This document shows positions 1 to 64,000 of a stretch of DNA of 64,000 nt, one piece after another. The translations under genes were made by a program, and so were the position numbers. The notes beneath the pieces were generated by a model that did not search any database, was not told where the DNA came from, and was given only the letters and a program-made list of their open reading frames with translations. Numbering within the stretch: position 1 is the stretch's first letter; the number at the start of each line of letters is the position of its first letter. The stretch spans positions 58,236 through 122,235 of the forward strand of contig NZ_AOJD01000051.1 in assembly GCF_000337415.1 (NCBI RefSeq), in the 5' to 3' direction. This DNA is from Halorubrum tebenquichense DSM 14210. Lineage in GTDB: Archaea; Halobacteriota; Halobacteria; Halobacteriales; Haloferacaceae.

Positions 1-260
1 CTGACGCGGACGACGCGGACGACGCGACTGACGCGGACGACGCGGACGACGCGACTGACGCGGACGACGCGGACGAGACCGCCGACGGCGTCCGCTACCA
101 TCGGCGTGAGCGCCGCCTCCGGTCCGTCTCCCGCCGGGTCCCGCTCCCGCGGCCGGTCGAGGCCGCCGCCGCGACCGCGTCCTTCGACGCCGGCGTGCTC
201 ACCGTCACGCTCCCCAAGCGCTCCCCCGACGACGGCGGACACACGATCGACGTGAACTGA
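1..260 (+). CDS. Hsp20/alpha-crystallin family small heat-shock protein, C-terminal part
   Basis: The reading frame enters from before the window (first full codon at base 3) and stops at 258-260. The visible 85 residues are an acidic Asp/Ala/Thr repeat of about 30 residues followed by the end of an alpha-crystallin domain: a YHRRERR segment, an SVSRRVPLPRPV strand and the closing ASFDAGVLTVTLPK strand, which is the classic Hsp20 G-V-L-T-V-x-L-P-K box. Family members are ATP-independent holdases that bind unfolding proteins. The tail after the box is short (SPDDGGHTIDVN). The acidic insert ahead of the last strands is unusually repetitive. The call rests on the C-terminal signature only. Confidence 0.85.
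   Translation, partial: DADDADDATDADDADDATDADDADETADGVRYHRRERRLRSVSRRVPLPRPVEAAAATASFDAGVLTVTLPKRSPDDGGHTIDVN
3..83 (+). repeat. 27-bp in-frame tandem repeat encoding DADDADDAT
   Basis: Units begin at 3, 30 and 57; the first two are identical and the third diverges at its end (DADDADETA). The array continues off the left edge, so copy number is unknown. It lies inside the Hsp20 gene and adds an acidic linker, a type of repeat prone to slippage in GC-rich haloarchaeal genes. Confidence 0.85.
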
Positions 261-342
261 CACCGACCGTCTGACCCCCTCGATCCGGTCCGTTCGCCTC
301 CTAGCCGATGCTTTCTCCACGCGCCCCGTGTTATCTCCCCTC

Positions 343-975
343 ATGAGTGACGCCGACCACGCGGCCGCCAGACGCGAGCTGGTGAGCGCGCTCCGCCGAC
401 GCCTCGACGCGAGCGAGCGAACGCTGTCGGCGATCGGTGCCGTCCCGCGTCACGAGTTCGTCCCGGAGTCGCACCGCGGGTCCGCGTACGCAGACCGCCC
501 CCTCCCGATCGGCCACGACCAGACGGTCAGCGCGCCGCACATGGTCGCGACGATGACGGATCTCCTCGACGTCGAGTGCGGCGACCGCGTCTTCGAGGTG
601 GGAACCGGTTGCGGCTACCACGCCGCGGTCGCCGCCGAGGCCGTCGGTCCCGGGAACGTCTTCTCCGCCGAGCGCGTCCCGGAGCTAGCGGCCGGCGCGC
701 GCGAGCGACTCGACCGCCTCGGCTACGACGTGACCGTCGTCGCCCGCGACGGGCGCGAGGCGTTCGCCGACGAGGCCCCGTTCGACGCCGCCTACCTCAC
801 CTGCGCAGCGCCCGAGTCGATACCGGTGGCGATCGTCGACCGCGTTCTCCCGGGCGGCCGCGTCGTCGCACCCGTCCGGGAGGACGGCCGCCAGCGCCTC
901 GTCCGCCTGACGGTCGGCGAGGACGGCGTCGACCGCGAGGACCACGGCGGCGTGCGATTCGTGCCGATGCGGTGA
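343..975 (+). CDS. pcm: Protein-L-isoaspartate O-methyltransferase
   Basis: 210 residues. Transfers methyl from S-adenosylmethionine to L-isoaspartyl residues, starting their repair to aspartate in aged proteins; cytoplasmic. The sequence shows the family pattern: an N-terminal helical part with VPRHEFVP, the substrate loop PIGHDQTVSAPHMVA, the SAM motif I (VFEVGTGCGYHAA) and a late LPGGRVVAPV strand. Length matches the family. The ATG at 343 is preferred to the in-frame GTG at 328, because the protein then begins directly at the conserved helix. A related methyltransferase-like gene follows 90 bases downstream on the same strand. Confidence 0.93.
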   Translation: MSDADHAAARRELVSALRRRLDASERTLSAIGAVPRHEFVPESHRGSAYADRPLPIGHDQTVSAPHMVATMTDLLDVECGDRVFEVGTGCGYHAAVAAEAVGPGNVFSAERVPELAAGARERLDRLGYDVTVVARDGREAFADEAPFDAAYLTCAAPESIPVAIVDRVLPGGRVVAPVREDGRQRLVRLTVGEDGVDREDHGGVRFVPMR

Positions 976-1065
976 CCGTTGTCCCCGCCGAGGCGGTTTC
1001 CCGTCGGCGCGCGGCACCGACCCGACGAACGCACGCTTTTAGAGGACCGAGTCCCGAGTCCGGCC

Positions 1066-1878
1066 ATGGACGAAGCGTCGCTCAGGGCGGACATGATCGA
1101 GAGGCTCGAACACTCGATCGGCGAGCCGATCGACCCCCCCGTGCTGACCGCGCTCCAGCGGGTCCCCCGCGACCCCTTCGTGGACGACTCCCCCCGCGGC
1201 GGGGGCGTCGACGGCGACGACCCCCACTCGCTCTCGCTCGAAACCGTGGTCCGCCTCGTCACCGCGCTTGACGCCGGCGAGGGCGACTCCGTCCTCGTCG
1301 TCGGCGCTGGCGTCGGGTACTCCGTCGCGATGATCGCGGAGATGGCGGGCGCTCGTCGCGTTCACGCAGTCGACATCGACCGGTCCGCCGTCGTGGCCGC
1401 GCGGTCGAACCTCGACGCGGCCGGCTACGAGGCGGTCCTGGTCGACCGCGCGGACGGCGCGGACGGGCTCCCGGCGTACGCGCCGTACGACCGGATCCTC
1501 CTCGAAGCGGCCGTGGTCGAGCCGCCGCGCGCCCTCCGCGAGCAGCTCGCGGCCGACGGTCGGATCGTCTACCCGCGCGGCGCTGGGGTCCAGACGGTCT
1601 CGGCGATCGAACCGTCGTCGCCCGACGGCTCCGGCGCGGATGACCGCACCAACGACGCCGGCGAAGTCAACGCCGACGCGGACGATCCCGCGCCGACCGG
1701 CTTCGAGACCGTCGAAACCCACGGCCCGGCGCGGCTCCAGCCGATGCTCGTCGAGGGCGAACAGCCCGGCGTGGAGCGAAACCGAGCGCGGCGGGAGGAC
1801 GCCGAACACGCCGAGCGCGACCGCCGCCGTCGACACGGCTGGGAACAGGACTGGATCGACTGGGACGACCGCCTCTGA
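1066..1878 (+). CDS. Protein-L-isoaspartate methyltransferase-like protein, diverged paralog
   Basis: 270 residues. It has the same fold order as the preceding pcm product: a VPRDPFVDD segment near residue 35, a SAM-binding motif I (VLVVGAGVGYSVAMIAE), an acidic end of strand 2 (VHAVDID) and a YDRILLEAA strand. The isoaspartate-binding signature (SAPHM in the neighbour) is replaced by SLSLETV, so substrate specificity is probably changed or lost. The C-terminal 100 residues are a charged extension ending in WEQDWIDWDDRL. The ATG at 1066 was chosen over an upstream in-frame start at 979 because a CTTTTAG box at 1036-1042 sits about 27 bases before it, as for a leaderless transcript. The role is unproven. 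Confidence 0.75.
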   Translation: MDEASLRADMIERLEHSIGEPIDPPVLTALQRVPRDPFVDDSPRGGGVDGDDPHSLSLETVVRLVTALDAGEGDSVLVVGAGVGYSVAMIAEMAGARRVHAVDIDRSAVVAARSNLDAAGYEAVLVDRADGADGLPAYAPYDRILLEAAVVEPPRALREQLAADGRIVYPRGAGVQTVSAIEPSSPDGSGADDRTNDAGEVNADADDPAPTGFETVETHGPARLQPMLVEGEQPGVERNRARREDAEHAERDRRRRHGWEQDWIDWDDRL

Positions 1879-1883
1879 CGGAA

Positions 1884-2273
1884 TTACGACCGCGCCCAGC
1901 CGAGCGCCTCTTCCACCGTGTCGAACTCCTCTTTTTCGGCTTCGACGTCAAGCCGAGACTTGACCGCCATACTCGTGATACCGTCGGCGACGAACGCCAC
2001 GCGCTCGACTCCCGCTCGGTTCACGTTCTCCGACCACTCGCTCGCCATGTACTCTTGGGTCTCCTGAGAGAGCTTCGCCTCGTCGCCGAAGACGGCGATC
2101 GTCGCCTCGATATCGTCCTCGCTGGCTCTGCTCCGATAGTGTTCACTCGCCGTTTCAAGCTCCTCGTCGGCCCACCCCTGCCATCCGTCGAGGGTCCAGA
2201 TCCCGACGCGACCGCGCTGCTCGAAGTCCCACTCTTGGAGCGCCGGTGTAGGCCGATCGGTCGAAGATGTCAT
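1884..2273 (-). CDS. SpoIIAA/STAS-like domain protein
   Basis: 129 residues, soluble. The pattern of alternating strands and helices (GRVGIWTLDGW, IEATIAVFGDEAKLS, VERVAFVADGITSMAVKSRL) ending in FDTVEEALGWARS resembles archaeal SpoIIAA-like/STAS proteins, whose C-terminal helix often reads DxxEALxWL. No catalytic motif is visible. It converges with the methyltransferase-like gene, leaving only a 5-base gap. ATG at 2271-2273. The fold assignment is inference from pattern; it could equally be a haloarchaea-specific family of unknown function. Confidence 0.5.
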   Translation of the reverse strand: MTSSTDRPTPALQEWDFEQRGRVGIWTLDGWQGWADEELETASEHYRSRASEDDIEATIAVFGDEAKLSQETQEYMASEWSENVNRAGVERVAFVADGITSMAVKSRLDVEAEKEEFDTVEEALGWARS

Positions 2274-2460
2274 GATATCACCGTCGGTCCGGAACGGATA
2301 AGCGATATACGAAAGCGGAGATACCGATAGCTACCAGAACCGGCGGCAGAACGATTCCCGCCGCGAGTGTCCGCCGGCGAAGCCCGCTGCCGGCACTGCC
2401 GGCCGCTCCCACGTCCGGCAGAGCCGATCGGGCTTGCGGCTCTGGGGCCGTCCACCCGTC

Positions 2461-2937
2461 TCACTCCTCGACGACGAGCACCTCGGTGTTCCCCCGCTCG
2501 TCGACGAAGTCGCCCTCCGCCGGCGGCTTGATGTCGACCGTGAGCGTCCCGTCCGCTTGGTTCGGACCGAGCTCCGGATCGACGTCGACGCTCGCGACGC
2601 CCTCGCTGTCCGTCTGCGCGGTGGCGACTCCGTCCATCCGCGCCGACCCCCCGCGCACGATGACCGTCGCGTCCGCGACCCGGGAGCCGTCCGGGTCGAC
2701 GACCGCGACCTCGATCGTCTGGTCGCCGGGCGCGGTCACCTCGGGCTGCGGCTGCGCGTCGAGCTCCGTCGCGGCCAGCCCGTCGATGTCGCCGATCATC
2801 CCCATCATCACGCTGAGGCTGGCGACCCCGACGACCAGGGCGATGACGAGGCGGACGGGAAGCCCCTCGATCGCTCGGGTGTCGGTGCTGAACGTCCGCC
2901 GGTTCGCGGTGCGCGAGTCGTGTGTTCGATCGGACAT
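2461..2937 (-). CDS. Membrane-anchored protein with carboxypeptidase-regulatory-like (Ig-like) domain
   Basis: 158 residues: a charged N-terminus, one hydrophobic segment at about 29-47 (VRLVIALVVGVASLSVMMGMI), then an extracellular beta-rich domain at about 65-155. This domain contains IEVAVVDPDGSRVADATVIVRGG and a TDSEGVASVDVD turn, typical of transthyretin/carboxypeptidase-regulatory repeats that use Gly-Glu/Asp turns. No enzyme motif is present. It is likely a surface-exposed single-pass protein. It is divergent from the HerA-like gene, and both have promoters in the 125-base gap. Function unknown. Confidence 0.65.
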   Translation of the reverse strand: MSDRTHDSRTANRRTFSTDTRAIEGLPVRLVIALVVGVASLSVMMGMIGDIDGLAATELDAQPQPEVTAPGDQTIEVAVVDPDGSRVADATVIVRGGSARMDGVATAQTDSEGVASVDVDPELGPNQADGTLTVDIKPPAEGDFVDERGNTEVLVVEE

Positions 2938-2957
2938 ACGCCGGGTGGCCGCGGTAT

Positions 2958-2967
2958 GGTATATAAA
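2958..2967 (-). promoter_or_regulatory. TATA box of the 2461-2937 gene
   Basis: Reads TTTATATACC on the minus strand, centred about 25-28 bases before the ATG at 2937, which is the normal spacing for a leaderless haloarchaeal gene. Confidence 0.7.
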
Positions 2968-3062
2968 GAGTCGGCCGGCGGCGGTCAGGTTCGACCTCTC
3001 GACTGAATCCGATCGCCTCCACGTCCGACCGTTTTTACGCGATGCCGAGACGACCCGACGGC

Positions 3063-4178
3063 GTGTACGTACTCGGCCGCGACGGCGACGACGGAACGGA
3101 GCGCGACCCGCCGCACACCGCCCGTATCGGCTCCTTCCTCGCGCGCGACGGGAGCGTCGGCGCGCCGGTCGGCGTCGACCTCGACCGCCCGCACGCGGGG
3201 GTCGTCTTCGGCAAGCGCGGGACGGGCAAGTCCTACACGCTCGGCGTCCTCGCCGAGGAACTCGCCGAGGCCGACGGCGTCGCCCCGGTCGTCGTCGACC
3301 CGATGGGCGTCTTCGGCGGTCTCGAAGCGGCCGGCGGTCGCGTCGTCGACCCCGCGGTCCGGCCCGCGTCGATACCGCCGTCGGCGTGGCCGGACCTCCT
3401 CGGGCTCGACCCGGCGAGCGGGCCGGGGAGCCTCGTCTGGCGCGTCGTCGCGGACGCGGTCGACGAGGGCCGCGGAGGGCGAACGGACGCCGCCGACGCC
3501 GAGTCGACGGCCGCCGACCGTCCGTCCCCGTCGCTCTCGGCGCTCCGCGAGGCGGTCGACGCGGCCGACGCCCCGGCTGAGACGCGGCGCGCCGCAGCGA
3601 ACCACCTCCGGCTTGCGGCGTCGTGGGGAATCTTCGACGCCGACGCGCCGCCGGTCGCCTCGCTCGCGGCAGATGGCGAACCCGTCGTCCTTGACCTCGC
3701 CGGTGTTCCCGACGAGGCCGCGGCCGCCGTCGTCCGCGCGGTCGCCCGCGGCCTCTACGACGCGCGGGTCGAGGGGGACCTCCCGCGGCTCCCGTGGCTG
3801 CTCGTCGACGAGGCGCACGCCTTCTTCGGCGGGGTCGGGGAGCCGGCGCTCCGGACTCTCCTGACCCGCGGGCGCGCCCCCGGCGTCTCGCTCGTCTGCG
3901 CGACCCAGCGGCCGGCCGCGCTGCCGAGCGTCGCCGTCTCGCAGTCGGACCTGCTCGTCTCCCACCGGCTCACCGCCGAGCGCGACGTGGACCGGCTGGC
4001 GGAGGCGGAGGCGACGTACCTCGCCGGCGACCTCGCGTCCAGGCTCCCCGACGGCGTCGGCGAGGCGCTCGTCGTCGACGACGCCACCGAGACCGCTCAC
4101 ACCGTTCGGATCCGCGAACGGAGGACGCCGCACGAGGGGGAGAGCCCCCGCGCGAGTCGCCTGTCGGACGCGGAGTGA
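3063..4178 (+). CDS. HerA-like P-loop ATPase (DUF87-type)
   Basis: 371 residues. Walker A GKRGTGKS lies near residue 50, just after a VGVDLDRPHAGVVFG strand, and Walker B LLVDEAHAFFG near residue 246. A LTRGRAPGVSLVCATQRPAALP segment follows, as in HerA/FtsK-type motor ATPases that recognise and discard alternative ring states. It lacks the N-terminal HAS barrel of full HerA, so it is a short HerA-related form. A GTTTTTACG box at 3030-3038 points to a start near 3063, so I take the GTG at 3063 (VYVLGRD) rather than the ATG at 3042. No nurA or rad50/mre11 neighbour is present, so a role in end resection is not supported by context. Confidence 0.8.
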   Translation: MYVLGRDGDDGTERDPPHTARIGSFLARDGSVGAPVGVDLDRPHAGVVFGKRGTGKSYTLGVLAEELAEADGVAPVVVDPMGVFGGLEAAGGRVVDPAVRPASIPPSAWPDLLGLDPASGPGSLVWRVVADAVDEGRGGRTDAADAESTAADRPSPSLSALREAVDAADAPAETRRAAANHLRLAASWGIFDADAPPVASLAADGEPVVLDLAGVPDEAAAAVVRAVARGLYDARVEGDLPRLPWLLVDEAHAFFGGVGEPALRTLLTRGRAPGVSLVCATQRPAALPSVAVSQSDLLVSHRLTAERDVDRLAEAEATYLAGDLASRLPDGVGEALVVDDATETAHTVRIRERRTPHEGESPRASRLSDAE

Positions 4179-4241
4179 CTCCGGGGACGGAGCGGTACTC
4201 CGGGTCAGAACGTACAAGCGCCCCGCGACCCACCAACGCGC

Positions 4242-4643
4242 ATGGAGCGGACCTCGCACGGCGTCCTCCTCGTCGCGGTCGGTGGGTTCCTCGGCGCGGT
4301 CGCCAGGTACGCGACCGACGCCGCTGCGAGCGGGCTCGTCGCCCTGGCGACCCGCGGTGCTGGGCTCACCGTCCTCGACGGGACGGCGACCGGGGTCGGC
4401 ACCCTGACCGCGAACGTCCTCGGCTCGTTCGCGCTCGGGCTCCTGTTGACTCGGACGTCGAGCGAGCGGATCCGGCTCCTCGTCGGGACCGGCGCGCTCT
4501 CGTCGTTCACGACGTACAGCACGTTCGTCTCGGACGCGGTCGCCCTCGGAACCCCGACGGGCGCGTGGTACGTCGCCGTCAGCTACGTCACCGGACTCAC
4601 CGCGGCCGCGCTCGGTCTCGCCGTCGGGGGGCGGGACCCGTAA
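4242..4643 (+). CDS. crcB1: Fluoride channel/exporter Fluc, first subunit
   Basis: 133 residues, four membrane segments. CrcB/Fluc proteins form dual-topology dimers that let F- leave the cell. Signatures seen: GGFLGAVARY in TM1, TANVLGSFALG in TM2 (conserved Asn and Gly-Ser-Phe), and GALSSFTTYSTF in TM3 (the Phe and Ser/Thr track of the fluoride pore). It overlaps the second crcB by one base (TAATG). Such pairs are expected to make an obligate heterodimer with the two subunits in opposite orientations; that is inference from the arrangement. No fluoride riboswitch is seen upstream. Confidence 0.93.
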   Translation: MERTSHGVLLVAVGGFLGAVARYATDAAASGLVALATRGAGLTVLDGTATGVGTLTANVLGSFALGLLLTRTSSERIRLLVGTGALSSFTTYSTFVSDAVALGTPTGAWYVAVSYVTGLTAAALGLAVGGRDP

Positions 4644-5005
4644 TGACCGTCGAATCGCTCCTCGCACCGGCGCTCGTCGGCGTCGGCGGGGCCCTCGGCG
4701 CGGTCTCTCGTCACGCGGTCGGCCTCCGCGTCGGAGGGGATCGGTCGGTCCTCGCCGTCAACGCGCTCGGGAGCTTCGCCCTCGGTGCGGTGGCCGCCGC
4801 ACCGGTCGGGTCGGCGGCGACGCTGCTCTTCGGCGTCGGCTTCTGCGGGGCGTTCACGACGTTCTCGTCGTTCGCCGTCGGGACCGTCCGGGCGGCGAAC
4901 GAGACCGGCGGCCGCGCCGCGGCGGCCGTCGCGGCGTTGAACCTCGCGGCCGCGCTGGTCGCGTTCCTGCTCGGTTCGCTCGTAAGCGGCGGCCTCCTGA
5001 ACTGA
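4643..5005 (+). CDS. crcB2: Fluoride channel/exporter Fluc, second subunit
   Basis: 120 residues, four membrane segments. It shows GGALGAVSRH, VNALGSFALG and GFCGAFTTFSSFAVG, the same three signatures as crcB1 but diverged. The ATG at 4643 shares its first base with the stop of crcB1, so translation is probably coupled. The shorter loops and different charge pattern from crcB1 agree with opposite membrane insertion. An in-frame reading continues far upstream over crcB1, but composition and homology place the start here. Confidence 0.92.
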   Translation: MTVESLLAPALVGVGGALGAVSRHAVGLRVGGDRSVLAVNALGSFALGAVAAAPVGSAATLLFGVGFCGAFTTFSSFAVGTVRAANETGGRAAAAVAALNLAAALVAFLLGSLVSGGLLN

Positions 5006-5100
5006 GCGCCGGCCGATCCCCGACCGGTTTCCGTTCGTCGCCCGCTCGGTCCGAGCCGACAAGCGATAGGTACAGGATCCTCCGGCCCGTATCCGAGCGC

Positions 5101-5415
5101 GTGACCGATACCGACCGCTCCGTCGACGCCGAGTCGGCAGACTCGGGCGACTCCGGACCGTTCCCCGAGGACGCGGACCCGGAAGACGTCCCCGAGCTCG
5201 GCGACCTCTCGATCCTCCAGCGCGCGTTCGTCGCGGCGGTCCAGAACCCCTCCCGCGGAGTGCTGGTCGTCGGCCTGCTCGCGTTCGCGCTCGCCTTCTA
5301 TGCCGCGTTCTGGCTGTCGTTCCCCCGCGTCGCCGGGCTGCTCTCGGCGCTCGCGGCGGTCGTCGCTCTCGTCGCGGCGGTCGTCTACTGGCTTCTCGAC
5401 CGCGTCTCTCGGTGA
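5101..5415 (+). CDS. Small two-pass membrane protein
   Basis: 104 residues with a GTG start at 5101. About 45 acidic, soluble N-terminal residues are followed by two adjacent hydrophobic segments (about 52-71 and 77-98) ending in a basic YWLLDRVSR. No known motif. It lies downstream of the crcB pair, separated by 95 bases that include an AT-rich GATAGGTACA stretch about 30 bases before the GTG. Such proteins are common and uncharacterised in haloarchaea; nothing here ties it to fluoride export. Confidence 0.6.
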   Translation: MTDTDRSVDAESADSGDSGPFPEDADPEDVPELGDLSILQRAFVAAVQNPSRGVLVVGLLAFALAFYAAFWLSFPRVAGLLSALAAVVALVAAVVYWLLDRVSR

Positions 5416-5482
5416 CGCCCGCCCTCTCGCCGCCGTCCGGATTCGGCTCCGGACCCTCGCGGCCGCGCACCGACGGACGCTC

Positions 5483-6892
5483 TCACGGTCGCGGCTCGTA
5501 GAACTCGCGGAGCGGTCGGCCGAACGCGGGCGCGAGCGTCGCGACCGCGTCGCCGACCAGCACGTCGCGGTCGTCGAACGCCGACTCCACCTGCGCGCCG
5601 AGCGCCACGTCGCTCGCGGCGTCGCTCTCTAAGTACTCCCTGACGGTGGGGAACTCGCGCTCGCGCTCGACGACGTAGCGGTCCCCGTCGATGAACGGGC
5701 CGTACGTGTCCGGGTCGACGTCGTCGACGTACGATTCGTAGAAGCTCGCCGCGTGTTTCCGGACCGCGACCGGCGGTCCCTCGTGGCGCTCGACGGCCGG
5801 TCGCTCCGTCACCTCCAGTTCCGCGTACAGCGCCGCTCGCGTCGTTCCGGCGGAATTCTCCGTCTCGCTTCCCGCGTCCGTCATGGCCCGCGACCGGAGG
5901 ACGTCGAAGCCGTGGTCGTTCAGTCCGCGAACGATTCCGTCCAGCGAGCGGCGGAGCTGCGGCCACAGCTGGTCGTCGACGAGGTCGGGGGCGTCGAAGA
6001 CGACCGCGACGGGCGTCGTCTCCCGTCGGTCGAGGTGGTCGCGGACCTCGCCGGGGTCGAGCGGCTCCGGCTCGTCCGGCTCGAAGAGGGCCTCGCTCGG
6101 AGCCGCGAGCAGCTCCCGCGCGTAGTGCTGGAACCGCGCGAGGTTCGTCGCCGACAGCACCGCGGCGACGTTCCGCGTCGGGTCCGTGGGGTCGACGACG
6201 ACGAGCGGGTCCTCGAACGTGCGCTCGGCGTGTCCCTCGGGGTCGAACTCCACCGGCGGGTGCCAGCTCCGGGCCGACTCGACGAGCGGGACGAACCCGC
6301 CGAGTTCCAACACGAGCAGCTCCGTGAGGTACCCCGAAAAGCCCTCGGTCCGGAGATCGCTGCCGTACGCGCCGATCCCCTTCAGGAAGGCCTTCGCCAG
6401 CACCACGTCCGCCGCGAGGTCGTCGTCGAGCCGCGCCGAGAGGTACGCGTCGTGGAACGGGGTGCGGTCGACCGCCGACACCAGGTCCCCCGCCGTCTCC
6501 ACGTCGTGACAGGGCACCAGGTCGACGTCGAACCCGTCGTAGTTCCCCTTCACGTACGGGTGTTCCGCGTACTCCTCGTGTCCGTCGGGGAGGACTTCGT
6601 GTCCGACTGTCAGCCCGTACTGCTCCAGCTCGGCGCGGTCGAGGTCCGCGTCGAACCGGACGAAGAGGTCAATGTCGCGGTCGCCGGCGACCCACGTGCC
6701 GCGCGCGGTCGACCCGACCTGAACCACGTCGGCGTCGACCGAGAGGTCGGCTATCGCCTCGCGGGTCCGCTCGGTCAGCGCCGCGCTCGCCGCCTTCAGC
6801 CGCTCGCGCTCCTCCGGCTCCGGGAGGACGCGCTCGCGGACGCGAGACAGCACCGCGTCCAACTCCTCGCCGAGCGGCTCCTCGTCGTCCAT
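5483..6892 (-). CDS. cca: CCA-adding tRNA nucleotidyltransferase (archaeal class I)
   Basis: 469 residues. Adds or repairs the 3'-CCA of tRNAs without a nucleic acid template. The nucleotidyltransferase signature GSTARGTWVAGDRDIDLF starts near residue 60, with the metal-binding Asp pair in DID at 73 and 75 and a third Asp in GFDVDLVP. It continues through the archaeal central domain (FLKGIGAYGSDLRTEGFSGYL) and the tail domain (EREFPTVREYL). Length suits archaeal class I enzymes. I start at the ATG 6890-6892 rather than further upstream; the family begins close to the RERVLPEPEER helix. Both tRNA genes nearby lack encoded CCA, so they depend on this activity. Confidence 0.93.
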   Translation of the reverse strand: MDDEEPLGEELDAVLSRVRERVLPEPEERERLKAASAALTERTREAIADLSVDADVVQVGSTARGTWVAGDRDIDLFVRFDADLDRAELEQYGLTVGHEVLPDGHEEYAEHPYVKGNYDGFDVDLVPCHDVETAGDLVSAVDRTPFHDAYLSARLDDDLAADVVLAKAFLKGIGAYGSDLRTEGFSGYLTELLVLELGGFVPLVESARSWHPPVEFDPEGHAERTFEDPLVVVDPTDPTRNVAAVLSATNLARFQHYARELLAAPSEALFEPDEPEPLDPGEVRDHLDRRETTPVAVVFDAPDLVDDQLWPQLRRSLDGIVRGLNDHGFDVLRSRAMTDAGSETENSAGTTRAALYAELEVTERPAVERHEGPPVAVRKHAASFYESYVDDVDPDTYGPFIDGDRYVVEREREFPTVREYLESDAASDVALGAQVESAFDDRDVLVGDAVATLAPAFGRPLREFYEPRP

Positions 6893-7056
6893 ATCGACAC
6901 CACTCGGGGTCCGGCCGAAAACGTGTCGGTCGGATCGGCGGCCCCGCGGCCGGCCGGCCACCGCGTCACCGTCTCGCACCGTTCGCGTCCGTCGAACTTC
7001 GCCCCGTCGGGCGGAAACGAAAGCCCTATCAAAACAACGTGAGTACCGAAGGATGA

Positions 7057-7129
7057 GCCGAAGTAGCTCAGTTGGTAGAGCGCCTCGCTGTTAACGAGGC
7101 GGTCCCAGGTTCGAGTCCTGGCTTCGGCG
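7057..7129 (+). tRNA. tRNA-Asn (anticodon GTT)
   Basis: 73 bases. Acceptor arms GCCGAAG and CTTCGGC pair fully; the D arm contains AGCTCAGTTGGTAGAGC; the anticodon stem CCTCG/CGAGG encloses CTGTTAA with GTT at 7090-7092; the T arm is CCAGGTTCGAGTCCTGG. The discriminator base is G and CCA is not encoded. An AT-rich CCTATCAAAAC stretch about 27 bases upstream can serve as the promoter. No intron. Confidence 0.95.
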
Positions 7130-7200
7130 TCCTCATTCCTTCGTCGGCGTCGCTCCGCCGAGCCGTCTGCTTGTCTGTCGTAACTCGTCCTCTCACGTCC

Positions 7201-7668
7201 ATGTCGAACCGAAGCGAGCGGTTCGCCTCGCTCGACGGGCCGCACGAACGCGGGCAGGCCGCCGAAGCGACCGTGAAGTCCGAACTCGTGAGCCGCGGAA
7301 TCCCCGTGTCGACCCCCGCGTACGACAACGAACCGTACGACCTCGTGATCGAACCGGGCGAGGAGTTCCGTCGGCTCCAAATCAAAACGGCGTTCGAGGC
7401 GACGACCGACGGGGCGGTTCGATTCCGAACCCGGAGTACGCGGACGAAGAGTTCCGGATACGAGCGGGAAGGTCACGACGGACGAGTCGATCTCTTCGCG
7501 GTGTACGCTCCCGCCTGTGACGAGGAGTATCTCGTCGGCATTGAGGAGACCGAGAAGGCGCAGATGAGTATCCGGTACGAACCCGCCGCGAACGGCAATC
7601 GAGCGAACGTGAACTGGCACGCGGAGTACCGGCTCGACACCGTCCTCGATCGCCTCCGGTCAGCGTAA
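7201..7668 (+). CDS. PD-(D/E)XK nuclease family protein (group I intron-associated endonuclease-like)
   Basis: 155 residues. The segment YDNEPYDLVIEPGEEFRRLQIKTA holds the nuclease core: an Asp after a Tyr-Asp-Leu strand, then the Q-I-K motif of the PD-(D/E)XK fold. A later conserved region is HDGRVDLFAVYAPACDEEYLVGIEE. The pattern matches the small proteins named after intron-associated endonucleases such as I-Ssp6803I. The gene lies between tRNA-Asn and a CAU tRNA, 71 bases after one and 44 before the other, but neither tRNA has an intron. It may therefore be a resident nuclease, an orphan homing enzyme, or part of a small mobile insertion next to tRNA. The ATG at 7201 begins the conserved protein. 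Confidence 0.75.
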   Translation: MSNRSERFASLDGPHERGQAAEATVKSELVSRGIPVSTPAYDNEPYDLVIEPGEEFRRLQIKTAFEATTDGAVRFRTRSTRTKSSGYEREGHDGRVDLFAVYAPACDEEYLVGIEETEKAQMSIRYEPAANGNRANVNWHAEYRLDTVLDRLRSA

Positions 7669-7712
7669 TGCGGTAGCCTAAAGACCGTGCCTCATTTATC
7701 CCGAAACCGCAC

Positions 7713-7787
7713 GGGCCCTTAGCTTAGTCCGGTTAAAGCGACTCGCTCATAACGAGTTGATCGCCGGTTCGAATCCGGCAGGGCCCA
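7713..7787 (+). tRNA. tRNA with CAT anticodon: elongator Met, or Ile2 (agmatidine-modified)
   Basis: 75 bases. Acceptor GGGCCCT pairs with AGGGCCC; the anticodon stem ACTCG/CGAGT surrounds CTCATAA with CAT at 7748-7750; the T arm is GCCGGTTCGAATCCGGC. The stem lacks the three G-C pairs of an initiator, so initiator Met is ruled out. The GGGCCC acceptor and TTAGCTTAG D-arm resemble known Ile2 tRNAs, whose C34 is modified by TiaS to read AUA. The assignment between Met and Ile2 is open. A CATTTATCC box lies about 15-20 bases upstream. CCA is not encoded. Confidence 0.9.
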
Positions 7788-7811
7788 TCCTTTCGCCGGC
7801 GTGTTCGCCCG

Positions 7812-8675
7812 CTACTCCAACAGGTCCACCAGTTCGTTCACGTCCTCGACGACGGCGTCCGCGCCGCTCTCGGCGAACTTCTCGCGACCCGCCTCACCCG
7901 TCAGTCCGCCCGTCAACACGCCGATTCCGTAGTAGACGCGCGTCGCGTCGGTCTCGTCGGCGTTGCGCGCGGTCCGCACGTCGTCGAGGGTGTCGCCGGC
8001 GAACGCGACCCGGTCGGCGTCGAACCGCTCCGCGAGCTCCACGAGCGCCCGCGGGTGCGGCTTCCCCTCCTCCCAGTCGTCCATCGTGAACCGGCGGTCC
8101 TCCGGCACGTCGAAGCCGACGCGCTCTACTGCGATGTCGGCCTCCGCGGCCGGTCGCCCGGTGAGGACGCCCACGTCGAACCGCGCCGTGAGGTCGGCGA
8201 TGGTCTCGGGGTCGACGAGCGTCGGCTCGTCGTGGATGTACCCGTCCGTCTCGACCGGCGGCTCGCCGCCCTCCAGCTCGCGGTACAGCTCCGAGCCGAG
8301 GTACAGCGCCTGGAAGGTCTCGCGGAGCGCGTCGCGGTCCCACTGGTCGCGGACGCGGGCCTGCGCGACCCGCGGGAGGTCGCCGACGACCTCCTTGGCG
8401 GCGTCGAGGCCGCCGCCGAGTTCGCGGACGCGGTCGGTGAACTCGTCGACGTCCATCCGGAGCCCCTCGCGGCGGGCCAACACGAACAGCGCGGCCGCGT
8501 CCGTCAGCTCCCAGTCGTTGTTGAACCCGCCGGCGTCCTTGAACGCCTGGACCGCCGCCGGGTCGATCGGCTTGCCGCACACCCGGTCGACGGACTCGAG
8601 GATCGCCCGCCGGTAGGAGTCCGCCACGTCGACCAACACCCCGTCGATGTCGAGGACCACTGCGTCGACCTGCAT
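7812..8675 (-). CDS. HAD-superfamily (subfamily IA) phosphatase
   Basis: 287 residues. HAD motif I is DIDGVLVD (residues 9-16; nucleophile and acid Asp), motif II is VGVLTGRP, and motifs III/IV are KPHPRAL and [17 protein letters not shown]. The helical cap between motifs I and II is about 150 residues and includes [12 protein letters not shown]. That long cap fits a haloarchaeal HAD-IA family with no experimentally named substrate. It probably acts on a small phosphorylated metabolite; phosphoglycolate-type activity is a guess only. It converges with the CAU tRNA, whose 3' end is 24 bases away. Confidence 0.82.
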
Positions 8676-8756
8676 ACCGCTACCCCGGCTGGCGGCGGAA
8701 TGAACGTTCGGGTTCGCGGTCGCCGGTTCGGTCCCGGCCCGGCCGAGGCGCAGCGG

Positions 8757-9242
8757 TCACCGCGCGACGTACACGACCGGCCCCGACTCCGTCGAGCGCC
8801 GCCGGACCTCGACGACCGGTTCCTCGAACCCGAGCGTGGTGAACAGGCAGGCGGCGTCGAGCCGCTCGGCGAGCGCGACGGTCGGTCGCTGGAGTTCGGC
8901 GGGGAGGTTCCGGGCGTACACGGCGTCGACGCCCGTCGTGTCTCCGTTACCCTCGCCCGCGTCGAGTCCGAACGCGCGGTCGACGGCTCGGTCGCCGGTC
9001 GTCGTCAGCGCCGTCACGTCCGCAGCGACGACGCGGAGCGATCCCCCGCCCGCACCTCGCGTCTCGCTCGCCGCGTCCCGCGCCGCGTCGCTCACTTCGA
9101 CGTCGACCGCGACCACCTCGCGACCGCGGTCGGCGAGCGCGAGGGCCACGCCCGGCCGTCGACCGACGCCGACCTCGATCAGCCGCTCGTATCGGTCGAG
9201 CGCGTCGGCGAGTGCCCCTTCCGACGGGGGTGATGGTGCCAC
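8757..9242 (-). CDS. UPF0146 family protein (Rossmann-like)
   Basis: 161 residues. LIEVGVGRRPGVALALADRGREVVAVDVEV near the N-terminus is the UPF0146 hallmark, a truncated SAM-methyltransferase-like glycine loop followed by an acidic strand. VDAVYARNLPAELQRP later matches the same family. No catalytic residues are assigned and the biochemical role is unknown. I use the GTG at 9242 because a GCTTTTGA box lies 28 bases before it, and because a longer form would run into the divergent archaemetzincin gene (ATG 9282). Confidence 0.75.
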   Translation of the reverse strand: MAPSPPSEGALADALDRYERLIEVGVGRRPGVALALADRGREVVAVDVEVSDAARDAASETRGAGGGSLRVVAADVTALTTTGDRAVDRAFGLDAGEGNGDTTGVDAVYARNLPAELQRPTVALAERLDAACLFTTLGFEEPVVEVRRRSTESGPVVYVAR

Positions 9243-9281
9243 GGCGCGGGCTTTATGATTGCGGCGGTCAAAAGCGGTTCC

Positions 9282-9803
9282 ATGCTCGTGGACATCGTCC
9301 CCGTCGGAGACGTCACCCCCCAAGTGAAACGGGAGGCCTCCGGCGCGCTGCGCTCAGTATACGACTGCGACGTGACGGTCCACGACGATCAGCCGATCCC
9401 CGGGTCCGCGTTCGACGCCGACCGCTCCCAGTACCGCGCCGAGGACCTCATCGAGACGGTCACGCGGGTCGGCGGCGGCGAGAAGAACATCGGTATCACG
9501 CCCGAGGACCTCTACTACCGCCGCCGGAACTACGTGTTCGGGCTCGCGTACCTCAACGGGAGCGGCTCCGTCATCTCCACGCACCGCCTCCGTACCTCCT
9601 CCGACGGCGGCGTCTCCACCAAGCCCGCGGTCGATGTCTTCGGCGACCGCGTCCGCAAGGAGGTCGTCCACGAGATCGGACACACGCTCGGCTTGGAACA
9701 CTGCGACAACAGCAAGTGCGTGATGTCGTTTTCCCCCACCGTCCGCGAGGTCGACGTGAAAGAGGAGCACCTCTGTGGCACCTGTTCTCGGCTCGTTCGC
9801 TGA
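9282..9803 (+). CDS. amzA: Archaemetzincin-type zinc metalloprotease
   Basis: 173 residues. Carries the full archaemetzincin signature: H130-E131-x-x-H134-x-x-G-x-x-x-C141, then C146-V-M and a C-x-x-C pair at 165/168. The histidines bind catalytic zinc; the four cysteines bind a second zinc. A Met in CVM is the metzincin Met-turn. The enzyme is cytosolic (no signal peptide), and its natural substrates are unknown. The ATG at 9282 fits a CTTTATG box at 9251-9257. It is divergent from the UPF0146 gene. Confidence 0.95.
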   Translation: MLVDIVPVGDVTPQVKREASGALRSVYDCDVTVHDDQPIPGSAFDADRSQYRAEDLIETVTRVGGGEKNIGITPEDLYYRRRNYVFGLAYLNGSGSVISTHRLRTSSDGGVSTKPAVDVFGDRVRKEVVHEIGHTLGLEHCDNSKCVMSFSPTVREVDVKEEHLCGTCSRLVR

Positions 9804-9866
9804 CCGGCCGTTCGTTCCGGACGCGTCGCCGGTAGACGTAAAGTCCGCCCCGTACAAAGGACGCGT

Positions 9867-10166
9867 ATGGCCGCAAAGCCGGAATACCGCGACCGGCCCG
9901 ACGTCGAGGTCGCGCTGCTCGACGCGCTCGTCGACCGCGGTGACGAGGGGATGACGGTCCTCGAACTTCGCGCGGCCGTCGACGCCGACATCGACGCCGT
10001 CGAGGAGGCGCTCTCCGCGCTGAAGGAGGACTCCCTGATCGTCGTCGAGACCGAGGAGCGCGTCCGGGTGTACGCCCACGAGCGGGTCGTCCCCGACCCG
10101 GACGCGCCGGACGACGACTCCTCGGAGAGCCTCGTCGACGCGATCCGCGACCGGATCGGGCTGTAA
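9867..10166 (+). CDS. Small winged-helix-like conserved haloarchaeal protein
   Basis: 99 residues. The segment VALLDALVDRGDEGMTVLELRAAVDADIDAVEEALSALKEDSLIVVETEERVRVYA reads as helix-turn-helix plus wing, as in small archaeal regulators, with an acidic tail. It has no ligand domain. It stands alone between amzA and the YgfZ-like gene with a CGTAAAG box 27 bases before its ATG. DNA binding is inferred from the pattern only. Confidence 0.65.
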   Translation: MAAKPEYRDRPDVEVALLDALVDRGDEGMTVLELRAAVDADIDAVEEALSALKEDSLIVVETEERVRVYAHERVVPDPDAPDDDSSESLVDAIRDRIGL

Positions 10167-10287
10167 CCGCCGTCTCGTCGCGCGTCGCCGTCGTTTCGCC
10201 CCGCGCTACCGTCTTCCCCTCGCTACCGTCTCGTCCCGCGTCGCCGGAGACGGCGGCCTTTTGACGCTCGATCGCGTCCCTGCGACC

Positions 10288-11445
10288 ATGACACTCGTCT
10301 CCGGCACCCACGACGCGCACGGCGCGGCGTACCGCGACCGCGGCGGCCGCGAGGTCGTCGACCACTACGGCAAGCCCGTCCGCGTCGGGAAGGCGGTCCG
10401 CAAGGTCGCCGGCGTGATCGAGATGGGATACGGCGTCCTCGCAGTCCGGGGGAGCGACCGCGTCGAGTTCGTCGACAACGCCGTCTCGAACCGCGTCCCG
10501 AGCGAGGACGGGGAGGGGACCTACGCCCTCCTGCTCGACCCGCAGGGCGGGATCGAGACGGACATGTACGTGTACAACGCCGACGAGCGCCTGCTCGTGT
10601 TCCTCCCGCCGGAGCGGACGGAGTCGGTCGCCGCCGACTGGGCGGAGAACGTGTTCATCCAGGACGTCGAGATCGACGACGTCTCCGAGGAGTTCGGCGT
10701 GTTCGGCGTCCACGGCCCCAAGTCGACGGAGAAGGTCGCGTCCGTCCTCGGCGGTCCCGGGGCACCCGAGGAGCCGCTCTCGTTCGTCCGCGGGTCGATG
10801 GTCGACGCCGGCGTCTCTGTGATCGCGACAGACGCGCCGCTGGGCGAGGAGGGGTACGAGATCGTCTGTGCCGCCGCCGACGCGGGCGACGTGTTCGACA
10901 CCCTGATCAACCGCGGACTCAACGCCACGCCCTTCGGCTACCGGACGTGGGACGCGCTCGCGACCGAGGCCGGAACCCCCCTCTTCGAGTACGAACTGGC
11001 GGGGACGGTCCCGAACGTCCTCGGGCTCCGGAACGCGCTCGACTTCGACAAGGGGTGTTACGTCGGTCAGGAGGTCGTCTCGCGCGTGGAGAACCAAGGT
11101 CGACCGAGCCGGCGGCTCGTCGGTCTCGAACTCGACGGTCTCGCCGAGGCGGTCGCCGACATTGACGCAGATGCCGACCCGAGGGGAATCGACGACGCGC
11201 TCCCCGGCTCCGGCGCGGCCGTCTTCGACGGCGACGAGGCGGTCGGCGAGGTCACGCGCGCCGCGGTCGGTCCCGCGACGGACGCCCCGATCGCGCTGGC
11301 GGTCGTCGCGTTCGACGCCGACCTCGACGCGGTCGACGTCCGGGTCGACGGCGACGAGGTCCCCGCGACCGCCGCCGACCTCCCGTTCGTCGACGGGAGT
11401 TCCCGGTCCGCGCGGCTCCCGACGTACCCGGAGCTCCCCGTCTAA
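10288..11445 (+). CDS. YgfZ/GcvT-fold folate-dependent protein
   Basis: 385 residues. The fold is that of aminomethyltransferase (GcvT), but the hallmark K-G-C-Y-x-G-Q (Cys at about 257, DFDKGCYVGQE) identifies the COG0354/YgfZ group. Those proteins use tetrahydrofolate and help maintain Fe-S enzymes such as MiaB-type radical-SAM proteins. A C-terminal barrel (VGEVTRAAVGPATDAPIALAVV) follows. The start at 10288 is supported by a CTTTTGA box at 10257-10263. Gene databases often call these glycine cleavage T proteins; the KGCYxGQ motif and the lack of gcvH/gcvP neighbours argue against that. Confidence 0.82.
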   Translation: MTLVSGTHDAHGAAYRDRGGREVVDHYGKPVRVGKAVRKVAGVIEMGYGVLAVRGSDRVEFVDNAVSNRVPSEDGEGTYALLLDPQGGIETDMYVYNADERLLVFLPPERTESVAADWAENVFIQDVEIDDVSEEFGVFGVHGPKSTEKVASVLGGPGAPEEPLSFVRGSMVDAGVSVIATDAPLGEEGYEIVCAAADAGDVFDTLINRGLNATPFGYRTWDALATEAGTPLFEYELAGTVPNVLGLRNALDFDKGCYVGQEVVSRVENQGRPSRRLVGLELDGLAEAVADIDADADPRGIDDALPGSGAAVFDGDEAVGEVTRAAVGPATDAPIALAVVAFDADLDAVDVRVDGDEVPATAADLPFVDGSSRSARLPTYPELPV

Positions 11446-11496
11446 AGGTCCGAAAAGCGGGCTGCGCGTCCCGTAAACCTCCGCCGTCGACTCACC

Positions 11497-12672
11497 TCAC
11501 AGCGCGAAGTCCACGGCCGAGAAGACGACGAACCCGAGCGTGAACGCGCCGACGAGCGAGCCGATCCACGCGAGGACGGTGTATCCCATCTTCTTGCGAC
11601 TCACGCCCGCGTCGCCGGCGGCGTACCCCGCCCCGACGATCGCGGAGACGATGATCTCGTTGAACGAGACGGGGATCCCGAAGGCGACGGCGGTCTGCGC
11701 GATCGCGAACGACGGGATGAGCGCCGAGATCGACCGCCGCGGTCCCATCGAGGCGTAGTCCTGCGAGATGGCCTTGATCATCCGCGGCGCGCCAGTCCAC
11801 GACCCAACCAGCAGCCCGACCCCGCCGCCGACGAGCAGCGCCCACACCGGGACGCCCACCTCGCTGAAGATCGGGACGAGCGGGCCGATCGCGAGGCCCA
11901 CCTGCGACCCGCCCGCCGAGAACGCGACGAGCCCGCCCATCGCGAGCAGGAACCGGCGCTGTGCGCCCTCGCGGTCGCGGCCGAGGTCAGCGTACACGGC
12001 GACCGCGACGAGCGCGGCGAGCGCGAGGCTCACCGCTGGGGGCCCCGCGTCGCCGACCCCGAGTCCCGACCCGAGGACGGCCGCGACCGACGCCTGCTCC
12101 CCGGCGGGACCGAGCAGCGCGAACCCGACGTTCGCGAGGATCGCCCCCACGAGTCCGGCGAGGATGGCCGTGAGCGGTCGCTCCGGCAGCGACTCGCCGA
12201 TGAGCATCCGGGCGACCCCGTAGGCGACGCCCCCGCCGACGAACGGGGTGAGCACCCACAGCGTCGCGATCTCGGCGTACTTCGGCCACGCCGGGTCGCC
12301 GCCCATCGCGAGCCCGACGCCGACGACCGCCCCCGTGACGGTGAACGCCGTCGCGATCGGGTAGCCGGCGAAGACGCCGACCGCGACCAGCGCGGCGGCC
12401 GTGACGAGCGCGACGATGGCCGCCACCGCCGTGAGCGTCACCCCGCCGATCAGCTCGGTCCCGACCGCCTCCGTCACGTTCGCGCCCTGGAGTACCGCGC
12501 CGAGCAGCCCGAGGACACCGACGACGAGGCCGGCCCGCATCACGGAGATGGCGTTCGCGCCGACCGCGGGCGCGAACGGTGTCGACCCCGACGAGCCGGC
12601 ACCGATCGACCACGCCATGAAGAGGCTGGCGGCGGCGGCGACGACCAGCGTCGCGGCGGTGACGAGGACCAT
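11497..12672 (-). CDS. pitA: Inorganic phosphate transporter, Pit family
   Basis: 391 residues, about ten membrane segments and no signal sequence. Pit proteins are cation-phosphate symporters of low affinity. The duplicated family signature is visible as a GANA segment in the N half (PAVGANAISVMRAG) and PVSFNEIIVSAIVGAGYAAG in the C half, where the second Asn sits. The ATG at 12670-12672 overlaps by one base the stop of a 42-codon membrane ORF (TGATG), suggesting translational coupling. A second, high-affinity phosphate system (pstSCAB) lies at 37-42 kb. Confidence 0.9.
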   Translation of the reverse strand: MVLVTAATLVVAAAASLFMAWSIGAGSSGSTPFAPAVGANAISVMRAGLVVGVLGLLGAVLQGANVTEAVGTELIGGVTLTAVAAIVALVTAAALVAVGVFAGYPIATAFTVTGAVVGVGLAMGGDPAWPKYAEIATLWVLTPFVGGGVAYGVARMLIGESLPERPLTAILAGLVGAILANVGFALLGPAGEQASVAAVLGSGLGVGDAGPPAVSLALAALVAVAVYADLGRDREGAQRRFLLAMGGLVAFSAGGSQVGLAIGPLVPIFSEVGVPVWALLVGGGVGLLVGSWTGAPRMIKAISQDYASMGPRRSISALIPSFAIAQTAVAFGIPVSFNEIIVSAIVGAGYAAGDAGVSRKKMGYTVLAWIGSLVGAFTLGFVVFSAVDFAL

Positions 12673-12800
12673 CAGTTCCGCCCGTCGTTGTACCCCTCGT
12701 TCAGTCCCGTCACCGTGCGACGGACGAGGAGGAACCCGAAGAAGAAGAGCCCGAGAAGACCCACCAACAGCAGGACGACCAGCGGCTGGACCGGGAGCAT
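12672..12800 (-). CDS. 42-residue single-pass membrane protein coupled to pitA
   Basis: Starts MLPVQPLVVLLLVGLLG, continues FFFGFLLVRR, then ends in a short polar tail (TVTGLNEGYNDGRN) and TGA at 12672-12674. One membrane span with a basic cytoplasmic flank. Its stop overlaps the ATG of pitA by one base and its own ATG lies 25-30 bases after a TTATAA box, so it is the true first gene of the transcript. It may be a small subunit or stability factor of the permease, or a leader ORF for coupled translation; the sequence cannot decide. Confidence 0.7.
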   Translation of the reverse strand: MLPVQPLVVLLLVGLLGLFFFGFLLVRRTVTGLNEGYNDGRN

Positions 12801-13188
12801 ACGTTCGAATCCGTCGGGGCGCGGTTATAAGTTTCGAGGCGGCGGGTCGCCCGACCACCCGGCGACGCGGCCGCCCCGACGGGGCGATCGGTGACTAAAA
12901 CGCCCGCTTGTCTCTCAGCCACGTATATGTTGTCACCCGCGGTACGTACTGATGCGACCCCCGCTTCGGCCCTCAAACGCTCGAACCGCCGACCGACGCG
13001 CCGGCGGATCGGAGTCGCACGCTCCCTCCCCTGCCCGGTACCCTCCCCCACCGTGCGACCGACCGCCGGCACCCGCACCCGCAGCAGTCCGGGTCCTCTC
13101 CCGTGCACACGACCGTCGGCCGGCCGGGCCGTCGCGGGGCGTCGCCTCCGGTCCCGCCGTCCGCGACGGCGGCCCGCTCTCCTCCCCG
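12801..13188. other. Intergenic region, no supported gene
   Basis: 388 bases between the pit promoter and the 3' end of the phosphoesterase. Open frames here have arginine/proline-rich, haloarchaea-atypical composition and no family pattern. An AT-rich ACGTATATGTT at about 12921-12931 could be a promoter, but I see no gene behind it. Confidence 0.5.
12824..12830 (-). promoter_or_regulatory. TATA box for the small ORF-pitA transcript
   Basis: Minus-strand TTATAAC, about 27 bases upstream of the ATG at 12800. It marks the small ORF, not pitA itself, as the first translated gene. Confidence 0.65.
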
Positions 13189-13722
13189 CTACTCTGCGTT
13201 CCCGCCCGCAATCTGAAACGTCTCGAAGGTCTCGCCGTCGGGCGTCACCAGTCTGCCGTCCAGCTCGGCCCCCTCGCCCTCGTCCGACGGGGTCAGCTCC
13301 GCGTGCGCCGGGCGGTTACCGCGCGGCTGCGCGTGGCTCCCGGGGTTCAGTATCGGTAGCCTGCCGGCGTCGTCGAAGCGGGGGCGGTGGCTGTGGCCGC
13401 AGACGACGGCGTCCGCGTCGCGGCCGCGCCCGAGCATGACGAGGCCCGTGTCGCCGCTGCGGTGGCGGTGCGTGACCGCGAACCGCACCCCGGCGTACTC
13501 GACGGTCCGCACCTCGGGGACGCGGTCGCGGATCGCGGCGTCGTCGTTGTTGCCGTAGACGGCCCGGAGGCTGGCGGCGGCCGACCGGAAGGCGTCGAAC
13601 ACGGGCTCGCGGTAGAAGTCGCCCGCGTGGATCACGAGGTCGGCCTCGCGCACCGCCTCGGCGGTCCGCCCCTGAAGCTTCGACTCCTCGCGTGCGTGCG
13701 TGTCCGAGACGACGACGAGCAT
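13189..13722 (-). CDS. YfcE/MJ0936-type metallophosphoesterase
   Basis: 177 residues. All calcineurin-like metal motifs are present in order: VVSDTHA (Asp, His), HAGDFY, YGNND, THRHRSGD and CGHSHRP. Length and order match the MJ0936/YfcE family, which hydrolyses phosphodiesters with Mn2+ or Ni2+. The natural substrate is unknown. The gene begins at ATG 13720-13722. A 335-base gap containing a repeat element lies upstream, between it and the rfcS 3' end. A promoter candidate is the GTTTAAAT at 13745-13752. Confidence 0.9.
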   Translation of the reverse strand: MLVVVSDTHAREESKLQGRTAEAVREADLVIHAGDFYREPVFDAFRSAAASLRAVYGNNDDAAIRDRVPEVRTVEYAGVRFAVTHRHRSGDTGLVMLGRGRDADAVVCGHSHRPRFDDAGRLPILNPGSHAQPRGNRPAHAELTPSDEGEGAELDGRLVTPDGETFETFQIAGGNAE

Positions 13723-13776
13723 ACCGACCCTCGCCGCCGCCGCGATTTAAACACTACCCGTCGCCGCGGCACGCCC

Positions 13777-14031
13777 GACGAGGCTGGGGAGGCGTGAGGT
13801 GCCGTGCGGGGTGGGACTCGAAGGGGCAGTCGGGAGGCGGGCGCAGGCGATGTAAGGACCGCAAGGAGGGAGCAACGCGAGCGACTGAGGACCGCAACGA
13901 GCGTGCGCCCGCCTCCCGACTGGGGCTTCGGCGGCGTTCGTGTCGGTCAGCGATTTATTAGCGAATACGTCTGGCCGAGCGGCTGGGGCTTCGGCGGTGT
14001 TCACCGCAGATCCGCGGTCAAAGATTTATAA
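13777..14031 (+). repeat. Dispersed intergenic element, copy A
   Basis: Fills the 335-base gap between the phosphoesterase and rfcS. Parts, in order: a 23-nt box at 13777-13799 (GACGAGGCTGGGGAGG...) identical to copies B and C; a 19-bp perfect inverted repeat (13827-13845 with 13904-13922); an inner 15-mer AGCAACGCGAGCGAC at 13871-13885, identical in copy C; then two 17-nt motifs with core CTGGGGCTTCGGCGG at 13918-13934 and 13981-13997, 63 bases apart. A TTTATTA box at 13954 lies exactly 27 bases before the second motif; another TATA-like box (TTTATAAAAG) is at 14025-14034. Translation gives no conserved protein. Probably a structured RNA or miniature repeat. Confidence 0.8.
13827..13922 (+). 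ncRNA. Candidate structured RNA: long hairpin inside element copy A
   Basis: Arms 13827-13845 and 13904-13922 are perfectly complementary over 19 bp with a 58-base inner region. In copy C the matching stem (49702-49714 with 49784-49796) keeps pairing although bases differ: pair 4 is T-A here and C-G there, and pair 12 is C-G here and A-T there. Such compensatory changes support function as RNA. Transcription has not been shown. Confidence 0.5.
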
Positions 14032-14057
14032 AAGACGAGTAGAGGCCCGGAACGGAC

Positions 14058-15041
14058 TTATTCGTCCAATGAAAGCGCCGCGAGCAGCGACTCCAACTGG
14101 ACCTGCTCGTTCGCGCCCTCGGCGATCCGGTAGTCGGCCTCGCCGATACGCTCCATGAGCCGCACCGCCTCGCGCTCGCTCAGTTCGAACTCCCACACGG
14201 AGCGGTGAAGCTGGTCGATCACGTCGCCGCCGGCCATCCCCGTCTCCGTGAGCAGCGTGTCGAGCGTCGACCGCGCCCGCGCGAAGTCGCCGTTCAGCGC
14301 GTCGGTCACCATCGACTCGATCTCCTCCGGGCGCGCCGTCGCCGTGATCGCGTACACCGCCTCCTCGTCGACCACGTCGCCCGTCGTCGCCGCCGCCTGG
14401 AGGGAGTTGATCGCGCGGCGCATGTCGCCGTCGGCCGCGTACACGAGGGCGTCTATCCCCTCGTCCGTCACCTCGATATCCTCCGCCGCCGCGATCTCGC
14501 GGACCATCCCGCCGACCGCCTCGTCCGAGAGCGGCGAGAAGCGGAAGACGGCGCAGCGCGACTGGATCGGGTCGATGATCTTCGACGAGTAGTTACACGA
14601 GAGGATGAAGCGCGTGTTGTCGGAGAACTGCTCCATCGTCCGGCGGAGCGCCGACTGCGCGTCGTCGGTGAGGGAGTCGGCCTCGTCGAGGAACACGATC
14701 CGGAAGTCGCCGCCGAACGACGAGCGCGCGAACCCCTTGATCCGGTCGCGGACCACGTCGATCCCGCGTTGGTCGGAGGCGTTGAGTTCGAGGAAGTTCC
14801 CGCGCCAGTTGTCCTCGCCGTAGATCTCGCGGGCGATCGCGGTGGCCGCGGTGGTCTTCCCGATGCCGGCCGGCCCCGAGAAAAGGAGGTGCGGCACGTC
14901 GTCCTGCGCGATGTAGCTCTGGAGCCGTTCGACGATCTCCTCCTGTCCGTGGATGTCGTCGAGCGTCTGCGGCCGGTACTTCTCGATCCAGATCTCCCGG
15001 CCCGTCGCCGTCGCGGCCGTCTGCTCGTCGCCCTCGCTCAT
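14058..15041 (-). CDS. rfcS: Replication factor C small subunit (sliding-clamp loader)
   Basis: 327 residues. Loads PCNA onto primed DNA as part of the RFC pentamer. Motifs: RFC box with [14 protein letters not shown], Walker A GPAGIGKT (56-63), Walker B VFLDEAD (DE at 119-120), the SRC motif that supplies the arginine finger (161-163, [11 protein letters not shown]), and sensor 2 in [11 protein letters not shown]. Full archaeal length and no intein. The ATG at 15041 has a GTTTATCA box 27 bases upstream. The gene ends just inside the repeat-rich gap that holds element copy A. Confidence 0.97.
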
Positions 15042-15134
15042 TGCCGGATCCGAGGGTCGGCGGGGTGATAAACGAACCGAGAACGGCGCGCGGTCGGGCC
15101 GATCTCCGAGCCGCCGCACAGACGAACTCGTCGA

Positions 15135-16079
15135 TCAGGCGAACTCGTCGATCAGCTCGGGCACCACGTCGAAGAGGTCGCCGACGATCCCGTAGTCGGC
15201 GATGTCGAAGATGGGCGCGTTCGGGTCGGTGTTGATCGCGACGATCGTGTCCGACCACTTCATGCCGGCGACGTGCTGGACCGCGCCGGAGATGCCGACC
15301 GCGATGTACACGTCCGGCGTGACGACCTTCCCCGACTGGCCGACCTGCCGGTTCTTCGGCAGCCAGCCGTTGTCGACGATCGGCCGCGAGGCCGACAGCG
15401 TCGCGCCGAGCGCGTCCGCCAGCTCCTCGACGAGTTCGAGGTTCTCCTCCTCCTCGATGCCGCGCCCGACCGACACGAGCACGTCGGCGTCCGCGATGTC
15501 GACGTCGCCGCCGCCGACCTCCTCGAAGCCCGTGACGCGCGCCCCCGACTCGGGGAGGCCGATCTCGGCCGCCTCGACGGTCGCGTCGCCGACCCCCTCG
15601 GCGGGCGGCCACTCGCCGCCGCGGACCGTGAGGACGAACCGGTCCCCGGCGACGTCGACGGTCGTCTCCACCTTCGAGCCGTACATCTCGCGGGTGACGG
15701 TGAGCCCGTCGTCGTACTCGATCCCGACCGCGTCGGTCACGAGCGTGACGCCGAGCGCCTCGGCGAGCGCGGGCGCGTAGTCCAGCCCGTTGACGGAGTT
15801 CGGCAGTACCACCGCGCCGGCGTCGAGCCGGTCGGCGAGTTCCGCGGCCGCCGCCTGGTAGGCGTTGTGGTCGAACTCCTCGCCGTCGTCGACGGCGTGG
15901 ATCGCGTCGACGCCCTCGCGGTTCAGCTCCTCCGCGAACGCGTCGACGTCGCCGCCGACCACGGCCACGTGGAGGTCGCCGCCCCGCTCGTCGGCGAGCT
16001 CTCGCCCGGCGGTGATCGCCTCGTACGACACGTCCCGGAGGTCTCCGCGGCGGTGTTCGGCGACGACGAGTACGCTCAT
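15135..16079 (-). CDS. etfA: Electron transfer flavoprotein alpha subunit
   Basis: 314 residues. The C-terminal half has the FAD-binding ETF-alpha signature: RPIVDNGWLPKNRQVGQSG, VYIAVGISGAVQHVAGM and AINTDPNAPIF. The N half is the divergent domain contacting ETF-beta. With etfB it moves electrons from acyl-CoA or other dehydrogenases to an ETF:quinone oxidoreductase, which is not in this window. Start ATG at 16077-16079 overlaps the stop of etfB by one base (TGATG), so the pair is an operon. A GTG three bases earlier is less likely. Confidence 0.95.
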   Translation of the reverse strand: MSVLVVAEHRRGDLRDVSYEAITAGRELADERGGDLHVAVVGGDVDAFAEELNREGVDAIHAVDDGEEFDHNAYQAAAAELADRLDAGAVVLPNSVNGLDYAPALAEALGVTLVTDAVGIEYDDGLTVTREMYGSKVETTVDVAGDRFVLTVRGGEWPPAEGVGDATVEAAEIGLPESGARVTGFEEVGGGDVDIADADVLVSVGRGIEEEENLELVEELADALGATLSASRPIVDNGWLPKNRQVGQSGKVVTPDVYIAVGISGAVQHVAGMKWSDTIVAINTDPNAPIFDIADYGIVGDLFDVVPELIDEFA

Positions 16080-16867
16080 CACGCGCTCACCCCCTTCTCC
16101 CGTAGGACCTCCGCAAGGCGACCCGCGGACTCCCCGGCGTCGCCCTCGATGATCTCCGCGTCCGACTCGCTCTCCGGCTCGTACATCGATGTGATCGTCA
16201 GCGCGCTCTCGACGTCGTCGGCGGTCAGGCCGAGGTCGGAGAGGTCCTTCGCGGCGATCTCCTTGCGCTGCGCCTGTCGGATCCCCCGGAGGCTCGCGTA
16301 CCGCGGCTCGTTGAGCCCGGTCTGGACCGTCAACACCGCCGGGAGGTCGACGTCGGTCAGCTCCTCGACGCCGCCCTCCAGCTCGCGGTGGACGTGCGCG
16401 ATCCCCTCGTCCGCGTCGACGTCGAGGTGGTTGACGACCGCGGCGTGCTCGAAGCCGATCCGCTCGGCGAGCGCGACGCCGGTCGCGCCGAAGCCGGTGT
16501 CGGCCGCCTGAACGCCGCCGAGGATCAGGTCCGGCTCCTCCTCCTCGACGACGGCCTCGAACAGGTCCACCTTCGAGGCGACGTCAGGGAACGACCCCTC
16601 CAGCGCGTCGTCCCAGACGCGGACCGCGCGGTCAGCGCCCTTCGCGAGCGCCATCCGTATCGTCTCCTCGGAGCGCTCCGGGCCGACGGTGACGGCGACG
16701 ACCTCGTCCGCGACCCCGCTCTCTGCCAACTGGACGGCGGCCTCGACGGCGTAGTCGTCCCACTCGTTGAGGTCGTACTCGAGGTCGGACTCGGCGATGT
16801 CGGTCCCCTCGATCGCGAAGTCGTCGTCCGCCTCCGCGACCTCCTTGACGGTCACCAGAACCTTCAT
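16079..16867 (-). CDS. etfB: Electron transfer flavoprotein beta subunit
   Basis: 262 residues. ETF-beta features: MKVLVTVKEV at the start, EWDDYAVEAAVQL, the AMP/ADP-binding GPERSEETIRMALAKGADRAVRV, and LILGGVQAADTGFGATG, followed by the recognition loop region LRGIRQAQRKEI. First gene of the etfBA unit. The start ATG lies at 16865-16867; a CATTACAC stretch about 25 bases upstream is a possible TATA element. The FAD- and AMP-binding subunits act together in the cytoplasm. Confidence 0.95.
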   Translation of the reverse strand: MKVLVTVKEVAEADDDFAIEGTDIAESDLEYDLNEWDDYAVEAAVQLAESGVADEVVAVTVGPERSEETIRMALAKGADRAVRVWDDALEGSFPDVASKVDLFEAVVEEEEPDLILGGVQAADTGFGATGVALAERIGFEHAAVVNHLDVDADEGIAHVHRELEGGVEELTDVDLPAVLTVQTGLNEPRYASLRGIRQAQRKEIAAKDLSDLGLTADDVESALTITSMYEPESESDAEIIEGDAGESAGRLAEVLREKGVSA

Positions 16868-16994
16868 GATCGATACTGGGCCGCTCGCCGTGTAATGGTT
16901 TTCGGAACGCGCGACGGCGGACCAGCGGTTTCCTCCCTCTCCGATCGAGGCTCCGGCCCGTCGACGCGGCCGCTCAGTCGTCCTGTCGGGGCGC

Positions 16995-18323
16995 TCAGTC
17001 GTCGACGCGGCCGCTCCCGTCGGCGTCCTCGCCGTCTCCGTCGTCGGGCAGCGAGATGAGGTTCTCGCGGCCCAGCCGGAGCTTCTCGACGCGCCCCTCG
17101 TCGGCCATCGCCGACAGCAACTGCGACACCTTCGCGTCCGACCACCCGGTCTCGGCGACGATGTCGGCCTGTCGCATCCGGCCGCCGCTCTCGTCGAGGA
17201 GCCGCTCGACGCGCTCCTCGTCCGACAGCAGCGAGAGGTCCGGTCCGTCATCGTCCGCCTCCTTGGCTTCTCCGGCGTTCGTCTCGGGGCCGCCGTCCCC
17301 GTTCGGACCGGGGTCCCCGCTCCCATTCGGAGTGCCGTTCCCGCTCCCGTTCGGACCGGTGACGGGACTCGGGCCCTCGTCTCTCGTCCCCGTCTCGTCG
17401 CCGTTCGCGACCGCTCCGCCGGCCTCGGCGTCCTCCGCGTTGATCCGGCGGTATCCCACGACGCTCCCGGCGACGAGAGTCGCCGCGAGCAGGAGCGCGG
17501 CCAGCATCGTGCCCCACGGCGGCGTGCTGGCGGGCCCGTAGACGATCGCCACCGGCTCGCCGCCGTCGAACGTCTGGGGGCCCTCGATGATCACGTCGCC
17601 GTCGGAGAGCCGCGTCACGGCCGTGCTCGGTGTTCCGGTGACGGTGTACCCCTCCGGCGTCGCCACCTCCAGCGTCTGCGACGCTTCGAGGCTCCGGAGC
17701 CACGTCCCGTTGCCCGGCGTCGTCAGCGCGTCGCCGAGCACGAGGCTCTCGCCGTCCTGCGCGAGAAACGCCGTCCAGGTGAACGTCAGCCGCAGTTCGC
17801 CGACCGCGACGGCGTCCTCCGTCGCCACGTCGAACTCCTCGGTGTCATCGTGGACGACGAACTCGCGGTCGACGTCCCGAATCGACATCGACCGGTCGAC
17901 GTTGCGGTTCGCCTCGCGCCGGAACCCCTCGAACAGGTCGGCGCTCGGGCCGACCTCGCCCGCCCGGAACCGCTCGCCGGCGGTCTCGAACGCGTCCGTC
18001 TCGTTCTCGTCCGCCAGCGAGTACCGGACCGCCACGGTCCAGTCGGCGCTGCGGTCGGGGTTCAACTCGACGAGGATCCGCGTCGCCGACGGCGACGTGA
18101 TGGCGTCGTCGGTCTGCTGTCGAAGCGCCGTCGCCCGGCGCTCGACGGAGGGCGACTCGGCGGGACGCGGCGCGTCGCCGCCGACGGCGGCGGTCGGCGG
18201 GGATTCGTCCGCGTGGGGGGTGGAAGGGACGGCGACCGCGCCGCCGACCGCAGCGCCCGCGCTCGCTATCAGCGCGAACGCGACGGCCGCGACCAGAAGC
18301 GCGCGAAGAGCGGGGTTCCGCAT
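16995..18323 (-). CDS. Membrane-anchored winged-helix protein (haloarchaeal sensor-regulator type)
   Basis: 442 residues. N-terminal signal/anchor (about 5-28), a 240-residue extracellular beta-rich domain with ILVELNPDRSADWTVAVRYSL and a final VYGPASTPPWG, a second membrane span (about 270-292) and YRRINAEDAE. A Gly/Asn/Pro/Ser-rich cytoplasmic linker follows, then a winged helix at about 375-430 (RMRQADIVAETGWSDAKVSQLLSAMADEGRVEKLRLGRENLISL). The layout suggests an outside signal passed to a DNA-binding head. Ligand and targets are unknown. A GTTTTG box sits 28 bases before the ATG at 18323. It is divergent from the secreted-protein gene at 18539. Confidence 0.75.
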   Translation of the reverse strand: MRNPALRALLVAAVAFALIASAGAAVGGAVAVPSTPHADESPPTAAVGGDAPRPAESPSVERRATALRQQTDDAITSPSATRILVELNPDRSADWTVAVRYSLADENETDAFETAGERFRAGEVGPSADLFEGFRREANRNVDRSMSIRDVDREFVVHDDTEEFDVATEDAVAVGELRLTFTWTAFLAQDGESLVLGDALTTPGNGTWLRSLEASQTLEVATPEGYTVTGTPSTAVTRLSDGDVIIEGPQTFDGGEPVAIVYGPASTPPWGTMLAALLLAATLVAGSVVGYRRINAEDAEAGGAVANGDETGTRDEGPSPVTGPNGSGNGTPNGSGDPGPNGDGGPETNAGEAKEADDDGPDLSLLSDEERVERLLDESGGRMRQADIVAETGWSDAKVSQLLSAMADEGRVEKLRLGRENLISLPDDGDGEDADGSGRVDD

Positions 18324-18538
18324 ACGTCTCGGCCCACTCGCGCGCCGGGCAAAACGCTTTCCATACGCTATTTTTTGACACGAAACCAGTCGAATGTCGC
18401 CGCTGCCGTCGAATGTCGCCGCCGCGTCCGCCGCCGCCGCTCCCATCGCCGTCGACGGTTCGGTCCGCACGGGTGGACTCGCCCGACGACCGGTCGCAGT
18501 AGGTGGATTTTTTGTGTCACGGGGCGAATCGACGGACG

Positions 18539-19867
18539 ATGAGAGCCCTCCTCGCCGCCGTCGTCGCGGTCCTGTTGCTCGCGGGACCGGTCGCGACCGT
18601 CGCCGCGCCGGGCGCGTCCCCGTCGTCCGGCGGTTCGACCGTTTCCCACGGTTCGAGCGCTGTCGCCGACTCGACAGTCTCCCCCGGTTCGGGCGTCCCT
18701 CCGGGATCGTCGTCGCCAGTCACCGAACAGGCGTCGACGCCGCAGATAGACCGGTCGAACCTCACGCTCCGCACCCTGTCGACGCCGCCGGGCGCGGAGA
18801 CGCGCGTCGGCACGTACTCGCGCGGCCCGGACCTCGGATCGTCGCTCGGGTTCGCGACCGCGGACGCCGACGCCGCGGTGGAGACCGCGGCCGTCGTCAG
18901 TCGGATCGAAGACGCCGACTCGACCGTCGAGCGCCAACAGCAGATCCTCGCGGAGATCAACCGGATCGAGCGCGCGGAGGTGGCGCTCGAGAGCCGGCAG
19001 GCGAACGCCTTCGCCGCGCACGCCGCCGGGGAGCTGTCCGACCGCGAGCTGGTCGACGAACTCGTCCGGATCGCGGCGACCGCCCGGGAGTACGACGAGC
19101 GCCTCGACGAGATCGACGCGCTCGCCGAGGCGACCGACGGCTTCAGTTCCCCGAGCCGGCTCGACGAGCTCCAGGTGGCGCTACAGGTGTACGAGGGGCC
19201 CGTCCGCGAGCAGGCGCTCGCGACCGCCAGGGGAGAGTCGCCTCAGACCGACATGTACGTCGCGTCGAGTCAGGGCGCGGTCGTGCTCGCGACCGCCGTC
19301 GACGGCGAGTACGTCCGCGAGGTCTTCCGGACGGACCGCTGGGACCGCGGCGGCGGCCCCATCTCGAACGATCTGGCGATCGAGGTCACAGAGGCGGCGT
19401 ACCCCGAGACGGCGGCGCTCCGCGAGCCGGACGCGTTCGGCGCGGGCGCGGTCCAGCGGATCACGATCCCCCACGAGTTCGGCACCCTCCGCACCTTCGT
19501 CAGCGGGGGGACCGAGCGGGTGTTCGTCGAACACCAGCGGATCGATCTCGCCGCATTCCCCGACAGCGAGTCGCTCTCGGAGAGCGGCGACGGGTTCAAC
19601 GTCACCGTCGAGCGGACCTACCCCGGCGGCCCGGTGACCGTCACCGTCCGCGACGACGAGACGGGCGAACCGGTCCCCGACGTCACGGTCACCAAGTCGG
19701 TCGGCGACGGCGACAGTCAGGCCATCGGCGCGACGAACGAGGCCGGGGTCGTCCGGACGCTCTCCCCGTCCGAGGCGTACCGCATCACGGTCGTCGACGA
19801 GCCCCGCGTCGTCGTCGTCGGCGACATCGAGCCGCTGCCGACGCCGAGACCGGTCGGCGACGAGTGA
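18539..19867 (+). CDS. Secreted haloarchaeal protein with C-terminal carboxypeptidase-regulatory-like domain
   Basis: 442 residues. A signal peptide (MRALLAAVVAVLLLAGPVAT) and a Ser/Gly/Pro-rich spacer precede a helical region with STVERQQQILAEINRIERAEVALESRQ at about 130-160 that may form a coiled coil. The C-terminus has VTVTVRDDETGEPVPDVTVTKSV, a transthyretin-like extracellular fold. No catalytic motif. The ATG at 18539 follows a GATTTTTTGTG box at 18507-18517. It sits head-to-head with the membrane winged-helix gene, and a pilin-like gene follows 66 bases later, so a surface-structure role is plausible but unproven. Confidence 0.65.
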   Translation: MRALLAAVVAVLLLAGPVATVAAPGASPSSGGSTVSHGSSAVADSTVSPGSGVPPGSSSPVTEQASTPQIDRSNLTLRTLSTPPGAETRVGTYSRGPDLGSSLGFATADADAAVETAAVVSRIEDADSTVERQQQILAEINRIERAEVALESRQANAFAAHAAGELSDRELVDELVRIAATAREYDERLDEIDALAEATDGFSSPSRLDELQVALQVYEGPVREQALATARGESPQTDMYVASSQGAVVLATAVDGEYVREVFRTDRWDRGGGPISNDLAIEVTEAAYPETAALREPDAFGAGAVQRITIPHEFGTLRTFVSGGTERVFVEHQRIDLAAFPDSESLSESGDGFNVTVERTYPGGPVTVTVRDDETGEPVPDVTVTKSVGDGDSQAIGATNEAGVVRTLSPSEAYRITVVDEPRVVVVGDIEPLPTPRPVGDE

Positions 19868-19933
19868 GGCCCCTCCCGAACTGGGCCGGCCGGCCGTGCG
19901 ACTCCTTATGTACGAACCCGCGCCACCACCGCC

Positions 19934-20406
19934 GTGTCACCGGTCGTTCGCCGCGACGGTCGCGGAATCGCTCCCGTCGCGGGCGTGCTGCTGATCGCGA
20001 TCACGGTCGTGCTGGCCGGCGGCGTCGCGACTGCGACGCTCGACGCGCCGAGCGACCCGCCACCGTCGGCGGTGCTGTCCCTGTCGGCGACCGACGACCG
20101 CGTCTCGATCTACCACCGCGGCGGCGATCCGATCGACGTCGCGGCCGCGACGGTCCGCGTCCGGGTCGACGGCGAACCGCTCGACGAGCAGCCGCCGGTC
20201 CCGTTCTTCTCGGCGACCGGGTACCGTCCGGGACCGACCGGGCCGTTCAACGCCGCCAGCGGCGATACGTGGCGCGCCGGCGACACGGCGACGTTCCGCG
20301 TCGCCGGGACGACCCGACGCTCGCCCCGGGCCGGACGGTAACCGTCGAGATCGCGGTCGACGGGCGGCCGGTCGCGTCGCTGGAGACGGTCGTCGAGCCC
20401 GAGTGA
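19934..20406 (+). pseudogene. Archaeal type IV pilin-like protein, frameshifted near the 3' end
   Basis: GTG start at 19934. The N-terminus reads RRDGRGIAPVAGVLLIAITVVLAGG, the type III signal of archaeal pilins with processing expected after RG and the hydrophobic assembly helix behind. A beta domain follows (VSIYHRGGDPIDVAAATVRVRVDGEPL). The frame breaks near 20306-20312: the open frame runs into TTRRSPRAGR and stops at 20341, whereas the next frame gives DPTLAPGRTVTVEIAVDGRP...ETVVEPE, ending at a natural TGA (20404-20406). One base appears to be missing. Either a recent frameshift or a sequencing error; without the tail the last strands of the pilin domain are lost. Confidence 0.75.
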
Positions 20407-20433
20407 GAACGGCCTCGCGGCGGGACCGAGGCC

Positions 20434-21135
20434 CTAGTCGTCGGCGGTCGTCTCGGCGGCGTCCGCGCCGTCCGCGTCGCTCGCTTCGTCGCCGTCCGCG
20501 TCGTCCGCCTCGTCACCTCCCGGGACCCGAGCGACGGTCGTGATCGCTCGCGGGCTCTGCGGGGTGGCCTGCTGGATGTGGTGTTCGAACTCCTCGTAGC
20601 CGGCCTCGGCGAACATCCGGTCGGCCTCGTCGGCGTCGTAGAACAGCATGATCGCGTCGGCCACCCGCTGGAGGACCGGGTTGTGCGGGTAGTCGGGACC
20701 GACGACGAGCACCTGTCCGCCGGGCTTGGCGACCCGCCGGAGTTCGCGGAGCCCCTCGACGGGGTTCGGCCAGTACTCGATCGATCCGGACGACCAGACC
20801 ACGTCGAACGCGTCGTCGCGGAACGGGAGGCGCTCGGCGTCCCCGCGGTAGAAGTTCACGCGGTCGTGTCGTCCGAACTTCTCGAACGCCTTCTCCATCT
20901 GGTGGATGCTCTGATCGAGCCCGTGGACGTCGTCGGCGTGTTCGAGCAGGCCCTCGGTGCCGAACCCGGTGCCGCACCCCACGTCGAGGACTCTCGGGTC
21001 GTCGCCGAACTCCAGCCACGAGAGCGCCTCCGCGCGCATCTCCTCGTTCCAGTTGAAGCTGTTAATCCGGTCGTACACCTTCGAGAGGTACTTGTAGAAG
21101 AGCCGGGCGTTCGACTTGTCCTCGAGGATCCCCAT
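20434..21135 (-). CDS. Class I SAM-dependent methyltransferase (UbiE/MPBQ-like)
   Basis: 233 residues. N-terminal NARLFYKYLSKVYDRINSFNW resembles UbiE/quinol methyltransferases; motif I is VLDVGCGTGFGTEGLL, motif II GLDQSIHQM, then DAERLPFRDDAFDVVWSSGSIEYW and KPGGQVLVVGPDYP. The C-terminal 25 residues are an acidic Asp/Ala-rich tail with no motif. It could methylate menaquinone or another prenyl ring, since haloarchaea use methylated menaquinones; no other quinone gene is nearby, so the substrate is uncertain. A GTTATGG box lies about 29 bases before the ATG. Confidence 0.78.
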   Translation of the reverse strand: MGILEDKSNARLFYKYLSKVYDRINSFNWNEEMRAEALSWLEFGDDPRVLDVGCGTGFGTEGLLEHADDVHGLDQSIHQMEKAFEKFGRHDRVNFYRGDAERLPFRDDAFDVVWSSGSIEYWPNPVEGLRELRRVAKPGGQVLVVGPDYPHNPVLQRVADAIMLFYDADEADRMFAEAGYEEFEHHIQQATPQSPRAITTVARVPGGDEADDADGDEASDADGADAAETTADD

Positions 21136-21315
21136 TTGCCGATTCCTTGGGCCGCCCGCCCCATAACGACACGGATCCGCGGGCGATTTTCACTCCCCGC
21201 CCACGGCCCGCTTCCGGTCACATCTTCGACCGGTCCGCCCGCTTCCGGTCGGCTCTCCGGCCGCCGGACGGCCCGCTTCCGACCGGCTTTTCCGCCCGCC
21301 GCCCCTCCGTCGGGT

Positions 21316-22161
21316 ATGGACCCGACGACGAGCGGTCGGTTCCGCGTCCACGACCGCCGCCAGCGGCCGGATATCGACGGCGACCCGGACGCGGGGACCA
21401 ACTCGACCCCGACGGCCGACGCCGAGGAGTTCGTCCTCGTCGAATTCCCCGACGGGCCGGTCGACCCGACCACCCCCGACGCCGAGGACCGGTACGACCC
21501 CCTCTACGCGGCCGCCGAGGGGTACGAGGACGACCTCGCGGACGCGGTCGACGGGCTCCGTCCCGGCTTCGTCGTCGACGCGACGCTCGCGTGGACCGAC
21601 GGCTCCGCCCGCTTCCGCGAGGTCGAGGTCGTCCGCGAGACGCGGTTCCGCTTCGCAGACGACGTCGAGGGGATGTTCGAGGCGGCCGTCGAGACCTGGG
21701 AGCAGATCCGCGCCGAGGGCGAGCCGGTCGGCTCGATCACGACCCGCTCGAACGACGGCGACCCCAACGGCGCGCTGTACCTCTTCGCGGACGGCCCCGG
21801 CGGCGACACCTTCGAGGAGGTCCGGTCGGGCCGGCTCCCGGTCGAGCCGCTCGTGGCGCGCGTGAACGACTCCCGCGAGGACGACGACCCCCGGGAGGTG
21901 TTCGTGTTGCGCCCGGCGGCACACGAGTTCGTCGCCGTCTACGTCGTCTTCGACCGTGACGGCGTCCTCGCGCAGACGGTCCGGGACACGTACGACCTCG
22001 GTCCCGGCCTCGCCGCCGGGCTCGACGCGAGCTACCCGACCGACGACGACTCCGGGGGCGACGACCTCGGCGGAGGAGACTTCCGTGGAGACGACCTCGA
22101 CGGCGACGATCTCGACGGCGAAAACAAAGACGACGACTTCGACGCGCTCGATCGCCTGTAG
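21316..22161 (+). CDS. Conserved haloarchaeal protein of unknown function
   Basis: 281 residues, soluble and strongly acidic. The middle reads FVLVEFPDGPVDPTT, VDATLAWTDGSARFREVEVVRETRFRF and VFVLRPAAHEFVAVYVVFDRDG, alternating strands without catalytic signature. The C-terminal 45 residues are a Gly/Asp repeat (GDDLGGGDF, GDDLDGDDL). ATG at 21316, just after a CGGCTTTTCCGCC box at about 21281-21294. It is divergent from the methyltransferase gene. Not recognised beyond being typical of haloarchaea. Confidence 0.7.
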   Translation: MDPTTSGRFRVHDRRQRPDIDGDPDAGTNSTPTADAEEFVLVEFPDGPVDPTTPDAEDRYDPLYAAAEGYEDDLADAVDGLRPGFVVDATLAWTDGSARFREVEVVRETRFRFADDVEGMFEAAVETWEQIRAEGEPVGSITTRSNDGDPNGALYLFADGPGGDTFEEVRSGRLPVEPLVARVNDSREDDDPREVFVLRPAAHEFVAVYVVFDRDGVLAQTVRDTYDLGPGLAAGLDASYPTDDDSGGDDLGGGDFRGDDLDGDDLDGENKDDDFDALDRL

Positions 22162-22194
22162 ACGACGATCTCCGCTTCTCCGTCCTGCCCTGCC

Positions 22195-23169
22195 CTACAG
22201 CCAGTCGGCGTCGGGGTCGACCCGGCCGTCCGGCGTCTCGCCGTTGAGGACGGCCGCCACGTCGGCCGCGCCGCTCCGGTTCAGGTCGTCTCTCGCCTCC
22301 TCGCTGTACCACGCCGCGTGCGGCGTGACGAGCGTGTCGTCGCGGCCGACGAGCGGGTCGCCCTCCGGGGGTTCCGCTTCGAGCACGTCGAGCCCGGCCG
22401 CCTTTATCCCGTTAGTCTCCAGCGCGTCGAGCAGGGCGTCGGCGTCGACCACCGGCCCGCGGCTCACGTTGACGAGGACCGAGTCCTCGCTCAGCCGCGC
22501 CAGCGCGTCCGCGTCGACGACCCCGCGCGTCGCGTCCGTCAGGGGCGCGTAGACGCCGACGTGGTCGGCGCGGTCGAACAGGCCCTCGAAGTCGACTTTC
22601 TCGACGCCGTGCTCGGCCATCTCGTCGGCGTCGACGAACGGGTCGTACGCGACGAGGTCGGGGTCGAACCCGGAGAGCTGTTCGGCCGCCCGCTCCGCGA
22701 TCGGTCCGAACGAGAGGAGGCCGATCGTCGACGCGCTCACGCGCCGGACCGGCGCGCCAGCCTCCCAGCTCCACCCGCCGCCGTCGACCGAGTCGTCGTA
22801 CGGCTTCAGCGAGCGCAGGCAGGCGAAGAGCAGCGAGACGGAGTGGGTCGCCACCTCCTCGGTACAGTAGTCGGGGACGCGGGTGACGGTGACGCCGCGC
22901 TCGGCCGCCGCCGCGACGTCGACGTTGTCCACGCCGACGGCCGAGCGGACGACGACGTCGAGGTCCACGGCGTCCAGCGCCGCCTCCGTGACCGGGGTGT
23001 TGATGTCGGTGACGACCGCGTCGGCACCGGCGGCCGCCTCAATCAACCGCTCGGTCGACCCCATCTCCGCGACCTCGACCTCGACGGGGCCGTCGACGGC
23101 GTCGGCGAGGACCTCGCGGTACGTCTCCGGGTCTATCATCGGGAACGCCGACAGCACGACTCTGGGCAT
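22195..23169 (-). CDS. D-isomer-specific 2-hydroxyacid dehydrogenase (CtBP/SerA-like)
   Basis: 324 residues. Catalytic triad motifs are present: Arg in VVVRSAVGVDNVD, Glu in GLDVLEAEPPEGDPL, and His in TLVTPHAAWYS. The NAD loop is a variant (GLLSFGPIAERAAEQ instead of GxGxxG), and VLVNVSRGPVVDADALLDAL is standard. It oxidises or reduces a 2-hydroxy/2-oxo acid; the long loop and CtBP-like arrangement fit the C-terminal-binding-protein group of archaeal paralogs rather than a dedicated SerA. The substrate is not deducible. ATG at 23167-23169; the upstream in-frame extension is not conserved in type. Confidence 0.87.
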   Translation of the reverse strand: MPRVVLSAFPMIDPETYREVLADAVDGPVEVEVAEMGSTERLIEAAAGADAVVTDINTPVTEAALDAVDLDVVVRSAVGVDNVDVAAAAERGVTVTRVPDYCTEEVATHSVSLLFACLRSLKPYDDSVDGGGWSWEAGAPVRRVSASTIGLLSFGPIAERAAEQLSGFDPDLVAYDPFVDADEMAEHGVEKVDFEGLFDRADHVGVYAPLTDATRGVVDADALARLSEDSVLVNVSRGPVVDADALLDALETNGIKAAGLDVLEAEPPEGDPLVGRDDTLVTPHAAWYSEEARDDLNRSGAADVAAVLNGETPDGRVDPDADWL

Positions 23170-23309
23170 ACGCGGCGCTTCTCGGCCGACCCACTTGACC
23201 CCTGCCACTAACGCTGTCAGGCCCTCATACGTCCGTTTCGATCGTGAGGGACCGAATCGACCCGCTCCGTTCCGATGGCTCTTTGCGGCCGCCGGCCGTA
23301 CGCCAGGCC

Positions 23310-23615
23310 GTGAGCGACGAGCCATCGAAGCCCCCGATGCTGGTCCTGCTGGAGTCGCTGTCGTTCTACCGCAACGCCCGGGTCGGGGCGGCGGTCGGCG
23401 CGCTGCTCGCGGTGCTTTTGTACCTCGTCCGCACGCTCGAACTGCTCGGGCCGGTGATCGACACGCGCGAGTACCCGCTGTTCGGCCCGGACGTCTGGTT
23501 CCTCCTTCTGGCGTTCGTGCTGGCGGCCACGTCGGCGCTGTCGGTCGCGATCGCTCTCACGATCGCCGCGGCGGTCCGCGGCGCGCGGGAGACCGACGCG
23601 GAGCGGCCGGAGTAG
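23310..23615 (+). CDS. Small membrane protein
   Basis: 101 residues with GTG start at 23310. Two or three hydrophobic segments (GAAVGALLAVLLYLV, WFLLLAFVLAATSALSVAIAL) with a polar loop DTREYPLFGPD between them. The GTG is chosen because a CTCTTTGCG box lies about 27 bases upstream; a longer frame from 23244 would add an arginine-rich stretch that overlaps this box. Function unknown. It is divergent from the 2-hydroxyacid dehydrogenase gene. Confidence 0.6.
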   Translation: MSDEPSKPPMLVLLESLSFYRNARVGAAVGALLAVLLYLVRTLELLGPVIDTREYPLFGPDVWFLLLAFVLAATSALSVAIALTIAAAVRGARETDAERPE

Positions 23616-23704
23616 TCGTTCGGAGCGTCCGGGGTGACCGACACGCGCCGCTCCGGGCCGTCGACACGAAAGACGAAGAGATCGGAGCGATCGACGGTGA
23701 GGCG

Positions 23705-23986
23705 TCAGTCGGCCGTACAGGAGGCCTCGCTCTCGTCGGCGGTGAACTCCTGTGCCGGCTCCGTGAGCTTGTAGAGGTTCTGTCTGGCGTCCGCGAAGTA
23801 GACGTCCTCGTCGACGACGCCGATGCCCTCCAGCCGTTCGAGCGCGTATCGGACGGTTCGCGCCGACAGCATCGACTCCTGGACGATCCCCTTCTGGGTC
23901 AGCGGTCCGTTGTATTCGAGCACCTTGAAGACGAGTTTGGCGCTCGGGGGGAGGTCGTCGAGGCCCTCCGTTTGGGTTCCTTCCAT
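23705..23986 (-). CDS. Winged-helix DNA-binding protein (MarR/TrmB-like, small)
   Basis: 93 residues. LPPSAKLVFKVLEYNGPLTQKGIVQESMLSARTVRYALERLEGIGVVDEDVYFADARQNLYKL is a complete winged helix with a recognition helix SARTVRYALERL and a wing ending in LYKL. It has no sensor domain, and a single cysteine near the end (EASCTAD). Closely similar short proteins are widespread in haloarchaea. The ATG at 23984-23986 lies 27 bases after a CATTTATGAG box. It is probably a transcription regulator; targets unknown. Confidence 0.8.
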   Translation of the reverse strand: MEGTQTEGLDDLPPSAKLVFKVLEYNGPLTQKGIVQESMLSARTVRYALERLEGIGVVDEDVYFADARQNLYKLTEPAQEFTADESEASCTAD

Positions 23987-24271
23987 CGTTACGATTCGAA
24001 ACCACACACGCTCATAAATGTTGATGGAGCACCCCCGCGAAAACGCCGTTTACCGGAGATATACGCCGCATTTTGCGTTCAAAACCAGTAATTATTGCTG
24101 GCTTCTACCCGCTAGACTGACCAGTCAGTCAGCGATTCGGCTCGCGCGCGCCTCGGCCGCGGCGGCGCGCACCCGACGGACGACTGCGGATCGGCCCCGA
24201 GATCGGCTCGGACGCAACCGGCCGACGCCCGGAACGAACGGTTTTTCACGTGCGCTCGCGGATCCGAAGGC

Positions 24272-24580
24272 ATGAGCGACGACTCGGGCCTGTCCGACCA
24301 CGCCCGCGGCGTGGTCGTCACGACCATCTGCTGTCTCGCCGGCATCGCCGCCGGCCTCGTCTCGGCCGCCTACGTCGGGACCGACCCCGCCGCCGCCGCG
24401 AGCACCACCGCGGTCTTCGTGCTGGGCGCGTTCGTCATCGTCCAGTACCCGGTGTTCAAGGCGGTCGGCGTCGGCGACCTCGGCATCAAGGACAACCTCT
24501 ACGTGGCGTTTCTCACGTTCACCCTCTGGTTCATCAGCTACACGGTGCTGCTGACCTCTGCCGTCGATCTGGGGGTCTGA
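24272..24580 (+). CDS. EMC6-like membrane protein
   Basis: 102 residues. Three hydrophobic segments (VVVTTICCLAGIAAGLVSAAYV, STTAVFVLGAFVIVQYPVF, LYVAFLTFTLWFISYTVLLTSAV) and the connecting GIKDNLYVAF are like the archaeal relatives of EMC6, a subunit of the eukaryotic ER membrane protein insertase. It is followed after a single base by the ABCE1 gene, so ribosome recycling and a membrane-insertion factor are co-transcribed. The ATG at 24272 begins MSDDSGLSDHARG. Family call is from pattern and context. Confidence 0.7.
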   Translation: MSDDSGLSDHARGVVVTTICCLAGIAAGLVSAAYVGTDPAAAASTTAVFVLGAFVIVQYPVFKAVGVGDLGIKDNLYVAFLTFTLWFISYTVLLTSAVDLGV

Positions 24581-24581
24581 G

Positions 24582-26402
24582 ATGGCCGACGACAGCATCG
24601 CGGTCGTGGACCTCGACCGGTGTCAGCCCGACCGCTGTAACTACGAGTGTATGAAGGACTGCCCGCCAAACCGGACGGGCAAGGAGTGTATCACGAAGCG
24701 GGGCGAGGACGCGGCGGAGGGCGACCCCGAGCAGATCCACATCTCCGAGGAAATCTGTCTCGGCGAGTCCTGCGGCATCTGCGTCAACTCCTGTCCGTTC
24801 GACGCCATCGAGATCATCAACCTCCCCTCGGAACTCGACGACGACCCGGTCCACCGCTACGGCGACAACGCCTTCTCGCTGTACGGCCTCCCGACGCCGG
24901 AGCCGGGCAGCGTCACCGGCATCCTCGGGCCGAACGGGATCGGGAAGTCGACCGCCGTCCACGCGCTCGCCGGCGAGATGGTCCCGAACCTCGGCGACCA
25001 CGCGGCCGACGGCGACTGGGAGCGCGTGCTCGACCGCTTCCGCGGCACCGGGCTCCAGAACTACCTCGAATCGCTGAAGGACGGCGAGGTGACCGTCGCG
25101 CGCAAGCCCCAGTACGTCGACCAGATCCCGAACCAGTTCGACGGCAACACCCGGGAGCTGCTGGAGCGCACCGACGAGCGCGGCGCGCTCGACTCCCTCG
25201 TCGACCGGCTCAACATCCGCCCGGTGATGGACCAGGACATCGACTCCATCTCGGGCGGCGAGCTCCAGCGCGTCGCCATCGCGGCGTGTCTCGCGCGCGA
25301 CGCCGACTTCTACTTCCTCGACGAGATCACCCCGTACCTCGACATCGGCCAGCGGATGATCGTCGCCCGGCTCATCCGCGAGCTGGCGGACGACGACGCC
25401 GCCGACCGGTCGATGCTCGTCGTCGAGCACGACCTCGCCATCCTCGATCTCCTCGCCGACACGCTCCACGTCGCGTACGGTGAGCCGGGCGCGTACGGGG
25501 TCATCACCGACCCGAAGTCGGTCCGCAACGGGATCAACGAGTATCTCAAGGGCTATCTCGACAACGAGAACATGCGGATCCGCCCGTCGGCGATCACCTT
25601 CGAGGAGCACGCGCCGCGGGTCGCTTCGCGGAGCGAGACGCTGATCGAGTACCCCGACCTGACGAAGTCGTACGGCGACGGCGAGTTCGAACTCCGCGTC
25701 GAGGGCGGCGAGATCAACCGCTCCGAGGTGCTCGGCGTCGTGGGCCCGAACGGGATCGGGAAGTCGACGCTCGCGAAGCTGTTCACCGGCGACTTGGAGC
25801 CCGACCAGGGCGAACTCGACTTCGCGCTCGACATCTCCTACAAGCCGCAGTACATCGACATCGACCAGCACATGCGGGTCGACGCGTTCCTCGCCTCGAT
25901 CACCGACGAGTTCGGATCCTCCTACTGGAACACGGAGATCGCCCAACCGCTCCAGCTCGAACGCGTGATGGAGCAGAACCTCTCGGACCTCTCCGGCGGC
26001 GAGCGCCAGCGCGTCGCCATCGCGGCGTGTCTCTCCGAGGACGCCGACCTCTACCTCCTCGACGAGCCTTCCGCGCACCTCGACGTGGAACAGCGCGTGC
26101 GGGCGACGACCGCGATCCGCCGCTACGCCGAGAACCACGACGCGACGGTGATGGTGGTCGACCACGACATCTACATGATCGACCTGCTGGCCGACCGCCT
26201 GATGGTGTTCGACGGCGAGCCGGCCGAGCGCGGGCGCGCCGCGCCCCCGCAGGAGATGCGCGCCGGGATGAACGACTTCCTCGCGGACCTCGACATCACC
26301 TTCCGCCGCGACGAGCGCACCGGCCGCCCCCGGATCAACAAGCCGGGGTCGCAGCTCGACAGCCAGCAGAAACGCGACGGCGAGTACTACTACTCGGGTT
26401 GA
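24582..26402 (+). CDS. rli1: ABCE1/Rli1 ribosome recycling ATPase
   Basis: 606 residues. Two N-terminal 4Fe-4S clusters: CQPDRCNYECMKDCPP and CLGESCGICVNSCPFDA. Two ABC ATPase halves follow, each with Walker A GPNGIGKST, signature motifs (SGGELQRVAIA and LSGGERQRVAIA) and Walker B/D-loops (YFLDEITPYLD and YLLDEPSAHLD). The hinge region YYSG closes the protein. ABCE1 splits post-termination ribosomes with aRF1/aPelota. It lies one base after the EMC6-like gene, so the two are a translation/membrane unit. Confidence 0.98.
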   Translation: MADDSIAVVDLDRCQPDRCNYECMKDCPPNRTGKECITKRGEDAAEGDPEQIHISEEICLGESCGICVNSCPFDAIEIINLPSELDDDPVHRYGDNAFSLYGLPTPEPGSVTGILGPNGIGKSTAVHALAGEMVPNLGDHAADGDWERVLDRFRGTGLQNYLESLKDGEVTVARKPQYVDQIPNQFDGNTRELLERTDERGALDSLVDRLNIRPVMDQDIDSISGGELQRVAIAACLARDADFYFLDEITPYLDIGQRMIVARLIRELADDDAADRSMLVVEHDLAILDLLADTLHVAYGEPGAYGVITDPKSVRNGINEYLKGYLDNENMRIRPSAITFEEHAPRVASRSETLIEYPDLTKSYGDGEFELRVEGGEINRSEVLGVVGPNGIGKSTLAKLFTGDLEPDQGELDFALDISYKPQYIDIDQHMRVDAFLASITDEFGSSYWNTEIAQPLQLERVMEQNLSDLSGGERQRVAIAACLSEDADLYLLDEPSAHLDVEQRVRATTAIRRYAENHDATVMVVDHDIYMIDLLADRLMVFDGEPAERGRAAPPQEMRAGMNDFLADLDITFRRDERTGRPRINKPGSQLDSQQKRDGEYYYSG

Positions 26403-26495
26403 GCCGCCGCCTCCGTTTTCGACGCGCCCGTCGCAGGTCCCGGTCCGACCTGCGGTATCGAAGCGATTAAGCCCGGAACACGCGAACGCCGGCAC

Positions 26496-26762
26496 ATGAG
26501 ACACCTCATCGTCCGCGGCGACCCGGGGATCCGGCGGGACGCGGTGATCGAACACGACGGCGAGGAGCTGGTCTGTTTCGGCATCAACGTCCAAGGCGGC
26601 TGGCACGGCCCGGACGAGCCGCAGCTCTGGTGTACTGTCGGCACCGAGGACGAGCGAGAGGCCTACGACAAACGCGAGTACGTCCCGCACTGGCTCGATG
26701 TCGAGACCGTCGACGCCGAGGACCTCGACGTGATCAAAGCGAAGGGCGAACTCTCCGTCTGA
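26496..26762 (+). CDS. HAH_0734-family small protein
   Basis: 88 residues, soluble. Begins MRHLIVRGDPGIRRDAVIEHDGEELVCFGINVQGGWHGPDE and contains WCTVGTEDEREAYDKREYVPHWLD. This is a haloarchaea-wide small family of unknown function, with one conserved Trp-Cys. The ATG at 26496 has a GCGATTAAGC box about 27 bases upstream. It is downstream of rli1 by 93 bases and has its own promoter. Confidence 0.75.
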   Translation: MRHLIVRGDPGIRRDAVIEHDGEELVCFGINVQGGWHGPDEPQLWCTVGTEDEREAYDKREYVPHWLDVETVDAEDLDVIKAKGELSV

Positions 26763-26801
26763 TCGGACGCGAACTTCCGAACCGCCCCTTCTCGGCTCTC
26801 C

Positions 26802-27431
26802 TCACCCCTCTACCGGCGGGTCCGCCAGCCACGCTTCGATGGCACCGGCCATCGCGCCGCGGCGGTGGATCTCCCCGGTCTCGGGGTCGACGACCGTGCT
26901 CTCGGTCCCGGGCGTCTCGCCCCCATCGATCACGGCGGCGACGCCCCCCCGGATCCGGTCGCCGAGGTCGTCGGGACGCGTGACGCTGCCCGTTCCGGAC
27001 ACGTTGGCGCTCGTCGCGGTGAGCGGGCCGGTCTCGGCGAGCAGCGCCCGCGCGATCTCGTGGTCCGGCACGCGGATCCCGACGCGGTCGCGGCCGGCGG
27101 TGAGCGCGTCCGGCACCCGGTCGTCGCGCTCGACGACGACGGTCACCGGCCCGGGGAGGAACGCCCGCGCGAACGCGACGGCCAACTCGGTCGGCCGCGT
27201 GTACCGGAGCGCGTCGTCCACGCTCGCGACCCCGAGCGAGAGGGGGTCGTCCCGGTCCCGCCCCTTCAGTTCGAAGACGCGTTCGACGGCGGCGGCGTCG
27301 AGCGCGTCAGCACCCAGCCCGTACACCGTCTCGGTCGGGTAGACGACGAGATCGCCGCGCTCGACGGCGGTCGCCGCCGCGCGCAGCGCCTCGGTTCGAT
27401 CCGGCCGGTCGTCGCTCGTGTCGGCAGTCAC
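26802..27431 (-). CDS. sua5: L-threonylcarbamoyladenylate synthase (Sua5/YciO/YrdC)
   Basis: 209 residues. Makes threonylcarbamoyl-AMP from threonine, CO2 and ATP, the first step of the t6A37 modification of ANN-decoding tRNAs. Motifs: VYPTETVYGLGAD, the KGRDRDDPLSLGV lysine/arginine loop that binds nucleotide, and LTATSANVSGTGS with the S-x-N signature. It is the single-domain YrdC form without the C-terminal Sua5 domain. It probably works with the Kae1-Bud32 complex, not present here. Confidence 0.92.
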   Translation of the reverse strand: MTADTSDDRPDRTEALRAAATAVERGDLVVYPTETVYGLGADALDAAAVERVFELKGRDRDDPLSLGVASVDDALRYTRPTELAVAFARAFLPGPVTVVVERDDRVPDALTAGRDRVGIRVPDHEIARALLAETGPLTATSANVSGTGSVTRPDDLGDRIRGGVAAVIDGGETPGTESTVVDPETGEIHRRGAMAGAIEAWLADPPVEG

Positions 27432-27507
27432 GTGCGTCCGTTCGTCGCGGAGTTGAAAAAGGGTGACGCGTGTGCGATATCCGGACTAACCGACAGCGTT
27501 CGGCCGC

Positions 27508-28017
27508 TCAGTCGACGAGGTCGGCGACCGCGTCGTCGATCGCCTCGGCGTCGGGGAACGCGGGGTGCTCGTCCGCGACCCACGCGTACTCGACGGTGCG
27601 GTCGGCGTCGAGGAGGAACACGGCCGGCCGGCTCTCCGTGACACCGGTCATGCCGTCGATGTCGTGGGCGAGCCCGTACTCCTCGATGACGCCCGCTCCC
27701 GGGTCGGAGAAGACCCGGACGCCGTCGCCGCGGTCCGCAAGCAGGCGCTTGTGGGCGTACGGCGTCGAGATGGAGACCCCGAGGACGTCCACGTCGGCGG
27801 CCCAGCCGTGGTCGTCGACCGTGTTGTAGAGGTACGTCCCCTGGAAGGCCCCGTCCATGGGGTGGAAGAGCAGGAGCGTCGGCCCGTCGACGGCGTCGGC
27901 GAGCGCGCGGTCCTCCCAGTACTCGTCGTTCACGAGCGGGCGGGTGAAGTCCGGTGCCGTGTCGCCCTCGGCGACGTGGTCCGTCTCGGGCAGGGAGACG
28001 ACGTCGAAGTCGACCAT
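27508..28017 (-). CDS. Peroxiredoxin-fold protein lacking all cysteines
   Basis: 169 residues. AhpC/TSA-like order: GDTAPDFTRPLVN, LLLFHPMDGAFQGTYLYN, DVLGVSISTPYAHKRLLADRG, VFSDPGAGVIEEYGL, RPAVFLLDADRTVEYAWV. At the peroxidatic site the motif P-x-x-x-T-x-x-C is P53-M-D-G-A-F-Q-G60, so Thr and Cys are replaced, and there is no cysteine anywhere. Peroxidase activity by the usual mechanism is therefore not expected. The ATG at 28017 is one base beyond the stop of the glutaredoxin-like gene; a GTG at 28026 would overlap it. The pairing hints at a scaffold, binding or regulatory role. Confidence 0.8.
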   Translation of the reverse strand: MVDFDVVSLPETDHVAEGDTAPDFTRPLVNDEYWEDRALADAVDGPTLLLFHPMDGAFQGTYLYNTVDDHGWAADVDVLGVSISTPYAHKRLLADRGDGVRVFSDPGAGVIEEYGLAHDIDGMTGVTESRPAVFLLDADRTVEYAWVADEHPAFPDAEAIDDAVADLVD

Positions 28018-28018
28018 C

Positions 28019-28279
28019 TCAGGCACCCCCCTCGCCGTACGTCCCGTTCAGGTACTCCACGATGTTCGCGCTCTCCGACATCGTGACGCCGGTCTCCCGG
28101 TCGACGATCGCGGGGACGCTCCGAGCGCCGGAGACGCGCTTGACGACGTTGCGCTCGGAGTGCATCGGCTCGACGTATCGGGAGCGGTACTCGAGGTCCA
28201 GCTCGTTCAGCGTCCGGACCACGCGCTCGCAGAACGGACACGCCTGAAGCCGGTACAGGGTGATCTGTGGCTCGCTCAT
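28019..28279 (-). CDS. Glutaredoxin/GST N-terminal-like thioredoxin-fold protein
   Basis: 86 residues, one thioredoxin fold. ITLYRLQACPFCERVVRTLNELDLEYRSRYVEP has the CPFC redox pair at 14/17; SGARSVPAIVDRETGVTMSESANIVEYL has the cis-Pro before Ala-Ile and the SESANIVEYL typical of GST N-domains. It could reduce disulfides with gamma-glutamylcysteine, the haloarchaeal thiol. It is co-directional with the cysteine-free peroxiredoxin relative, which starts one base after its stop. Confidence 0.85.
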   Translation of the reverse strand: MSEPQITLYRLQACPFCERVVRTLNELDLEYRSRYVEPMHSERNVVKRVSGARSVPAIVDRETGVTMSESANIVEYLNGTYGEGGA

Positions 28280-28387
28280 GCGCCTCGATTCGCCCGCGAG
28301 ACGGGTAATCGTGTCGGCAGCGGCACCCTCGGGTGAGGGTAGCCGAAGGGAACGCTTTAATCGCGGGGCGACGGATGACAAACGAAT

Positions 28388-29812
28388 ATGGGCTTGTCGT
28401 CTAGCGCAGCGGTGGTCGACGTCCTCCAGATACCGATGCCGGGTGACGGCGTCGTGACCGCCCTCGGGGTCGTCGCGATCCTGCTTTTGGTCGGGCTCTC
28501 GGCGTTCTTCTCCTCGTCCGAGATCGCGATGTTCTCGCTGCCGCAACACCGCATCGACAGCCTCGTCGACGAGGGAGTGACGGGCGCGGAGACGATCCGC
28601 GACATGAAACAGAACCCTCACCGCCTGCTGGTGACGATCCTCGTCGGCAACAACATCGTCAACGTGGCGATGACCTCCATCGCGACCGCGCTGTTCGGGA
28701 TCTACCTCTCTCGCGGGCAGTCCGTGCTTGCGACGACGTTCGGGATCACGACGCTCGTGCTGATATTCGGCGAGAGCGCGCCGAAGTCGTACGCCGTCGA
28801 GAACACCGAGTCGTGGGCGCTCCGGATCGCCCGCCCGCTGAAGCTCTCCGAGTACGCGCTGTACCCGCTCGTCGTCCTCTTCGACTACATCGTCAAAGGG
28901 GTCAACGCCCTCATCGGCGGCTCCGCGGCCATCGAGTCGACGTACGTCACCCGCGACGAGATCCAGGACATCATCGAGACCGGTGAACGGGAGGGCGTCA
29001 TCGAGGAAGAGGAACGGGAGATGCTCGACCGCATCTTCCGGTTCAACAACACCATCGCCAAGGAGGTGATGACGCCGCGGCTCGACGTCACCGCGGTCGC
29101 GAAGGAGGACTCCGTCGAGGAGGCGATCGAGACGTGTATCCAGGCCGACCACGAGCGCGTCCCCGTCTACGAGGGGAACCTCGACAACATCATCGGCGTG
29201 GTCACCGTCCGCGATCTGGTCCGCGAACTGCGCTACTCCGAGGGGACGCCCTCTCTGGAGCGCGTGGTCAAGCCCACGCTCCACGTCCCCGAGTCGAAGA
29301 ACGCCGACGAACTGCTCGCGGAGATGCAGGACAACCGCCTCCAGATGGTGACGGTCATCGACGAGTTCGGCACCACCGAGGGGATCATCACCCTCGAGGA
29401 CATGGTCGAGGAGATCGTCGGCGAGATCCTCGAAGGCGACGAGGAGGCCCCCGTGGAGTTCGTCGAGGACAACGTCGCGGTCGTCCAGGGCGAGGTGAAC
29501 ATCGACGAGGTCAACGAGATCCTCGGGATCGACCTCCCGGAGGGCGAGGAGTTCGAGACGCTCGCCGGCTTCGTGTTCAACCGCGCCGGGCGACTCGTTC
29601 AGGAGGGCGAGGAGATCGAGTTCGACGGCATCCGGATCCGCATCGAGCGCGTCGACAACACGCGGATCATGTCCGCCCGCGTGACCGTCCTCGACGGGGC
29701 GGCCGCCGCGGACGACTCGACTGCCTCAACGGAGGCGACCGACCCCGTCGAGGGGAACGCGGTCGCGGAGGCCGACGGCGACGGCGAGTCCGCCCGCGGC
29801 GACGCGGAGTAG
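28388..29812 (+). CDS. CNNM/CorC-type membrane protein with CBS pair (hemolysin III-like annotation)
   Basis: 474 residues. DUF21 transmembrane domain (residues 20-185) with LLLVGLSAFFSSSEIAMFSLPQHR, then two CBS domains (FNNTIAKEVMTPRLDVTAV and VVKPTLHVPESKNADELLAEM), then a CorC_HlyC C-terminal domain (VNEILGIDLPEGEEFETLAGFVF). The family includes Mg2+/Co2+ transporters of CNNM/MpfA type; many are misnamed hemolysins. The acidic tail (about 435-474) is not conserved. ATG at 28388. The 3' end is followed by 544 gene-free bases with element copy B. Confidence 0.9.
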   Translation: MGLSSSAAVVDVLQIPMPGDGVVTALGVVAILLLVGLSAFFSSSEIAMFSLPQHRIDSLVDEGVTGAETIRDMKQNPHRLLVTILVGNNIVNVAMTSIATALFGIYLSRGQSVLATTFGITTLVLIFGESAPKSYAVENTESWALRIARPLKLSEYALYPLVVLFDYIVKGVNALIGGSAAIESTYVTRDEIQDIIETGEREGVIEEEEREMLDRIFRFNNTIAKEVMTPRLDVTAVAKEDSVEEAIETCIQADHERVPVYEGNLDNIIGVVTVRDLVRELRYSEGTPSLERVVKPTLHVPESKNADELLAEMQDNRLQMVTVIDEFGTTEGIITLEDMVEEIVGEILEGDEEAPVEFVEDNVAVVQGEVNIDEVNEILGIDLPEGEEFETLAGFVFNRAGRLVQEGEEIEFDGIRIRIERVDNTRIMSARVTVLDGAAAADDSTASTEATDPVEGNAVAEADGDGESARGDAE

Positions 29813-29897
29813 GGTCCGGTCCGAGGCGCGACGAGAGTCGTCTCGGTCCGCTCGACCGTTCGTTTATCAGTGATCGATTGGCGACTGGCGGCGAACA

Positions 29898-30253
29898 CCG
29901 CCGAAGCCCCAGCCGCTCCGCGATATGTGGTTGCTTATAAATCACAGATCGACCCGAGCACCGCCGAAGCCCCAGCCAAGAGGCGGTCCTGCCCGCTTCG
30001 CTGTCGTTCGAACACCGAAGGTTCTCGTGATGACGGGAATCTCTGATTCTCGAACCACGCGGGCTGTGACTTCCGTGCTCCCGCTCGCTTCGTCGCCGGC
30101 GTCCACGCCGGCTGCCGGTGGCGCTCCGCGCCACGCTGCTGGCGGGAACGCGCGGCAACCGGGCCTCACGCCTCCCCAGCCTCGTCGCGGCCGCTTTTAA
30201 GCTGCCGCGACTCCCTCGCGCGGCGCTGCTTCGCGGTCGCCCGTGGCGACCGC
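29898..30253 (-). repeat. Dispersed intergenic element, copy B (reverse orientation)
   Basis: Occupies most of the 544-base gap 29813-30356. Read on the minus strand: hairpin GCGGTCGCC-N3-GGCGACCGC (30253-30233) with a different 3-base loop from copy C, CGCGCGAGGGAGTCG (30222-30208), the 23-nt box (30186-30164), a diverged middle, then two 17-nt motifs (29977-29961 and 29914-29898) 63 bases apart. A TTTATAA box at 29941-29935 is exactly 27 bases before the second motif. It lacks the long stem of A and C. No open frame shows coding character; all frames are broken or arginine-rich. Confidence 0.75.
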
Positions 30254-30356
30254 TCGCAGGCGCGCGCCACCGCAGTCGGATTTACACCTAATCGTTCCTC
30301 GCCGACGGTCTGTCGTTCGACAGGGGATACGTGAAGCCGTCCGTCCGCGCGGCTAT

Positions 30357-31088
30357 TTAAACGGCGTAGGCGCGGGCGGCCGCGACGAGCGCCTTCCGGT
30401 AGTCGCTCTCCGAGGGGTCGTGTCCGAGGTCGAGGAACCGGTCTTTGAACGCGTCCACGTCGACGGCGTCGGTGTCGCTGCCGGCGGCCCGCGCGAGGTC
30501 GTAGATCCGGTGGTTGCGGCCGGCGATGTCGTGTCGCTCGACCAGCGCCAGCGCGAACGCGGCGTTGACGGCCGTGATCTCCGGGTCGGCCCCGGCCGTC
30601 ACCGGCGGCGAGCCGGTGCGCGACACGTCGGGCCGGTCCGCGACGGCGGCCGCCAGCGTCGATTCGAGGAAGCCGAGGAGCTTGTCCGCGGGCGCGACCG
30701 AGAGCGTGATGTCGTCGGCGTAGATGTCTTTCATGTGGTTCGCGATCTGGTAACAGTGCGCGAGCTTGCGCCGCTCGACCTTCTCGCCGGAGAGCCCCAG
30801 GTACAGCGCCTCCTCGGTCGACTGGAGGTGCGAGGGGTGGCCCTCCTCGTAGCGGGCCATGTGCGCGAGCTCGTGGATCGCCAGTTCGCGCGCCATCGCG
30901 CTCGTGGCGGCTCGCCGCGAGACGTTCAGGACGTGGTGGTCGTCGTAGTGACCGGCCCAGGTCCGCTCGTCGGGGTCGTCGCGGACCACGACGCGGACCG
31001 GCGCTTCGACGGAGCGCTCGGTCTCGAAGAGGTCCGCGGCACCGAGAAACGGGTCGGGGGGAACGTCCCCCTGGACGCGAAGATCCAT
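30357..31088 (-). CDS. DUF5781-type protein with HExxH metalloprotease-like motif
   Basis: 243 residues, soluble. The segment LAIHELAHMARYEEGHPSHLQSTEEAL carries HELAH (H72, E73, H76) followed by a Glu-rich stretch that could supply a third ligand, so a zinc-dependent peptidase (gluzincin-like) is possible. The rest (VVVRDDPDERTWAGHYDDHHVLNVSRRAA and KLAHCYQIANHMKDIYADDITLSVA) is conserved in haloarchaea. Activity is untested. A CTTACC stretch about 26 bases before the ATG may be the TATA element. Confidence 0.72.
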   Translation of the reverse strand: MDLRVQGDVPPDPFLGAADLFETERSVEAPVRVVVRDDPDERTWAGHYDDHHVLNVSRRAATSAMARELAIHELAHMARYEEGHPSHLQSTEEALYLGLSGEKVERRKLAHCYQIANHMKDIYADDITLSVAPADKLLGFLESTLAAAVADRPDVSRTGSPPVTAGADPEITAVNAAFALALVERHDIAGRNHRIYDLARAAGSDTDAVDVDAFKDRFLDLGHDPSESDYRKALVAAARAYAV

Positions 31089-31168
31089 GCTTACAGTTCA
31101 CACGGGTGCGGGCGGTAAGTCTCTTGCGCTCGTGGAACTTCGGTTCGTCGGTCGCTCGGCCGAGTCGC

Positions 31169-31894
31169 CTACGGCGTTCGGTTCCGGACCGTTCCGACGA
31201 CGAGGTAGACGACCGGCGTGTCCAGCACGGCGATCGCGAGCTTGAGGAGGTACTGTCCGACGCCGAGCGCGAGGAGGACGCTCCCGGGGAGCGGGGACCC
31301 GACGCCGAGCAGGATCGGGGCGGCGTAGAAGGCGACGCCGACGAAGATCACCGTGTCCAGCGCCTGACTCGTCGCCGTTGACGCGAGGTTGCGGAGCCAC
31401 AGCATGCGCTCGCCGGTGCGGTCGCGGATCGCGTGGAAGACGAACACGTCCCAGTTCTGGCTGACGACGTACGCCAGCAGGCTGCCGACGACGACGTTCG
31501 CCGCCGGTCCGAGCGCGGTCTGGAAGGCGGCCGACACCTCGGGGTCGACCCCGGGCGCTGCGAGCGTCGTCCACACCAGGGCCAGCACGAGGAAGTTCGC
31601 GAGGAACGCCACGTTGACGACGACCTGCGTGGCGCGCCGCCCGTACAGCTCCGCGTAGCAGTCCGACGCGAGGAAGGTCAGCGCGTACGCGAGCGCGGCC
31701 CCCGGCAGCGTGATCTCCGGGCCGACGACCGGCAGCGCGAACGGGAGCGGCAGGGCGAGCACCTTCGCGGCGGTGAGCTGCGAGGTCGCCAGCGCCACCG
31801 TGAACAGCGTGATCAGCCCGACCGCCGCGACCGCCGACCGGTCTAGCGGGTCGGTCCGGAAGGGACTGCTCGCCTCCCCGGCCCGGCTACTCAT
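31169..31894 (-). CDS. Queuosine/archaeosine precursor transporter (YhhQ/VUT family)
   Basis: 241 residues, six membrane segments. Signatures: LTAAKVLALPL near TM1, FLASDCYAELYGRRATQVVVNVAF, and YVVSQNWDVFVFHAIRDRTGERMLWLRNLASTATSQALDTVIF, which together define the COG1738 VUT family. Known members import preQ0/preQ1. In archaea preQ0 feeds archaeosine, so uptake or salvage of preQ0 is the likely role. It overlaps the 3' end of the ribbon-helix-helix gene by eight bases and is co-transcribed with it. Confidence 0.9.
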   Translation of the reverse strand: MSSRAGEASSPFRTDPLDRSAVAAVGLITLFTVALATSQLTAAKVLALPLPFALPVVGPEITLPGAALAYALTFLASDCYAELYGRRATQVVVNVAFLANFLVLALVWTTLAAPGVDPEVSAAFQTALGPAANVVVGSLLAYVVSQNWDVFVFHAIRDRTGERMLWLRNLASTATSQALDTVIFVGVAFYAAPILLGVGSPLPGSVLLALGVGQYLLKLAIAVLDTPVVYLVVGTVRNRTP

Positions 31895-32102
31895 CGGCGT
31901 CCTCCGTCGCCTCGGCCCCCGTCGCCGACGCGTCGTCGTCGAGCCGGTCGTGGCGGGCGTCGATCTCGTCGAGCAGGTCGAGGTTCTTGCGAATCGACGC
32001 GCGCACCGCGTCGCTTCGGTTCACGAACTTCCCGTCGTCGCCGACGTGTTCGTCGAGGTCGGCGAGCAACTCCGCCGGGATCTCGACGCTTATGTTGGGC
32101 AT
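31887..32102 (-). CDS. Ribbon-helix-helix (CopG-like) protein
   Basis: 71 residues. MPNISVEIPAELLADLDEHVGDDGKFVNRSDAVRASIRKNLDLLDEI is a textbook RHH: N-terminal strand, helix A and a helix B with NRSDAVR. An acidic tail follows. It overlaps the transporter gene by eight bases, so it is probably a small regulator or partner in the same transcript. The promoter candidate CGTTCATAGCC lies at about 32126-32136. The biotin operator at 32201-32238 is between this gene and bioY. Confidence 0.85.
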   Translation of the reverse strand: MPNISVEIPAELLADLDEHVGDDGKFVNRSDAVRASIRKNLDLLDEIDARHDRLDDDASATGAEATEDADE

Positions 32103-32200
32103 ACTCGCGTCGTGAACGTCGCGCGGCTATGAACGTTATTATCCGTGGATTATTGGAGTAGCACTAAGGCCGCCGATCCGGGACCAGCACCGACCCGGCC

Positions 32201-32238
32201 GACTCGTAAACCATCACGTTCAAGTGAGTTTACGAGTC
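32201..32238 (+). promoter_or_regulatory. BirA-type biotin operator
   Basis: Perfect 11-bp inverted repeat: arm GACTCGTAAAC at 32201-32211, a 16-base spacer, and arm GTTTACGAGTC at 32228-32238. Its core GTAAAC-N16-GTTTAC fits the BirA box (TTGTAAAC(C)-N14-16-GGTTTACAA) described for bacteria and some archaea. It ends nine bases before the bioY ATG and so overlaps the expected core promoter. A biotin-loaded BirA with a DNA-binding domain would repress bioYMN; the birA gene is not in this window. Confidence 0.8.
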
Positions 32239-32247
32239 CGTTCAGGT

Positions 32248-32829
32248 ATGGCAACGAACACGGAGTCCGTCGACCTCGTCGGCGACGAGGCGGCGACGAA
32301 CCTCGCGCGCGCCGCGCTGTTCGCGGCGCTCGTCGGGGCGTTCGCGTACGTATCGTTCCCGTTCCCGCTGTCGCCCGCACCGGTGACGCTACAGGTGCTC
32401 GGCGTCTTCCTCGCCGGGATCTTCCTCGGGCCGCTGTGGGGCGGCCTCGCGCTCGCCCTCTACCTCCTCGCGGGCGCGCTCGGCGCGCCGGTGTTCGCCG
32501 GCGGCTCCGCCGGGTTCGCGGCGCTCGTCGGAGACAGCGCCGGCTACCTCTGGTCGTACCCGATCGCGGCCGCGCTCGTCGGCGGAATCGTCCACCGCGG
32601 CCTCGCGCTCCGGGACCTCGACGCCGTCCGCCTTCCGACGCTCCTCGCCGCGACGGTCGTCGGCACGCTCGTCATCTACGCGCTCGGCGTCGTCGGACTG
32701 GTCCTCTCGCTTGACCTCGCGCTCGGCGAGGCGGTCTTCCAGGGCGCGGTGGTGTTCCTCCCGGCGGAGGCCGCGAAGATCGCCGCCGCGGTCGGGATCG
32801 TCCGGTCCGACGCGATCACCGCGGCCTGA
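32248..32829 (+). CDS. bioY: Biotin transporter substrate-binding subunit
   Basis: 193 residues, six membrane segments. BioY signature: FPFPLSPAPVTLQVLGVFLAGIFLGPLWGGLALALYLLAGALGAPVFAGG and the downstream GYLWSYPIAAALVGGI. It binds biotin as the S-component of an ECF transporter. ATG at 32248 lies at the end of the BirA-type operator; the in-frame GTG at 32224 sits inside the operator and is less likely. Gene order bioY-ATPase-permease with gaps of four bases and a four-base overlap makes one operon. Confidence 0.95.
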   Translation: MATNTESVDLVGDEAATNLARAALFAALVGAFAYVSFPFPLSPAPVTLQVLGVFLAGIFLGPLWGGLALALYLLAGALGAPVFAGGSAGFAALVGDSAGYLWSYPIAAALVGGIVHRGLALRDLDAVRLPTLLAATVVGTLVIYALGVVGLVLSLDLALGEAVFQGAVVFLPAEAAKIAAAVGIVRSDAITAA

Positions 32830-32833
32830 CGCC

Positions 32834-33616
32834 GTGATCGACGCCGACGGCCTCACCGTGCGGTACGGCGGCGGCCCGAGTGCGGAGGGCGACCCCGACG
32901 CCGGCGTCGTCGCCGTCGACGACGTCTCGCTGTCGCTTCCCGACGGCGAGTTCGTCGCGATCGCGGGCGCGAACGGCTCCGGCAAGACGACGCTCGTGCG
33001 GACGTTCAACGGGCTCGTCGACCCCGACGCCGGCGCGGTCGCGGTCAACGGGACGCCGGTCGCGGACGACGCCCTCGCCGCCCGAACCGCGGTCGGCATG
33101 GTGTTTCAGGACCCCCGGGATCAGATCGTCTCCGCGACCGTCGGCGGCGACGTCGGGTTCGGGCCGGAGAACCTCGGACTCGACCGCGCCGAGATCGACC
33201 GCCGCGTCGATGCCGCGCTCGACGCCGTGAACATGCGAGGCCGCGGGGACGACCGGATCGCGTCGCTGTCGGGCGGCGAGCGCGAGCGCGTCGCGATCGC
33301 GGGCGCGCTGGCGATGGAGCCGGACCACCTCGTGCTCGACGAGCCGTTCACCGGACTCGACGAGCCCGCGCGCCGGTCCGTCGTGGCTCGGCTCCGCGAC
33401 CTCCGCGCCGACGGCGTCGGGGTCGTCGTCGTCACCCACGACCTGCGCGACGTGCTCGCGCTCGCGGACCGCGTCGTCGGCCTCGCGGACGGGCGGGTCG
33501 CCGTCGACGCGCCCCCCGAGCGCGCGGTCGCCGACCTCCCCGGGCTCGACGTGCGGGTGCCGGCCGCCTTCGAGGCGGAGGGCGACTCGTCGTCGACGGG
33601 AACAGATCCGGCGTGA
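32834..33616 (+). CDS. bioM: Biotin ECF transporter ATPase
   Basis: 260 residues. ABC ATPase with Walker A ANGSGKTTL, Q-loop GMVFQDPRDQIVSATVGGDVGFGPENL (the DQI pattern of ECF ATPases), signature LSGGERERVAIAGAL, Walker B HLVLDEPF and H-loop VVVVTHDL. GTG start at 32834, four bases after bioY stops. The 3' end overlaps the next start by four bases (GTGA). Energises biotin uptake with the permease. Confidence 0.93.
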   Translation: MIDADGLTVRYGGGPSAEGDPDAGVVAVDDVSLSLPDGEFVAIAGANGSGKTTLVRTFNGLVDPDAGAVAVNGTPVADDALAARTAVGMVFQDPRDQIVSATVGGDVGFGPENLGLDRAEIDRRVDAALDAVNMRGRGDDRIASLSGGERERVAIAGALAMEPDHLVLDEPFTGLDEPARRSVVARLRDLRADGVGVVVVTHDLRDVLALADRVVGLADGRVAVDAPPERAVADLPGLDVRVPAAFEAEGDSSSTGTDPA

Positions 33617-34326
33617 CCCTCTCGTACGTTCCCGACGGCGCGCTCGCGCACCGGCTCGACCCCCGGTCGAAGCTCCTCGTTCAGGTCGCCTTCGCGGTCG
33701 TCGCGTACGCGTACACCACCCCTCGCGGACTCGCCGTCCTCACGCTCGTGGCGGCCGGCTGCCTCGCGCTCGCCGGGGGCGGGCCGCGGGACCTGTGGGC
33801 GTACCGGTTCGCGCTTCCCTTCCTGCTCGTCGCGCCCCTCGTCGCGGGCGCGACCGTCGGCGACCCCTGGTTCGACGTCGACGACGCGGCCGCGACCGGG
33901 CTGGCGAGCTACCGCGTGCTGTTGATCCTCGTCGTCGCGGCCGCGTACGTCCGGTCGACGCCGGTCCGGGAGTCGCGCGCGGCGGTCCAGCGGACGGTCC
34001 CGGGCAAGCCGGGGCAGTTCCTCGGGGTCGGCGTCGCCCTCGTGTTCCGGTTCCTGCCCCTGCTGAAACGGGACCTGCTGTCCGCGCGCGAGGCGATGCG
34101 GGCTCGGGGCGGCGGCGAGCGACCGGTCCGCGAGCGGATGCGGATCGTCGCGGTCGCGGGAATAAATCGGGCGTTCGGGCGGGCCGACCGCCTCGGGACG
34201 GCGCTCGTCGCCCGGTGTTTCGCGTGGAACCCGACGCTCCCGCGGCTGGCGTTCCGCCGCGTCGACCTCCCGGCGCTCGCGCTCGCGGCCGCGATGCTCG
34301 CGGCCGCGGTCCTGCGGGTCGCGTGA
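33613..34326 (+). CDS. bioN: Biotin ECF transporter permease (EcfT)
   Basis: 237 residues, about six membrane segments. EcfT features: N-terminal LAHRLDPRSKLLVQ, VVFRFLPLLKRDLLSAREAMRARGGGE with the Ala-Arg-Gly motif that contacts the ATPase, and a second coupling motif GTALVARCFAW. The GTG start overlaps the ATPase stop. Ends the bioYMN operon, under the BirA-type operator. Confidence 0.93.
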   Translation: MTLSYVPDGALAHRLDPRSKLLVQVAFAVVAYAYTTPRGLAVLTLVAAGCLALAGGGPRDLWAYRFALPFLLVAPLVAGATVGDPWFDVDDAAATGLASYRVLLILVVAAAYVRSTPVRESRAAVQRTVPGKPGQFLGVGVALVFRFLPLLKRDLLSAREAMRARGGGERPVRERMRIVAVAGINRAFGRADRLGTALVARCFAWNPTLPRLAFRRVDLPALALAAAMLAAAVLRVA

Positions 34327-34430
34327 GTCGACCACCGTCGCCGGCGCACGCTCCCGAAACCGCGTGAACGCCGAGCGACGAACTCCGCGTTGTGGCAAGT
34401 TTTAACCGCTCCGTATCCCGGTGATCGATC

Positions 34431-36581
34431 ATGACTCCCCTACAGGCGGCCACCCGCGAGACCTTCTGGACGGTCGGTCCGGTCGGGAAGGCCGCGTTCT
34501 ACTGGCTCGCCGCTGTCGCGGTCGCCGTGTTCCTGTACGGCGTCTACGCGCGGTTCGCCGCGTACGCCCGCGGGAGCGCGGACCCGAGAGACCGGCTGTC
34601 GAACCTGCCCGGTCGGGTCGTCGCCGCGACGAAGACGGTCCTCTCGAACGAGAACCAGTTCGACGGGGACCTGTACGCGGGCGTGATGCACACGTTCGTC
34701 CTCTGGGGGTTCCTCGTCTTACTCGTCGCGACGACCATCCTCGGGATCGACATCGACCTCTACCGCCCGCTCGCGGGCGAGTCGTTCTGGGTCGGCGACT
34801 TCTATCTCGCCTACCAGTTCGCCGTCGACGCGTTCGGCCTGCTGTTCGTCGTCGGCGTCGGCATGGCCGGCTACCGCCGCTACCGGAGCCGCGAGGGGCG
34901 GCTCTGGGGGAAACACACCTCGCTGGAGGACGACGCGTTCCTCTGGACCCTGTTCCTGCTCGGCGTCGGCGGCTTCCTCGTCGAGGGCGTGAGCATGGTC
35001 GGCCAGCCCCAGCGGGCGACAGAGACGGTGAGCTTCGTCGGGATGGCGCTCGCGACCGGCCTGCAGACGGCGGGGCTCACGGCGGCGGGCGCGGAGGCCG
35101 CCTACGGCGTCATCTGGTGGAGCCACTCGCTGCTGGCGTTCGCGTTCGTCGCGTGGATCCCGTACGCGAAGCCGTTCCACATGATCTCCTCGTTCGCCAA
35201 CGTCGTCGTCCGCGACGAGAAGGCGGGCGCGCGGCTCCCGAACGTCCCCGCGGATCTCGATCACACCAACGCCGAGTCGCTGGACGACTTCACGTGGAAG
35301 GAGCTGCTCGACGGCGACGCGTGTACGAAGTGCGGGCGGTGTACCGACGCCTGTCCCGCCGACACGGTCGGCCGGAACCTCGACCCGCGGGACGTCATCC
35401 TCGACCTGAAGTCGTACCGCGAGTCCGTCAGCGACGACCCGGTGGCGGGGAGCGGAGACCGGATGGCTACTGATGGGGGAACAGTCCCCATCGTCGCCGA
35501 CGAGGGCGGCGTCATCGCCAGCGAGTCGATGGAGTCGTGTATGTCCTGTATGGCGTGTATGGACGCCTGTCCGGTCGACATCGAACACCTCACCTCGTTC
35601 ACGAAGATGAACCGCCAGCTCGTCGACGAGGGGGCGGTCGACTCGAACCTCCAGGACGTGTTCCAAGACGTGATGCAGAAGGGGAACACCTTCGGCGAGT
35701 CGCAGTCGGCGCGCGGCGACTGGGCGGACGAGCTGGACGACTCCGTCGACGTGCCCGACGCCCGCGAGGAGTCGGTCGAGTACCTCTGGTACGTCGGCGA
35801 CTACCCGAGCTTCGACGACCGAAACAAGAAGGTCGCCCGCGCGCTCGCCCGCCTCTTCGACGAGGCCGACGTGTCCTTCGGAATCCTATTCGACGACGAG
35901 AAGACCGACGGGAACGACATCCGCCGGATCGGCGAGGAGTTCCTCTACCTCGAACTCGCCGGGCACCACGTCGAGACGTTCGCGGACTGCGAGTTCGAGA
36001 ACATCGTCTGTACCGACCCGCACTCCTATAACACGATCAAAAACGAGTACCCCGAGGTCGACTTCGCGGAGTTCGCGGACGACCCGATGATGCCGTTCGA
36101 CCGCGAGGACCCGTGGAACCCGGACGGCGAGGTCGACGTGTTCCACTGGACGCAGGTCGTCGAAGAGCTCGTCGACGACGGCCGACTCGATCTGTCGGGC
36201 GACGAGCTGGACTACACCGTCACCTACCACGACCCCTGTCACCTCGGGCGGTACAACGACGAGTACGAGGCCCCCCGCGAGCTGATCCGCGCGACGGGGG
36301 CGGAGCTCCACGAGATGCCGCGCTCGCGCGACGACTCGTTCTGCTGTGGCGGGGGCGGCGGCGGGCTCTGGACCGAACACGACGAGGCCGTCAAGCCGAG
36401 CGAGGAGCGCCTCCGCGAGGCGGTCGAGGACACCGACGCCGGCGCTGCGATAGAGAAGTTCGTCGTCGCCTGCCCGATGTGTACGACGATGTTCGAGGAC
36501 GGTCGCAAGACGGGGGACTTCGAGGACGACGTGGAGATCGTCGACGTGGCGGAACTGCTGATCGAGGCGGTCGAGGCGTAG
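34431..36581 (+). CDS. Heterodisulfide reductase-related membrane Fe-S oxidoreductase
   Basis: 716 residues. N-terminal NarI-like membrane domain (about 1-260, five or so spans), then a ferredoxin-type segment with two cysteine clusters CTKCGRCTDACP and CMSCMACMDACP, then two CCG domains: CHLGRYNDEYEAPRELIRATG with CCGGGGGGLW, and CPMCTTMFEDG. The architecture resembles HdrDE-like or glycolate/lactate oxidase Fe-S proteins fused to a quinone-facing membrane part. It probably carries electrons between a dehydrogenase and the menaquinone pool. A CAAGTTTTAACC box precedes the ATG at 34431 by about 28 bases. Partner unknown. Confidence 0.85.
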   Translation: MTPLQAATRETFWTVGPVGKAAFYWLAAVAVAVFLYGVYARFAAYARGSADPRDRLSNLPGRVVAATKTVLSNENQFDGDLYAGVMHTFVLWGFLVLLVATTILGIDIDLYRPLAGESFWVGDFYLAYQFAVDAFGLLFVVGVGMAGYRRYRSREGRLWGKHTSLEDDAFLWTLFLLGVGGFLVEGVSMVGQPQRATETVSFVGMALATGLQTAGLTAAGAEAAYGVIWWSHSLLAFAFVAWIPYAKPFHMISSFANVVVRDEKAGARLPNVPADLDHTNAESLDDFTWKELLDGDACTKCGRCTDACPADTVGRNLDPRDVILDLKSYRESVSDDPVAGSGDRMATDGGTVPIVADEGGVIASESMESCMSCMACMDACPVDIEHLTSFTKMNRQLVDEGAVDSNLQDVFQDVMQKGNTFGESQSARGDWADELDDSVDVPDAREESVEYLWYVGDYPSFDDRNKKVARALARLFDEADVSFGILFDDEKTDGNDIRRIGEEFLYLELAGHHVETFADCEFENIVCTDPHSYNTIKNEYPEVDFAEFADDPMMPFDREDPWNPDGEVDVFHWTQVVEELVDDGRLDLSGDELDYTVTYHDPCHLGRYNDEYEAPRELIRATGAELHEMPRSRDDSFCCGGGGGGLWTEHDEAVKPSEERLREAVEDTDAGAAIEKFVVACPMCTTMFEDGRKTGDFEDDVEIVDVAELLIEAVEA

Positions 36582-36623
36582 CGGGGACCGTTTCCGCGCC
36601 GCGGCGTCGACGCCGTTCGGGCG

Positions 36624-36920
36624 TCAGGCCCGCCGCGACTGCGCGTCCGCCGCGTCGTCGACGCGCCGCAACAGCGCCCGTCCGGGGGCCCGGTCGCGGA
36701 CCGGCGCGTCGCCGAGGTAGTCCACGAGCGCGTCGCGGAGCACGGCGACGCCCTCGCGGTCGAGCGGTTCGCCGCGCTCGATCGATTCGAGCGGCCCGCG
36801 GTACGGCTCGGCGTCCTCGGTCGCGTTCCGCGCGGCGTCGAGCAGCGCCGCGTGCGCCACCCACGCCTCCTCTCGGGAGGTCGTCGGCGCGGGCGGCCCG
36901 TCGGTCGTGGGAGGGACCAT
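36624..36920 (-). CDS. Small conserved haloarchaeal protein
   Basis: 98 residues, soluble and helical. SREEAWVAHAALLDAARNATEDAEP and LDREGVAVLRDALVDYLGDAPVRDRAPGRALLRRVDDA look like three or four helices with no cysteine or catalytic signature. ATG at 36918-36920 with a GGTTTTAAGT box about 27 bases upstream. It converges with the Fe-S protein gene (42 bases between). No function can be assigned. Confidence 0.65.
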   Translation of the reverse strand: MVPPTTDGPPAPTTSREEAWVAHAALLDAARNATEDAEPYRGPLESIERGEPLDREGVAVLRDALVDYLGDAPVRDRAPGRALLRRVDDAADAQSRRA

Positions 36921-37046
36921 TCGTCCGGTGTCTCCCGGTACGGGGACTTAAAACCACGTCCCGGTTCGTGCCGAGTTCGACGCGGTGGGACGCTGACGTA
37001 CTCGCCTCGCCGGCCACGGTCGGTAATCTATGTAGTTCTATATAGC

Positions 37047-37070
37047 GTACGGAGCCAAACGTAGCCGTAC
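37047..37070. promoter_or_regulatory. Inverted repeat upstream of pstS, candidate phosphate-response site
   Basis: GTACGG at 37047-37052 and CCGTAC at 37065-37070 form a perfect 6-bp palindrome with a 12-base spacer, about 40 bases before the pstS TATA element. The left flank is AT-rich (TCTATATAGC). Upstream position and symmetry suit a regulator of the phosphate operon. The regulator is unknown. Confidence 0.4.
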
Positions 37071-37106
37071 CGTGTCGTACCCGCGCCCCAGTACTCCTCA
37101 TAGCAT

Positions 37107-37116
37107 ACTACTTAAC
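37107..37116 (+). promoter_or_regulatory. TATA box of pstS
   Basis: CTACTTAACC lies about 27-30 bases before the ATG at 37140. The ATG, not the GTG at 37137, then sits at the predicted transcript start. Confidence 0.6.
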
Positions 37117-37139
37117 CGGAACTCGCCCACTGTCGGGTG

Positions 37140-38162
37140 ATGGCTTCTAGCCACGACGCGGACGCTACGGGAATCACCCGGCGGAAATCGCTCGCGGCGC
37201 TCGCCGGCGCGGGGGCGCTCGGCCTCGCGGGCTGTACCCAGAGTTCGGACGGCTCCGACGGCGGTGACGGCTCCGACGGCGGGGACGGCTCCGACGGCGA
37301 ACTCTCAGGCCCGATCAACATCGCGGGATCGAGCACGGTGTTCCCGCTGATGAGCGCGGTCATGGAGGACTTCGCCGCCCAGCATCCAGGCGTCGACCCC
37401 GACATCAGCTCGACCGGGTCCGGCGGCGGCTTCTCGAACTTCTTCTGTACTGGGGACACGGACTTCAACAACGCGAGCCGGCCGATCCAGCCGGAAGAGG
37501 AGGAGCTCTGCGCCGAGAACGGCGTCGAGTACGTCGAACTCGTCGCCGCGACCGACGCGCTCACCGTCGTCGTCAACCCCGACGCCGACTGGATCGACTC
37601 GCTCACGACCGAGGAGCTCGCGCAGATCTGGGAGTCCGACCCCGCCCAGACGTGGGACGAGGTCCGCGACGAGTTCCCGAACGAGGAGATCGAGCGGTTC
37701 GGCGCGGCCGACACCTCGGGCACGTACGACTACTTCATCGAGTCCACCCTCGGCGAACGCGGCCACACGAGCGACTATCAGGCGACCGAACAGGACAACA
37801 CCATCGCGCAGGGCGTCTCCGGCAGCGAGTACGCCATCGGGTACTTCGGCTTCGCGTACTACTTCCAGAACCCCGACCAGCTGAAGGCGCTGGGCATCGA
37901 CGACGGCGACGGCCCGGTCGAGCCGAGCCTCGAAACGGCCTCGTCGGGCGAGTACACGCCGCTCTCCCGGCCGCTTTTCACGTACCCGTCGATCGAGTCG
38001 CTCGGCGAGGAACACATCGCGGAGTTCGCCCGGTACTTCGTCGAGCAGACGACCGACGAGGACCTCGTCGCCGGCGATGTCGGCTACGTGCCCGCCACCG
38101 AGGAGACGCAGGAAGAGCAGATGAGTATCCTCGAAGACGCGATCGAGCAGGCGCAGGGCTGA
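37140..38162 (+). CDS. pstS: Phosphate ABC transporter substrate-binding lipoprotein
   Basis: 340 residues. Tat signal ITRRKSLAALAGAGALGLAGC with RR at 14-15 and lipobox Cys at 32, so exported folded and membrane-anchored. A short Asp/Gly/Ser repeat follows, then the PBP2 fold with phosphate-binding IAGSSTVFPL (residue 58 on) and the second Ser/Thr-rich loop RFGAADTSGTYDYF. Captures phosphate outside the cell and passes it to PstCA. First gene of the pstSCAB-phoU operon, preceded by an inverted repeat and TATA element. Confidence 0.96.
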   Translation: MASSHDADATGITRRKSLAALAGAGALGLAGCTQSSDGSDGGDGSDGGDGSDGELSGPINIAGSSTVFPLMSAVMEDFAAQHPGVDPDISSTGSGGGFSNFFCTGDTDFNNASRPIQPEEEELCAENGVEYVELVAATDALTVVVNPDADWIDSLTTEELAQIWESDPAQTWDEVRDEFPNEEIERFGAADTSGTYDYFIESTLGERGHTSDYQATEQDNTIAQGVSGSEYAIGYFGFAYYFQNPDQLKALGIDDGDGPVEPSLETASSGEYTPLSRPLFTYPSIESLGEEHIAEFARYFVEQTTDEDLVAGDVGYVPATEETQEEQMSILEDAIEQAQG

Positions 38163-38218
38163 GCCGGCGCGATGAACCGGTGTATTGATTTACGACTGCG
38201 TGCGATACCCCACCGTTC

Positions 38219-39193
38219 GTGACTGACAGCACAGAGAGTCCCGATCTGAGCCGCCAGAGCGGACTCACACGACTGAAGGAGGGAACCTACGGCGGGCTGT
38301 TCGCGGCGTGCGCGGCGATCACCCTGCTCACGACGGCCGCGATCTTCGTCACGCTCCTGTCGGACGCGGTGGTGTTCTTCCGGGCCACGCCGATTCCCGA
38401 GTTCCTCACCGGCACCAACTGGAGTCCGAATCCGGCCGGCGGCGGGCAGGCGTTCGGTATCGTCCCGCTGTTGATCGGGACGATCACGGTGACGGTCACG
38501 GCGGCGTTCATCTCTCTTCCGATCGGAACGCTGACCGCCATCTACCTCAGCGAGTACGCGACGCCGAACGCCCGGTCGATACTGAAACCCCTACTTGAGA
38601 TCCTCGCCGGCGTGCCCACCGTGGTGTACGGGTACTTCGCGCTGGTGTACATCACGCCGGCGCTGAAGGCGACCCTGTTCCCCGAGATGAGCACGTTCAA
38701 CGCCCTGTCGGCCTCGATCATGGTCGGCATCATGACCATCCCGATGGTGTCGTCGATCTCCGAGGACGCCATGAGCGCCGTCCCCGACGAACTCCGACAG
38801 GCCGGCTACGGGCTCGGCGCGACCAAGTTCGAGGTCTCGACCGGCATCGTCGTCCCGGCGTCCATCTCCGGGATCGCCTCGTCGTACATCCTCGCCGTCT
38901 CCCGCGCCATCGGCGAGACGATGATCGTCGTCGTCGCGATGGGCGCACAGGCGCGGATGCCGGCGGTCCGGGAGGCCGCGTTCGGCATCCCGTTCATTAA
39001 CCCCGCCGACGTCCTCTTGGAATCCGGCATGACGATCACCGTCGCGATGGTCCAGATCACCGGCGGCGACCTCACCGGCGGCACGCTCCCCTACAACTCC
39101 ATGTTCGCGCTCGGTCTCGCGCTGTTCGTAGTGACCCTCGTAATGAACGTGATAAGCGACATCATCGCGGAACGCTACCGGGAGGAGTACTGA
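38219..39193 (+). CDS. pstC: Phosphate ABC transporter permease
   Basis: 324 residues, six or seven membrane spans; ABC permease EAA loop EDAMSAVPDELRQAGYGLGATKFEV and PstC pattern LEILAGVPTVVYGYFALVYI, plus the AISRAIGETMIV-like VSRAIGETMIVVVAMG. GTG start at 38219 with its own GATTTACG box about 27 bases upstream, so it may be transcribed separately from pstS as well. The stop overlaps the pstA ATG by one base (TGATG). Confidence 0.95.
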   Translation: MTDSTESPDLSRQSGLTRLKEGTYGGLFAACAAITLLTTAAIFVTLLSDAVVFFRATPIPEFLTGTNWSPNPAGGGQAFGIVPLLIGTITVTVTAAFISLPIGTLTAIYLSEYATPNARSILKPLLEILAGVPTVVYGYFALVYITPALKATLFPEMSTFNALSASIMVGIMTIPMVSSISEDAMSAVPDELRQAGYGLGATKFEVSTGIVVPASISGIASSYILAVSRAIGETMIVVVAMGAQARMPAVREAAFGIPFINPADVLLESGMTITVAMVQITGGDLTGGTLPYNSMFALGLALFVVTLVMNVISDIIAERYREEY

Positions 39194-40959
39194 TGGCGAC
39201 CGACAACGCGAACGCGGACGGGTTCGGCGAGGTGAGTCGGGTCCGCGGGATCGCCTTCGAGTACCTCTCGCTCGGCGCGAGCGTGTTCGGACTCGTCGCG
39301 CTCGGCGTCCTCCTCGTGTACGTCGCGATCGACGCCTTCGACCTGTCGAACGCCAGCCCCGAGTGGCTGCTCACCTACTTCGTCACGCTCGTCGTCCCCT
39401 TCCTCGCGTTCTGCCTGTACAGCGCGGACGACCCAGCGGTCACGCGCCGAGCGCTCGGCGCGCTCGGCGGCGGGCTCGTCGCCGTCGCCGTCGTGTTCAC
39501 CGCGATAGAGTCCCTTCTCGTGCCGATCCCGCGGCTCAACTGGCAGCTCGCGTACCTCTTCGTCGTCGCCGCGCCGGTCGCCGCGTACCTCACGTACGTT
39601 GGCAGCAACGGTCGGCCGGGGGCCGTCGGCTTCGGTCTCCTCGGGCGGCTCGTCGGCGGCGCTGCGCTCGGCCTCGCGGTCGGCACCCTCTTTTTAGTGT
39701 TCGACTCGCTCGTGTGGTTCCTCGCGTACACGCTCGGCGTCCTCCCCGCAGTCGGGCTGTACGCGTACGGCCGGGTCCGCGAGGCGTCGCGGGCGCGAAC
39801 CGCCGCGCTTCCGGTCGGGTTCCTCGGGCTGGTCGCCGCGGTGGTCCTCCGCGACGTGATCCCCACGTACCCGTCTGACCTCCTCATCTACCTCTGGACG
39901 ATCGCCGTCCCGATCGCGGTCGCCGGGGGGCTCGTCGTCGCCGACCGACGCGGTCGAACCGTCGCGGCGGTCGCCGCCGGGCTCCCGCTCGCGGTCGCGA
40001 CCGCCGGCGGCTTCTGGGCGACCGGCGCGGGACTGCCGGCACCGACCGTCCTCCTCGTCCTCGTCACGACCGGCGTGCCGACGGCGGTGTACGTCTCCCG
40101 CGTCGTCGACGTGGGCGAGGGCGTCGTCGGCCTCGCGCTCCCGTTCCTCATCGCCGGCGGCGTCGTCGTCGGAGCCTTGGTCGTCGAGGCGTGGGGCGTC
40201 CCCGCGCCGGACCCGTGGCTCGACGCCGGATTCGTCACGGAGGCACCGTCGCGGACGCCCGCGAATGCCGGCCTGTATCCGGCCATCGTCGGCTCGGTGA
40301 TAATCATCGCGCTCGTCGCGGTGCTGTCGTTCCTCCTCGGGGTCGGCACGTCGGTCTTCCTCGAAGAGTACACGCCGGGGACCGGACCGATCGGCACGCT
40401 GACGCGGATTCTTCAGGTCAACATCGCGAACCTCGCGGCGGTCCCGTCGGTGGTGTACGGACTCCTCGGGCTGGGGCTGTTCGCGAACCTCCTCGGACTC
40501 GGCATCGGGACGGCGGTGACCGCCGCGCTGACGCTCTCGCTTCTCATCCTGCCGATCACGATCATCTCCGCGCAGGAGGCGATCCGGTCGGTGCCGGACG
40601 ACCTCCGTCGGGGGTCGGACGCGATGGGGGCGACGCGCTGGCAGACGACGAAGAACGTCGTCCTGCCCGAGGCGATGCCGGGGATCCTCACCGGAACGAT
40701 CCTCGCGCTCGGTCGGGCGATCGGCGAGACCGCACCGCTCATTATGATCGGCGCGGCGACGACCGTCTTCAACCCGCCGAGCAGCCTCTTCAGTCGGTTC
40801 AGCGCCATGCCGATGCAGATCTACACATGGGCCGGGTTCCCACAGGCCGACTTCCGGTACGGCGTCGTCGCCGCAGGCGTTATCACGCTGCTGATCATCC
40901 TCGTCGGTATGAACGGGACGGCCATCCTACTGCGGAACCGCGCGGAGCGCGGGAGCTAA
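39193..40959 (+). CDS. pstA: Phosphate ABC transporter permease with long N-terminal membrane extension
   Basis: 588 residues, roughly twice the bacterial PstA. The C-terminal 260 residues are the true permease domain: [58 protein letters not shown] and [20 protein letters not shown]. The N-terminal 320 residues add about eight or nine further membrane segments with no motif. Long PstA forms are found in haloarchaea; the extension may be structural or regulatory. ATG overlaps pstC stop by one base. Confidence 0.95.
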
Positions 40960-40961
40960 CA

Positions 40962-41798
40962 ATGAGTAACACGACATCGGACGACTCGCTGATCACGACG
41001 GAGGTACAGGCGGACTCGAACGACGACCGCGCGCCCGTCAACGAGGCCGGCACCGCGGTCGCCGCCCGGGACCTGAACGTCTACTACGGCGACGAGCAGG
41101 CGATAAACGACGTGACGATGGAGATCCCCGAAAAGCGCGTGACGGCGCTCATCGGGCCCTCCGGCTGCGGCAAGTCGACGTTCCTCCGCACGATCAACCG
41201 GATGAACGACATGATCGACATCTGCCGCGTCGAGGGCGACGTGGAGTTCGGCGGGAAGAACGTGTACGACGCCGACGTCGACCCGGTCGCCCTCCGCCGG
41301 AAGATCGGGATGGTGTTCCAGAAGCCGAATCCGTTCCCGAAGTCGATCCGCGACAACGTCGCGTACGGCCTGAAGATACAGGGGTTCGACGGCGACGTCG
41401 ACGCCCGCGTCGAGGAGTCGCTGAAGGGAGCCGCCCTGTGGGACGAGGTGAAAGACCAGCTTCACTCCTCGGGGCTGGAGCTGTCGGGCGGGCAGCAACA
41501 GCGGCTCTGTATCGCTCGCGCCATCGCGCCCGACCCGGAAGTAATCTTGATGGACGAGCCCACTTCGGCGTTGGACCCCGTCGCGGCCTCGAAGATCGAG
41601 GACCTGATCGACGATCTGGCCGAGGAGTACACCGTCATCATCGTCACGCACAACATGCAGCAGGCGGCGCGCATCTCCGACCGGACGGCCGTCTTCCTCA
41701 CCGGCGGCGAACTGGTCGAGTACGACGACACCGCGAAGATCTTCGAGGACCCCGAACAGCAGCGCGTCGAGGACTACATCACGGGGAAGTTCGGATAG
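40962..41798 (+). CDS. pstB: Phosphate ABC transporter ATPase
   Basis: 278 residues. Walker [11 protein letters not shown]-loop [22 protein letters not shown] (PstB-specific), signature [16 protein letters not shown], Walker [14 protein letters not shown] and H-loop [23 protein letters not shown] two bases after the pstA stop. Its stop codon abuts the phoU ATG directly. Confidence 0.97.
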
Positions 41799-42515
41799 AT
41801 GCCCAGAGAGAACTACCGGGATCGGCTCGACGACCTCCGAGAGGGCGTGGTCGAGATGGGAGAGACCGTCTGCGACCGCCTCGACGACGCGGTCGAGGCG
41901 GCGGTGTCGGGCGACGACGACCTCGCCCGCTCGGTGATCGAGGGCGACCACGAGGTCAACGAGACGTACCTCGCCTTGGAAGACGAGTGTACGGAGCTGC
42001 TGGCGCTCCAGCAGCCCGTGGCGGGCGACCTGCGGCTCGTCGCCGCCTCCTTCAAGATCATCACCGACCTCGAACGGGTCGCCGACCTCGCGACGAACCT
42101 CGCGGACTACGGCGGTCCCGACGGCGGCGTCCACCCGGCGGTGGACGTGCGCCGGCTCGGCGAGGCGGCCCGCGAGATGGTTGCGGACGCGGTCGCCGCC
42201 TACGCGGCGCGCGACCCGGACGCCTGCCGCGACATCGCCGCCCGCGACGACGACTTCGACGAGCGCTGCCGCCGCGCGAGCGAGGCAGTCGTCCGCGAGC
42301 TGTTGGAGGCGGACCGCGCCCGGACCGAGGCGCGCGACGCCGACGGCGACGCGGACGGCGGCGCGACCGACGACGAGGCGCTCGAAGCCTCGCTCGACGA
42401 GGTGTCGCAGGCGCTGCTCGCCGTGCGCGACCTCGAACGGATCGCCGACCACGCGGTCAACATCGCGGCGCGGACCCTGTACATGGTCGAGAACGACGAC
42501 GAGCTGATCTACTGA
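41799..42515 (+). CDS. phoU: Phosphate uptake regulator PhoU
   Basis: 238 residues. Two three-helix PhoU repeats: metal-binding EDECTELLALQQPVAGDLRLVAASFKIITDLERVADLATNLA and the second ending in SQALLAVRDLERIADHAVNIAARTLYM. A short acidic linker (DADGDADGGATDDE) separates the last helices. Regulates the Pst complex in response to phosphate. Starts with no gap after pstB, so coupled. It is the single-domain form, not the archaeal fusion with an AbrB domain. Confidence 0.95.
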   Translation: MPRENYRDRLDDLREGVVEMGETVCDRLDDAVEAAVSGDDDLARSVIEGDHEVNETYLALEDECTELLALQQPVAGDLRLVAASFKIITDLERVADLATNLADYGGPDGGVHPAVDVRRLGEAAREMVADAVAAYAARDPDACRDIAARDDDFDERCRRASEAVVRELLEADRARTEARDADGDADGGATDDEALEASLDEVSQALLAVRDLERIADHAVNIAARTLYMVENDDELIY

Positions 42516-42589
42516 GACGGCGGCAGCGCGGGCGGCGCGGTATCCGGCGGCGGACGCGACCCGCGACCGCGACGCGACACCCACACGAC

Positions 42590-43066
42590 ATGACAACCAC
42601 AGACACCGCGGACGACGAGACGCCCACCGACGAGACGGACACCGACGAAACGACCGTGCTCACGTTCATGTGCGTCCGAAACGCCGGCCGCAGCCAGATG
42701 GCGACGGCGTTCGCGGAGCGCGAGCGCGACCGCCGCGGGCTCGGGGACCGCCTCGAGATCCGGACCGGCGGGACCGCGCCCGCCGACAGCATCCACGAGG
42801 TCGTCGTCGAGGCGCTCGCGGAGGTCGGCCTCGACGTGAACGGCCGCGAACCGCAGTCGATCTCCGACGCGGCGCTCGCCGGGTCGGACTTCGTCGCGAC
42901 GATGGGGTGTTCGACGCTCGATCTGGAGACCGTCGACACCGACGACTGGGACCTCGACGACCCCGGCGAACGGCCCATCGAGGACGTCCGCGAGATCCGC
43001 GACGAGATCGAGCGCCGCGTGATCGCGGTCTTCGACGAGCGGTTCGGCGCTCGAACCGACGCCTGA
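42590..43066 (+). CDS. Low-molecular-weight phosphatase / arsenate reductase-like protein
   Basis: 158 residues. LMW-PTP P-loop C28-V-R-N-A-G-R34-S35, general acid Asp in WDLDDPGERP (Asp124), and a second Cys in TMGCSTLDLE (Cys107), as in the ArsC-type arsenate reductases that use this fold. The N-terminal 20 residues are a Thr/Asp-rich tail. It follows phoU by 74 bases on the same strand, so arsenate, a phosphate analogue imported by Pst, is a sensible substrate; a phosphotyrosine phosphatase role cannot be excluded. ATG at 42590. Confidence 0.8.
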   Translation: MTTTDTADDETPTDETDTDETTVLTFMCVRNAGRSQMATAFAERERDRRGLGDRLEIRTGGTAPADSIHEVVVEALAEVGLDVNGREPQSISDAALAGSDFVATMGCSTLDLETVDTDDWDLDDPGERPIEDVREIRDEIERRVIAVFDERFGARTDA

Positions 43067-43106
43067 CTCCGGAAGCGATAATCGCCTCCGGACGCAGCAA
43101 CGAAAC

Positions 43107-44159
43107 GTGACGGTACTACAGGAACTGATCGGGGACCAGTCGCTCGTCGTGTGGATCGTGTTGGGCGCGATCGGGTTCCTGCTGACCTGGAAGGGAGCGA
43201 ACGTCATCGAGTCGACGACCTCGAAGATCAGCGACCACTTCGGCGTCTCGCAGGCCATCCAAGGCGGGCTCATCGTCGCGGCCGCGACGTCGTTTCCCGA
43301 ACTCGCGATCATCCTCATCTCGGTACTCGTCCTCGGTGACTTCGGCGTCGGTGCCGGCGCGCTCATCGGGACGGCGGTGTTCAATATCTTGGTCATCCCG
43401 GCCGCCGTCTCCATCACGAGCGGCGACACGACGACGACGCAGGGGATCGTCTACCGCGACGCCATCTTCTACATGGTCGCCGTCCTCGCCCTCTTCGGCG
43501 TGATCGCGATCGGCGTCCTCGGGACCGACGGGCGGGAGATCGCGCGGATAACCCCCCAGATGGGGGTCGGCCTGCTGGTGTTGTACGGCGTGTACGTCAT
43601 CCTCCTCGCCGGCGGCAAGAGCGGCGCGTCGGACCTGAAACGGACCGAATCGACGAACCTCCCGAAACAGGTCGGGCTGTTCGCGGCCGGACTGGTCGTC
43701 GTGCTCGTCGGCGTCGAGTCGATGGTCACGATGACGGTACAGATCTCCGAGGCGCTCGGTGCGCCGTCGTTCCTCGTCTCCGTGACGGTGCTGTCGGCGA
43801 TGAGTTCCTTCCCCGACCTGCTCGTCGGCGTGAAGATGGGCGAGGCCGGCGACAAGCGGGCGGCGGTCGCGAACGTCTTCGGGACGAACACGTTCAACCT
43901 CGTCGCCGCGCTCCCGATCGGCGTCATCCTCGCCGGCGGCGTCTCGATCGGCTTCCTCACGTCCGTGCCGCTCCTCTTATTCCTGTTTTACACTACCCTC
44001 GTCGTGGTGGTGATGGCCGCGACGGACTTCGAGATCACCACCGAGGAGGGGTACGTCTTCCTCGCGATGTACCTCGCCTTCATCGGCTGGATGACGGCCG
44101 AGGCGCTGGGCGTCACCTCGCTGCTGACCGAGTCGACGCTCCGGACGATCGTCGGCTGA
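43107..44159 (+). CDS. Sodium/calcium exchanger family antiporter (CaCA)
   Basis: 350 residues, about ten membrane segments. Two alpha-repeats are visible: GGLIVAAATSFPELAIILISV followed by GTAVFNILV, and SVTVLSAMSSFPDLLVGVKM followed by NVFGTNTFNLVAAL. The first repeat keeps the acidic Glu of S-x-P-E; the second has Asp. GTG start at 43107, 40 bases after the phosphatase stop with an AGCGATAATC box about 28 bases upstream. Likely Ca2+/Na+ or Na+/H+ exchange. Confidence 0.88.
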   Translation: MTVLQELIGDQSLVVWIVLGAIGFLLTWKGANVIESTTSKISDHFGVSQAIQGGLIVAAATSFPELAIILISVLVLGDFGVGAGALIGTAVFNILVIPAAVSITSGDTTTTQGIVYRDAIFYMVAVLALFGVIAIGVLGTDGREIARITPQMGVGLLVLYGVYVILLAGGKSGASDLKRTESTNLPKQVGLFAAGLVVVLVGVESMVTMTVQISEALGAPSFLVSVTVLSAMSSFPDLLVGVKMGEAGDKRAAVANVFGTNTFNLVAALPIGVILAGGVSIGFLTSVPLLLFLFYTTLVVVVMAATDFEITTEEGYVFLAMYLAFIGWMTAEALGVTSLLTESTLRTIVG

Positions 44160-44204
44160 CGGGCGCGTCAGCCGCTCCGACGGCGACCGCTCCGCGGCGG
44201 TCGC

Positions 44205-45224
44205 TCACTCCGTCCGGACGCGGACCTCGATCCCGTCGGCGTCGGTGACGGCGATCCCGTCGTCGCGCTCGTCGACGGTGATCCCGACTCCGCCCCCGCT
44301 CCCGACTCCGCCCCCGCTCCCGACTCCGCCCTCGCTCCCGACTCCGCCCCCGCTCCCGACTCCCCCTCCGCTCCCGGCTCCCGCCGCGACCGCGTCGAGT
44401 CGTGCCCGCACCGCGTCCAGCGCGGTCTCGTCGGGCACGACCACCTCGAACCACGCGAGGCCGCGTCCGCCCGCCGGGGTCGTCCGTCCTCGCCATGTGT
44501 TCGCGCCGAGGTGGTGGTGGTAGCCGCCGGCCGCGACGAACCGAACGTCCGGGCCGGACGTTCCGACCTCGAAGCCGAGTCCGTCGACGTAGACCGCCTC
44601 GAACGCCGACAGCGAGGTGACTTCGAGGTGGACGTGGCCCACGTCGGTGCCGGCCGGCGCGCGGTCGACGGGGTCCGCGGAAGCCGTCCCCTCAGCCTCC
44701 GTTTCGCCCGTCGCGGCCGCGACGACTCCCTCGACGTCGAGCGGTTCGGTCGCCATGCGTACCCCGCCGTTTTCGTCGACCGGCCACTCCTCTCGTGGCC
44801 GGTCGCGGTAGATCTCCACGCCGTTGCCCTCGGGGTCGTCGAGGTACAGCGCCTCGCTCACGAGGTGGTCCGAGGCACCGTCGAGCCGCCACCGCTCCCG
44901 GACGCGGCCCAGCGCCTCACCGAGCGCCGCCCGGGACGGGACCCGGAACGCGGCGTGGAAGAGACCGGCGTCGGTCCGGCTCCGCGCCGGGCCGTCGGCG
45001 TCGCGTTTCAGGACGAGTAGCGGCGTTCCGTCGACCCCGAGCGTCGCGCGCTCGGCGGTGCGGTCGAGGACCGCGAGGCCGACCACGTCCCGGTAGAACG
45101 CGGTCGTCTCGTCGAGATCCGCGACCCGGAGCGCGGCGCGGCCGACGCGCGTCCCCGCTGGGAGTCGGTCGTCCCCGTCGCTCGCGGCGGTGCCGGCGTC
45201 GTCGCGGTCGGCGCTGTCGGTCAT
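44205..45224 (-). CDS. VOC-superfamily (glyoxalase/extradiol dioxygenase-like) protein with two modules
   Basis: 339 residues. Two vicinal-oxygen-chelate modules: residues about 25-155 (VGRAALRVADLDETTAFYRDVVG through DPEGNGVEIYRDR) and about 195-335 (DVGHVHLEVTSLSAFEAVYVDGLG, HHHLGANTWRG, DADGIEVRV). Conserved metal His/Glu positions are recognisable (LFHAAF, VEIY, GHVHLEV). A Gly/Ser repeat of five GSGGGV-like units interrupts the second module at about 286-315. Resembles catechol 2,3-dioxygenase-like VOC proteins of haloarchaea. ATG at 45222-45224; function unknown. Confidence 0.75.
   Translation of the reverse strand: MTDSADRDDAGTAASDGDDRLPAGTRVGRAALRVADLDETTAFYRDVVGLAVLDRTAERATLGVDGTPLLVLKRDADGPARSRTDAGLFHAAFRVPSRAALGEALGRVRERWRLDGASDHLVSEALYLDDPEGNGVEIYRDRPREEWPVDENGGVRMATEPLDVEGVVAAATGETEAEGTASADPVDRAPAGTDVGHVHLEVTSLSAFEAVYVDGLGFEVGTSGPDVRFVAAGGYHHHLGANTWRGRTTPAGGRGLAWFEVVVPDETALDAVRARLDAVAAGAGSGGGVGSGGGVGSEGGVGSGGGVGSGGGVGITVDERDDGIAVTDADGIEVRVRTE
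44282..44371 (-). repeat. 18-bp tandem repeat in the VOC gene (GSGGGV units)
   Basis: Five units spaced 18 bases (44282, 44300, 44318, 44336, 44354) on the plus strand reading TCCCGACTCCGCCCCCGC, the last diverged. In frame, so each adds six residues to a flexible linker. Copy number probably varies between strains. Confidence 0.85.
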
Positions 45225-45364
45225 CGGGCCGACTACGGTCGCCCGCGCGTTCAACGCGTCGGTCGCGGCGTCGGCCGCGGAGGGGTCCGGCGACCGCGGC
45301 ACTCCCGCCCGAACCTTCCCCATCGTCCGTTAGAATCAAGCGGACACGCGACCCAGAGTGTGGC

Positions 45365-45784
45365 ATGAGCGCCGAACAGCAGGAACGGGCCGTCCGGTGT
45401 CTGGTCGCGAAGGTCGGCCTTGACGGCCACGATCGGGGCGCACACGTGATAGCGCGGGCGTTCCGCGACGCCGGCTTCGAGGTTGTCTACTCCGGGCTCC
45501 ACCGCGCGCCGGACGACATCGTTCAGGCGGCGGTGCAAGAGGACGTCGACGTGCTCGGCATCTCGATCCTCTCGGGCGCGCACAACACGCTCGTCCCGAA
45601 GGTCATCGAGGGGCTCAAGGAGTACGACGCGTTCGACGACACGCTCGTCCTGGTCGGCGGGATCATCCCGGACGAGGACGAGGCCGACCTGAAGGAACTG
45701 GGCGTCGCAGAGGTGTTCGGACCCGGGACGCCGATGGAGGAGACGATCGAGTTCATCCGGAACAACGTCCCGGAGCGCGCGTAG
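45365..45784 (+). CDS. mcmA2: Methylmalonyl-CoA mutase small (B12-binding) subunit
   Basis: 139 residues. The cobalamin motif D-x-H-x-x-G is in GLDGHDRGAHVIA, and the second motif SGAHNTLVPKV and GGIIPDEDEADL complete the B12 domain. It supplies cobalamin to methylmalonyl-CoA mutase, converting methylmalonyl- to succinyl-CoA, for propionate/odd-chain catabolism or carbon assimilation. The large catalytic subunit is not in this window. Its stop abuts the meaB ATG, so they are one operon. ATG at 45365. Confidence 0.93.
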   Translation: MSAEQQERAVRCLVAKVGLDGHDRGAHVIARAFRDAGFEVVYSGLHRAPDDIVQAAVQEDVDVLGISILSGAHNTLVPKVIEGLKEYDAFDDTLVLVGGIIPDEDEADLKELGVAEVFGPGTPMEETIEFIRNNVPERA

Positions 45785-46981
45785 ATGGACGGGTCGGACG
45801 CACCCGCGCTCGGGGACGCGCCGACGCTCTCGGCGGCCGACGCCGCCCTCGTCGACGAGCTACTCGACGGGAGCCACCGCGCCCTCGCCCGCGTGATCAC
45901 GAAGATCGAGAACCGCACGCCCGGGTACCGCGCGATCGTCTCCGCGCTCCACGAGCACACCGGCGGCGCGGACGTCGTCGGGATCACCGGCTCGCCCGGG
46001 GCCGGGAAGTCGACGCTGGTCGACAAGCTCGCCGCCGACTACCGCGACCGCGGCGACACCGTCGGCGTGATCGCGGTCGACCCCTCCTCGCCGTACACCG
46101 GCGGGGCCGTCCTCGGCGACCGGATCCGGATGGGGTCGAACGTCGGCGACATGGACGTGTTCTTCCGGTCGATGAGCGCCCGCGGCCAGCTCGGCGGCCT
46201 CTCGACCGCGACCGCGGACGCCGTGAAGGCGCTCGACGCCTTTGGCAAGGACGTAGTGATCTTAGAGACCGTCGGGGCCGGACAGAACGAGGTCGACGTG
46301 GTCCGTACGGCCGACACGGTCGCGGTGCTGGTCCAGCCCGGCTCCGGCGACGACGTCCAGACGCTGAAGGCCGGCATCCTGGAGATCGGCGACGTGTTCG
46401 TCGTCAACAAAGCCGACATGGACGGCGCACAGCGGACCGTCGCCGAACTGGAGGAGATGGTCCACCGCCGCGAGGGCGGGACGACCGGCCGCGACGCCGG
46501 CCACCACGGCGCGGCGTCGATGGCCTCGACCGGCGCGGACGGCTCCGGGTCGGGCCACCGCGACGCCGGTCACGCGGGCGGTTCCGAGAGCGGCGAGACG
46601 GGAGACGCCGCAGGGGTCGCGGACGCGGACGACGCGGACGACGACGAGTCGTGGACGCCGGAGGTGTTAGAGACCGTCGCGAACACCGGCGAGGGCGTCG
46701 CGGCGCTGATCGAGACGTTCGACGCGCACGCGGCGTACCTGCGGGAGTCCGGCGAGATCGCGGCGACCGAGCGGCGGCGGTACGCCGAGGAGATTCGCAC
46801 CCTCGTGCGCGCGGACGTGGGGGCGCTCGCGACCGACGAGATCGAGCGCCGCGGCGGGATCGACCGCCTCGCCGAGCGCGTGCGCGACCGGGAGACGGAC
46901 CCGTACGCGGTCGCCGAGGCGATCGTGGGCCCGATCGCGGACTGCGTCGAGGAGACGGGCGACCGAGCGCGCGACGAGTGA
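45785..46981 (+). CDS. meaB: Methylmalonyl-CoA mutase-associated GTPase MeaB
   Basis: 398 residues. G domain with Walker A GSPGAGKST (69-77), IAVDPSSPYTGGAVLGDRIRM, ILETVGAGQNEVDV and FVVNKADMDGA. MeaB protects and reloads the mutase cofactor in a GTP-dependent way. A low-complexity insert of about 60 residues (about 226-288, His/Gly/Asp-rich) follows the G domain; beyond it SWTPEVLETVANTGEGV resumes the family sequence. Directly follows the mutase small subunit with no gap. Confidence 0.92.
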   Translation: MDGSDAPALGDAPTLSAADAALVDELLDGSHRALARVITKIENRTPGYRAIVSALHEHTGGADVVGITGSPGAGKSTLVDKLAADYRDRGDTVGVIAVDPSSPYTGGAVLGDRIRMGSNVGDMDVFFRSMSARGQLGGLSTATADAVKALDAFGKDVVILETVGAGQNEVDVVRTADTVAVLVQPGSGDDVQTLKAGILEIGDVFVVNKADMDGAQRTVAELEEMVHRREGGTTGRDAGHHGAASMASTGADGSGSGHRDAGHAGGSESGETGDAAGVADADDADDDESWTPEVLETVANTGEGVAALIETFDAHAAYLRESGEIAATERRRYAEEIRTLVRADVGALATDEIERRGGIDRLAERVRDRETDPYAVAEAIVGPIADCVEETGDRARDE

Positions 46982-47065
46982 TCCGGGTCGCCGCGGCGCT
47001 GCGCGCGCCCGCCGACTCCGGCCGCGTCCCACGGGTATAAGTCGCCAGCGAACCAACAGTTTTCC

Positions 47066-48019
47066 ATGAAGCTCAGGAACCTCCTCGGCAGCGCCGTCCT
47101 CGGCGTCGGCGCGCTCGCCGCGCTCAACACCGGCCTCCGGTACGAGGGCGAACTGGAACCCCCGCTCGACGGCGACGACCGGACCTTCCGCTGGCGCGGG
47201 ATGGACGTCGCGTACACCGAGGCGGGCGACCCGGACGACCCGGACCTCGTCTTACTCCACGGGATCAACGCCGCCGGCTCCTCCGGCGAGTGGCGTGCGG
47301 TGTTCGACGACCTCGCCGCCGACTACCACGTCGTCGCGCCCGACTTCCCGGGGTACGGCCGCTCCGACCGGCCGCCGCTGCGGTACTCGGCGGCGCTGTA
47401 CGAGGACTTCGTCCACGACTTCCTCGCCGACTTCGACGAGCCGGCCGTCGTCGCCTCCTCGCTGTCGGCGGCGTACGCGGTCGCGGCCGTGGACGACGGC
47501 GACGCGGAGGGGGGCGTCGACCTGCGCGGGTTCCTCGCGGTCTGTCCGACCGCGACCGCGGGGCCGAGCCCGGCGAAGGGGTGGCTGCGCGAGCTGCTCC
47601 GCGCCCCGCTCGTCGGGCGGGCGCTGTTCAACGGCATCACGTCGAAGCCGTCGATCCGCTACTTCAACGCCGACCACGGCTACGACGACCCCGCGAACCC
47701 GAGCGCTGAGTGGACCGACTACGAGTGGCGCACGACTCACGTCGAGAACGCGCGGTTCGCGCCCGCCTCGTTCGTCTCGGGGAGCCTGAACAGCGAGATC
47801 GACCTCGCCGCCGCGCTCGCCGGGTTGGACGTCCCGCCGACCATCGTCTGGGGTCGCGAGGCGACCGTGAGCCCGCTTACCGACGGGCGCGAACTCGCCG
47901 ACGCCGCCGACGCTCGCCTCGTCGTCTTCGACCGGGCGCGCCTGCTCCCGCACGTCGAACACCCCGAGCGCTTCGTCGAGACGGTCGAGGAGGCGCTCGC
48001 GGCGGGCGCGGCGGCGTAG
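47066..48019 (+). CDS. Alpha/beta-hydrolase fold protein with N-terminal membrane anchor
   Basis: 317 residues. N-terminal hydrophobic stretch (LLGSAVLGVGALAALNTG) that may anchor it. Hydrolase core: LVLLHGINAAGSSGEW, VVAPDFPGYGRSDRP, nucleophile elbow VVASSLSAAYAVAAV (Ser132 in A-S-S-L-S, not G-x-S-x-G), and a late His in RLLPHVEHPERF. The elbow variant is known in some plant-type and archaeal hydrolases. ATG at 47066 has a GGGTATAAGTC box at 47032-47042. Substrate unknown; probably an ester or lipid hydrolase. Confidence 0.8.
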   Translation: MKLRNLLGSAVLGVGALAALNTGLRYEGELEPPLDGDDRTFRWRGMDVAYTEAGDPDDPDLVLLHGINAAGSSGEWRAVFDDLAADYHVVAPDFPGYGRSDRPPLRYSAALYEDFVHDFLADFDEPAVVASSLSAAYAVAAVDDGDAEGGVDLRGFLAVCPTATAGPSPAKGWLRELLRAPLVGRALFNGITSKPSIRYFNADHGYDDPANPSAEWTDYEWRTTHVENARFAPASFVSGSLNSEIDLAAALAGLDVPPTIVWGREATVSPLTDGRELADAADARLVVFDRARLLPHVEHPERFVETVEEALAAGAAA

Positions 48020-48128
48020 GGCCGTCGGTCGGATCGCCGTCTCCGCTCTTTCAGCCCCCGACCCGTCCGGTTCTCATCGCTGAGGATCGGGCGGACACGA
48101 ATATAAACGGCCTCCCCGGACGGTGCCC

Positions 48129-48893
48129 ATGACCAGCGAGACGCTCCGCGTCTTGTGCGTCGACGACGAGCCCGGACTCGCCCGGCTCGTCGCGACGCGC
48201 CTCGAACGCGACGACGACCTCGACTGCGAGACCGCCGTCGAAACACGCCCCGACGACGCGCTCCGTCGCATCGAACGCGAGTCGTTCGACTGCGTCGTCA
48301 GCGACTACGACATGCCCCGCCTGACCGGCGTCGAACTGCTCTCCGCGGCCCGCGAGGTCGACCCGGACCTCCCGTTCCTCCTGTTCTCCGCGACCGGCCC
48401 GGCCGACATCGCGGCCGAGATGGTCCGCGTCGGCGTCAGCGACTACGTCTCGAAACGGGGCGGCGCGGACGGGTACACCGCGCTGTTGCGCCGCGTCAAG
48501 CGGGTCGCCGCCGGCGGGACCGAGGGGTTCGGGACCGAGGGGGTCGGCGACCCGTCCGCGGCGTCCGTGACGCTCGACGGGATCTGTACCGTGGCACCCG
48601 ACGGGACCTTCGAGTTCGTGGGCGAGGAGTACGGCGCGCTGTACGGCTACGCCCCCGAGGAGTTGGAGGGGGAGCCGTGGCAGCGGCTCCACCCCGAGCC
48701 GGCGATCGAACACCTCGAAACGAACGTCATTCCGGCCGTGACGGGCGGGGAGCGGTGGACCGGGACCAGCACGGGGCTCCGGGCCGACGGCAGCCGGTTC
48801 GCCGAGTCCAAGATGGTGAGCGCGACGGCCGACGACCGGCTGCTAATCTCGGTGTCGCCGCTCGACTCCGTCCGTCAGGTCGCGGACGACTGA
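48129..48893 (+). CDS. Response regulator with PAS-like domain
   Basis: 254 residues. REC domain at about 5-125: LCVDDEPGL (acidic pair), phosphoacceptor Asp59 in VVSDYDMPR, LLFSATGP, and Lys in YVSKRGG. A PAS-like domain at about 150-245 (ICTVAPDGTFEFVGEEYGALYGYAPEELEGEPW, DGSRFAESKMVSATA). No histidine kinase catalytic domain, so it is a receiver-PAS protein, common in haloarchaea. ATG at 48129 with an AATATAAACG box 27 bases upstream. Its 3' end overlaps the convergent hotdog gene by 51 bases. Confidence 0.88.
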   Translation: MTSETLRVLCVDDEPGLARLVATRLERDDDLDCETAVETRPDDALRRIERESFDCVVSDYDMPRLTGVELLSAAREVDPDLPFLLFSATGPADIAAEMVRVGVSDYVSKRGGADGYTALLRRVKRVAAGGTEGFGTEGVGDPSAASVTLDGICTVAPDGTFEFVGEEYGALYGYAPEELEGEPWQRLHPEPAIEHLETNVIPAVTGGERWTGTSTGLRADGSRFAESKMVSATADDRLLISVSPLDSVRQVADD

Positions 48894-49442
48894 CTGTCCC
48901 CGAGCCTGACGAACGCCCCCGGCCCACTCGTCGCGGCGCACGTACAGCGTCTTCTCGCAGGCCGCGTGGACGGTCCCCGCCTCGTCGACGAGCGAGACGA
49001 GGTACTCGCGGTCGGTCGACTCGCCGGGGTCGAGCGTCTCGCGGAGCCGCTCCGTCTCGGCCGCCGGGAGTTCGAACTCGGCGTACAGCGTGTCGCGGCC
49101 GGGTTCGATGAACTCCAGCGCGGCCGACTTGTCCCACACGGTGAACCGGTCGCCGAGGACCCGCCGGAGCATCATCATGTACACGGGATCGATCGCGCCG
49201 TAGATGCTGCCGCCGAAGATCGTCCCGACCGCGTTCCGAGTGCGCCAGTTCAGGGGGAGCCGGATTCGGACGTAGCGCCAGTCGGCTGCGATGTGGTCGA
49301 CGCGCGCCCCCGTGCCGCGGTACGCGGGCAGGAGGTTGAACCCGTAGCGCCAGAGCCGCGTCCGGCGGCTCTCGGCCGGCGGGTCCTCGCGTACGGGTCG
49401 CGGCTCCGGATCGCGGTCGACCCCGGTCGGGGAATCGCTCAC
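48843..49442 (-). CDS. Hotdog-fold DUF4442-type thioesterase-like protein
   Basis: 199 residues. NWRTRNAVGTIFGGSIYGAIDPVYMMMLRRVLGDRFTVWDKSAALEFIEPGRDTLYAEFEL is the DUF4442 hotdog pattern, with the helix packed on a GGSIYGA turn. Members are inferred acyl-CoA thioesterases or binding proteins. GTG at 49440-49442 is chosen because a CGGTTTGTC box lies 27 bases upstream; no ATG is available near. The 3' end runs 51 bases into the response-regulator gene in antiparallel. Confidence 0.75.
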   Translation of the reverse strand: MSDSPTGVDRDPEPRPVREDPPAESRRTRLWRYGFNLLPAYRGTGARVDHIAADWRYVRIRLPLNWRTRNAVGTIFGGSIYGAIDPVYMMMLRRVLGDRFTVWDKSAALEFIEPGRDTLYAEFELPAAETERLRETLDPGESTDREYLVSLVDEAGTVHAACEKTLYVRRDEWAGGVRQARGQSVVRDLTDGVERRHRD

Positions 49443-49553
49443 GGCGATCCGCGGCGGGCCGGCGACAAACCGGTGTCGGAACCGGCGACAACGCGCCCCG
49501 GGTTGTCGGTGTCTTACATCACCCCACACGGTTTCTACTGCGCGTGCCGCCGA

Positions 49554-49910
49554 GCGGTCGCCCTCGGCGACCGCGAGGCGCACCGCGCGAGGGAGTCGGC
49601 CGCGACGAGGGCGACCGAAGGGAGCCCGACGGACGCGGCCGACGAGGCTGGGGAGGCGTGAGGTGCGGTTGCTGTGCTGTGCGGGGCGGGAATCGAAGGG
49701 GCAGCCGGGAGGACGAAGACGCGCGACGCAAGCACCGCAGGAGTAAGCAACGCGAGCGACGAGGAGCACAGCGAGCGCATCGAGTCCTCCCGGCTGGGGC
49801 TTCGGCGGTCGTGTCCGTGTTGGTGATCACGTATCGCCGAGCGGCTGGGGCTTCGGCGGTCGTGTCCGTGTTGGTGATCACGTATCGCCGAGCGGCTGAG
49901 GCTTCGGCGG
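49554..49910 (+). repeat. Dispersed intergenic element, copy C, with 51-bp tandem repeats
   Basis: The most complete copy. Order: hairpin GCGGTCGCC-CTC-GGCGACCGC (49554-49574); CGCGCGAGGGAGTCG (49584-49598); the 23-nt box (49641-49663); a 13-bp stem (49702-49714 with 49784-49796) matching copy A by compensatory changes; inner 15-mer AGCAACGCGAGCGAC (49746-49760); then the 17-nt motif at 49792, 49843 and 49894 in a 51-bp tandem array, the third with one change (CTGAGG). It sits within a 560-base stretch (49443-50003) without a supported gene, between the hotdog gene and the SRP RNA. Confidence 0.82.
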
Positions 49911-49986
49911 TCTCGGTCGTGGCGAGGTCAATCGCGTACAGCTAATCGACCCGAGCGTATCCCAACGAACCAGCCGCTAATCAGTC

Positions 49987-49991
49987 AAAAA
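49987..49991 (-). terminator. T-run after SRP RNA
   Basis: TTTTT on the minus strand about 15 bases beyond the predicted 3' end of the SRP RNA, the simple oligo-T terminator form used in archaea. Confidence 0.5.
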
Positions 49992-50003
49992 CTGCGTATG
50001 AAT

Positions 50004-50307
50004 GGCGGACAGGCGGGGGAGCCCGGCGTTCCGTCACGGGGTATCCCGATTGCCTCCTCCACCCCGCGACCCGACGAGCGACGGGCGTCCGGCGGTGGGC
50101 TGCTCGCTTCCGCGCCTGACCCAGTGTCGCCGACGAACCGCGACGGACCGCTCCTGCGAGCGGGCGTCGCGGACCGCTGTCCCCGGCGGACGAGGCTTCC
50201 ACGTTGGCTCTCGGGGCCCGTGCCGGTCTGACCGGACGTGCCCGCTGTTCGGTCCCCGCTAAAGACTGCCTCACGGGTTACGAGCGGGGCCTAACCGCCC
50301 GACCTAG
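50004..50307 (-). ncRNA. Signal recognition particle 7S RNA
   Basis: About 304 bases on the minus strand; ends approximate. The S-domain helix 8 core is recognisable at 50122-50096: GGTCAGGCGCGGAAGCGAGCAGCC, matching the bacterial core GGTCAGGTCCGGAAGGAAGCAGCC including the GGAA tetraloop. The 5' side TAGGTCGGGCGGTTAGG and the 3' side GGGCTCCCCCGCCTGTCC can form the long terminal helix of archaeal SRP RNA, and CGTGGAAGCC-type asymmetric loops are in between. It works with SRP19 and SRP54 to target nascent membrane proteins. The promoter is at 50331-50340 and an oligo-T follows. Confidence 0.93.
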
Positions 50308-50330
50308 TCCGTTCGACGATATTCGGGTCC

Positions 50331-50340
50331 GGCATAAGGG
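50331..50340 (-). promoter_or_regulatory. Promoter of SRP RNA
   Basis: CCCTTATGCC on the minus strand, about 27 bases before the predicted 5' end near 50307. Confidence 0.55.
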
Positions 50341-50399
50341 CCTTTCGTTCGGCGAGCGTCGGCCGCGGGGTCGGGCCGCCGCGCGAGAGTGACAGGGCG

Positions 50400-50813
50400 T
50401 TACGACAAGACGGCCCGGGCGTACGCCGCCGCGGAGAGCGGCAGGGGGATCGACAGCGCGACGACGGCGGGCGCGTGCCACACCAGCCAGAGGTTGTCGC
50501 GGAACACCGGGCTCGGCTCGACCGCCGCGGCCCAGCTCGCCGCGCTCAGGGTGGTCGCGAACGCGAGGACGACCGCCACGCCGGCGAGCGTCCCGGGGTC
50601 GACGTTCCCCTGCTCGACGGAGGCGATGACGACCGCGCTCAACAGCGCGAACAGCGTGATTCCGCCCCAGCCGACGACGCCGGACGCGTAGTACGTCGCC
50701 AGCTGCGACGCGTACTCCGGCCCCGAGATGACCGCGTACGGCGCGACGAGCGCGACCACGGTGACGACGGCTGCGGCGATTCCCACCCGGCGCGAGACGG
50801 CGCGGAGGTCCAT
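50400..50813 (-). CDS. Four-pass membrane protein of unknown function
   Basis: 137 residues. Hydrophobic segments at about 9-28 (GIAAAVVTVVALVAPYAVI), 45-65 (VVGWGGITLFALLSAVVIASV), 75-95 and 110-132 (AVVALSIPLPLSAAAYARAVL). No motif. ATG at 50811-50813; a CCTTTTACC box lies about 27 bases upstream. It follows the SRP RNA promoter region on the same strand, with its stop 60 bases from that promoter, so the two are separate units. Confidence 0.65.
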   Translation of the reverse strand: MDLRAVSRRVGIAAAVVTVVALVAPYAVISGPEYASQLATYYASGVVGWGGITLFALLSAVVIASVEQGNVDPGTLAGVAVVLAFATTLSAASWAAAVEPSPVFRDNLWLVWHAPAVVALSIPLPLSAAAYARAVLS

Positions 50814-50927
50814 ACTCGCCCTCGGAGTCGAGCCGCGGTAAAAGGACCGGATCGGACGCACCGACAGCGCCGCGACGACCCGGACCGTTCCCGTAGCGTT
50901 TTGCCCCGGCGGCCCCCACACCGGAAC

Positions 50928-51386
50928 ATGTCACTCGACGTCGACCCGCCGGATCCCCCCGAACTCGCCGCCGTCGACCCGAACGAGTACGAGGACGCCG
51001 AGGTCTCGGGCGGCGAGTACCGCCGCGACGAGCTGGAGGCGTTCCTCCGCGAGGGCGCGTGGGAGGAGGCGTTCGACGAGTGGACGGCCGGCAGCGACAT
51101 GGACGAGGAGGACTGGCGGATCGCGCTCGACCTCGGTCTCGTCTCCCGGTTCGACTTCTTCTGGGACGACTTCGCCGACCGCGTCGGCTATCACGCGCCC
51201 GGACTGCCGGAGGACTGGAAGGAGCGCGACCTCCACCCGGACCTGGACTCGTGGGGGACCGTCTCCGCGATCAACGCCGGTCTCACGGAGCTGGGCCAGA
51301 TCGTCTGCGAGACGCTCAAAACGGAGTACATCGACTGGGAGGCCGACTTCGACGCGCCGGACGACCTCCCGGACTTCGAGGCGTAG
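50928..51386 (+). CDS. Conserved acidic haloarchaeal protein
   Basis: 152 residues, very acidic, soluble. FLREGAWEEAFDEWTAGSDMDEEDWRIALDLGLVSRFDFFWDDFADRVGYHAPGLPEDWKERDLHPDLDSWGTVSAINAGLTELGQIV is the conserved part, helical. No enzyme signature. ATG at 50928 with a CGTTTTGCC box at 50897-50905. Divergent from the membrane-protein gene. Function unknown. Confidence 0.68.
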   Translation: MSLDVDPPDPPELAAVDPNEYEDAEVSGGEYRRDELEAFLREGAWEEAFDEWTAGSDMDEEDWRIALDLGLVSRFDFFWDDFADRVGYHAPGLPEDWKERDLHPDLDSWGTVSAINAGLTELGQIVCETLKTEYIDWEADFDAPDDLPDFEA

Positions 51387-51435
51387 CGGGCGTCCCGGTC
51401 GCCGCCCGCCCCGGCCACCGCAGTCTCGCGGCCCC

Positions 51436-52461
51436 TCAGTGCCCCCAGAGGTTCCCGTCCGGATCGTAGCGCGCGTCCATGATCCGGTCCCACTGCGCGT
51501 CGGAGAGGTCGAGGTCTGTCGCGGCGACGTTCTCGTCGAGCTGGTCGACCGTCCGCGCGCCGACGATGGGAACGCAGGTGAACTCGTCCCAGCCGGAGAG
51601 CCACGCGAGCGCGACCTGCGCGGGCGTGGCGTCGAGCTCGTCGGCGACCTCGCAGACCGCGTCGAGCACCGTCCAGCCGCGCTCCGAGAGGTAGAAGCGC
51701 TCGAACCGGTCGTCGAAGCTCGCGCGCGACCCGTCGGGCGCGATAACCTGCTCGGGGTCGTCCGGGTCGGCGCGCTCGTACTTCCCGGTGAGGAATCCGC
51801 CGGCGAGCGGGGAGTACGGGCAGACGGCCAGGTCCTGATCGATACAGACGTCGAGGTACTCGCTCACGTCCTCGTAGTAGCCCGCGTGGTGGAGCGGCTG
51901 GACCACGTCGAAGGCGGCGTAGTCGTTGACGTCGGCGGTCCACTGCGCCTTCGTCAGCTGCCAGGCCGCCATCGTCGACGCGCCGAGGTGGTGGACCTTC
52001 CCCTCGGCGACGAGTTCGTCGAGCGCGCGCATCGTCTCCTCGATGGGCGTCCCGTCGTCCCAGCGGTGGATGTAGTAGATGTCGAGGTAGTCCGTGTCGA
52101 GGCGGTCGAGTGTCCCCTCGACCTGCGCGCGGATGTGCTTCCGCCCCAGCCCGGAGTCGTTCGGGCCGGGCTCGCCGCGGCCGTCGAACGGGAAGTACAC
52201 CTTCGAGGCGATCACGTAGTCCTCGCGGTCGCGCTCGGCGAGCCACTCGCCGATGTACTCCTCGCTCGTCCCGTGGGGCGTCCCGTAGACGTTCGCCGTG
52301 TCGATGAAGTTGATCCCGCGGTCCGCGGCCGCGTCGAGCAGTTCGTGGGCCTCCTCGCGGCCCGTCTCGACGACGCCGTTCGTCTCGCGTCCGAACCGCC
52401 ACGTCCCCAGACACAGCTCCGAGACGCTGAGCCCGGTGTTCCCGAGTCGCCGGTAGTCCAT
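51436..52461 (-). CDS. Aldo/keto reductase
   Basis: 341 residues, TIM barrel. The catalytic tetrad is present: Asp and Tyr in FIDTANVYGTPHG, Lys in VIASKVYFPFD, and His in IYYIHRWDDG. C-terminal NADP-binding segment CVPIVGARTVDQLDENVAA. It resembles the YajO/Tas-like group that reduces aldehydes or oxidised sugars with NADPH. Substrate unknown. Start ATG at 52459-52461 (MDYRRLGNTGLSVSELCLG). Confidence 0.92.
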   Translation of the reverse strand: MDYRRLGNTGLSVSELCLGTWRFGRETNGVVETGREEAHELLDAAADRGINFIDTANVYGTPHGTSEEYIGEWLAERDREDYVIASKVYFPFDGRGEPGPNDSGLGRKHIRAQVEGTLDRLDTDYLDIYYIHRWDDGTPIEETMRALDELVAEGKVHHLGASTMAAWQLTKAQWTADVNDYAAFDVVQPLHHAGYYEDVSEYLDVCIDQDLAVCPYSPLAGGFLTGKYERADPDDPEQVIAPDGSRASFDDRFERFYLSERGWTVLDAVCEVADELDATPAQVALAWLSGWDEFTCVPIVGARTVDQLDENVAATDLDLSDAQWDRIMDARYDPDGNLWGH

Positions 52462-52562
52462 GCCGGCACGTCTCTGGGCGGACAGGTAAAGCGTGGCGGC
52501 ACCGGCGGCCGACGTGGATCAACCGGCGGCGGGAGGTCGGAACGTTCGGCCGGGTCCGGCGG

Positions 52563-53207
52563 CTACCCGAAGTTCTCGACCTTCGCGGCGTCGGCGTCGC
52601 CGCCGGCCGCGTCGACGGCGGCCTCCGCGTCCGCGACGAGGTCGGCGAACCCGTAGACGAAGGCGGTCTCGCCGTCCGCGCCCGTGAGCACGTCGGCGAC
52701 GGCGTCGGTGAGCGGTTCGTCCGCGCCGAGGAGGTGGACCGCGGCACCCCGCTCGCGGAGGGCCTCGATCCGGTCGGCGTGGGCGACGTCGTCGTCGCGG
52801 TAGACGACCGCGGCCTCGGCCCCCTCGTCGAGCGCGCGCTCGGCGATGGCGACCGCGGGACCGATCCCCGGGCCGCCGGCGATCACGACCGCACGGGCTT
52901 CGCCGTCGTAGTGCTGGTCGCCGTAGGGACCGGAGAGCGTCATCTCGGTGCCGGCCTCGGCGTCCGCGAGGAACGCCGAGAAGTCGCCGCCCTCGTCGGG
53001 GTCGATCCCGACCGTGACCTCGAACGCGTCGTCCACGTGGGGCGACGAGAGGGTGTAGAAGCGCGCAACCGACTCGCCGTCTATCTCGGTGCCGAGCTTC
53101 ACGAACTGTCCGGGCTCGGCCGCGAACCCGTCTGGCGCGCGGAACCGGAGGGCGTACGTGTCGGCCCCGACCGAGGCGACCGACTCGACCGTCGCTGTCG
53201 TGTCCAT
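52563..53207 (-). CDS. Ferredoxin/flavodoxin-NADP reductase-like FAD oxidoreductase
   Basis: 214 residues. FAD-binding strand VARFYTLSSPH (R-x-Y-S/T), then ATP/NAD part GGPGIGPAVAIAERAL and a C-terminal TAFVYGFADLVADAEAAV where full FNRs have a terminal aromatic residue. Short form, without a ferredoxin domain. Moves electrons between NAD(P)H and a one-electron carrier. The ATG 53205-53207 is chosen; a GCGTTTGTG box lies about 27 bases upstream. Sits between the aldo/keto reductase and the korAB promoter. Confidence 0.85.
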   Translation of the reverse strand: MDTTATVESVASVGADTYALRFRAPDGFAAEPGQFVKLGTEIDGESVARFYTLSSPHVDDAFEVTVGIDPDEGGDFSAFLADAEAGTEMTLSGPYGDQHYDGEARAVVIAGGPGIGPAVAIAERALDEGAEAAVVYRDDDVAHADRIEALRERGAAVHLLGADEPLTDAVADVLTGADGETAFVYGFADLVADAEAAVDAAGGDADAAKVENFG

Positions 53208-53528
53208 ACCACGGATCGGCGGGCGAGACACAAACGCCTTCCCGTCGGCGTCGGTCCTGCCCGTGTCGAAACCGATCCGACCCGCGACCCGCCGATCCGC
53301 GGCCGATCACCGGGGAGATGCGTTCGACGTTCGTCGAAAACCGGTCCGACGCGAAGGGACGATCGTGAGGAAAGTGGTGAATATACGTCCAATTATCTCT
53401 GAACTCCAACGGATGACGGGGGGCAAAGGCGTCAATATTCGCGAGACTGAACACGTTCGTTCAGAAATACGTCGGTGTCTCCTTCCAGAAGCCTTTTGAT
53501 GAGTCCGCCGGAATCTTGCCCATAGTAC
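53208..53528. other. 321-base intergenic region with korA promoter
   Basis: Contains a GCCTTTTGATG box at 53491-53501 about 30 bases before the korA ATG, and an inverted repeat CTGAAC-N6-GTTCAG at 53447-53464 just upstream that could bind a regulator. The rest (53208-53440) shows no gene; frames here are low-quality. The FNR promoter is at about 53231-53239. Confidence 0.5.
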
Positions 53529-55286
53529 ATGGCCGCGGATTTCAACTGGGCTGTCGGCGGAGAGGCCGGCGACGGCATCGACTCGACGGGGAAGATCTTC
53601 GCACAGGCGCTTTCCCGCGCGGGTCGGCACGTGTTCACGTCGAAGGACTTCGCATCGCGGATCCGAGGCGGCTACACCGCCTACAAGGTGCGGACATCCG
53701 TCGACAAGGTACAGAGCGTCGTTGACCGACTCGACGTGCTCATCGCGTTGACTCCCCGGACGATCGAGGAGAACCTCGACGAGCTCCACGAGGGGTCGGT
53801 GATCATCTACGACGGCGAGCGGACGACGATGCAAGACGTCGAGATCCCCGACGAGATGATCGGGCTGGACGTCCCCCTCAAGAGCCTCGCCGAGGACGCG
53901 GGCGGGGCGATCATGCGGAACGTCGTCGCGCTCGGAGCCGCCTGCGAGGTCGCCGAGTTCCCCATCGAGAACCTCGACTCGGCGCTCGAAAAGCGGTTCA
54001 AGGACAAGGGTCAGAAGCTGGTCGACAACAACAAGGAGGCCGCGCGCGCCGGCCAGTCGTACGTCGCCGAGGAGTACGACCACGAGTTCGACTACGACCT
54101 GGAGACCACCGACGAGGACTACGTCCTCCTCAACGGCGACGAGGCGATCGGGATGGGAGCCATCGCGGCCGGCTGCCGCTTCTACGCCGGCTACCCGATC
54201 ACGCCCGCGACGGACGTGATGACGTACCTCACGGGCCGCATCGAGCGGTACGGCGGCCACGTCGTCCAGGCGGAAGACGAGCTGTCGGCGATCAACATGG
54301 CGCTCGGCGCGGCCCGCGGCGGCGCTCGCGCGATGACCGCCACCTCCGGACCGGGAATCGACCTGATGACCGAGACGTTCGGGCTCATCGCCACCTCCGA
54401 GACGCCGCTCGTCATCTGTAACGTGATGCGCTCGGGCCCCTCGACGGGGATGCCGACGAAACAGGAGCAGGGCGACCTCAACGGGATGCTGTACGGCGGC
54501 CACGGCGAGGTCCCCCGGTTCGTGCTCGCGCCGACGACCATCGACGAGTGCTTCTGGAAGACGGTCGAGGCGTTCAACCTCGCCGAGAAGTACCAGCTCC
54601 CGGTCTACCTCACCGCCGACCTCTCGATGGCGGTCACCGAGCAGACGTTCTCGCCGGAGACCTTCGACATGGACGAGGTGGAGATCGACCGCGGCAAGGT
54701 CGTCGACGAGACGACCATCGACGACCACATGAGCGACTCCGGTGGCTTCCAGCCCCACGAGATCACCGACGACGGGATCTCGCCGCGGGCGTTCCCCGGC
54801 ACGGCCGACGGCGCGCACATGTCGACCGGCCTCGAACACGACGAGCAGGGCCGCCGGACCGAGGACACCGACATGCGCGTCGAGCAGGTCGACAAGCGCA
54901 ACCGGAAGGTGGAGACGGCCCGCGAACGCGAGGACTGGAGCCCCCGCGAGTTCGGCGACGCGGACGCGGACACCCTCGTGATCACCTGGGGGTCGAACGA
55001 GGGCGCGCTCGCGGAGGCGGTGGAGTTCCTCGCCGACGAGGGCATCGACGTGCGGGTGCTCTCGGTCCCGTACGTCTTCCCGCGGCCGGACCTCTCGGAG
55101 GACGTCGCGGCCGCAGAGACGACGGTCGTCGTCGAGTGTAACGAACAGGGGCAGTTCGCCGACCTCGTCGAACACGACGTGCTCGAACGGGTCGACCGGA
55201 TAAACAAGTACAACGGCGTGCGGTTCAAGGCCGACGAACTCGCAGACGACATCAAAGCGACCCTCGCGGAGGGGGTGGAGGCGTAA
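53529..55286 (+). CDS. korA: 2-oxoacid:ferredoxin oxidoreductase, fused gamma-alpha subunit
   Basis: 585 residues. Gamma domain at about 8-190 (GGEAGDGIDSTGKIFAQALSRAGRH, KDFASRIRGGYTAYKVRTS), then the alpha domain with pyrimidine-binding (GCRFYAGYPITPATDVMTYL), and the C-terminal domain (TLVITWGSNEGALAEAVEFLADEG). Gamma-alpha fusion plus separate beta is the haloarchaeal type. The beta subunit follows. Substrate is 2-oxoglutarate or pyruvate; the neighbouring citrate synthase favours a TCA role. Electrons go to a ferredoxin. Start at 53529. Confidence 0.93.
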   Translation: MAADFNWAVGGEAGDGIDSTGKIFAQALSRAGRHVFTSKDFASRIRGGYTAYKVRTSVDKVQSVVDRLDVLIALTPRTIEENLDELHEGSVIIYDGERTTMQDVEIPDEMIGLDVPLKSLAEDAGGAIMRNVVALGAACEVAEFPIENLDSALEKRFKDKGQKLVDNNKEAARAGQSYVAEEYDHEFDYDLETTDEDYVLLNGDEAIGMGAIAAGCRFYAGYPITPATDVMTYLTGRIERYGGHVVQAEDELSAINMALGAARGGARAMTATSGPGIDLMTETFGLIATSETPLVICNVMRSGPSTGMPTKQEQGDLNGMLYGGHGEVPRFVLAPTTIDECFWKTVEAFNLAEKYQLPVYLTADLSMAVTEQTFSPETFDMDEVEIDRGKVVDETTIDDHMSDSGGFQPHEITDDGISPRAFPGTADGAHMSTGLEHDEQGRRTEDTDMRVEQVDKRNRKVETAREREDWSPREFGDADADTLVITWGSNEGALAEAVEFLADEGIDVRVLSVPYVFPRPDLSEDVAAAETTVVVECNEQGQFADLVEHDVLERVDRINKYNGVRFKADELADDIKATLAEGVEA

Positions 55287-55289
55287 CCA

Positions 55290-56153
55290 ATGAGCTCAGA
55301 CATTCGATTCACCGACTTCAAGTCCGACAAGCAGCCGACGTGGTGCCCGGGGTGCGGCGACTTCGGCACGATGAACGGGATGATGAAGGGTCTCGCGGAG
55401 ACGGGGAACGACCCCGACAACACCTTCGTCGTCGCCGGCATCGGCTGTTCCGGGAAGATCGGCACGTACATGCACAGCTACGCGCTCCACGGCGTCCACG
55501 GGCGCGCGCTCCCCGTCGGGACCGGCGTCAAGATGGCCCGGCCCGACATCGAAGTGATGGTCGCCGGCGGCGACGGCGACGGCTACTCCATCGGCGCGGG
55601 CCACTTCGTCCACGCCGTTCGGCGCAACGTCGACATGACGTACGTCGTGATGGACAACCGCATCTACGGGCTGACGAAGGGGCAGGCGTCGCCCACCTCG
55701 CGCGAGGACTTCGAGACGTCGACGACCCCCGACGGCCCCAAACAGCCGCCGGTCAACCCGCACGCGCTGGCGCTCGCCTCGGGCGCGACGTTCATCGCGC
55801 AGTCGTTCTCCTCCGACGCGCTCCGACACCAGGAGATCATTCAGGAGGCCATCGAACACGACGGGTTCGGCTTCGTGAACGTCTACTCGCCGTGCGTCAC
55901 GTTCAACGATGTCGACACGTACGACTACTTCCGCGACTCGCTGGTCGACCTGAAGGAGTCGGACCACGACCCGACCAACCGCGAGGACGCGAAAGATGTC
56001 ATCCTCGACAACGAGAAGGAACACCAGGGCGTCATCTACCAAGACGAGTCGTCGGTGCCGTACCACGAGCAGCACGGCGTCGACGAGGACATGTCCGTCC
56101 TCCCGGACGGCGCTCCCGAGAGCGCGACCGACCTCGTCCGCGAGTTCTACTGA
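55290..56153 (+). CDS. korB: 2-oxoacid:ferredoxin oxidoreductase, beta subunit
   Basis: 287 residues. PTWCPGCGDFGTMNGMMKGL is the beta-subunit cysteine motif for an Fe-S cluster (with CSGKIGTYM following), and AGGDGDGYSIGAGHFVHAVRRNVDMTYVVMDNRIYGLTKGQ is the thiamine-pyrophosphate motif (G-D-G-x-N-type). Three bases after korA. Forms the catalytic core with KorA. Confidence 0.95.
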   Translation: MSSDIRFTDFKSDKQPTWCPGCGDFGTMNGMMKGLAETGNDPDNTFVVAGIGCSGKIGTYMHSYALHGVHGRALPVGTGVKMARPDIEVMVAGGDGDGYSIGAGHFVHAVRRNVDMTYVVMDNRIYGLTKGQASPTSREDFETSTTPDGPKQPPVNPHALALASGATFIAQSFSSDALRHQEIIQEAIEHDGFGFVNVYSPCVTFNDVDTYDYFRDSLVDLKESDHDPTNREDAKDVILDNEKEHQGVIYQDESSVPYHEQHGVDEDMSVLPDGAPESATDLVREFY

Positions 56154-56279
56154 TCGGCCGATCTGGGGCGGGGAATTCCGTCCTCTCGTGACGGCCAAAA
56201 CCGGCCGAACGCCGGTGTCCGAACGGATTTTTCGCCGGGTTTCAGCAAGCCTAATTAGGTGGGTCCGTATCGTTCGTAT

Positions 56280-57515
56280 ATGGTTGACCGCTACGACGTC
56301 GCGATCGCCGGCGCGGGCCCGGCGGGCGCGCAGTGCGCCCGCGACCTGGCGACGCGCGGCTACGACGTCGTCGTCTTAGAGACGGAGTCGGAAGACGAGT
56401 TCCCGCGACAGAGCAACAAGTCGACCGCCGGCACGTTCCCGTCGATGATGTCCTCGTTCGGGATCCCCGACGACGTCGTGATGTCGTACACCGACGACGT
56501 CGTGTTGGAGTCGCCCAACGAGTACTACGCGAGCTACCAGCCGGGGGCGGTGCTGGAGTTCGCGGAGTTCAAGCGCTTCCTCGTGGAGGACGGCCGCGAG
56601 AACGGCGCGGAGTACCGCTTCGACGCGCGCGTCTCGCGCCCGATTCTCGACGACGACGGCGTCATCGAGGGCGTCCGCTACAACGGCGACGAGGAACTGT
56701 ACGCCGACGTCGTGATCGACGCCACCGGACCGGCCGCGCCGATCGCGAGCGCGCTCGACGTCGTCGACCTCGAACGCGAGAACCAAGCGATCGGGATCGA
56801 GTACGAGATGGAGGGCGTCGAGATGAACCACCCCGAGTACGCCGACCTCCGGCGCGCGATGATGCTCCGGCTGGACCACGACATCGCGCCCGGCGGCTAC
56901 TCGTGGATCTTCGCGACCGGCGAGGACACCGCGAAGGTCGGCATCTGTTACATCCAGAACGACCGCCACCGCGAGTTCGCCGAGGCGGGCAAGACGGTCG
57001 ACGGCTACCTCGACGACTGGGTGAGCCGCGATCCCCGCTTCGCCGACGCCGAACAGATCGGCGAGAAGGTCCACCGCGGCTCCGCACACATTCAGATGCC
57101 GGACCAGATGCACACGGACCGCTTCCTCGCGATCGGCGACACGGTTCCGACGATCGACCCGCTGTGGGGCGAGGGGATCCACAAGGGGATGAAGTCGGCC
57201 CGCGCCGCGGCCGCGACCGTCGACCGGTGTCTCACCGACTCGGAGCGCCGCCTCGACGCCGAGAGCCTCGCGGTCTACGAGCGGCTCTGGCACCGCGACG
57301 TGGCACCGCGGATGAAAGCGCGACTGATGCTCACGCGGCTGCTGTATCTCGCTCCCAACGAGCGGTACGACCGGTTCATGCGCGATCTCCGGCGGACCGA
57401 CGAGAACACGCTCGAAAAGGCGAATCAGGGCGACAAGGCGGCGATGGCGAAGCTGCTCCACCTCTCCGACGTCCCGCTGTTGACGAAGTTCGCGCGCGAA
57501 CGACTCGACGTCTGA
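56280..57515 (+). CDS. Geranylgeranyl reductase family flavoprotein
   Basis: 411 residues. N-terminal FAD loop YDVAIAGAGPAGAQCARDLATRGYDVVVLE, the family PRQSNKSTAGTFPSMM-type active-site region, and FLAIGDTVPTIDPLWGEGIHKGMKSARAAA for the isoalloxazine-facing loop (GDA-like). Reduces prenyl double bonds, as in archaeal lipids or menaquinone side chains. The ATG at 56280 has a palindromic CCTAATTAGG at 56250-56259, 27 bases upstream. An exact role among several haloarchaeal paralogs is not clear; it follows korB by 126 bases. Confidence 0.82.
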   Translation: MVDRYDVAIAGAGPAGAQCARDLATRGYDVVVLETESEDEFPRQSNKSTAGTFPSMMSSFGIPDDVVMSYTDDVVLESPNEYYASYQPGAVLEFAEFKRFLVEDGRENGAEYRFDARVSRPILDDDGVIEGVRYNGDEELYADVVIDATGPAAPIASALDVVDLERENQAIGIEYEMEGVEMNHPEYADLRRAMMLRLDHDIAPGGYSWIFATGEDTAKVGICYIQNDRHREFAEAGKTVDGYLDDWVSRDPRFADAEQIGEKVHRGSAHIQMPDQMHTDRFLAIGDTVPTIDPLWGEGIHKGMKSARAAAATVDRCLTDSERRLDAESLAVYERLWHRDVAPRMKARLMLTRLLYLAPNERYDRFMRDLRRTDENTLEKANQGDKAAMAKLLHLSDVPLLTKFARERLDV

Positions 57516-57573
57516 GACCGCGGAGGCGTCGCGGAGAGACTAGAACGGAAACGAGCCCGAGCGTCCGTCGCGG

Positions 57574-58722
57574 CTATCGCTCGTCGATCGGGACGAACTC
57601 GGCGTCCTCGGGGCCGGTGTACCGGGCGCGCGGGCGGATGAGGCGGTTGTCCTCCTGATACTCGGCGACGTGGGCGATCCACCCGCCGGCGCGGCTCATC
57701 GCGAAGATGGGCGTGTACATGTCGACGGGGATCCCGAGCGTGTCGTAGACGGAGCCGGAGTAGAAGTCGACGTTCGGGGCGATCCCCTTCTCGACGAGGC
57801 CCTGATCGGTGAGGTACTCCTCGATCGCGGTGGTGTAGTCGAGCCACTTGGTGTCGCCCGACGACTCGGCGAGGTCGCGGAGCTTCTCTTCGAGGATCAC
57901 CGCGCGGGGGTCTTTCACCTTGTAGACGCGGTGGCCGAATCCGGGGATGCGCCCGCCGCCGTCGCGGGTGTCTTTCACCCACTGGACGGGGTCCTTCGAA
58001 GAGGCGTCGATCTCGTGGAGCACCTCCATCACGTCCTGATTGGCCCCGCCGTGGAGGGGCCCGGAGAGCGCGCCGATGCCGCCGGTGACGCCGGAGTAGA
58101 CGTCCGCCATCGTCGAGCCGATCACCATCGCGGTGAACGTGGAGGCGTTGAGCCCGTGGTCGGCGTGGAGAGTGAGCGCCATGTCGAACGTCTCCTCGCT
58201 CACGGCGTCCGGCTCGGTCCCGGTGAGCATGTAGAGGAAGTTTCCGGCGTGCGAGAGGTCCGGGTCGGGCGCGACCGGCTCCTCGCCCTGACGGACGCGC
58301 TCGAACGCGGCGAGGATCGTCGGGATCTTCGCGGTGATCCGGCGGCCCTGTCGGAGGGTGGCCTCGCCGTCGTCACCGCTCTCGTCGTCGTCCGGGTCGT
58401 AGGCGGACAGCATCGACGTCGCGGTCCGGAGCGCGGCCATCGGGCGCTCCCCGGCGTCGGCGAGGGCGCGGACCGTCTCGATGACGTCGTCGTCCACCTC
58501 GCGCTCCGCCGCGAGGTCGGCGGCGAACGCGTCGAGTTCCGCGGCGGTGGGGAGAGAACCGTGCCACAGCAGATACAGCACCTCCTCGTAGCTCGCGCCG
58601 CGAGCGAGGTCCTCGATGTCATATCCGCGGTACACGAGCTTCCCGACCTCGCCGTCGACGTAGCTCAGATCCGACTCCGCGACGAGGACGCCCTCGAGCC
58701 CGCGTTTTAACTCATCGGCCAT
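57574..58722 (-). CDS. citZ: Citrate synthase
   Basis: 382 residues. Catalytic His in TLHADHGLNASTF, His in RIPGFGHRVYKVKDPRAV, and Asp in PNVDFYSGSVYDTLGIP; also LHGGANQDVMEVL. The N-terminal LEGVLVAESDLSYVDGEVGKLVYRGYDIEDLA is the usual domain start. Length fits the archaeal/Gram-positive type, without the allosteric Gram-negative extension. Condenses acetyl-CoA with oxaloacetate. It converges with the geranylgeranyl reductase gene. A CTTTTTTGCC box lies about 25 bases before the ATG. Confidence 0.96.
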   Translation of the reverse strand: MADELKRGLEGVLVAESDLSYVDGEVGKLVYRGYDIEDLARGASYEEVLYLLWHGSLPTAAELDAFAADLAAEREVDDDVIETVRALADAGERPMAALRTATSMLSAYDPDDDESGDDGEATLRQGRRITAKIPTILAAFERVRQGEEPVAPDPDLSHAGNFLYMLTGTEPDAVSEETFDMALTLHADHGLNASTFTAMVIGSTMADVYSGVTGGIGALSGPLHGGANQDVMEVLHEIDASSKDPVQWVKDTRDGGGRIPGFGHRVYKVKDPRAVILEEKLRDLAESSGDTKWLDYTTAIEEYLTDQGLVEKGIAPNVDFYSGSVYDTLGIPVDMYTPIFAMSRAGGWIAHVAEYQEDNRLIRPRARYTGPEDAEFVPIDER

Positions 58723-58868
58723 ACCACGTCGTTCCGACCACCGGCAAAAAAGCGTTATCTTTCAGGAGGGATACGTTTCGTCGATCGTGGTACGCCGCAG
58801 CGTCGAACGACGACGTGACAGGCTTCGGAAACGTCCGAGGTGGACGACGGTCTCTCGGTTCCGCCCGC

Positions 58869-60758
58869 TCAGCGCGCCGGAACGACCGTCACCGTTCGGT
58901 TCCGGTCGATCGCGTCCTCCAGCTCCTCGGCGATGGCGGAGCCGCGGGAGACCTGGACCTCGCCGCCGCGGCCGACGGTAGCGGTGAAGAGGTACTCGCC
59001 GTCGGCGCGCACCTCGACCGTCTCGCCGACGCCGTCGTCGACGTCGATGACGACGTGTCGCGAGGTAATCTCCGGGGCGACCACCGTCCCCCGCTCGGCT
59101 CCGACCTGTCCGTCGGCGCTGCCGTTCTCGGCGGCACCGCTCGCCGGACCCCGCCCCGACCCGCCGGGCTTCTCGTCGTGCGTGCGGACGTCGATGTCGA
59201 TCCCGAGGCGGTTCTCGATGTCGGCGATGCGGCCGCCGCCCTTCCCGATCACCGTGCCGATGTCGCCCTCGGTGACGTAGACGACCGCCTCGTCGTCGCC
59301 GTTCAGCTCAACGTCGACGTGGCCGTGCGCGACCGAGCGGATCTCGCGTTCGATCTCCTTTTTCGCGATGCGGCCGACGCCGGAGTCACCCTCCGCCTCA
59401 CCGCCGTCCTCGTCGAGCGGGACGGTGACGACCTGCCGGTTGAACGTGTAGATCTCGTACTCCGGCCGGCCCGTCTCGAAGTTCGACACCTGGATGACCG
59501 GACGCGCGAGGTCCTCGGCGGTGAGGCCCGCCGGGACCTTCACCTCGGTCGTCACGTCGTACACGGTGTGGACCTCGCCGGCCTCGATGTAGACGACGGT
59601 GTCGACGATCTGGGGTATCATCCCGAGTTCGACGCGGCCGACGAGCCGCTGGAGCGCGTCGATGGCGCGCGAGGCGTGGACGACGCCGACCATGCCGACG
59701 CCGGCCATCCGCATGTCCGAGAACACCTCGAAGTCGTTCGTCTTCCGCACCTCGTCGTAGATCGTGTAGTCCGGCCGGACCAAGAGGAGCGAGTCGGCGG
59801 TGTTCTCCATCTCGCCGCCGAGCGCGCCGTACTGGGTGATCTCCGGGCCGACCTGGAGGTCCCGCGGCTTCTCCATCGTCTTCACCGCGTAGTCGCTGTC
59901 GTTCAGGAACTCGGCGACCGCCTGCGCGAACGTCGACTTCCCGGCCCCGGGCGACCCCGAGATGAGCACGCCGCGCTTCCGCTCCGTGAACCGGTCGCGC
60001 AGTTCGTCCGCGAACTCGTAGTCGTCGAGCGTCGTCTTCGCGATCGGTCTGACGGCCGTGATCTCGATGCCGTCGGCGAACGGCGGTCGCGCGACCGCGA
60101 TCCGGTAGTCCCGGAACTGGACGATGTCCATGCCGTCGTCGGAGAGCTCGATGAAGCCCTCGTTGGACTGCCGGGCGAGGTCGACGATCGAGTTGGCCCA
60201 CTCGCGCATCTCTTCCTCGCTACTCGGCTCGTCGTCGATCTCGACGTAGCGCATCTCGCCGAGGCTCCCGCGTTTCGCCTTCGGAACGGTGCCCGTCTTG
60301 AGGTGGACGGACATCGTCTCGTCGGTGAAGAAGTCTTGAATCGGCAGGTCGTCGACGACGCCGCGGGCGACGGGTTCGACGTACTCCACGTCGAGCCCCT
60401 TCGCGCGGGCGACCTCGGCCTGGACCACGTCGCTGGACAGCAGCGTCGCGTCGTGGTCGGCGGCCAGGTCGCGGATCAGCGCGTCCACGTCGCCCTCGTG
60501 TGCGTTCGAGCGGGCGTCGCCGCTGGCGCGCTCGCCGACGTATCGCAGTTCGATCGTCCCGTCGTCGGCGTGGTCGGCGAGCCGCTTGAGTTCGCTCAGC
60601 CCGTCCCAGCCGGATTCGAGCCCGTCGTTCGCCTGCGACTCCAGTTCGCCGACGACCGCCTCCGGGACGAACACGGTGACCGACTCGTAGGTCCCGTCCG
60701 CGACGCGTTCGGACACGCGGCCGTCGACGACCGCGCTCGTGTCCGGTACTACGTTCAT
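58869..60758 (-). CDS. PINc domain-P-loop ATPase-KH protein (VapC-like ATPase family)
   Basis: 629 residues. N-terminal PIN domain with PDTSAVVDGRV, VVGELESQAN and LSSDVVQAEVARAKG acidic residues; central PilT/VirB11-like ATPase with Walker A SGSPGAGKSTFAQAV and ERKRGVLI before it; C-terminal KH domain EGDIGTVIGKGGGRIADIENRLGIDIDV (G-x-x-G) followed by a short OB-like strand region. This is a highly conserved euryarchaeal family with no settled function, likely RNA processing. An acidic/Gly linker (DEKPGGSGRGPAS) sits after the KH domain. A CCTTATACGCC box lies about 27 bases before the ATG. Confidence 0.92.
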   Translation of the reverse strand: MNVVPDTSAVVDGRVSERVADGTYESVTVFVPEAVVGELESQANDGLESGWDGLSELKRLADHADDGTIELRYVGERASGDARSNAHEGDVDALIRDLAADHDATLLSSDVVQAEVARAKGLDVEYVEPVARGVVDDLPIQDFFTDETMSVHLKTGTVPKAKRGSLGEMRYVEIDDEPSSEEEMREWANSIVDLARQSNEGFIELSDDGMDIVQFRDYRIAVARPPFADGIEITAVRPIAKTTLDDYEFADELRDRFTERKRGVLISGSPGAGKSTFAQAVAEFLNDSDYAVKTMEKPRDLQVGPEITQYGALGGEMENTADSLLLVRPDYTIYDEVRKTNDFEVFSDMRMAGVGMVGVVHASRAIDALQRLVGRVELGMIPQIVDTVVYIEAGEVHTVYDVTTEVKVPAGLTAEDLARPVIQVSNFETGRPEYEIYTFNRQVVTVPLDEDGGEAEGDSGVGRIAKKEIEREIRSVAHGHVDVELNGDDEAVVYVTEGDIGTVIGKGGGRIADIENRLGIDIDVRTHDEKPGGSGRGPASGAAENGSADGQVGAERGTVVAPEITSRHVVIDVDDGVGETVEVRADGEYLFTATVGRGGEVQVSRGSAIAEELEDAIDRNRTVTVVPAR

Positions 60759-60851
60759 ACCGAGGATCGGTCCGGGAGGCGTATAAGGGTGTTCGACCGG
60801 GGGCCCCGGCGACCGGCCCGCGACCGACCCCGTCTCGGTGACGCGAACCGG

Positions 60852-60939
60852 GTCCGCGGCGGCCGGTTCGGCCTCGTCGCTCGCGAGGCGCTCAGTCGTC
60901 CGCGGCGGCCGGTTCGGCCTCGTCGCTCGCGAGGCGCTC
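60852..60939. repeat. 46-bp tandem duplication at the 3' end of the amidotransferase gene
   Basis: A 42-base identical block occurs at 60852-60893 and 60898-60939 (start GTCCGCGGCGGCCGGTTCGG), with a 4-base spacer, so the unit is 46 bp. The right copy encodes the last residues of the amidotransferase (ERLASDEAEPAAADD). 46 is not a multiple of three. Unit identity suggests a recent event. Confidence 0.9.
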
Positions 60940-61608
60940 GGCGTAGGCGGTGAAGTTCTCGAACAGCGCCTTCGCCTCGCAGGCGGCGTCGTACGCCTCC
61001 GGCGTGATCGACTCCAAGACGGCGTCGACGCGGGCGTCGCCGATCTGATCGCGCTTCCCGTCGGTCACGTCGCGGGCGGTCTCCGCGTCGTACTCGGGGT
61101 GGAACTGGACGCCCCAGCAGTGGCCGTCGCGGAACGCGTGGACGCCGCGGTCGTTCTCGGCGAGCAGCGTCGCGGACGGCGGGAGTTCGACCACCTCGTC
61201 GCCGTGGGTGGTGAACGCGGTGAACGACTCGTCTATCCCCTCGAACAGCGGGTCGTCCCGGGTCTGACGGATTTCGTTGTAGCCGATCTCGAACCCGTCC
61301 ATCCCGGCGACGCGGCCGCCGAGCGCCTCCGCGAGCACCTGATGGCCGTAACAGACGCCCAGCACCGGGCAGCCGGCCTCGGCAGCCTCGGCGACGTAGT
61401 CGACAAGCGCCGGGATCCACGCCTCGTCCCAGTAGACCGACGAGCGCGACCCGGTCACGACGACGCCGTCGAACTCGGTGTGGTCGGGGAGGTCTCCCGC
61501 GACGGCGTCGAACTCGACGAGGTCGGCGTCGATCTCTCTGCGGAAGTTCCGACGCGTGTTCGCGCCGTCGTGAGCGGCGTTCAACAGGGCGAACCGGAGG
61601 CGAGTCAT
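60892..61608 (-). CDS. Type 1 glutamine amidotransferase (GMP synthase GATase-like)
   Basis: 238 residues. Triad of class I: nucleophile Cys86 in VLGVCYGHQVLAEALGG, and His170/Glu172 in WGVQFHPEYD. Hydrolyses glutamine to supply ammonia, or cleaves a gamma-glutamyl bond; stand-alone proteins of this kind are common in haloarchaea and lack the GuaA synthetase part. The C-terminal 10 residues are acidic. Start ATG at 61606-61608 with a CGTTTTGTC box about 27 bases upstream. The 3' end carries a 46-bp duplication. Confidence 0.9.
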   Translation of the reverse strand: MTRLRFALLNAAHDGANTRRNFRREIDADLVEFDAVAGDLPDHTEFDGVVVTGSRSSVYWDEAWIPALVDYVAEAAEAGCPVLGVCYGHQVLAEALGGRVAGMDGFEIGYNEIRQTRDDPLFEGIDESFTAFTTHGDEVVELPPSATLLAENDRGVHAFRDGHCWGVQFHPEYDAETARDVTDGKRDQIGDARVDAVLESITPEAYDAACEAKALFENFTAYAERLASDEAEPAAADD

Positions 61609-61730
61609 TGCCGGAAGAGAGAGCCGAGAGCGACAAAACGGTTGCGACGCCGGACGCGCCGGCCGACGACGCGGACGCGCCCGACCGCACGCTGAGACGG
61701 CCGACACCGACCGCGACGCCGACCGGAGCG

Positions 61731-62534
61731 CTACTCGAATGCGGCGCTCGCGTGTTCCGCGAGCCACCCGACGAGGAGGTCGTTGACCGCGGCTGACGCC
61801 TCAACGCCGACGAGGTGTCGAGCGCCCCCGATCGAGTGGAACTCGCCGCGGGGGAGCCCCTCCGCGAGGGTCTCGCCGGCCGTGACCGGACAGACGGTGT
61901 CGTCGGTCCCGTGGACGACCAAGGCCGGCGTCGCGACCTCGAAGAGTTCGTCGGCCAGGTCGAACTCGTCGAGCGCGGCGCGGTGGGCCTCGTACGCCTC
62001 GCGGTCGGCGTCCTCGGCGAGCCGCCACTCCGCGATCCGCGAGAGCGCGTCCGGGTGCGCCTCGCGGAAGTCGACGGAGAAAAGCCCGTTCAGCGACCCC
62101 TCGACCGCGGCGGGGTCGCCCGGGTCGGCCCAGACGCCGTCGGCGTTGTACGCGTCGCCCGCCGGCGGCGTCCCGAGGAGCGCGAGGCTCGCCGGCCGCG
62201 AGGAGGTCAGGGCGGCCGTCAGCGCGACGGTGCCGCCGAGCCCGTAGCCGACGAGGTGGGCGTTCCGGACCCCCTCGGCCGCACAGACCGCCTCAACGTC
62301 GGCCGCGAGCGTCTCGATCGAGTAGGGGCCGGGCGGCGCGTCCGACCGCCCGACGCCGCGGGTCTCCGGCGTGATCACCGTGTGCGGTCCCGCCAGCGCG
62401 GCGTGTTGCCAGCCGAACTGCCACGCGCCGAGCCCCGCGTCGCCGCAGAAGACGACCGCCTCGTCGGGGTCCCCGGCGTCGGGGGCATCGACCTCGTACC
62501 GGATCTCCGCGCCGGCGTTTGTCGCGTAGGGCAT
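61731..62534 (-). CDS. Alpha/beta-hydrolase fold protein missing the catalytic serine
   Basis: 267 residues. FCGDAGLGAWQFGWQH near the oxyanion region, RGVGRSDAPPGPYSIETLAADVEAV, then the nucleophile elbow LVGYGLGGTVALTAAL, where G-x-S-x-G reads G96-Y-G98-L-G100: serine is replaced by Gly. Asp (HGTDDTVCP, 211/212) and His (GARHLVG, 240) are kept. It resembles haloperoxidase/epoxide-hydrolase-like families, but the usual nucleophile is absent; it may be inactive, use another nucleophile, or act as a binding protein. ATG at 62532-62534, 19 bases after the alaS stop. Confidence 0.82.
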   Translation of the reverse strand: MPYATNAGAEIRYEVDAPDAGDPDEAVVFCGDAGLGAWQFGWQHAALAGPHTVITPETRGVGRSDAPPGPYSIETLAADVEAVCAAEGVRNAHLVGYGLGGTVALTAALTSSRPASLALLGTPPAGDAYNADGVWADPGDPAAVEGSLNGLFSVDFREAHPDALSRIAEWRLAEDADREAYEAHRAALDEFDLADELFEVATPALVVHGTDDTVCPVTAGETLAEGLPRGEFHSIGGARHLVGVEASAAVNDLLVGWLAEHASAAFE

Positions 62535-62553
62535 GGAACTCGCGGGGAGTCCG

Positions 62554-64000
62554 TCAGGCCTCCTGGAGGCTGCGGAGGACGTCCGGTGCCGCCTCCAAGG
62601 CGTCGTCGAGCGCGTCGGCGTCCGGGCCGCCGCCCTGCGCGAAGTCCGGCGGTCCGCCGCCGCCGCCGCCGACCCGCCCGGCGAGCTCCGAGACCACCTG
62701 TCCGGCGTTCACGTCGACCCCGTCGGGGACGCCGACGACGAAGCTCGCGGAGCCGCCGGCACCACTGCCGATCACCGCGACCTTCCCGTCGTCGACGTGG
62801 GCGTTCGCGGTGGCGCGGAGCTCGTCGGCGTCGCCGTCGAGCCGCTGGATCACCGCGGTCGTCCCGCCGACGTCGACCTCCTCCGCGTCGGCACCGCCGG
62901 AGGCGCGCGCGGTCGCGAGCTCCTCTTTGAGCGACTCGATCTCCTTGCCCCGCGCCTTCCACTCCTCGAAGAAGCGCTCGGCGGTCTCGGGCACGTCGAG
63001 CGGGTCGACGTCCAGCACGTCGGCCGCGTCGTACAGCGCGTCCTCGGTGCGCTGGGTCGCCTCGACGGCGGCCGCGCCCGCCGCGAACACGATGCGCTCG
63101 ACGCCGTCCTGAACCGGCTCGGTCTTCAGCACCTTCACCGCGCCGATCTCGCCGGTGCGGTCGACGTGGGTGCCCGCGCAGGCCTGAACGTCAGCGTCGC
63201 CGACGTGGATCAGGCGGACGTTCGTTCCCGGCGGGACGCCGCCCTGATACAGGTCGAAGCCGTGTTCGGCCTCCGCCTCGTTGCGGTCGGGCCACTCCTG
63301 CCGGACGGGCACGTCGTCGCGGACCAGTTCGTTCGCGACGCGCTCGATCGCCCTCACGTCCTCGCGGGTGATGCGCTCGAAGTGGCGCACGTCGAGGCGC
63401 GCGGAGTCGGTGCCCTTCTGGGCACCGGCCTGCCGGACGTGGCCGCCGAGCACCTCGCGGGCGGCGTGGCCGATGAGGTGCGTCGCGGTGTGGTGCGCGC
63501 GGAGCCGGTCGCGGCGGTCGCCGTCGACCTGCCCGCGGACGAACTCCCCCTTCCCGGGGTCGGCGTCCGTGCGGTGGAGGACGACCCCGTCGGTCTCCTG
63601 TACGTCGGTGACGTCGACGGTGGTCTCGCCGACCGTGAGCTGTCCCCGGTCTGCGGGCTGTCCGCCGCCCTCGGGGTAGAACATCGTCTGGTCCAACACG
63701 ACGTCGTACCCCTCTTCGCCCTCCAGCACGTCGAGGACGACCGCCTCGAACTCGGTGCGGCCCTGGTCGTCGTAGAACAGCTTCTCGGTCTCGGGGAGGT
63801 CGGCGAGCCGCTCGTCGCGCTCGTCGCGCTCGTCGGCGGCGTCGGCCTCCTCGTGTCTGTCGGCGACGAGCGCGTAGAAGTCGTCGGGCACGTCGACGGT
63901 CGCGCCCCGCTCGTCGGCGATGTCGGCGACCATGTCGGGCTGGATCCCGTGGGAGTCGTACAGCTCTAACAGCTCCCCGGTCGGGATCGGCTCGCCGGTA
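62554..64000 (-). CDS. alaS: Alanyl-tRNA synthetase, C-terminal part (5' end outside the window)
   Basis: About 482 residues visible; the frame is still open at the right edge (first full codon at 63999-63997, [24 protein letters not shown]). Editing domain: [17 protein letters not shown] and [17 protein letters not shown] (His-His-Cys-His zinc/editing sites). The DHHA1 C-terminal domain follows with [15 protein letters not shown] near the end. The catalytic domain lies further to the right, outside. Attaches alanine to tRNA-Ala and clears mis-charged Ser/Gly. Confidence 0.96.

Follow-up and report, generated by a model that had tools for sequence, protein, structure and literature searches.

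The locus raises the question of what keeps a long hairpin paired while its sequence changes. The window, by which we mean the whole 64,000-nt stretch of Halorubrum tebenquichense DSM 14210 DNA analysed here, contains two such hairpins, in copies A and C of a repeat, and the first-pass annotation had argued from the differences between them for selection on an RNA structure. The inverted repeat described in copy A is indeed perfect over 19 bp, and the matching stem of copy C retains 13 pairs with exact complementarity (Table 1). The two pairs said to have changed both partners between A and C have done so, pair 4 from T-A to C-G and pair 12 from C-G to A-T, but a count of two is too low: pair 13 (G-C to C-G) had been overlooked, and there too both partners have changed with pairing kept. 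The loop 15-mer reported as identical in both copies is so (13871–13885 and 49746–49760), and it is one among many loop variants in the family, with an AAC loop present in 18 of 202 copies. Folded as RNA, copy A has a z score of -6.8 and copy C of -6.4, each better than 200 of 200 dinucleotide shuffles. What had gone unnoticed is that A and C belong to a dispersed family of about 100 copies. A third member of the family, copy B, lies on the minus strand of the window and has lost the stem.

A modular element and its hairpin

The element has a sharp start at (T)GC/GGTGGCGCGYGCC, beyond which there is no flank conservation (213 copies), and then comprises in order the hairpins P1–P3, the box, a G-rich linker, CTCRAAG-GGG-(P4)-GGG-CTTYGG, and 1–8 tail units of about 51–69 nt each, making up a non-coding, modular whole of roughly 300–450 bp whose right end is not sharp. 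Optional extra two-hairpin modules are found at fixed sites within P4. The 5′ box GAGGCTGGGGAGGCGTGAGG has three matches in the window, where no chance match is expected, and the three copies differ in completeness: copy A is without P1–P3, copy B is without P4, and copy C is nearly complete. At the site of copy A in the sister species G119 (L177) the left half is retained.

Table 1. Coordinates of the family members in the window
Feature	Position	Strand	Remarks
Copy A, conserved 5′ box GACGAGGCTGGGGAGGCGTGAGG	13777–13799	+	left-hand hairpins P1–P3 deleted
Copy A, complete hairpin P4 (about 115 nt)	13817–13931	+	from fold and covariation; outer helix CTCGAAG/CTTCGG, GGG/GGG internal loop, 19-bp stem, inner hairpin with tandem GA mismatches
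Copy A, 19-bp stem, 5′ arm CAGTCGGGAGGCGGGCGCA	13827–13845	+	exact reverse complement of the 3′ arm
Copy A, 19-bp stem, 3′ arm	13904–13922	+	
Copy A, two tail units CTGGGGCTTCGGCGG	13920–14031	+	units at 13920 and 13983
Copy B	30271 to about 29870	-	left end GGTGGCGCGCGCC at 30271; box 30186–30164; other hairpin modules in place of P4
Copy B, two tail units	29975–29961, 29912–29898	-	
Copy C, whole element	49538–49925	+	left hairpins from about 49538; box 49641–49663; P4
Copy C, hairpin P4	49692–49805	+	
Copy C, stem arms	49702–49714 (CAGCCGGGAGGAC) / 49784–49796	+	exactly complementary, 13 pairs
Copy C, three tail units	49794, 49845, 49896	+	

Each tail unit of copy A has a TTTATTA/TTTATAA-like motif about 42 nt further on. 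TTATAAA/TTTATAA is scarce in G119, with 48 occurrences in 1.2 Mb, yet 26 of them have an element within 450 bp, where 1.9 would be expected, and their spacing is constant, about 17 nt ahead of the left end and either 34 or 42 nt past the first tail motif; the motif is also present in the window at 14025. We note too that the archaeal SRP RNA gene (50003–50314) adjoins copy C, and that in many Halorubrum species, though not in every one, an element sits beside this gene, with varying neighbours on the left.

Covariation in a larger alignment, on which the first-pass annotation had made its argument depend, lies far above both shuffled and slid controls. For 46 diverse copies the RNAalifold consensus has 33 pairs, of which 25 show double changes, which is significant covariation of the kind expected of a structured ncRNA. 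Canonical cells account for 97.4% at these 33 pairs and for 28–42% when the partner strand is slid; double-change cells number 234, whereas shuffles give 59 and a slid partner strand 15–29, and not one of 500 shuffles matches the observed covariation values. A tree-based mutual-information test of 172 hairpins, a home-made and rough stand-in for R-scape with 40 simulations under a tree-based null, yields 11 column pairs with E < 0.05, all of them nested in the P4 hairpin and spanning it from the outer R-Y pair to the apical pair. In the inner part of P4, tandem GA mismatches alternate with 2-bp steps, and the apex is a GNA triloop or a G-N-Y-A tetraloop; among 202 hairpins there are 123 GNA triloops, 29 G-N-Y-A loops and four GNRA tetraloops, and 187 have the tandem GA flanks. 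P4 is a real conserved structure, in which sequence changes while pairing is kept.

The mismatches that occur in the stem are informative as to the strand involved. At 13 pairs in 223 hairpins there are 81 G.U and 23 A.C mismatches (counts that do not represent independent events), or 48 and 21 once pair 4 is left out, and because they are G.U rather than A.C, the constraint is placed on one strand, that running from box to tail. The case for selection on a strand-specific fold is strong, and to this extent the original proposal stands; its further step, to RNA as the molecule selected, is less secure, the copies having no fixed orientation to genes and mostly GNA triloops at the apex.

Distribution, mobility and related repeats

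The 20-nt box has 102 copies in the genome of H. tebenquichense itself (up to two mismatches) and is present in all 52 genomes of the genus at 8–182 copies each (up to one mismatch), with zero matches to reversed-pattern controls in either search. Across the class it is found in 63 of 391 genomes, and among the matches listed, records with an exact box are mostly from Halorubrum, the others including Haloparvum, Halorussus and Halobellus. Hairpins starting with GACTGAAAGGGCGAGG and ending with GAGGGCTTTC, located by a search with the starting sequence alone, are present in 41 of 391 haloarchaeal genomes at up to 95 copies. Several of these carry the inner motif ACGYAAGCACCGCA...GAGGAGCGCAGCGAG, as does the Halorubrum hairpin, and the motif common to both types suggests that they form one larger family. 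Relatives in the other haloarchaeal genera, recognised by box or by inner hairpin motif, are patchy. There is no Rfam match at any copy in the window, and relatives from other genera give only sub-threshold chance matches at E up to 1; a literature search by family sequences returned unrelated primer matches only, and the 'short mosaic repeats' of Haloferax were not found in the literature searched. In the genome G105 contig C1 carries all 85 exact boxes and the two remaining contigs carry none, which suggests restriction to the main chromosome. Many contigs of G000 (C23, C34, C35, C43, C56, C58, C64 and C87) begin inside or beside an element, and the repeat family therefore probably breaks short-read assemblies.

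The search for a partner transposase, relaxase or reverse transcriptase found none, and neither did that for an autonomous version: in all fetched loci, box and first tail were never more than 450 nt apart. IS200/605 TnpA (Y1_Tnp) is absent from 11 of the 52 genomes, some of which have as many as 109 and 123 copies, and the TnpA count shows no correlation with copy number; the four TnpB loci of the own genome contain none of the element motifs. The box is absent from viral contigs. Two family members used as queries have no match among phage records, a collection that may not include HRTV-DL1, and few, partial matches among plasmid records, 164 of which (six named Halorubrum) are matched by the own genome's TnpB protein. 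Such near-absence from plasmids and absence from viral contigs is unlike active mobile elements. That the family spread in the past is indicated by its dispersal and patchy occurrence, by empty sites and by internal deletions, and the best reading is of an element not clearly mobile today.

Bacterial REP/BIME sequences are dispersed intergenic palindromes, depleted between divergent genes, with a strand-specific folded hairpin; REPs are 20–40 nt long and linked to RAYT transposases, a form of Y1 transposase. The element described here is likewise a set of dispersed intergenic palindromes with a strand-specific fold and depletion between divergent genes, but it is 300–450 bp long and multi-hairpin, shows saturating covariation, and has no linked RAYT gene, given the Y1_Tnp distribution above.

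The nearest published kind are the PATEs, palindrome-associated transposable elements of Haloquadratum walsbyi (PMC3119063). As there, the element is haloarchaeal, dispersed, intergenic and non-coding, with internal deletions; it has no inverted terminal repeats (the left end is (T)GC/GGTGGCGCGYGCC and the right tail CTGGGGCTTYGG), it has palindromes near its termini (P1/P2 at the left end and P4 near the right), and it is too short to code for a transposase. PATEs share IS605-type transposon ends and have strain-specific insertions without target duplication, whereas for our element no such partner was found and its sites are mostly common to the species; covarying structure is not among the PATE features given in the text consulted. 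Because the sharing of IS605 ends was examined and not found, we do not file the element under PATEs. The SMR-A short mobile repeats of Haloquadratum (PMC3119063) are about 110 bp long, high in copy and without a known transposase, and sit inside palindromes, resembling the optional hairpin modules within P4; SMRs, however, have inverted terminal repeats and target other elements, whereas P4 is almost always within a larger box-bearing element. A transcribed PATE of 489 bp is present in halovirus HRTV-DL1 and Halorubrum lacusprofundi (PMC10544981), a repeat of the same genus, from which our family differs by the lack of phage-record similarity noted above, with the same proviso as to the inclusion of HRTV-DL1.

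Probable exchange of hairpins at shared sites

In 1.2 Mb of G119, the closest relative, 39 of the 45 sites that could be compared have a family member at the same place. For the rfcS locus 25 species have both flanks; the box is present in 21, remnants in two, and the site is empty in two. Two short empty sites in the sister species are without a clean junction, and no target duplication could be established. At 30 sites orthologous with the sister species we count 49 both-arm and 30 one-arm changes, and eight hairpins that have been nearly wholly replaced, orthologous hairpins being either almost unchanged or altered in both arms. This excess of both-arm changes, together with hairpin replacement at orthologous sites, is best explained by whole hairpins being swapped between copies, with a fold constraint keeping the pairing. 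A large share of the compensatory differences seen from copy to copy can stem from such exchange.

Several further observations were made. In two copies (L357:4921-5035 and L077:1543-1655) the inner part of the hairpin is inverted relative to its arms, which points to an inversion at the DNA level within the palindrome. The rfcS gene appears to contain inteins in several Halorubrum genomes (L186, L187, L189), where matches break at query position 609 or an inserted reading frame ends in an intein-like manner. On the G126 chromosome the elements switch orientation close to the best-scoring orc1/cdc6 gene (269.6 kb), with 12 plus and 1 minus exact boxes at 0–245 kb, and 5 plus and 28 minus at 245–1006 kb (Fisher p 2e-6); a genus-wide replication-strand bias was considered and rejected, as it is not real in G105 and holds only for part of G126.

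The folded strand and its possible roles

The best explanation in our judgement, to which we give a probability of roughly 0.4, is a folded single-strand repeat of the REP/PATE type that spread non-autonomously in the past and is now mostly fixed, with its copies exchanging hairpins. The stem belongs to P4, the core of a modular and non-coding repeat that is dispersed over haloarchaeal chromosomes with about 100 copies per genome, mostly between convergent genes. Its G-rich strand, running from box to tail, would act in folded single-stranded form. Having presumably spread as a non-autonomous hairpin element, the copies would today trade whole hairpins by gene conversion, while the constraint on the fold would purge mispaired versions. 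As to whether the folded strand is DNA or RNA, d(GNA) triloops are known as a family of stable DNA loops (PMC5815330) and GCGAAGC an extraordinarily stable DNA hairpin (PMC6582339), and by analogy the loop preferences resemble those of DNA minihairpins. The inner covarying pairs of copy A are reproduced by RNA energy rules and not by the DNA rules used here; a DNA-parameter fold tried for loop counting was set aside, having picked loops outside the covarying register. Folded single-stranded DNA is favoured over RNA only slightly.

A multi-copy structured ncRNA, in which each complete copy has its own promoter and the RNA folds into P1–P4 and acts in trans or as a scaffold, extends the original proposal and is possible, if doubtful. 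It would account for the covariation and GU tolerance, for the agreement of the RNA minimum-energy fold with the covarying structure, and for optional modules at fixed sites, which are like peripheral RNA domains; the TTATAAA/TTTATAA peak about 17 nt before the left end is found in about a third of 224 copies, and the PATE of H. lacusprofundi is highly transcribed (PMC10544981). Yet a TATA-like motif in only a third of copies, which would place the start inside P1, fits it poorly, as do the avoidance of GNRA loops, a copy number ranging from 8 to 182 with half-deleted copies common, and the lack of an Rfam match. Nor do we give much weight to a cis-acting mRNA element of the neighbouring genes, such as a 3′ UTR stabiliser or terminator, which we regard as very improbable indeed. 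The 125 gene contexts (52 convergent, 16 divergent, 26 tandem sense and 31 tandem antisense) do show an enrichment between convergent genes in its favour, and they agree with the avoidance of promoters by the intergenic palindromes of REP/BIME. The tandem sites, being without sense preference while the constraint is strand-specific, argue against a role in neighbouring mRNAs.

Two other readings dispense either with past-only movement or with selection. A strict-sense PATE, meaning a non-autonomous transposon of IS200/IS605 type that is still moved by a TnpA, has in its favour the near-terminal palindromes without inverted terminal repeats, the lack of coding length and the empty sites in sister genomes; as its ends are not common to the own-genome TnpB loci, more than 100 copies persist in genomes without TnpA and no TnpA correlation is seen, and phage records give no match to the family and plasmids hardly any, we think it very unlikely. 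Neutral hairpin repeats, kept paired without selection by gene conversion and quasi-palindrome correction (one arm being copied from the other in replication), would agree with the excess of both-arm changes and whole swaps at orthologous sites and with the inverted inner hairpin in two copies. Neither process, however, predicts the excess of GU over AC, and the near-invariant tandem GA and GNA loops and the separate covariation at 25 pairs, inner helices included, are equally unpredicted; the neutral reading is improbable, and already disfavoured.

The preferred reading, of a REP/PATE-type repeat folding as a single strand, has a broader form that we put forward tentatively and hold to be rather unlikely in full: a patchy haloarchaeal family whose heritable information is a single-strand fold, carried by about 100 hairpin-swapping copies, and which has a host function as single-stranded DNA landmarks or as an RNA family. 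The family has no Rfam entry, and searching the literature for its sequences did not turn it up. Should it have a host function, archaea would possess a structured element spread over the whole chromosome; if there is none, it would be a very clear natural case of covariation spreading by exchange between copies, which is relevant wherever covariation is taken as proof of RNA function.

Follow-up and report, generated by a model that had tools for sequence, protein, structure and literature searches.

The bioYMN locus and its upstream repeat

The window, a stretch of 64,000 nucleotides, carries on its plus strand the genes bioY (32248..32829), bioM (32834..33616) and bioN (33613..34326), whose frames almost abut or overlap. 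BioY (193 aa; PF02632, E 3.3e-34) is the substrate-binding S component of a biotin ECF transporter, BioM is the ECF ATPase (PF00005; GTG start; top NCBIfam match ECF_ATPase_1, under its cut-off) and BioN is a CbiQ-type T component (PF02361, E 1.7e-14). BioY, ATPase and T component thus lie within one operon, for which biotin transport is predicted. Divergent from bioY, at 31169-32102 on the minus strand, is a pair of genes encoding a ribbon-helix-helix (RHH) protein (PF01402; 31887-32102) and a Vut_1/queuosine-precursor-transporter-like protein. This pair is found beside bioY in just 10 of 70 named loci, whereas bioN adjoins bioY in 69 of them.

A BirA-type operator with two half-sites, to which no strand is assigned, is predicted at 32201..32238 from its sequence and its conservation in relatives. 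The 38 bases read GACTCGTAAACCATCACGTTCAAGTGAGTTTACGAGTC, that is GACTCGTAAAC-N16-GTTTACGAGTC, with two perfect 11-bp arms (32201-32211 and 32228-32238), a gap of 16 bp and 9 bp between the end of the box and the ATG of bioY. Direct reading therefore bears out an earlier note on this DNA, which had described a perfect 11-bp inverted repeat with an N16 spacer, and gene calls by Pfam profiles agree with its placing of the box directly upstream of bioYMN in an archaeon. The conserved core consists of CGTAAACC at 32205-32212 and AGTTTACG at 32227-32234. Inverted half-sites of the GTAAACC type, 14-16 bp apart, characterise BirA operators, and the box has both this sequence and this spacing, with a biotin gene, bioY, immediately downstream. 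No second match was found within the 64,000-nt window with up to three mismatches allowed, and 100 dinucleotide shuffles of the window gave no match, for a chance expectation of 0. Perfect 11-bp inverted repeats with a gap of up to 30 bp are, in contrast, not rare, occurring at eight start positions in the window, so that palindromy alone is unconvincing; the case for an operator is one of GTAAAC sequence, location and conservation among relatives taken together.

The box also appears to coincide with the core promoter. A TATA-like element, TTCAAG, is predicted on the plus strand between the half-sites at 32219..32224 (-29 to -24 from the ATG), in conserved spacer columns and at the position expected for a leaderless promoter, and a BRE probably lies just upstream of it, inside the box. 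Among the protein-coding transcripts of Hfx. volcanii, 72% are described as leaderless, and TTWT/CGAAA are the proposed haloarchaeal TATA/BRE motifs (PMC4983044).

Distribution of the box and of BirA

Conservation was assessed over 122 haloarchaeal bioY loci, which gave 108 distinct upstream sequences. The pattern CGTMAACC-N14-GGTTKACG is exact in 55 of the 108, present with at most one mismatch in 93 and with at most two in 99; the other nine have more than two mismatches or an altered gap. In 81 of the 93 regions with at most one mismatch, the box starts at -43/-44 from the start codon. Most half-site columns hold 1 to 2 bits, with up to 2 bits in the core, and one half-site position alternates between A and C, symmetric GTCAAC...GTTGAC boxes being among the variants. 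Spacer columns are mostly low, with the exception of TT-AA at spacer positions 14, 15, 17 and 18 (-30 to -26), which is the expected TATA place for a leaderless mRNA and on which the TATA assignment above is based. The overlap of box and core promoter, as proposed in the earlier note, fits both this placing of TT-AA inside the spacer and the haloarchaeal promoter structure set out in PMC4983044. Ten non-haloarchaeal bioY loci (L107-L116) were left out of these counts; they showed no box, the only two-mismatch matches being in L108 and L115.

Near-boxes precede many of the bioY genes at which the strict pattern is missing. A gap of 13 bp instead of 14 is seen in genus g14 (L198, L285, L286) and in Salinigranum salinum (L100). 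No box was found upstream of bioY at L056, L191, L203, L213, L214 and L283, although at L191, L213, L214 and L283 the BioY start is unplaced (the alignment begins at query residue 14-25) and the region inspected may be the wrong one. L056, L203 and L214 belong to BirA-bearing genomes without any box at bioY.

Counts over whole genomes point in the same direction. With one mismatch allowed, 72 of 79 genomes carry one to three copies, and the 96 forward matches in the 79 genomes compare with five for the reversed pattern (hand count). Two of the extra matches (L194, L195) were rejected as further boxes, as no biotin gene lies downstream and their frequency is in line with the five control matches. 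Across 145 genomes sampled from the whole order, all of them 90% complete or better, the strict pattern CGTNAACY-N14-RGTTNACG occurs in 109 and its reversed control in none, with 123 boxes in total (hand count); among 75 strict boxes listed, 50 sit 133-215 bp upstream of the BioY domain.

BirA was detected in 138 and BioY in 137 of the 145 genomes, a 48-residue BirA match in G037 not being counted. All seven genomes without BirA (G037, G045, G116, G148, G178, G187, G206) also lack BioY and the box, and this joint absence gives Fisher p = 3.6e-5, with kinship uncorrected. Two single cases may also be counted in favour of the BirA-operator reading. In G025, a 99% complete genome of the window's genus (L127/L292) with no detectable BioY and no box, the BirA recognition helix reads SRTAVRRAVE, with W-K at the R-R positions in 13 other BirA aligned beside it; in G048, BioY is present without a box and the BirA-like protein is without such a recognition helix.

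The window genome has two matches to the biotin/lipoate ligase family, one of which is a lipoate-ligase-like protein (PF21948). The other is BirA (C61:55184-56170, 329 aa), in which an N-terminal winged-HTH domain (HTH_11, PF08279, residues 4-55, E 2.9e-12) precedes a ligase core and C-terminal domain (PF03099, PF02237 and TIGR00121, above cut-off), the architecture of a group II biotin protein ligase. TIGR00122, the repressor domain, also matches, but under its cut-off, and an alignment of the protein to 1bia, the structure of E. coli BirA, spans residues 8-313 (E 2.2e-20). The N-terminal HTH, whose lack the earlier note had taken as grounds for abandoning its reading, is therefore present.

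Sites at bioB and direct repeats at bioY

In relatives, a second box is associated with bioB, which was found in 29 of the 79 genomes and was undetected in all 11 of those from the genus Halorubrum, the window genome included. Among 30 bioB loci (L237-L266), a box with at most one mismatch is present in 25, and in 27 the box sits precisely at -20 relative to the start codon, overlying that codon from about -20 to +9. A BRE-like CC..AA (-38 to -33) and a TATA-like TTAT (-29 to -26) stand just upstream of it, and its right half-site forms codons 1-4, GTG GTT TAC GAG, read M-V-Y-E. The operator seems to dictate the N-terminal residues of BioB, since in lineages with a GTTGAC half-site the protein starts V-V-D-E (L329) or M-V-D-K (L261), with D replacing the Y given by GTTTAC. 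On re-inspection of 12 genomes, all 14 inverted sites were either at bioY or at the start of bioB, which in one case is a remnant.

The expectation of the earlier note that the same box would precede other biotin genes thus holds in bioB-bearing relatives and not in the window genome, where a genome-wide pattern search returned no second box besides that at bioY. The single copy does not refute the reading, because this genome has no detectable bioB and the relatives that have the gene carry the second box. Two genomes, G102 (L196) and G215 (L328), have a box 54-64 bp ahead of a biotin-carboxylase-like gene that itself has birA downstream. Possible autoregulation is no more than suggested by this, as there are two cases and the box in G102 has one mismatch. 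The remnant noted above (L312, G105:C65; first seen as L186) is a short piece of bioB with the box over its start and no intact bioB adjoining, and on C34 of the same genome bioB was found as two pieces.

A different arrangement is seen in genus g6 (G039, G113, G121, G151) and in G092, placed in g6 by reading of its sequence. In these genomes (L204, L282, L288, L289, L090), the region upstream of bioY reads CGTMAACC-N15-GTAAACCA, a direct repeat whose half-sites, at about -66 and -44, are spaced by exactly 22 bp. The downstream half-site of the inverted box has been lost, and the sequence separating the direct half-sites has diverged. Without mismatch, the direct-repeat pattern is found in 4 of the 145 genomes, always at this bioY position, and one mismatch adds five more matches against two for the reversed control. 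The HTH of the g6 BirA looks normal, and over bioB an inverted box is retained in three of the five genomes (G113, G151, G092). A tentative reading, whose chances we put a little short of even, is that within the same cell BirA works with operators of two topologies, direct at bioY and inverted at bioB. Binding to both would require either a rotation of its DNA-binding heads against the dimer core or the occupation of single half-sites by separate monomers or dimers. Published cases differ on the latter: a single half-site is not bound by B. subtilis BirA (PMC4016012) and can be bound by S. aureus BirA (PMC6391492). No direct-repeat biotin operator of BirA was found in the titles and abstract openings searched.

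Proposed control of biotin import and related systems

Comparative evidence strongly supports the reading of the repeat as a BirA-type operator put forward in the earlier note, and we consider it very likely that the repeat is the site at which the bifunctional ligase/repressor BirA would control the importer operon bioYMN; binding, biotin dependence and repression are here deduced from sequence. With ample biotin and saturated carrier proteins, BirA would hold biotinyl-5'-AMP and dimerise, and its two winged-HTH domains would bind the two GTAAAC half-sites. With the TATA-like element of the probably leaderless promoter situated between these half-sites, binding of the dimer should keep TBP/TFB off the promoter, and import would be shut down. 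Because the box overlies the predicted TATA, such blocking of TBP/TFB by biotinyl-AMP-BirA is the most likely mode of action at bioY.

BirA could instead bind the box and activate, or act without needing biotinyl-AMP. BirA of S. aureus is described as binding DNA without ligand too, and as a monomer (PMC6391492); this alternative to repression is nevertheless unlikely, as at bioY the likely TATA has a half-site on either side and the bioB box lies just downstream of the BRE/TATA, both of which favour blocking. That some other regulator binds the repeat is very unlikely. The obvious candidate is the RHH protein, whose gene begins on the opposite strand some 100 bp away from the box, and its involvement was rejected in view of its rarity as a neighbour of bioY next to the near-constant presence of bioN, the box being present in most of the named loci; moreover, other genomes have the box again at bioB.

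An inverted repeat near a start codon could also act in the mRNA leader, as an RNA hairpin or riboswitch, instead of as a DNA site. This has very little probability, since the half-site letters themselves are conserved and not just their pairing, one genus has its half-sites in direct orientation, and a box at -43/-44 precedes the predicted 5' end of a leaderless transcript; Rfam gave nothing at gathering score in 31900-32500, and an RNA element was rejected. The eight perfect inverted repeats in the window might suggest a chance palindrome, a notion with next to no probability that is refuted by the conservation of the box at bioY and across the order, with no control match among the 145 genomes.

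The system that the operator reading most closely recalls is that of E. coli. The K-12 bioO is GACTTGTAAACC-N16-GGTTTACAAGTC, from which the left arm here, GACTCGTAAACC, differs at 1 of 12 positions. Shared features are the GTAAACC/GGTTTAC half-sites with flanking GACT/AGTC, an HTH-bearing ligase and a site at a biotin-gene promoter. In contrast to E. coli, where the CC-GG gap is 16, the gap here is 14, the promoter is of the TBP/TFB type, the target is an importer and not biosynthesis, and the site is predicted from sequence. The match to the biotin repressor box that had been claimed from the letters alone thus stands for the arms and holds only loosely for the spacing. In B. subtilis, yuiG is a homologue of bioY. 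BirA of this bacterium is likewise a group II ligase, with three operators, one of them before yuiG, and needs biotin and ATP for binding; its operators differ in sequence and spacing and act at a bacterial promoter (PMC4016012). Natrialba magadii, a haloarchaeal biotin auxotroph without biotin synthesis genes, also has bioY-bioM-bioN, although the accessible part of that report mentions no operator (PMC3403918).

The type of switch is already known. In 2002, Rodionov, Mironov and Gelfand reportedly predicted BirA sites in Bacteria and Archaea with one conserved signal; the presence of the HTH is said to track that of the site, with bioY among the targets, all of which resembles the present case. 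The direct repeat at bioY in one genus is newer, and a description of a haloarchaeal BirA operator was not found in titles and abstract openings. Taken by itself, the window offers nothing out of the ordinary. Haloarchaeal physiology very probably includes, as a standing part, a vitamin repressor of bacterial type that acts on archaeal TATA/BRE promoters, and its small regulon (bioY, bioB) is open to testing in a genetically tractable haloarchaeon. The site covers the TATA at bioY and the start codon at bioB and is a direct repeat in one genus; these differing layouts for one repressor offer a natural comparison of site position and topology at archaeal promoters. Halobacterium is described as having both a BPL and a BirA (PMC3199775). 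Genomes of family f12 (e.g. G176:C1:848297-849088) carry, besides a full-length BirA, a second, HTH-less BirA-like ligase that covers query residues of about 73-328 at 41-44% identity.
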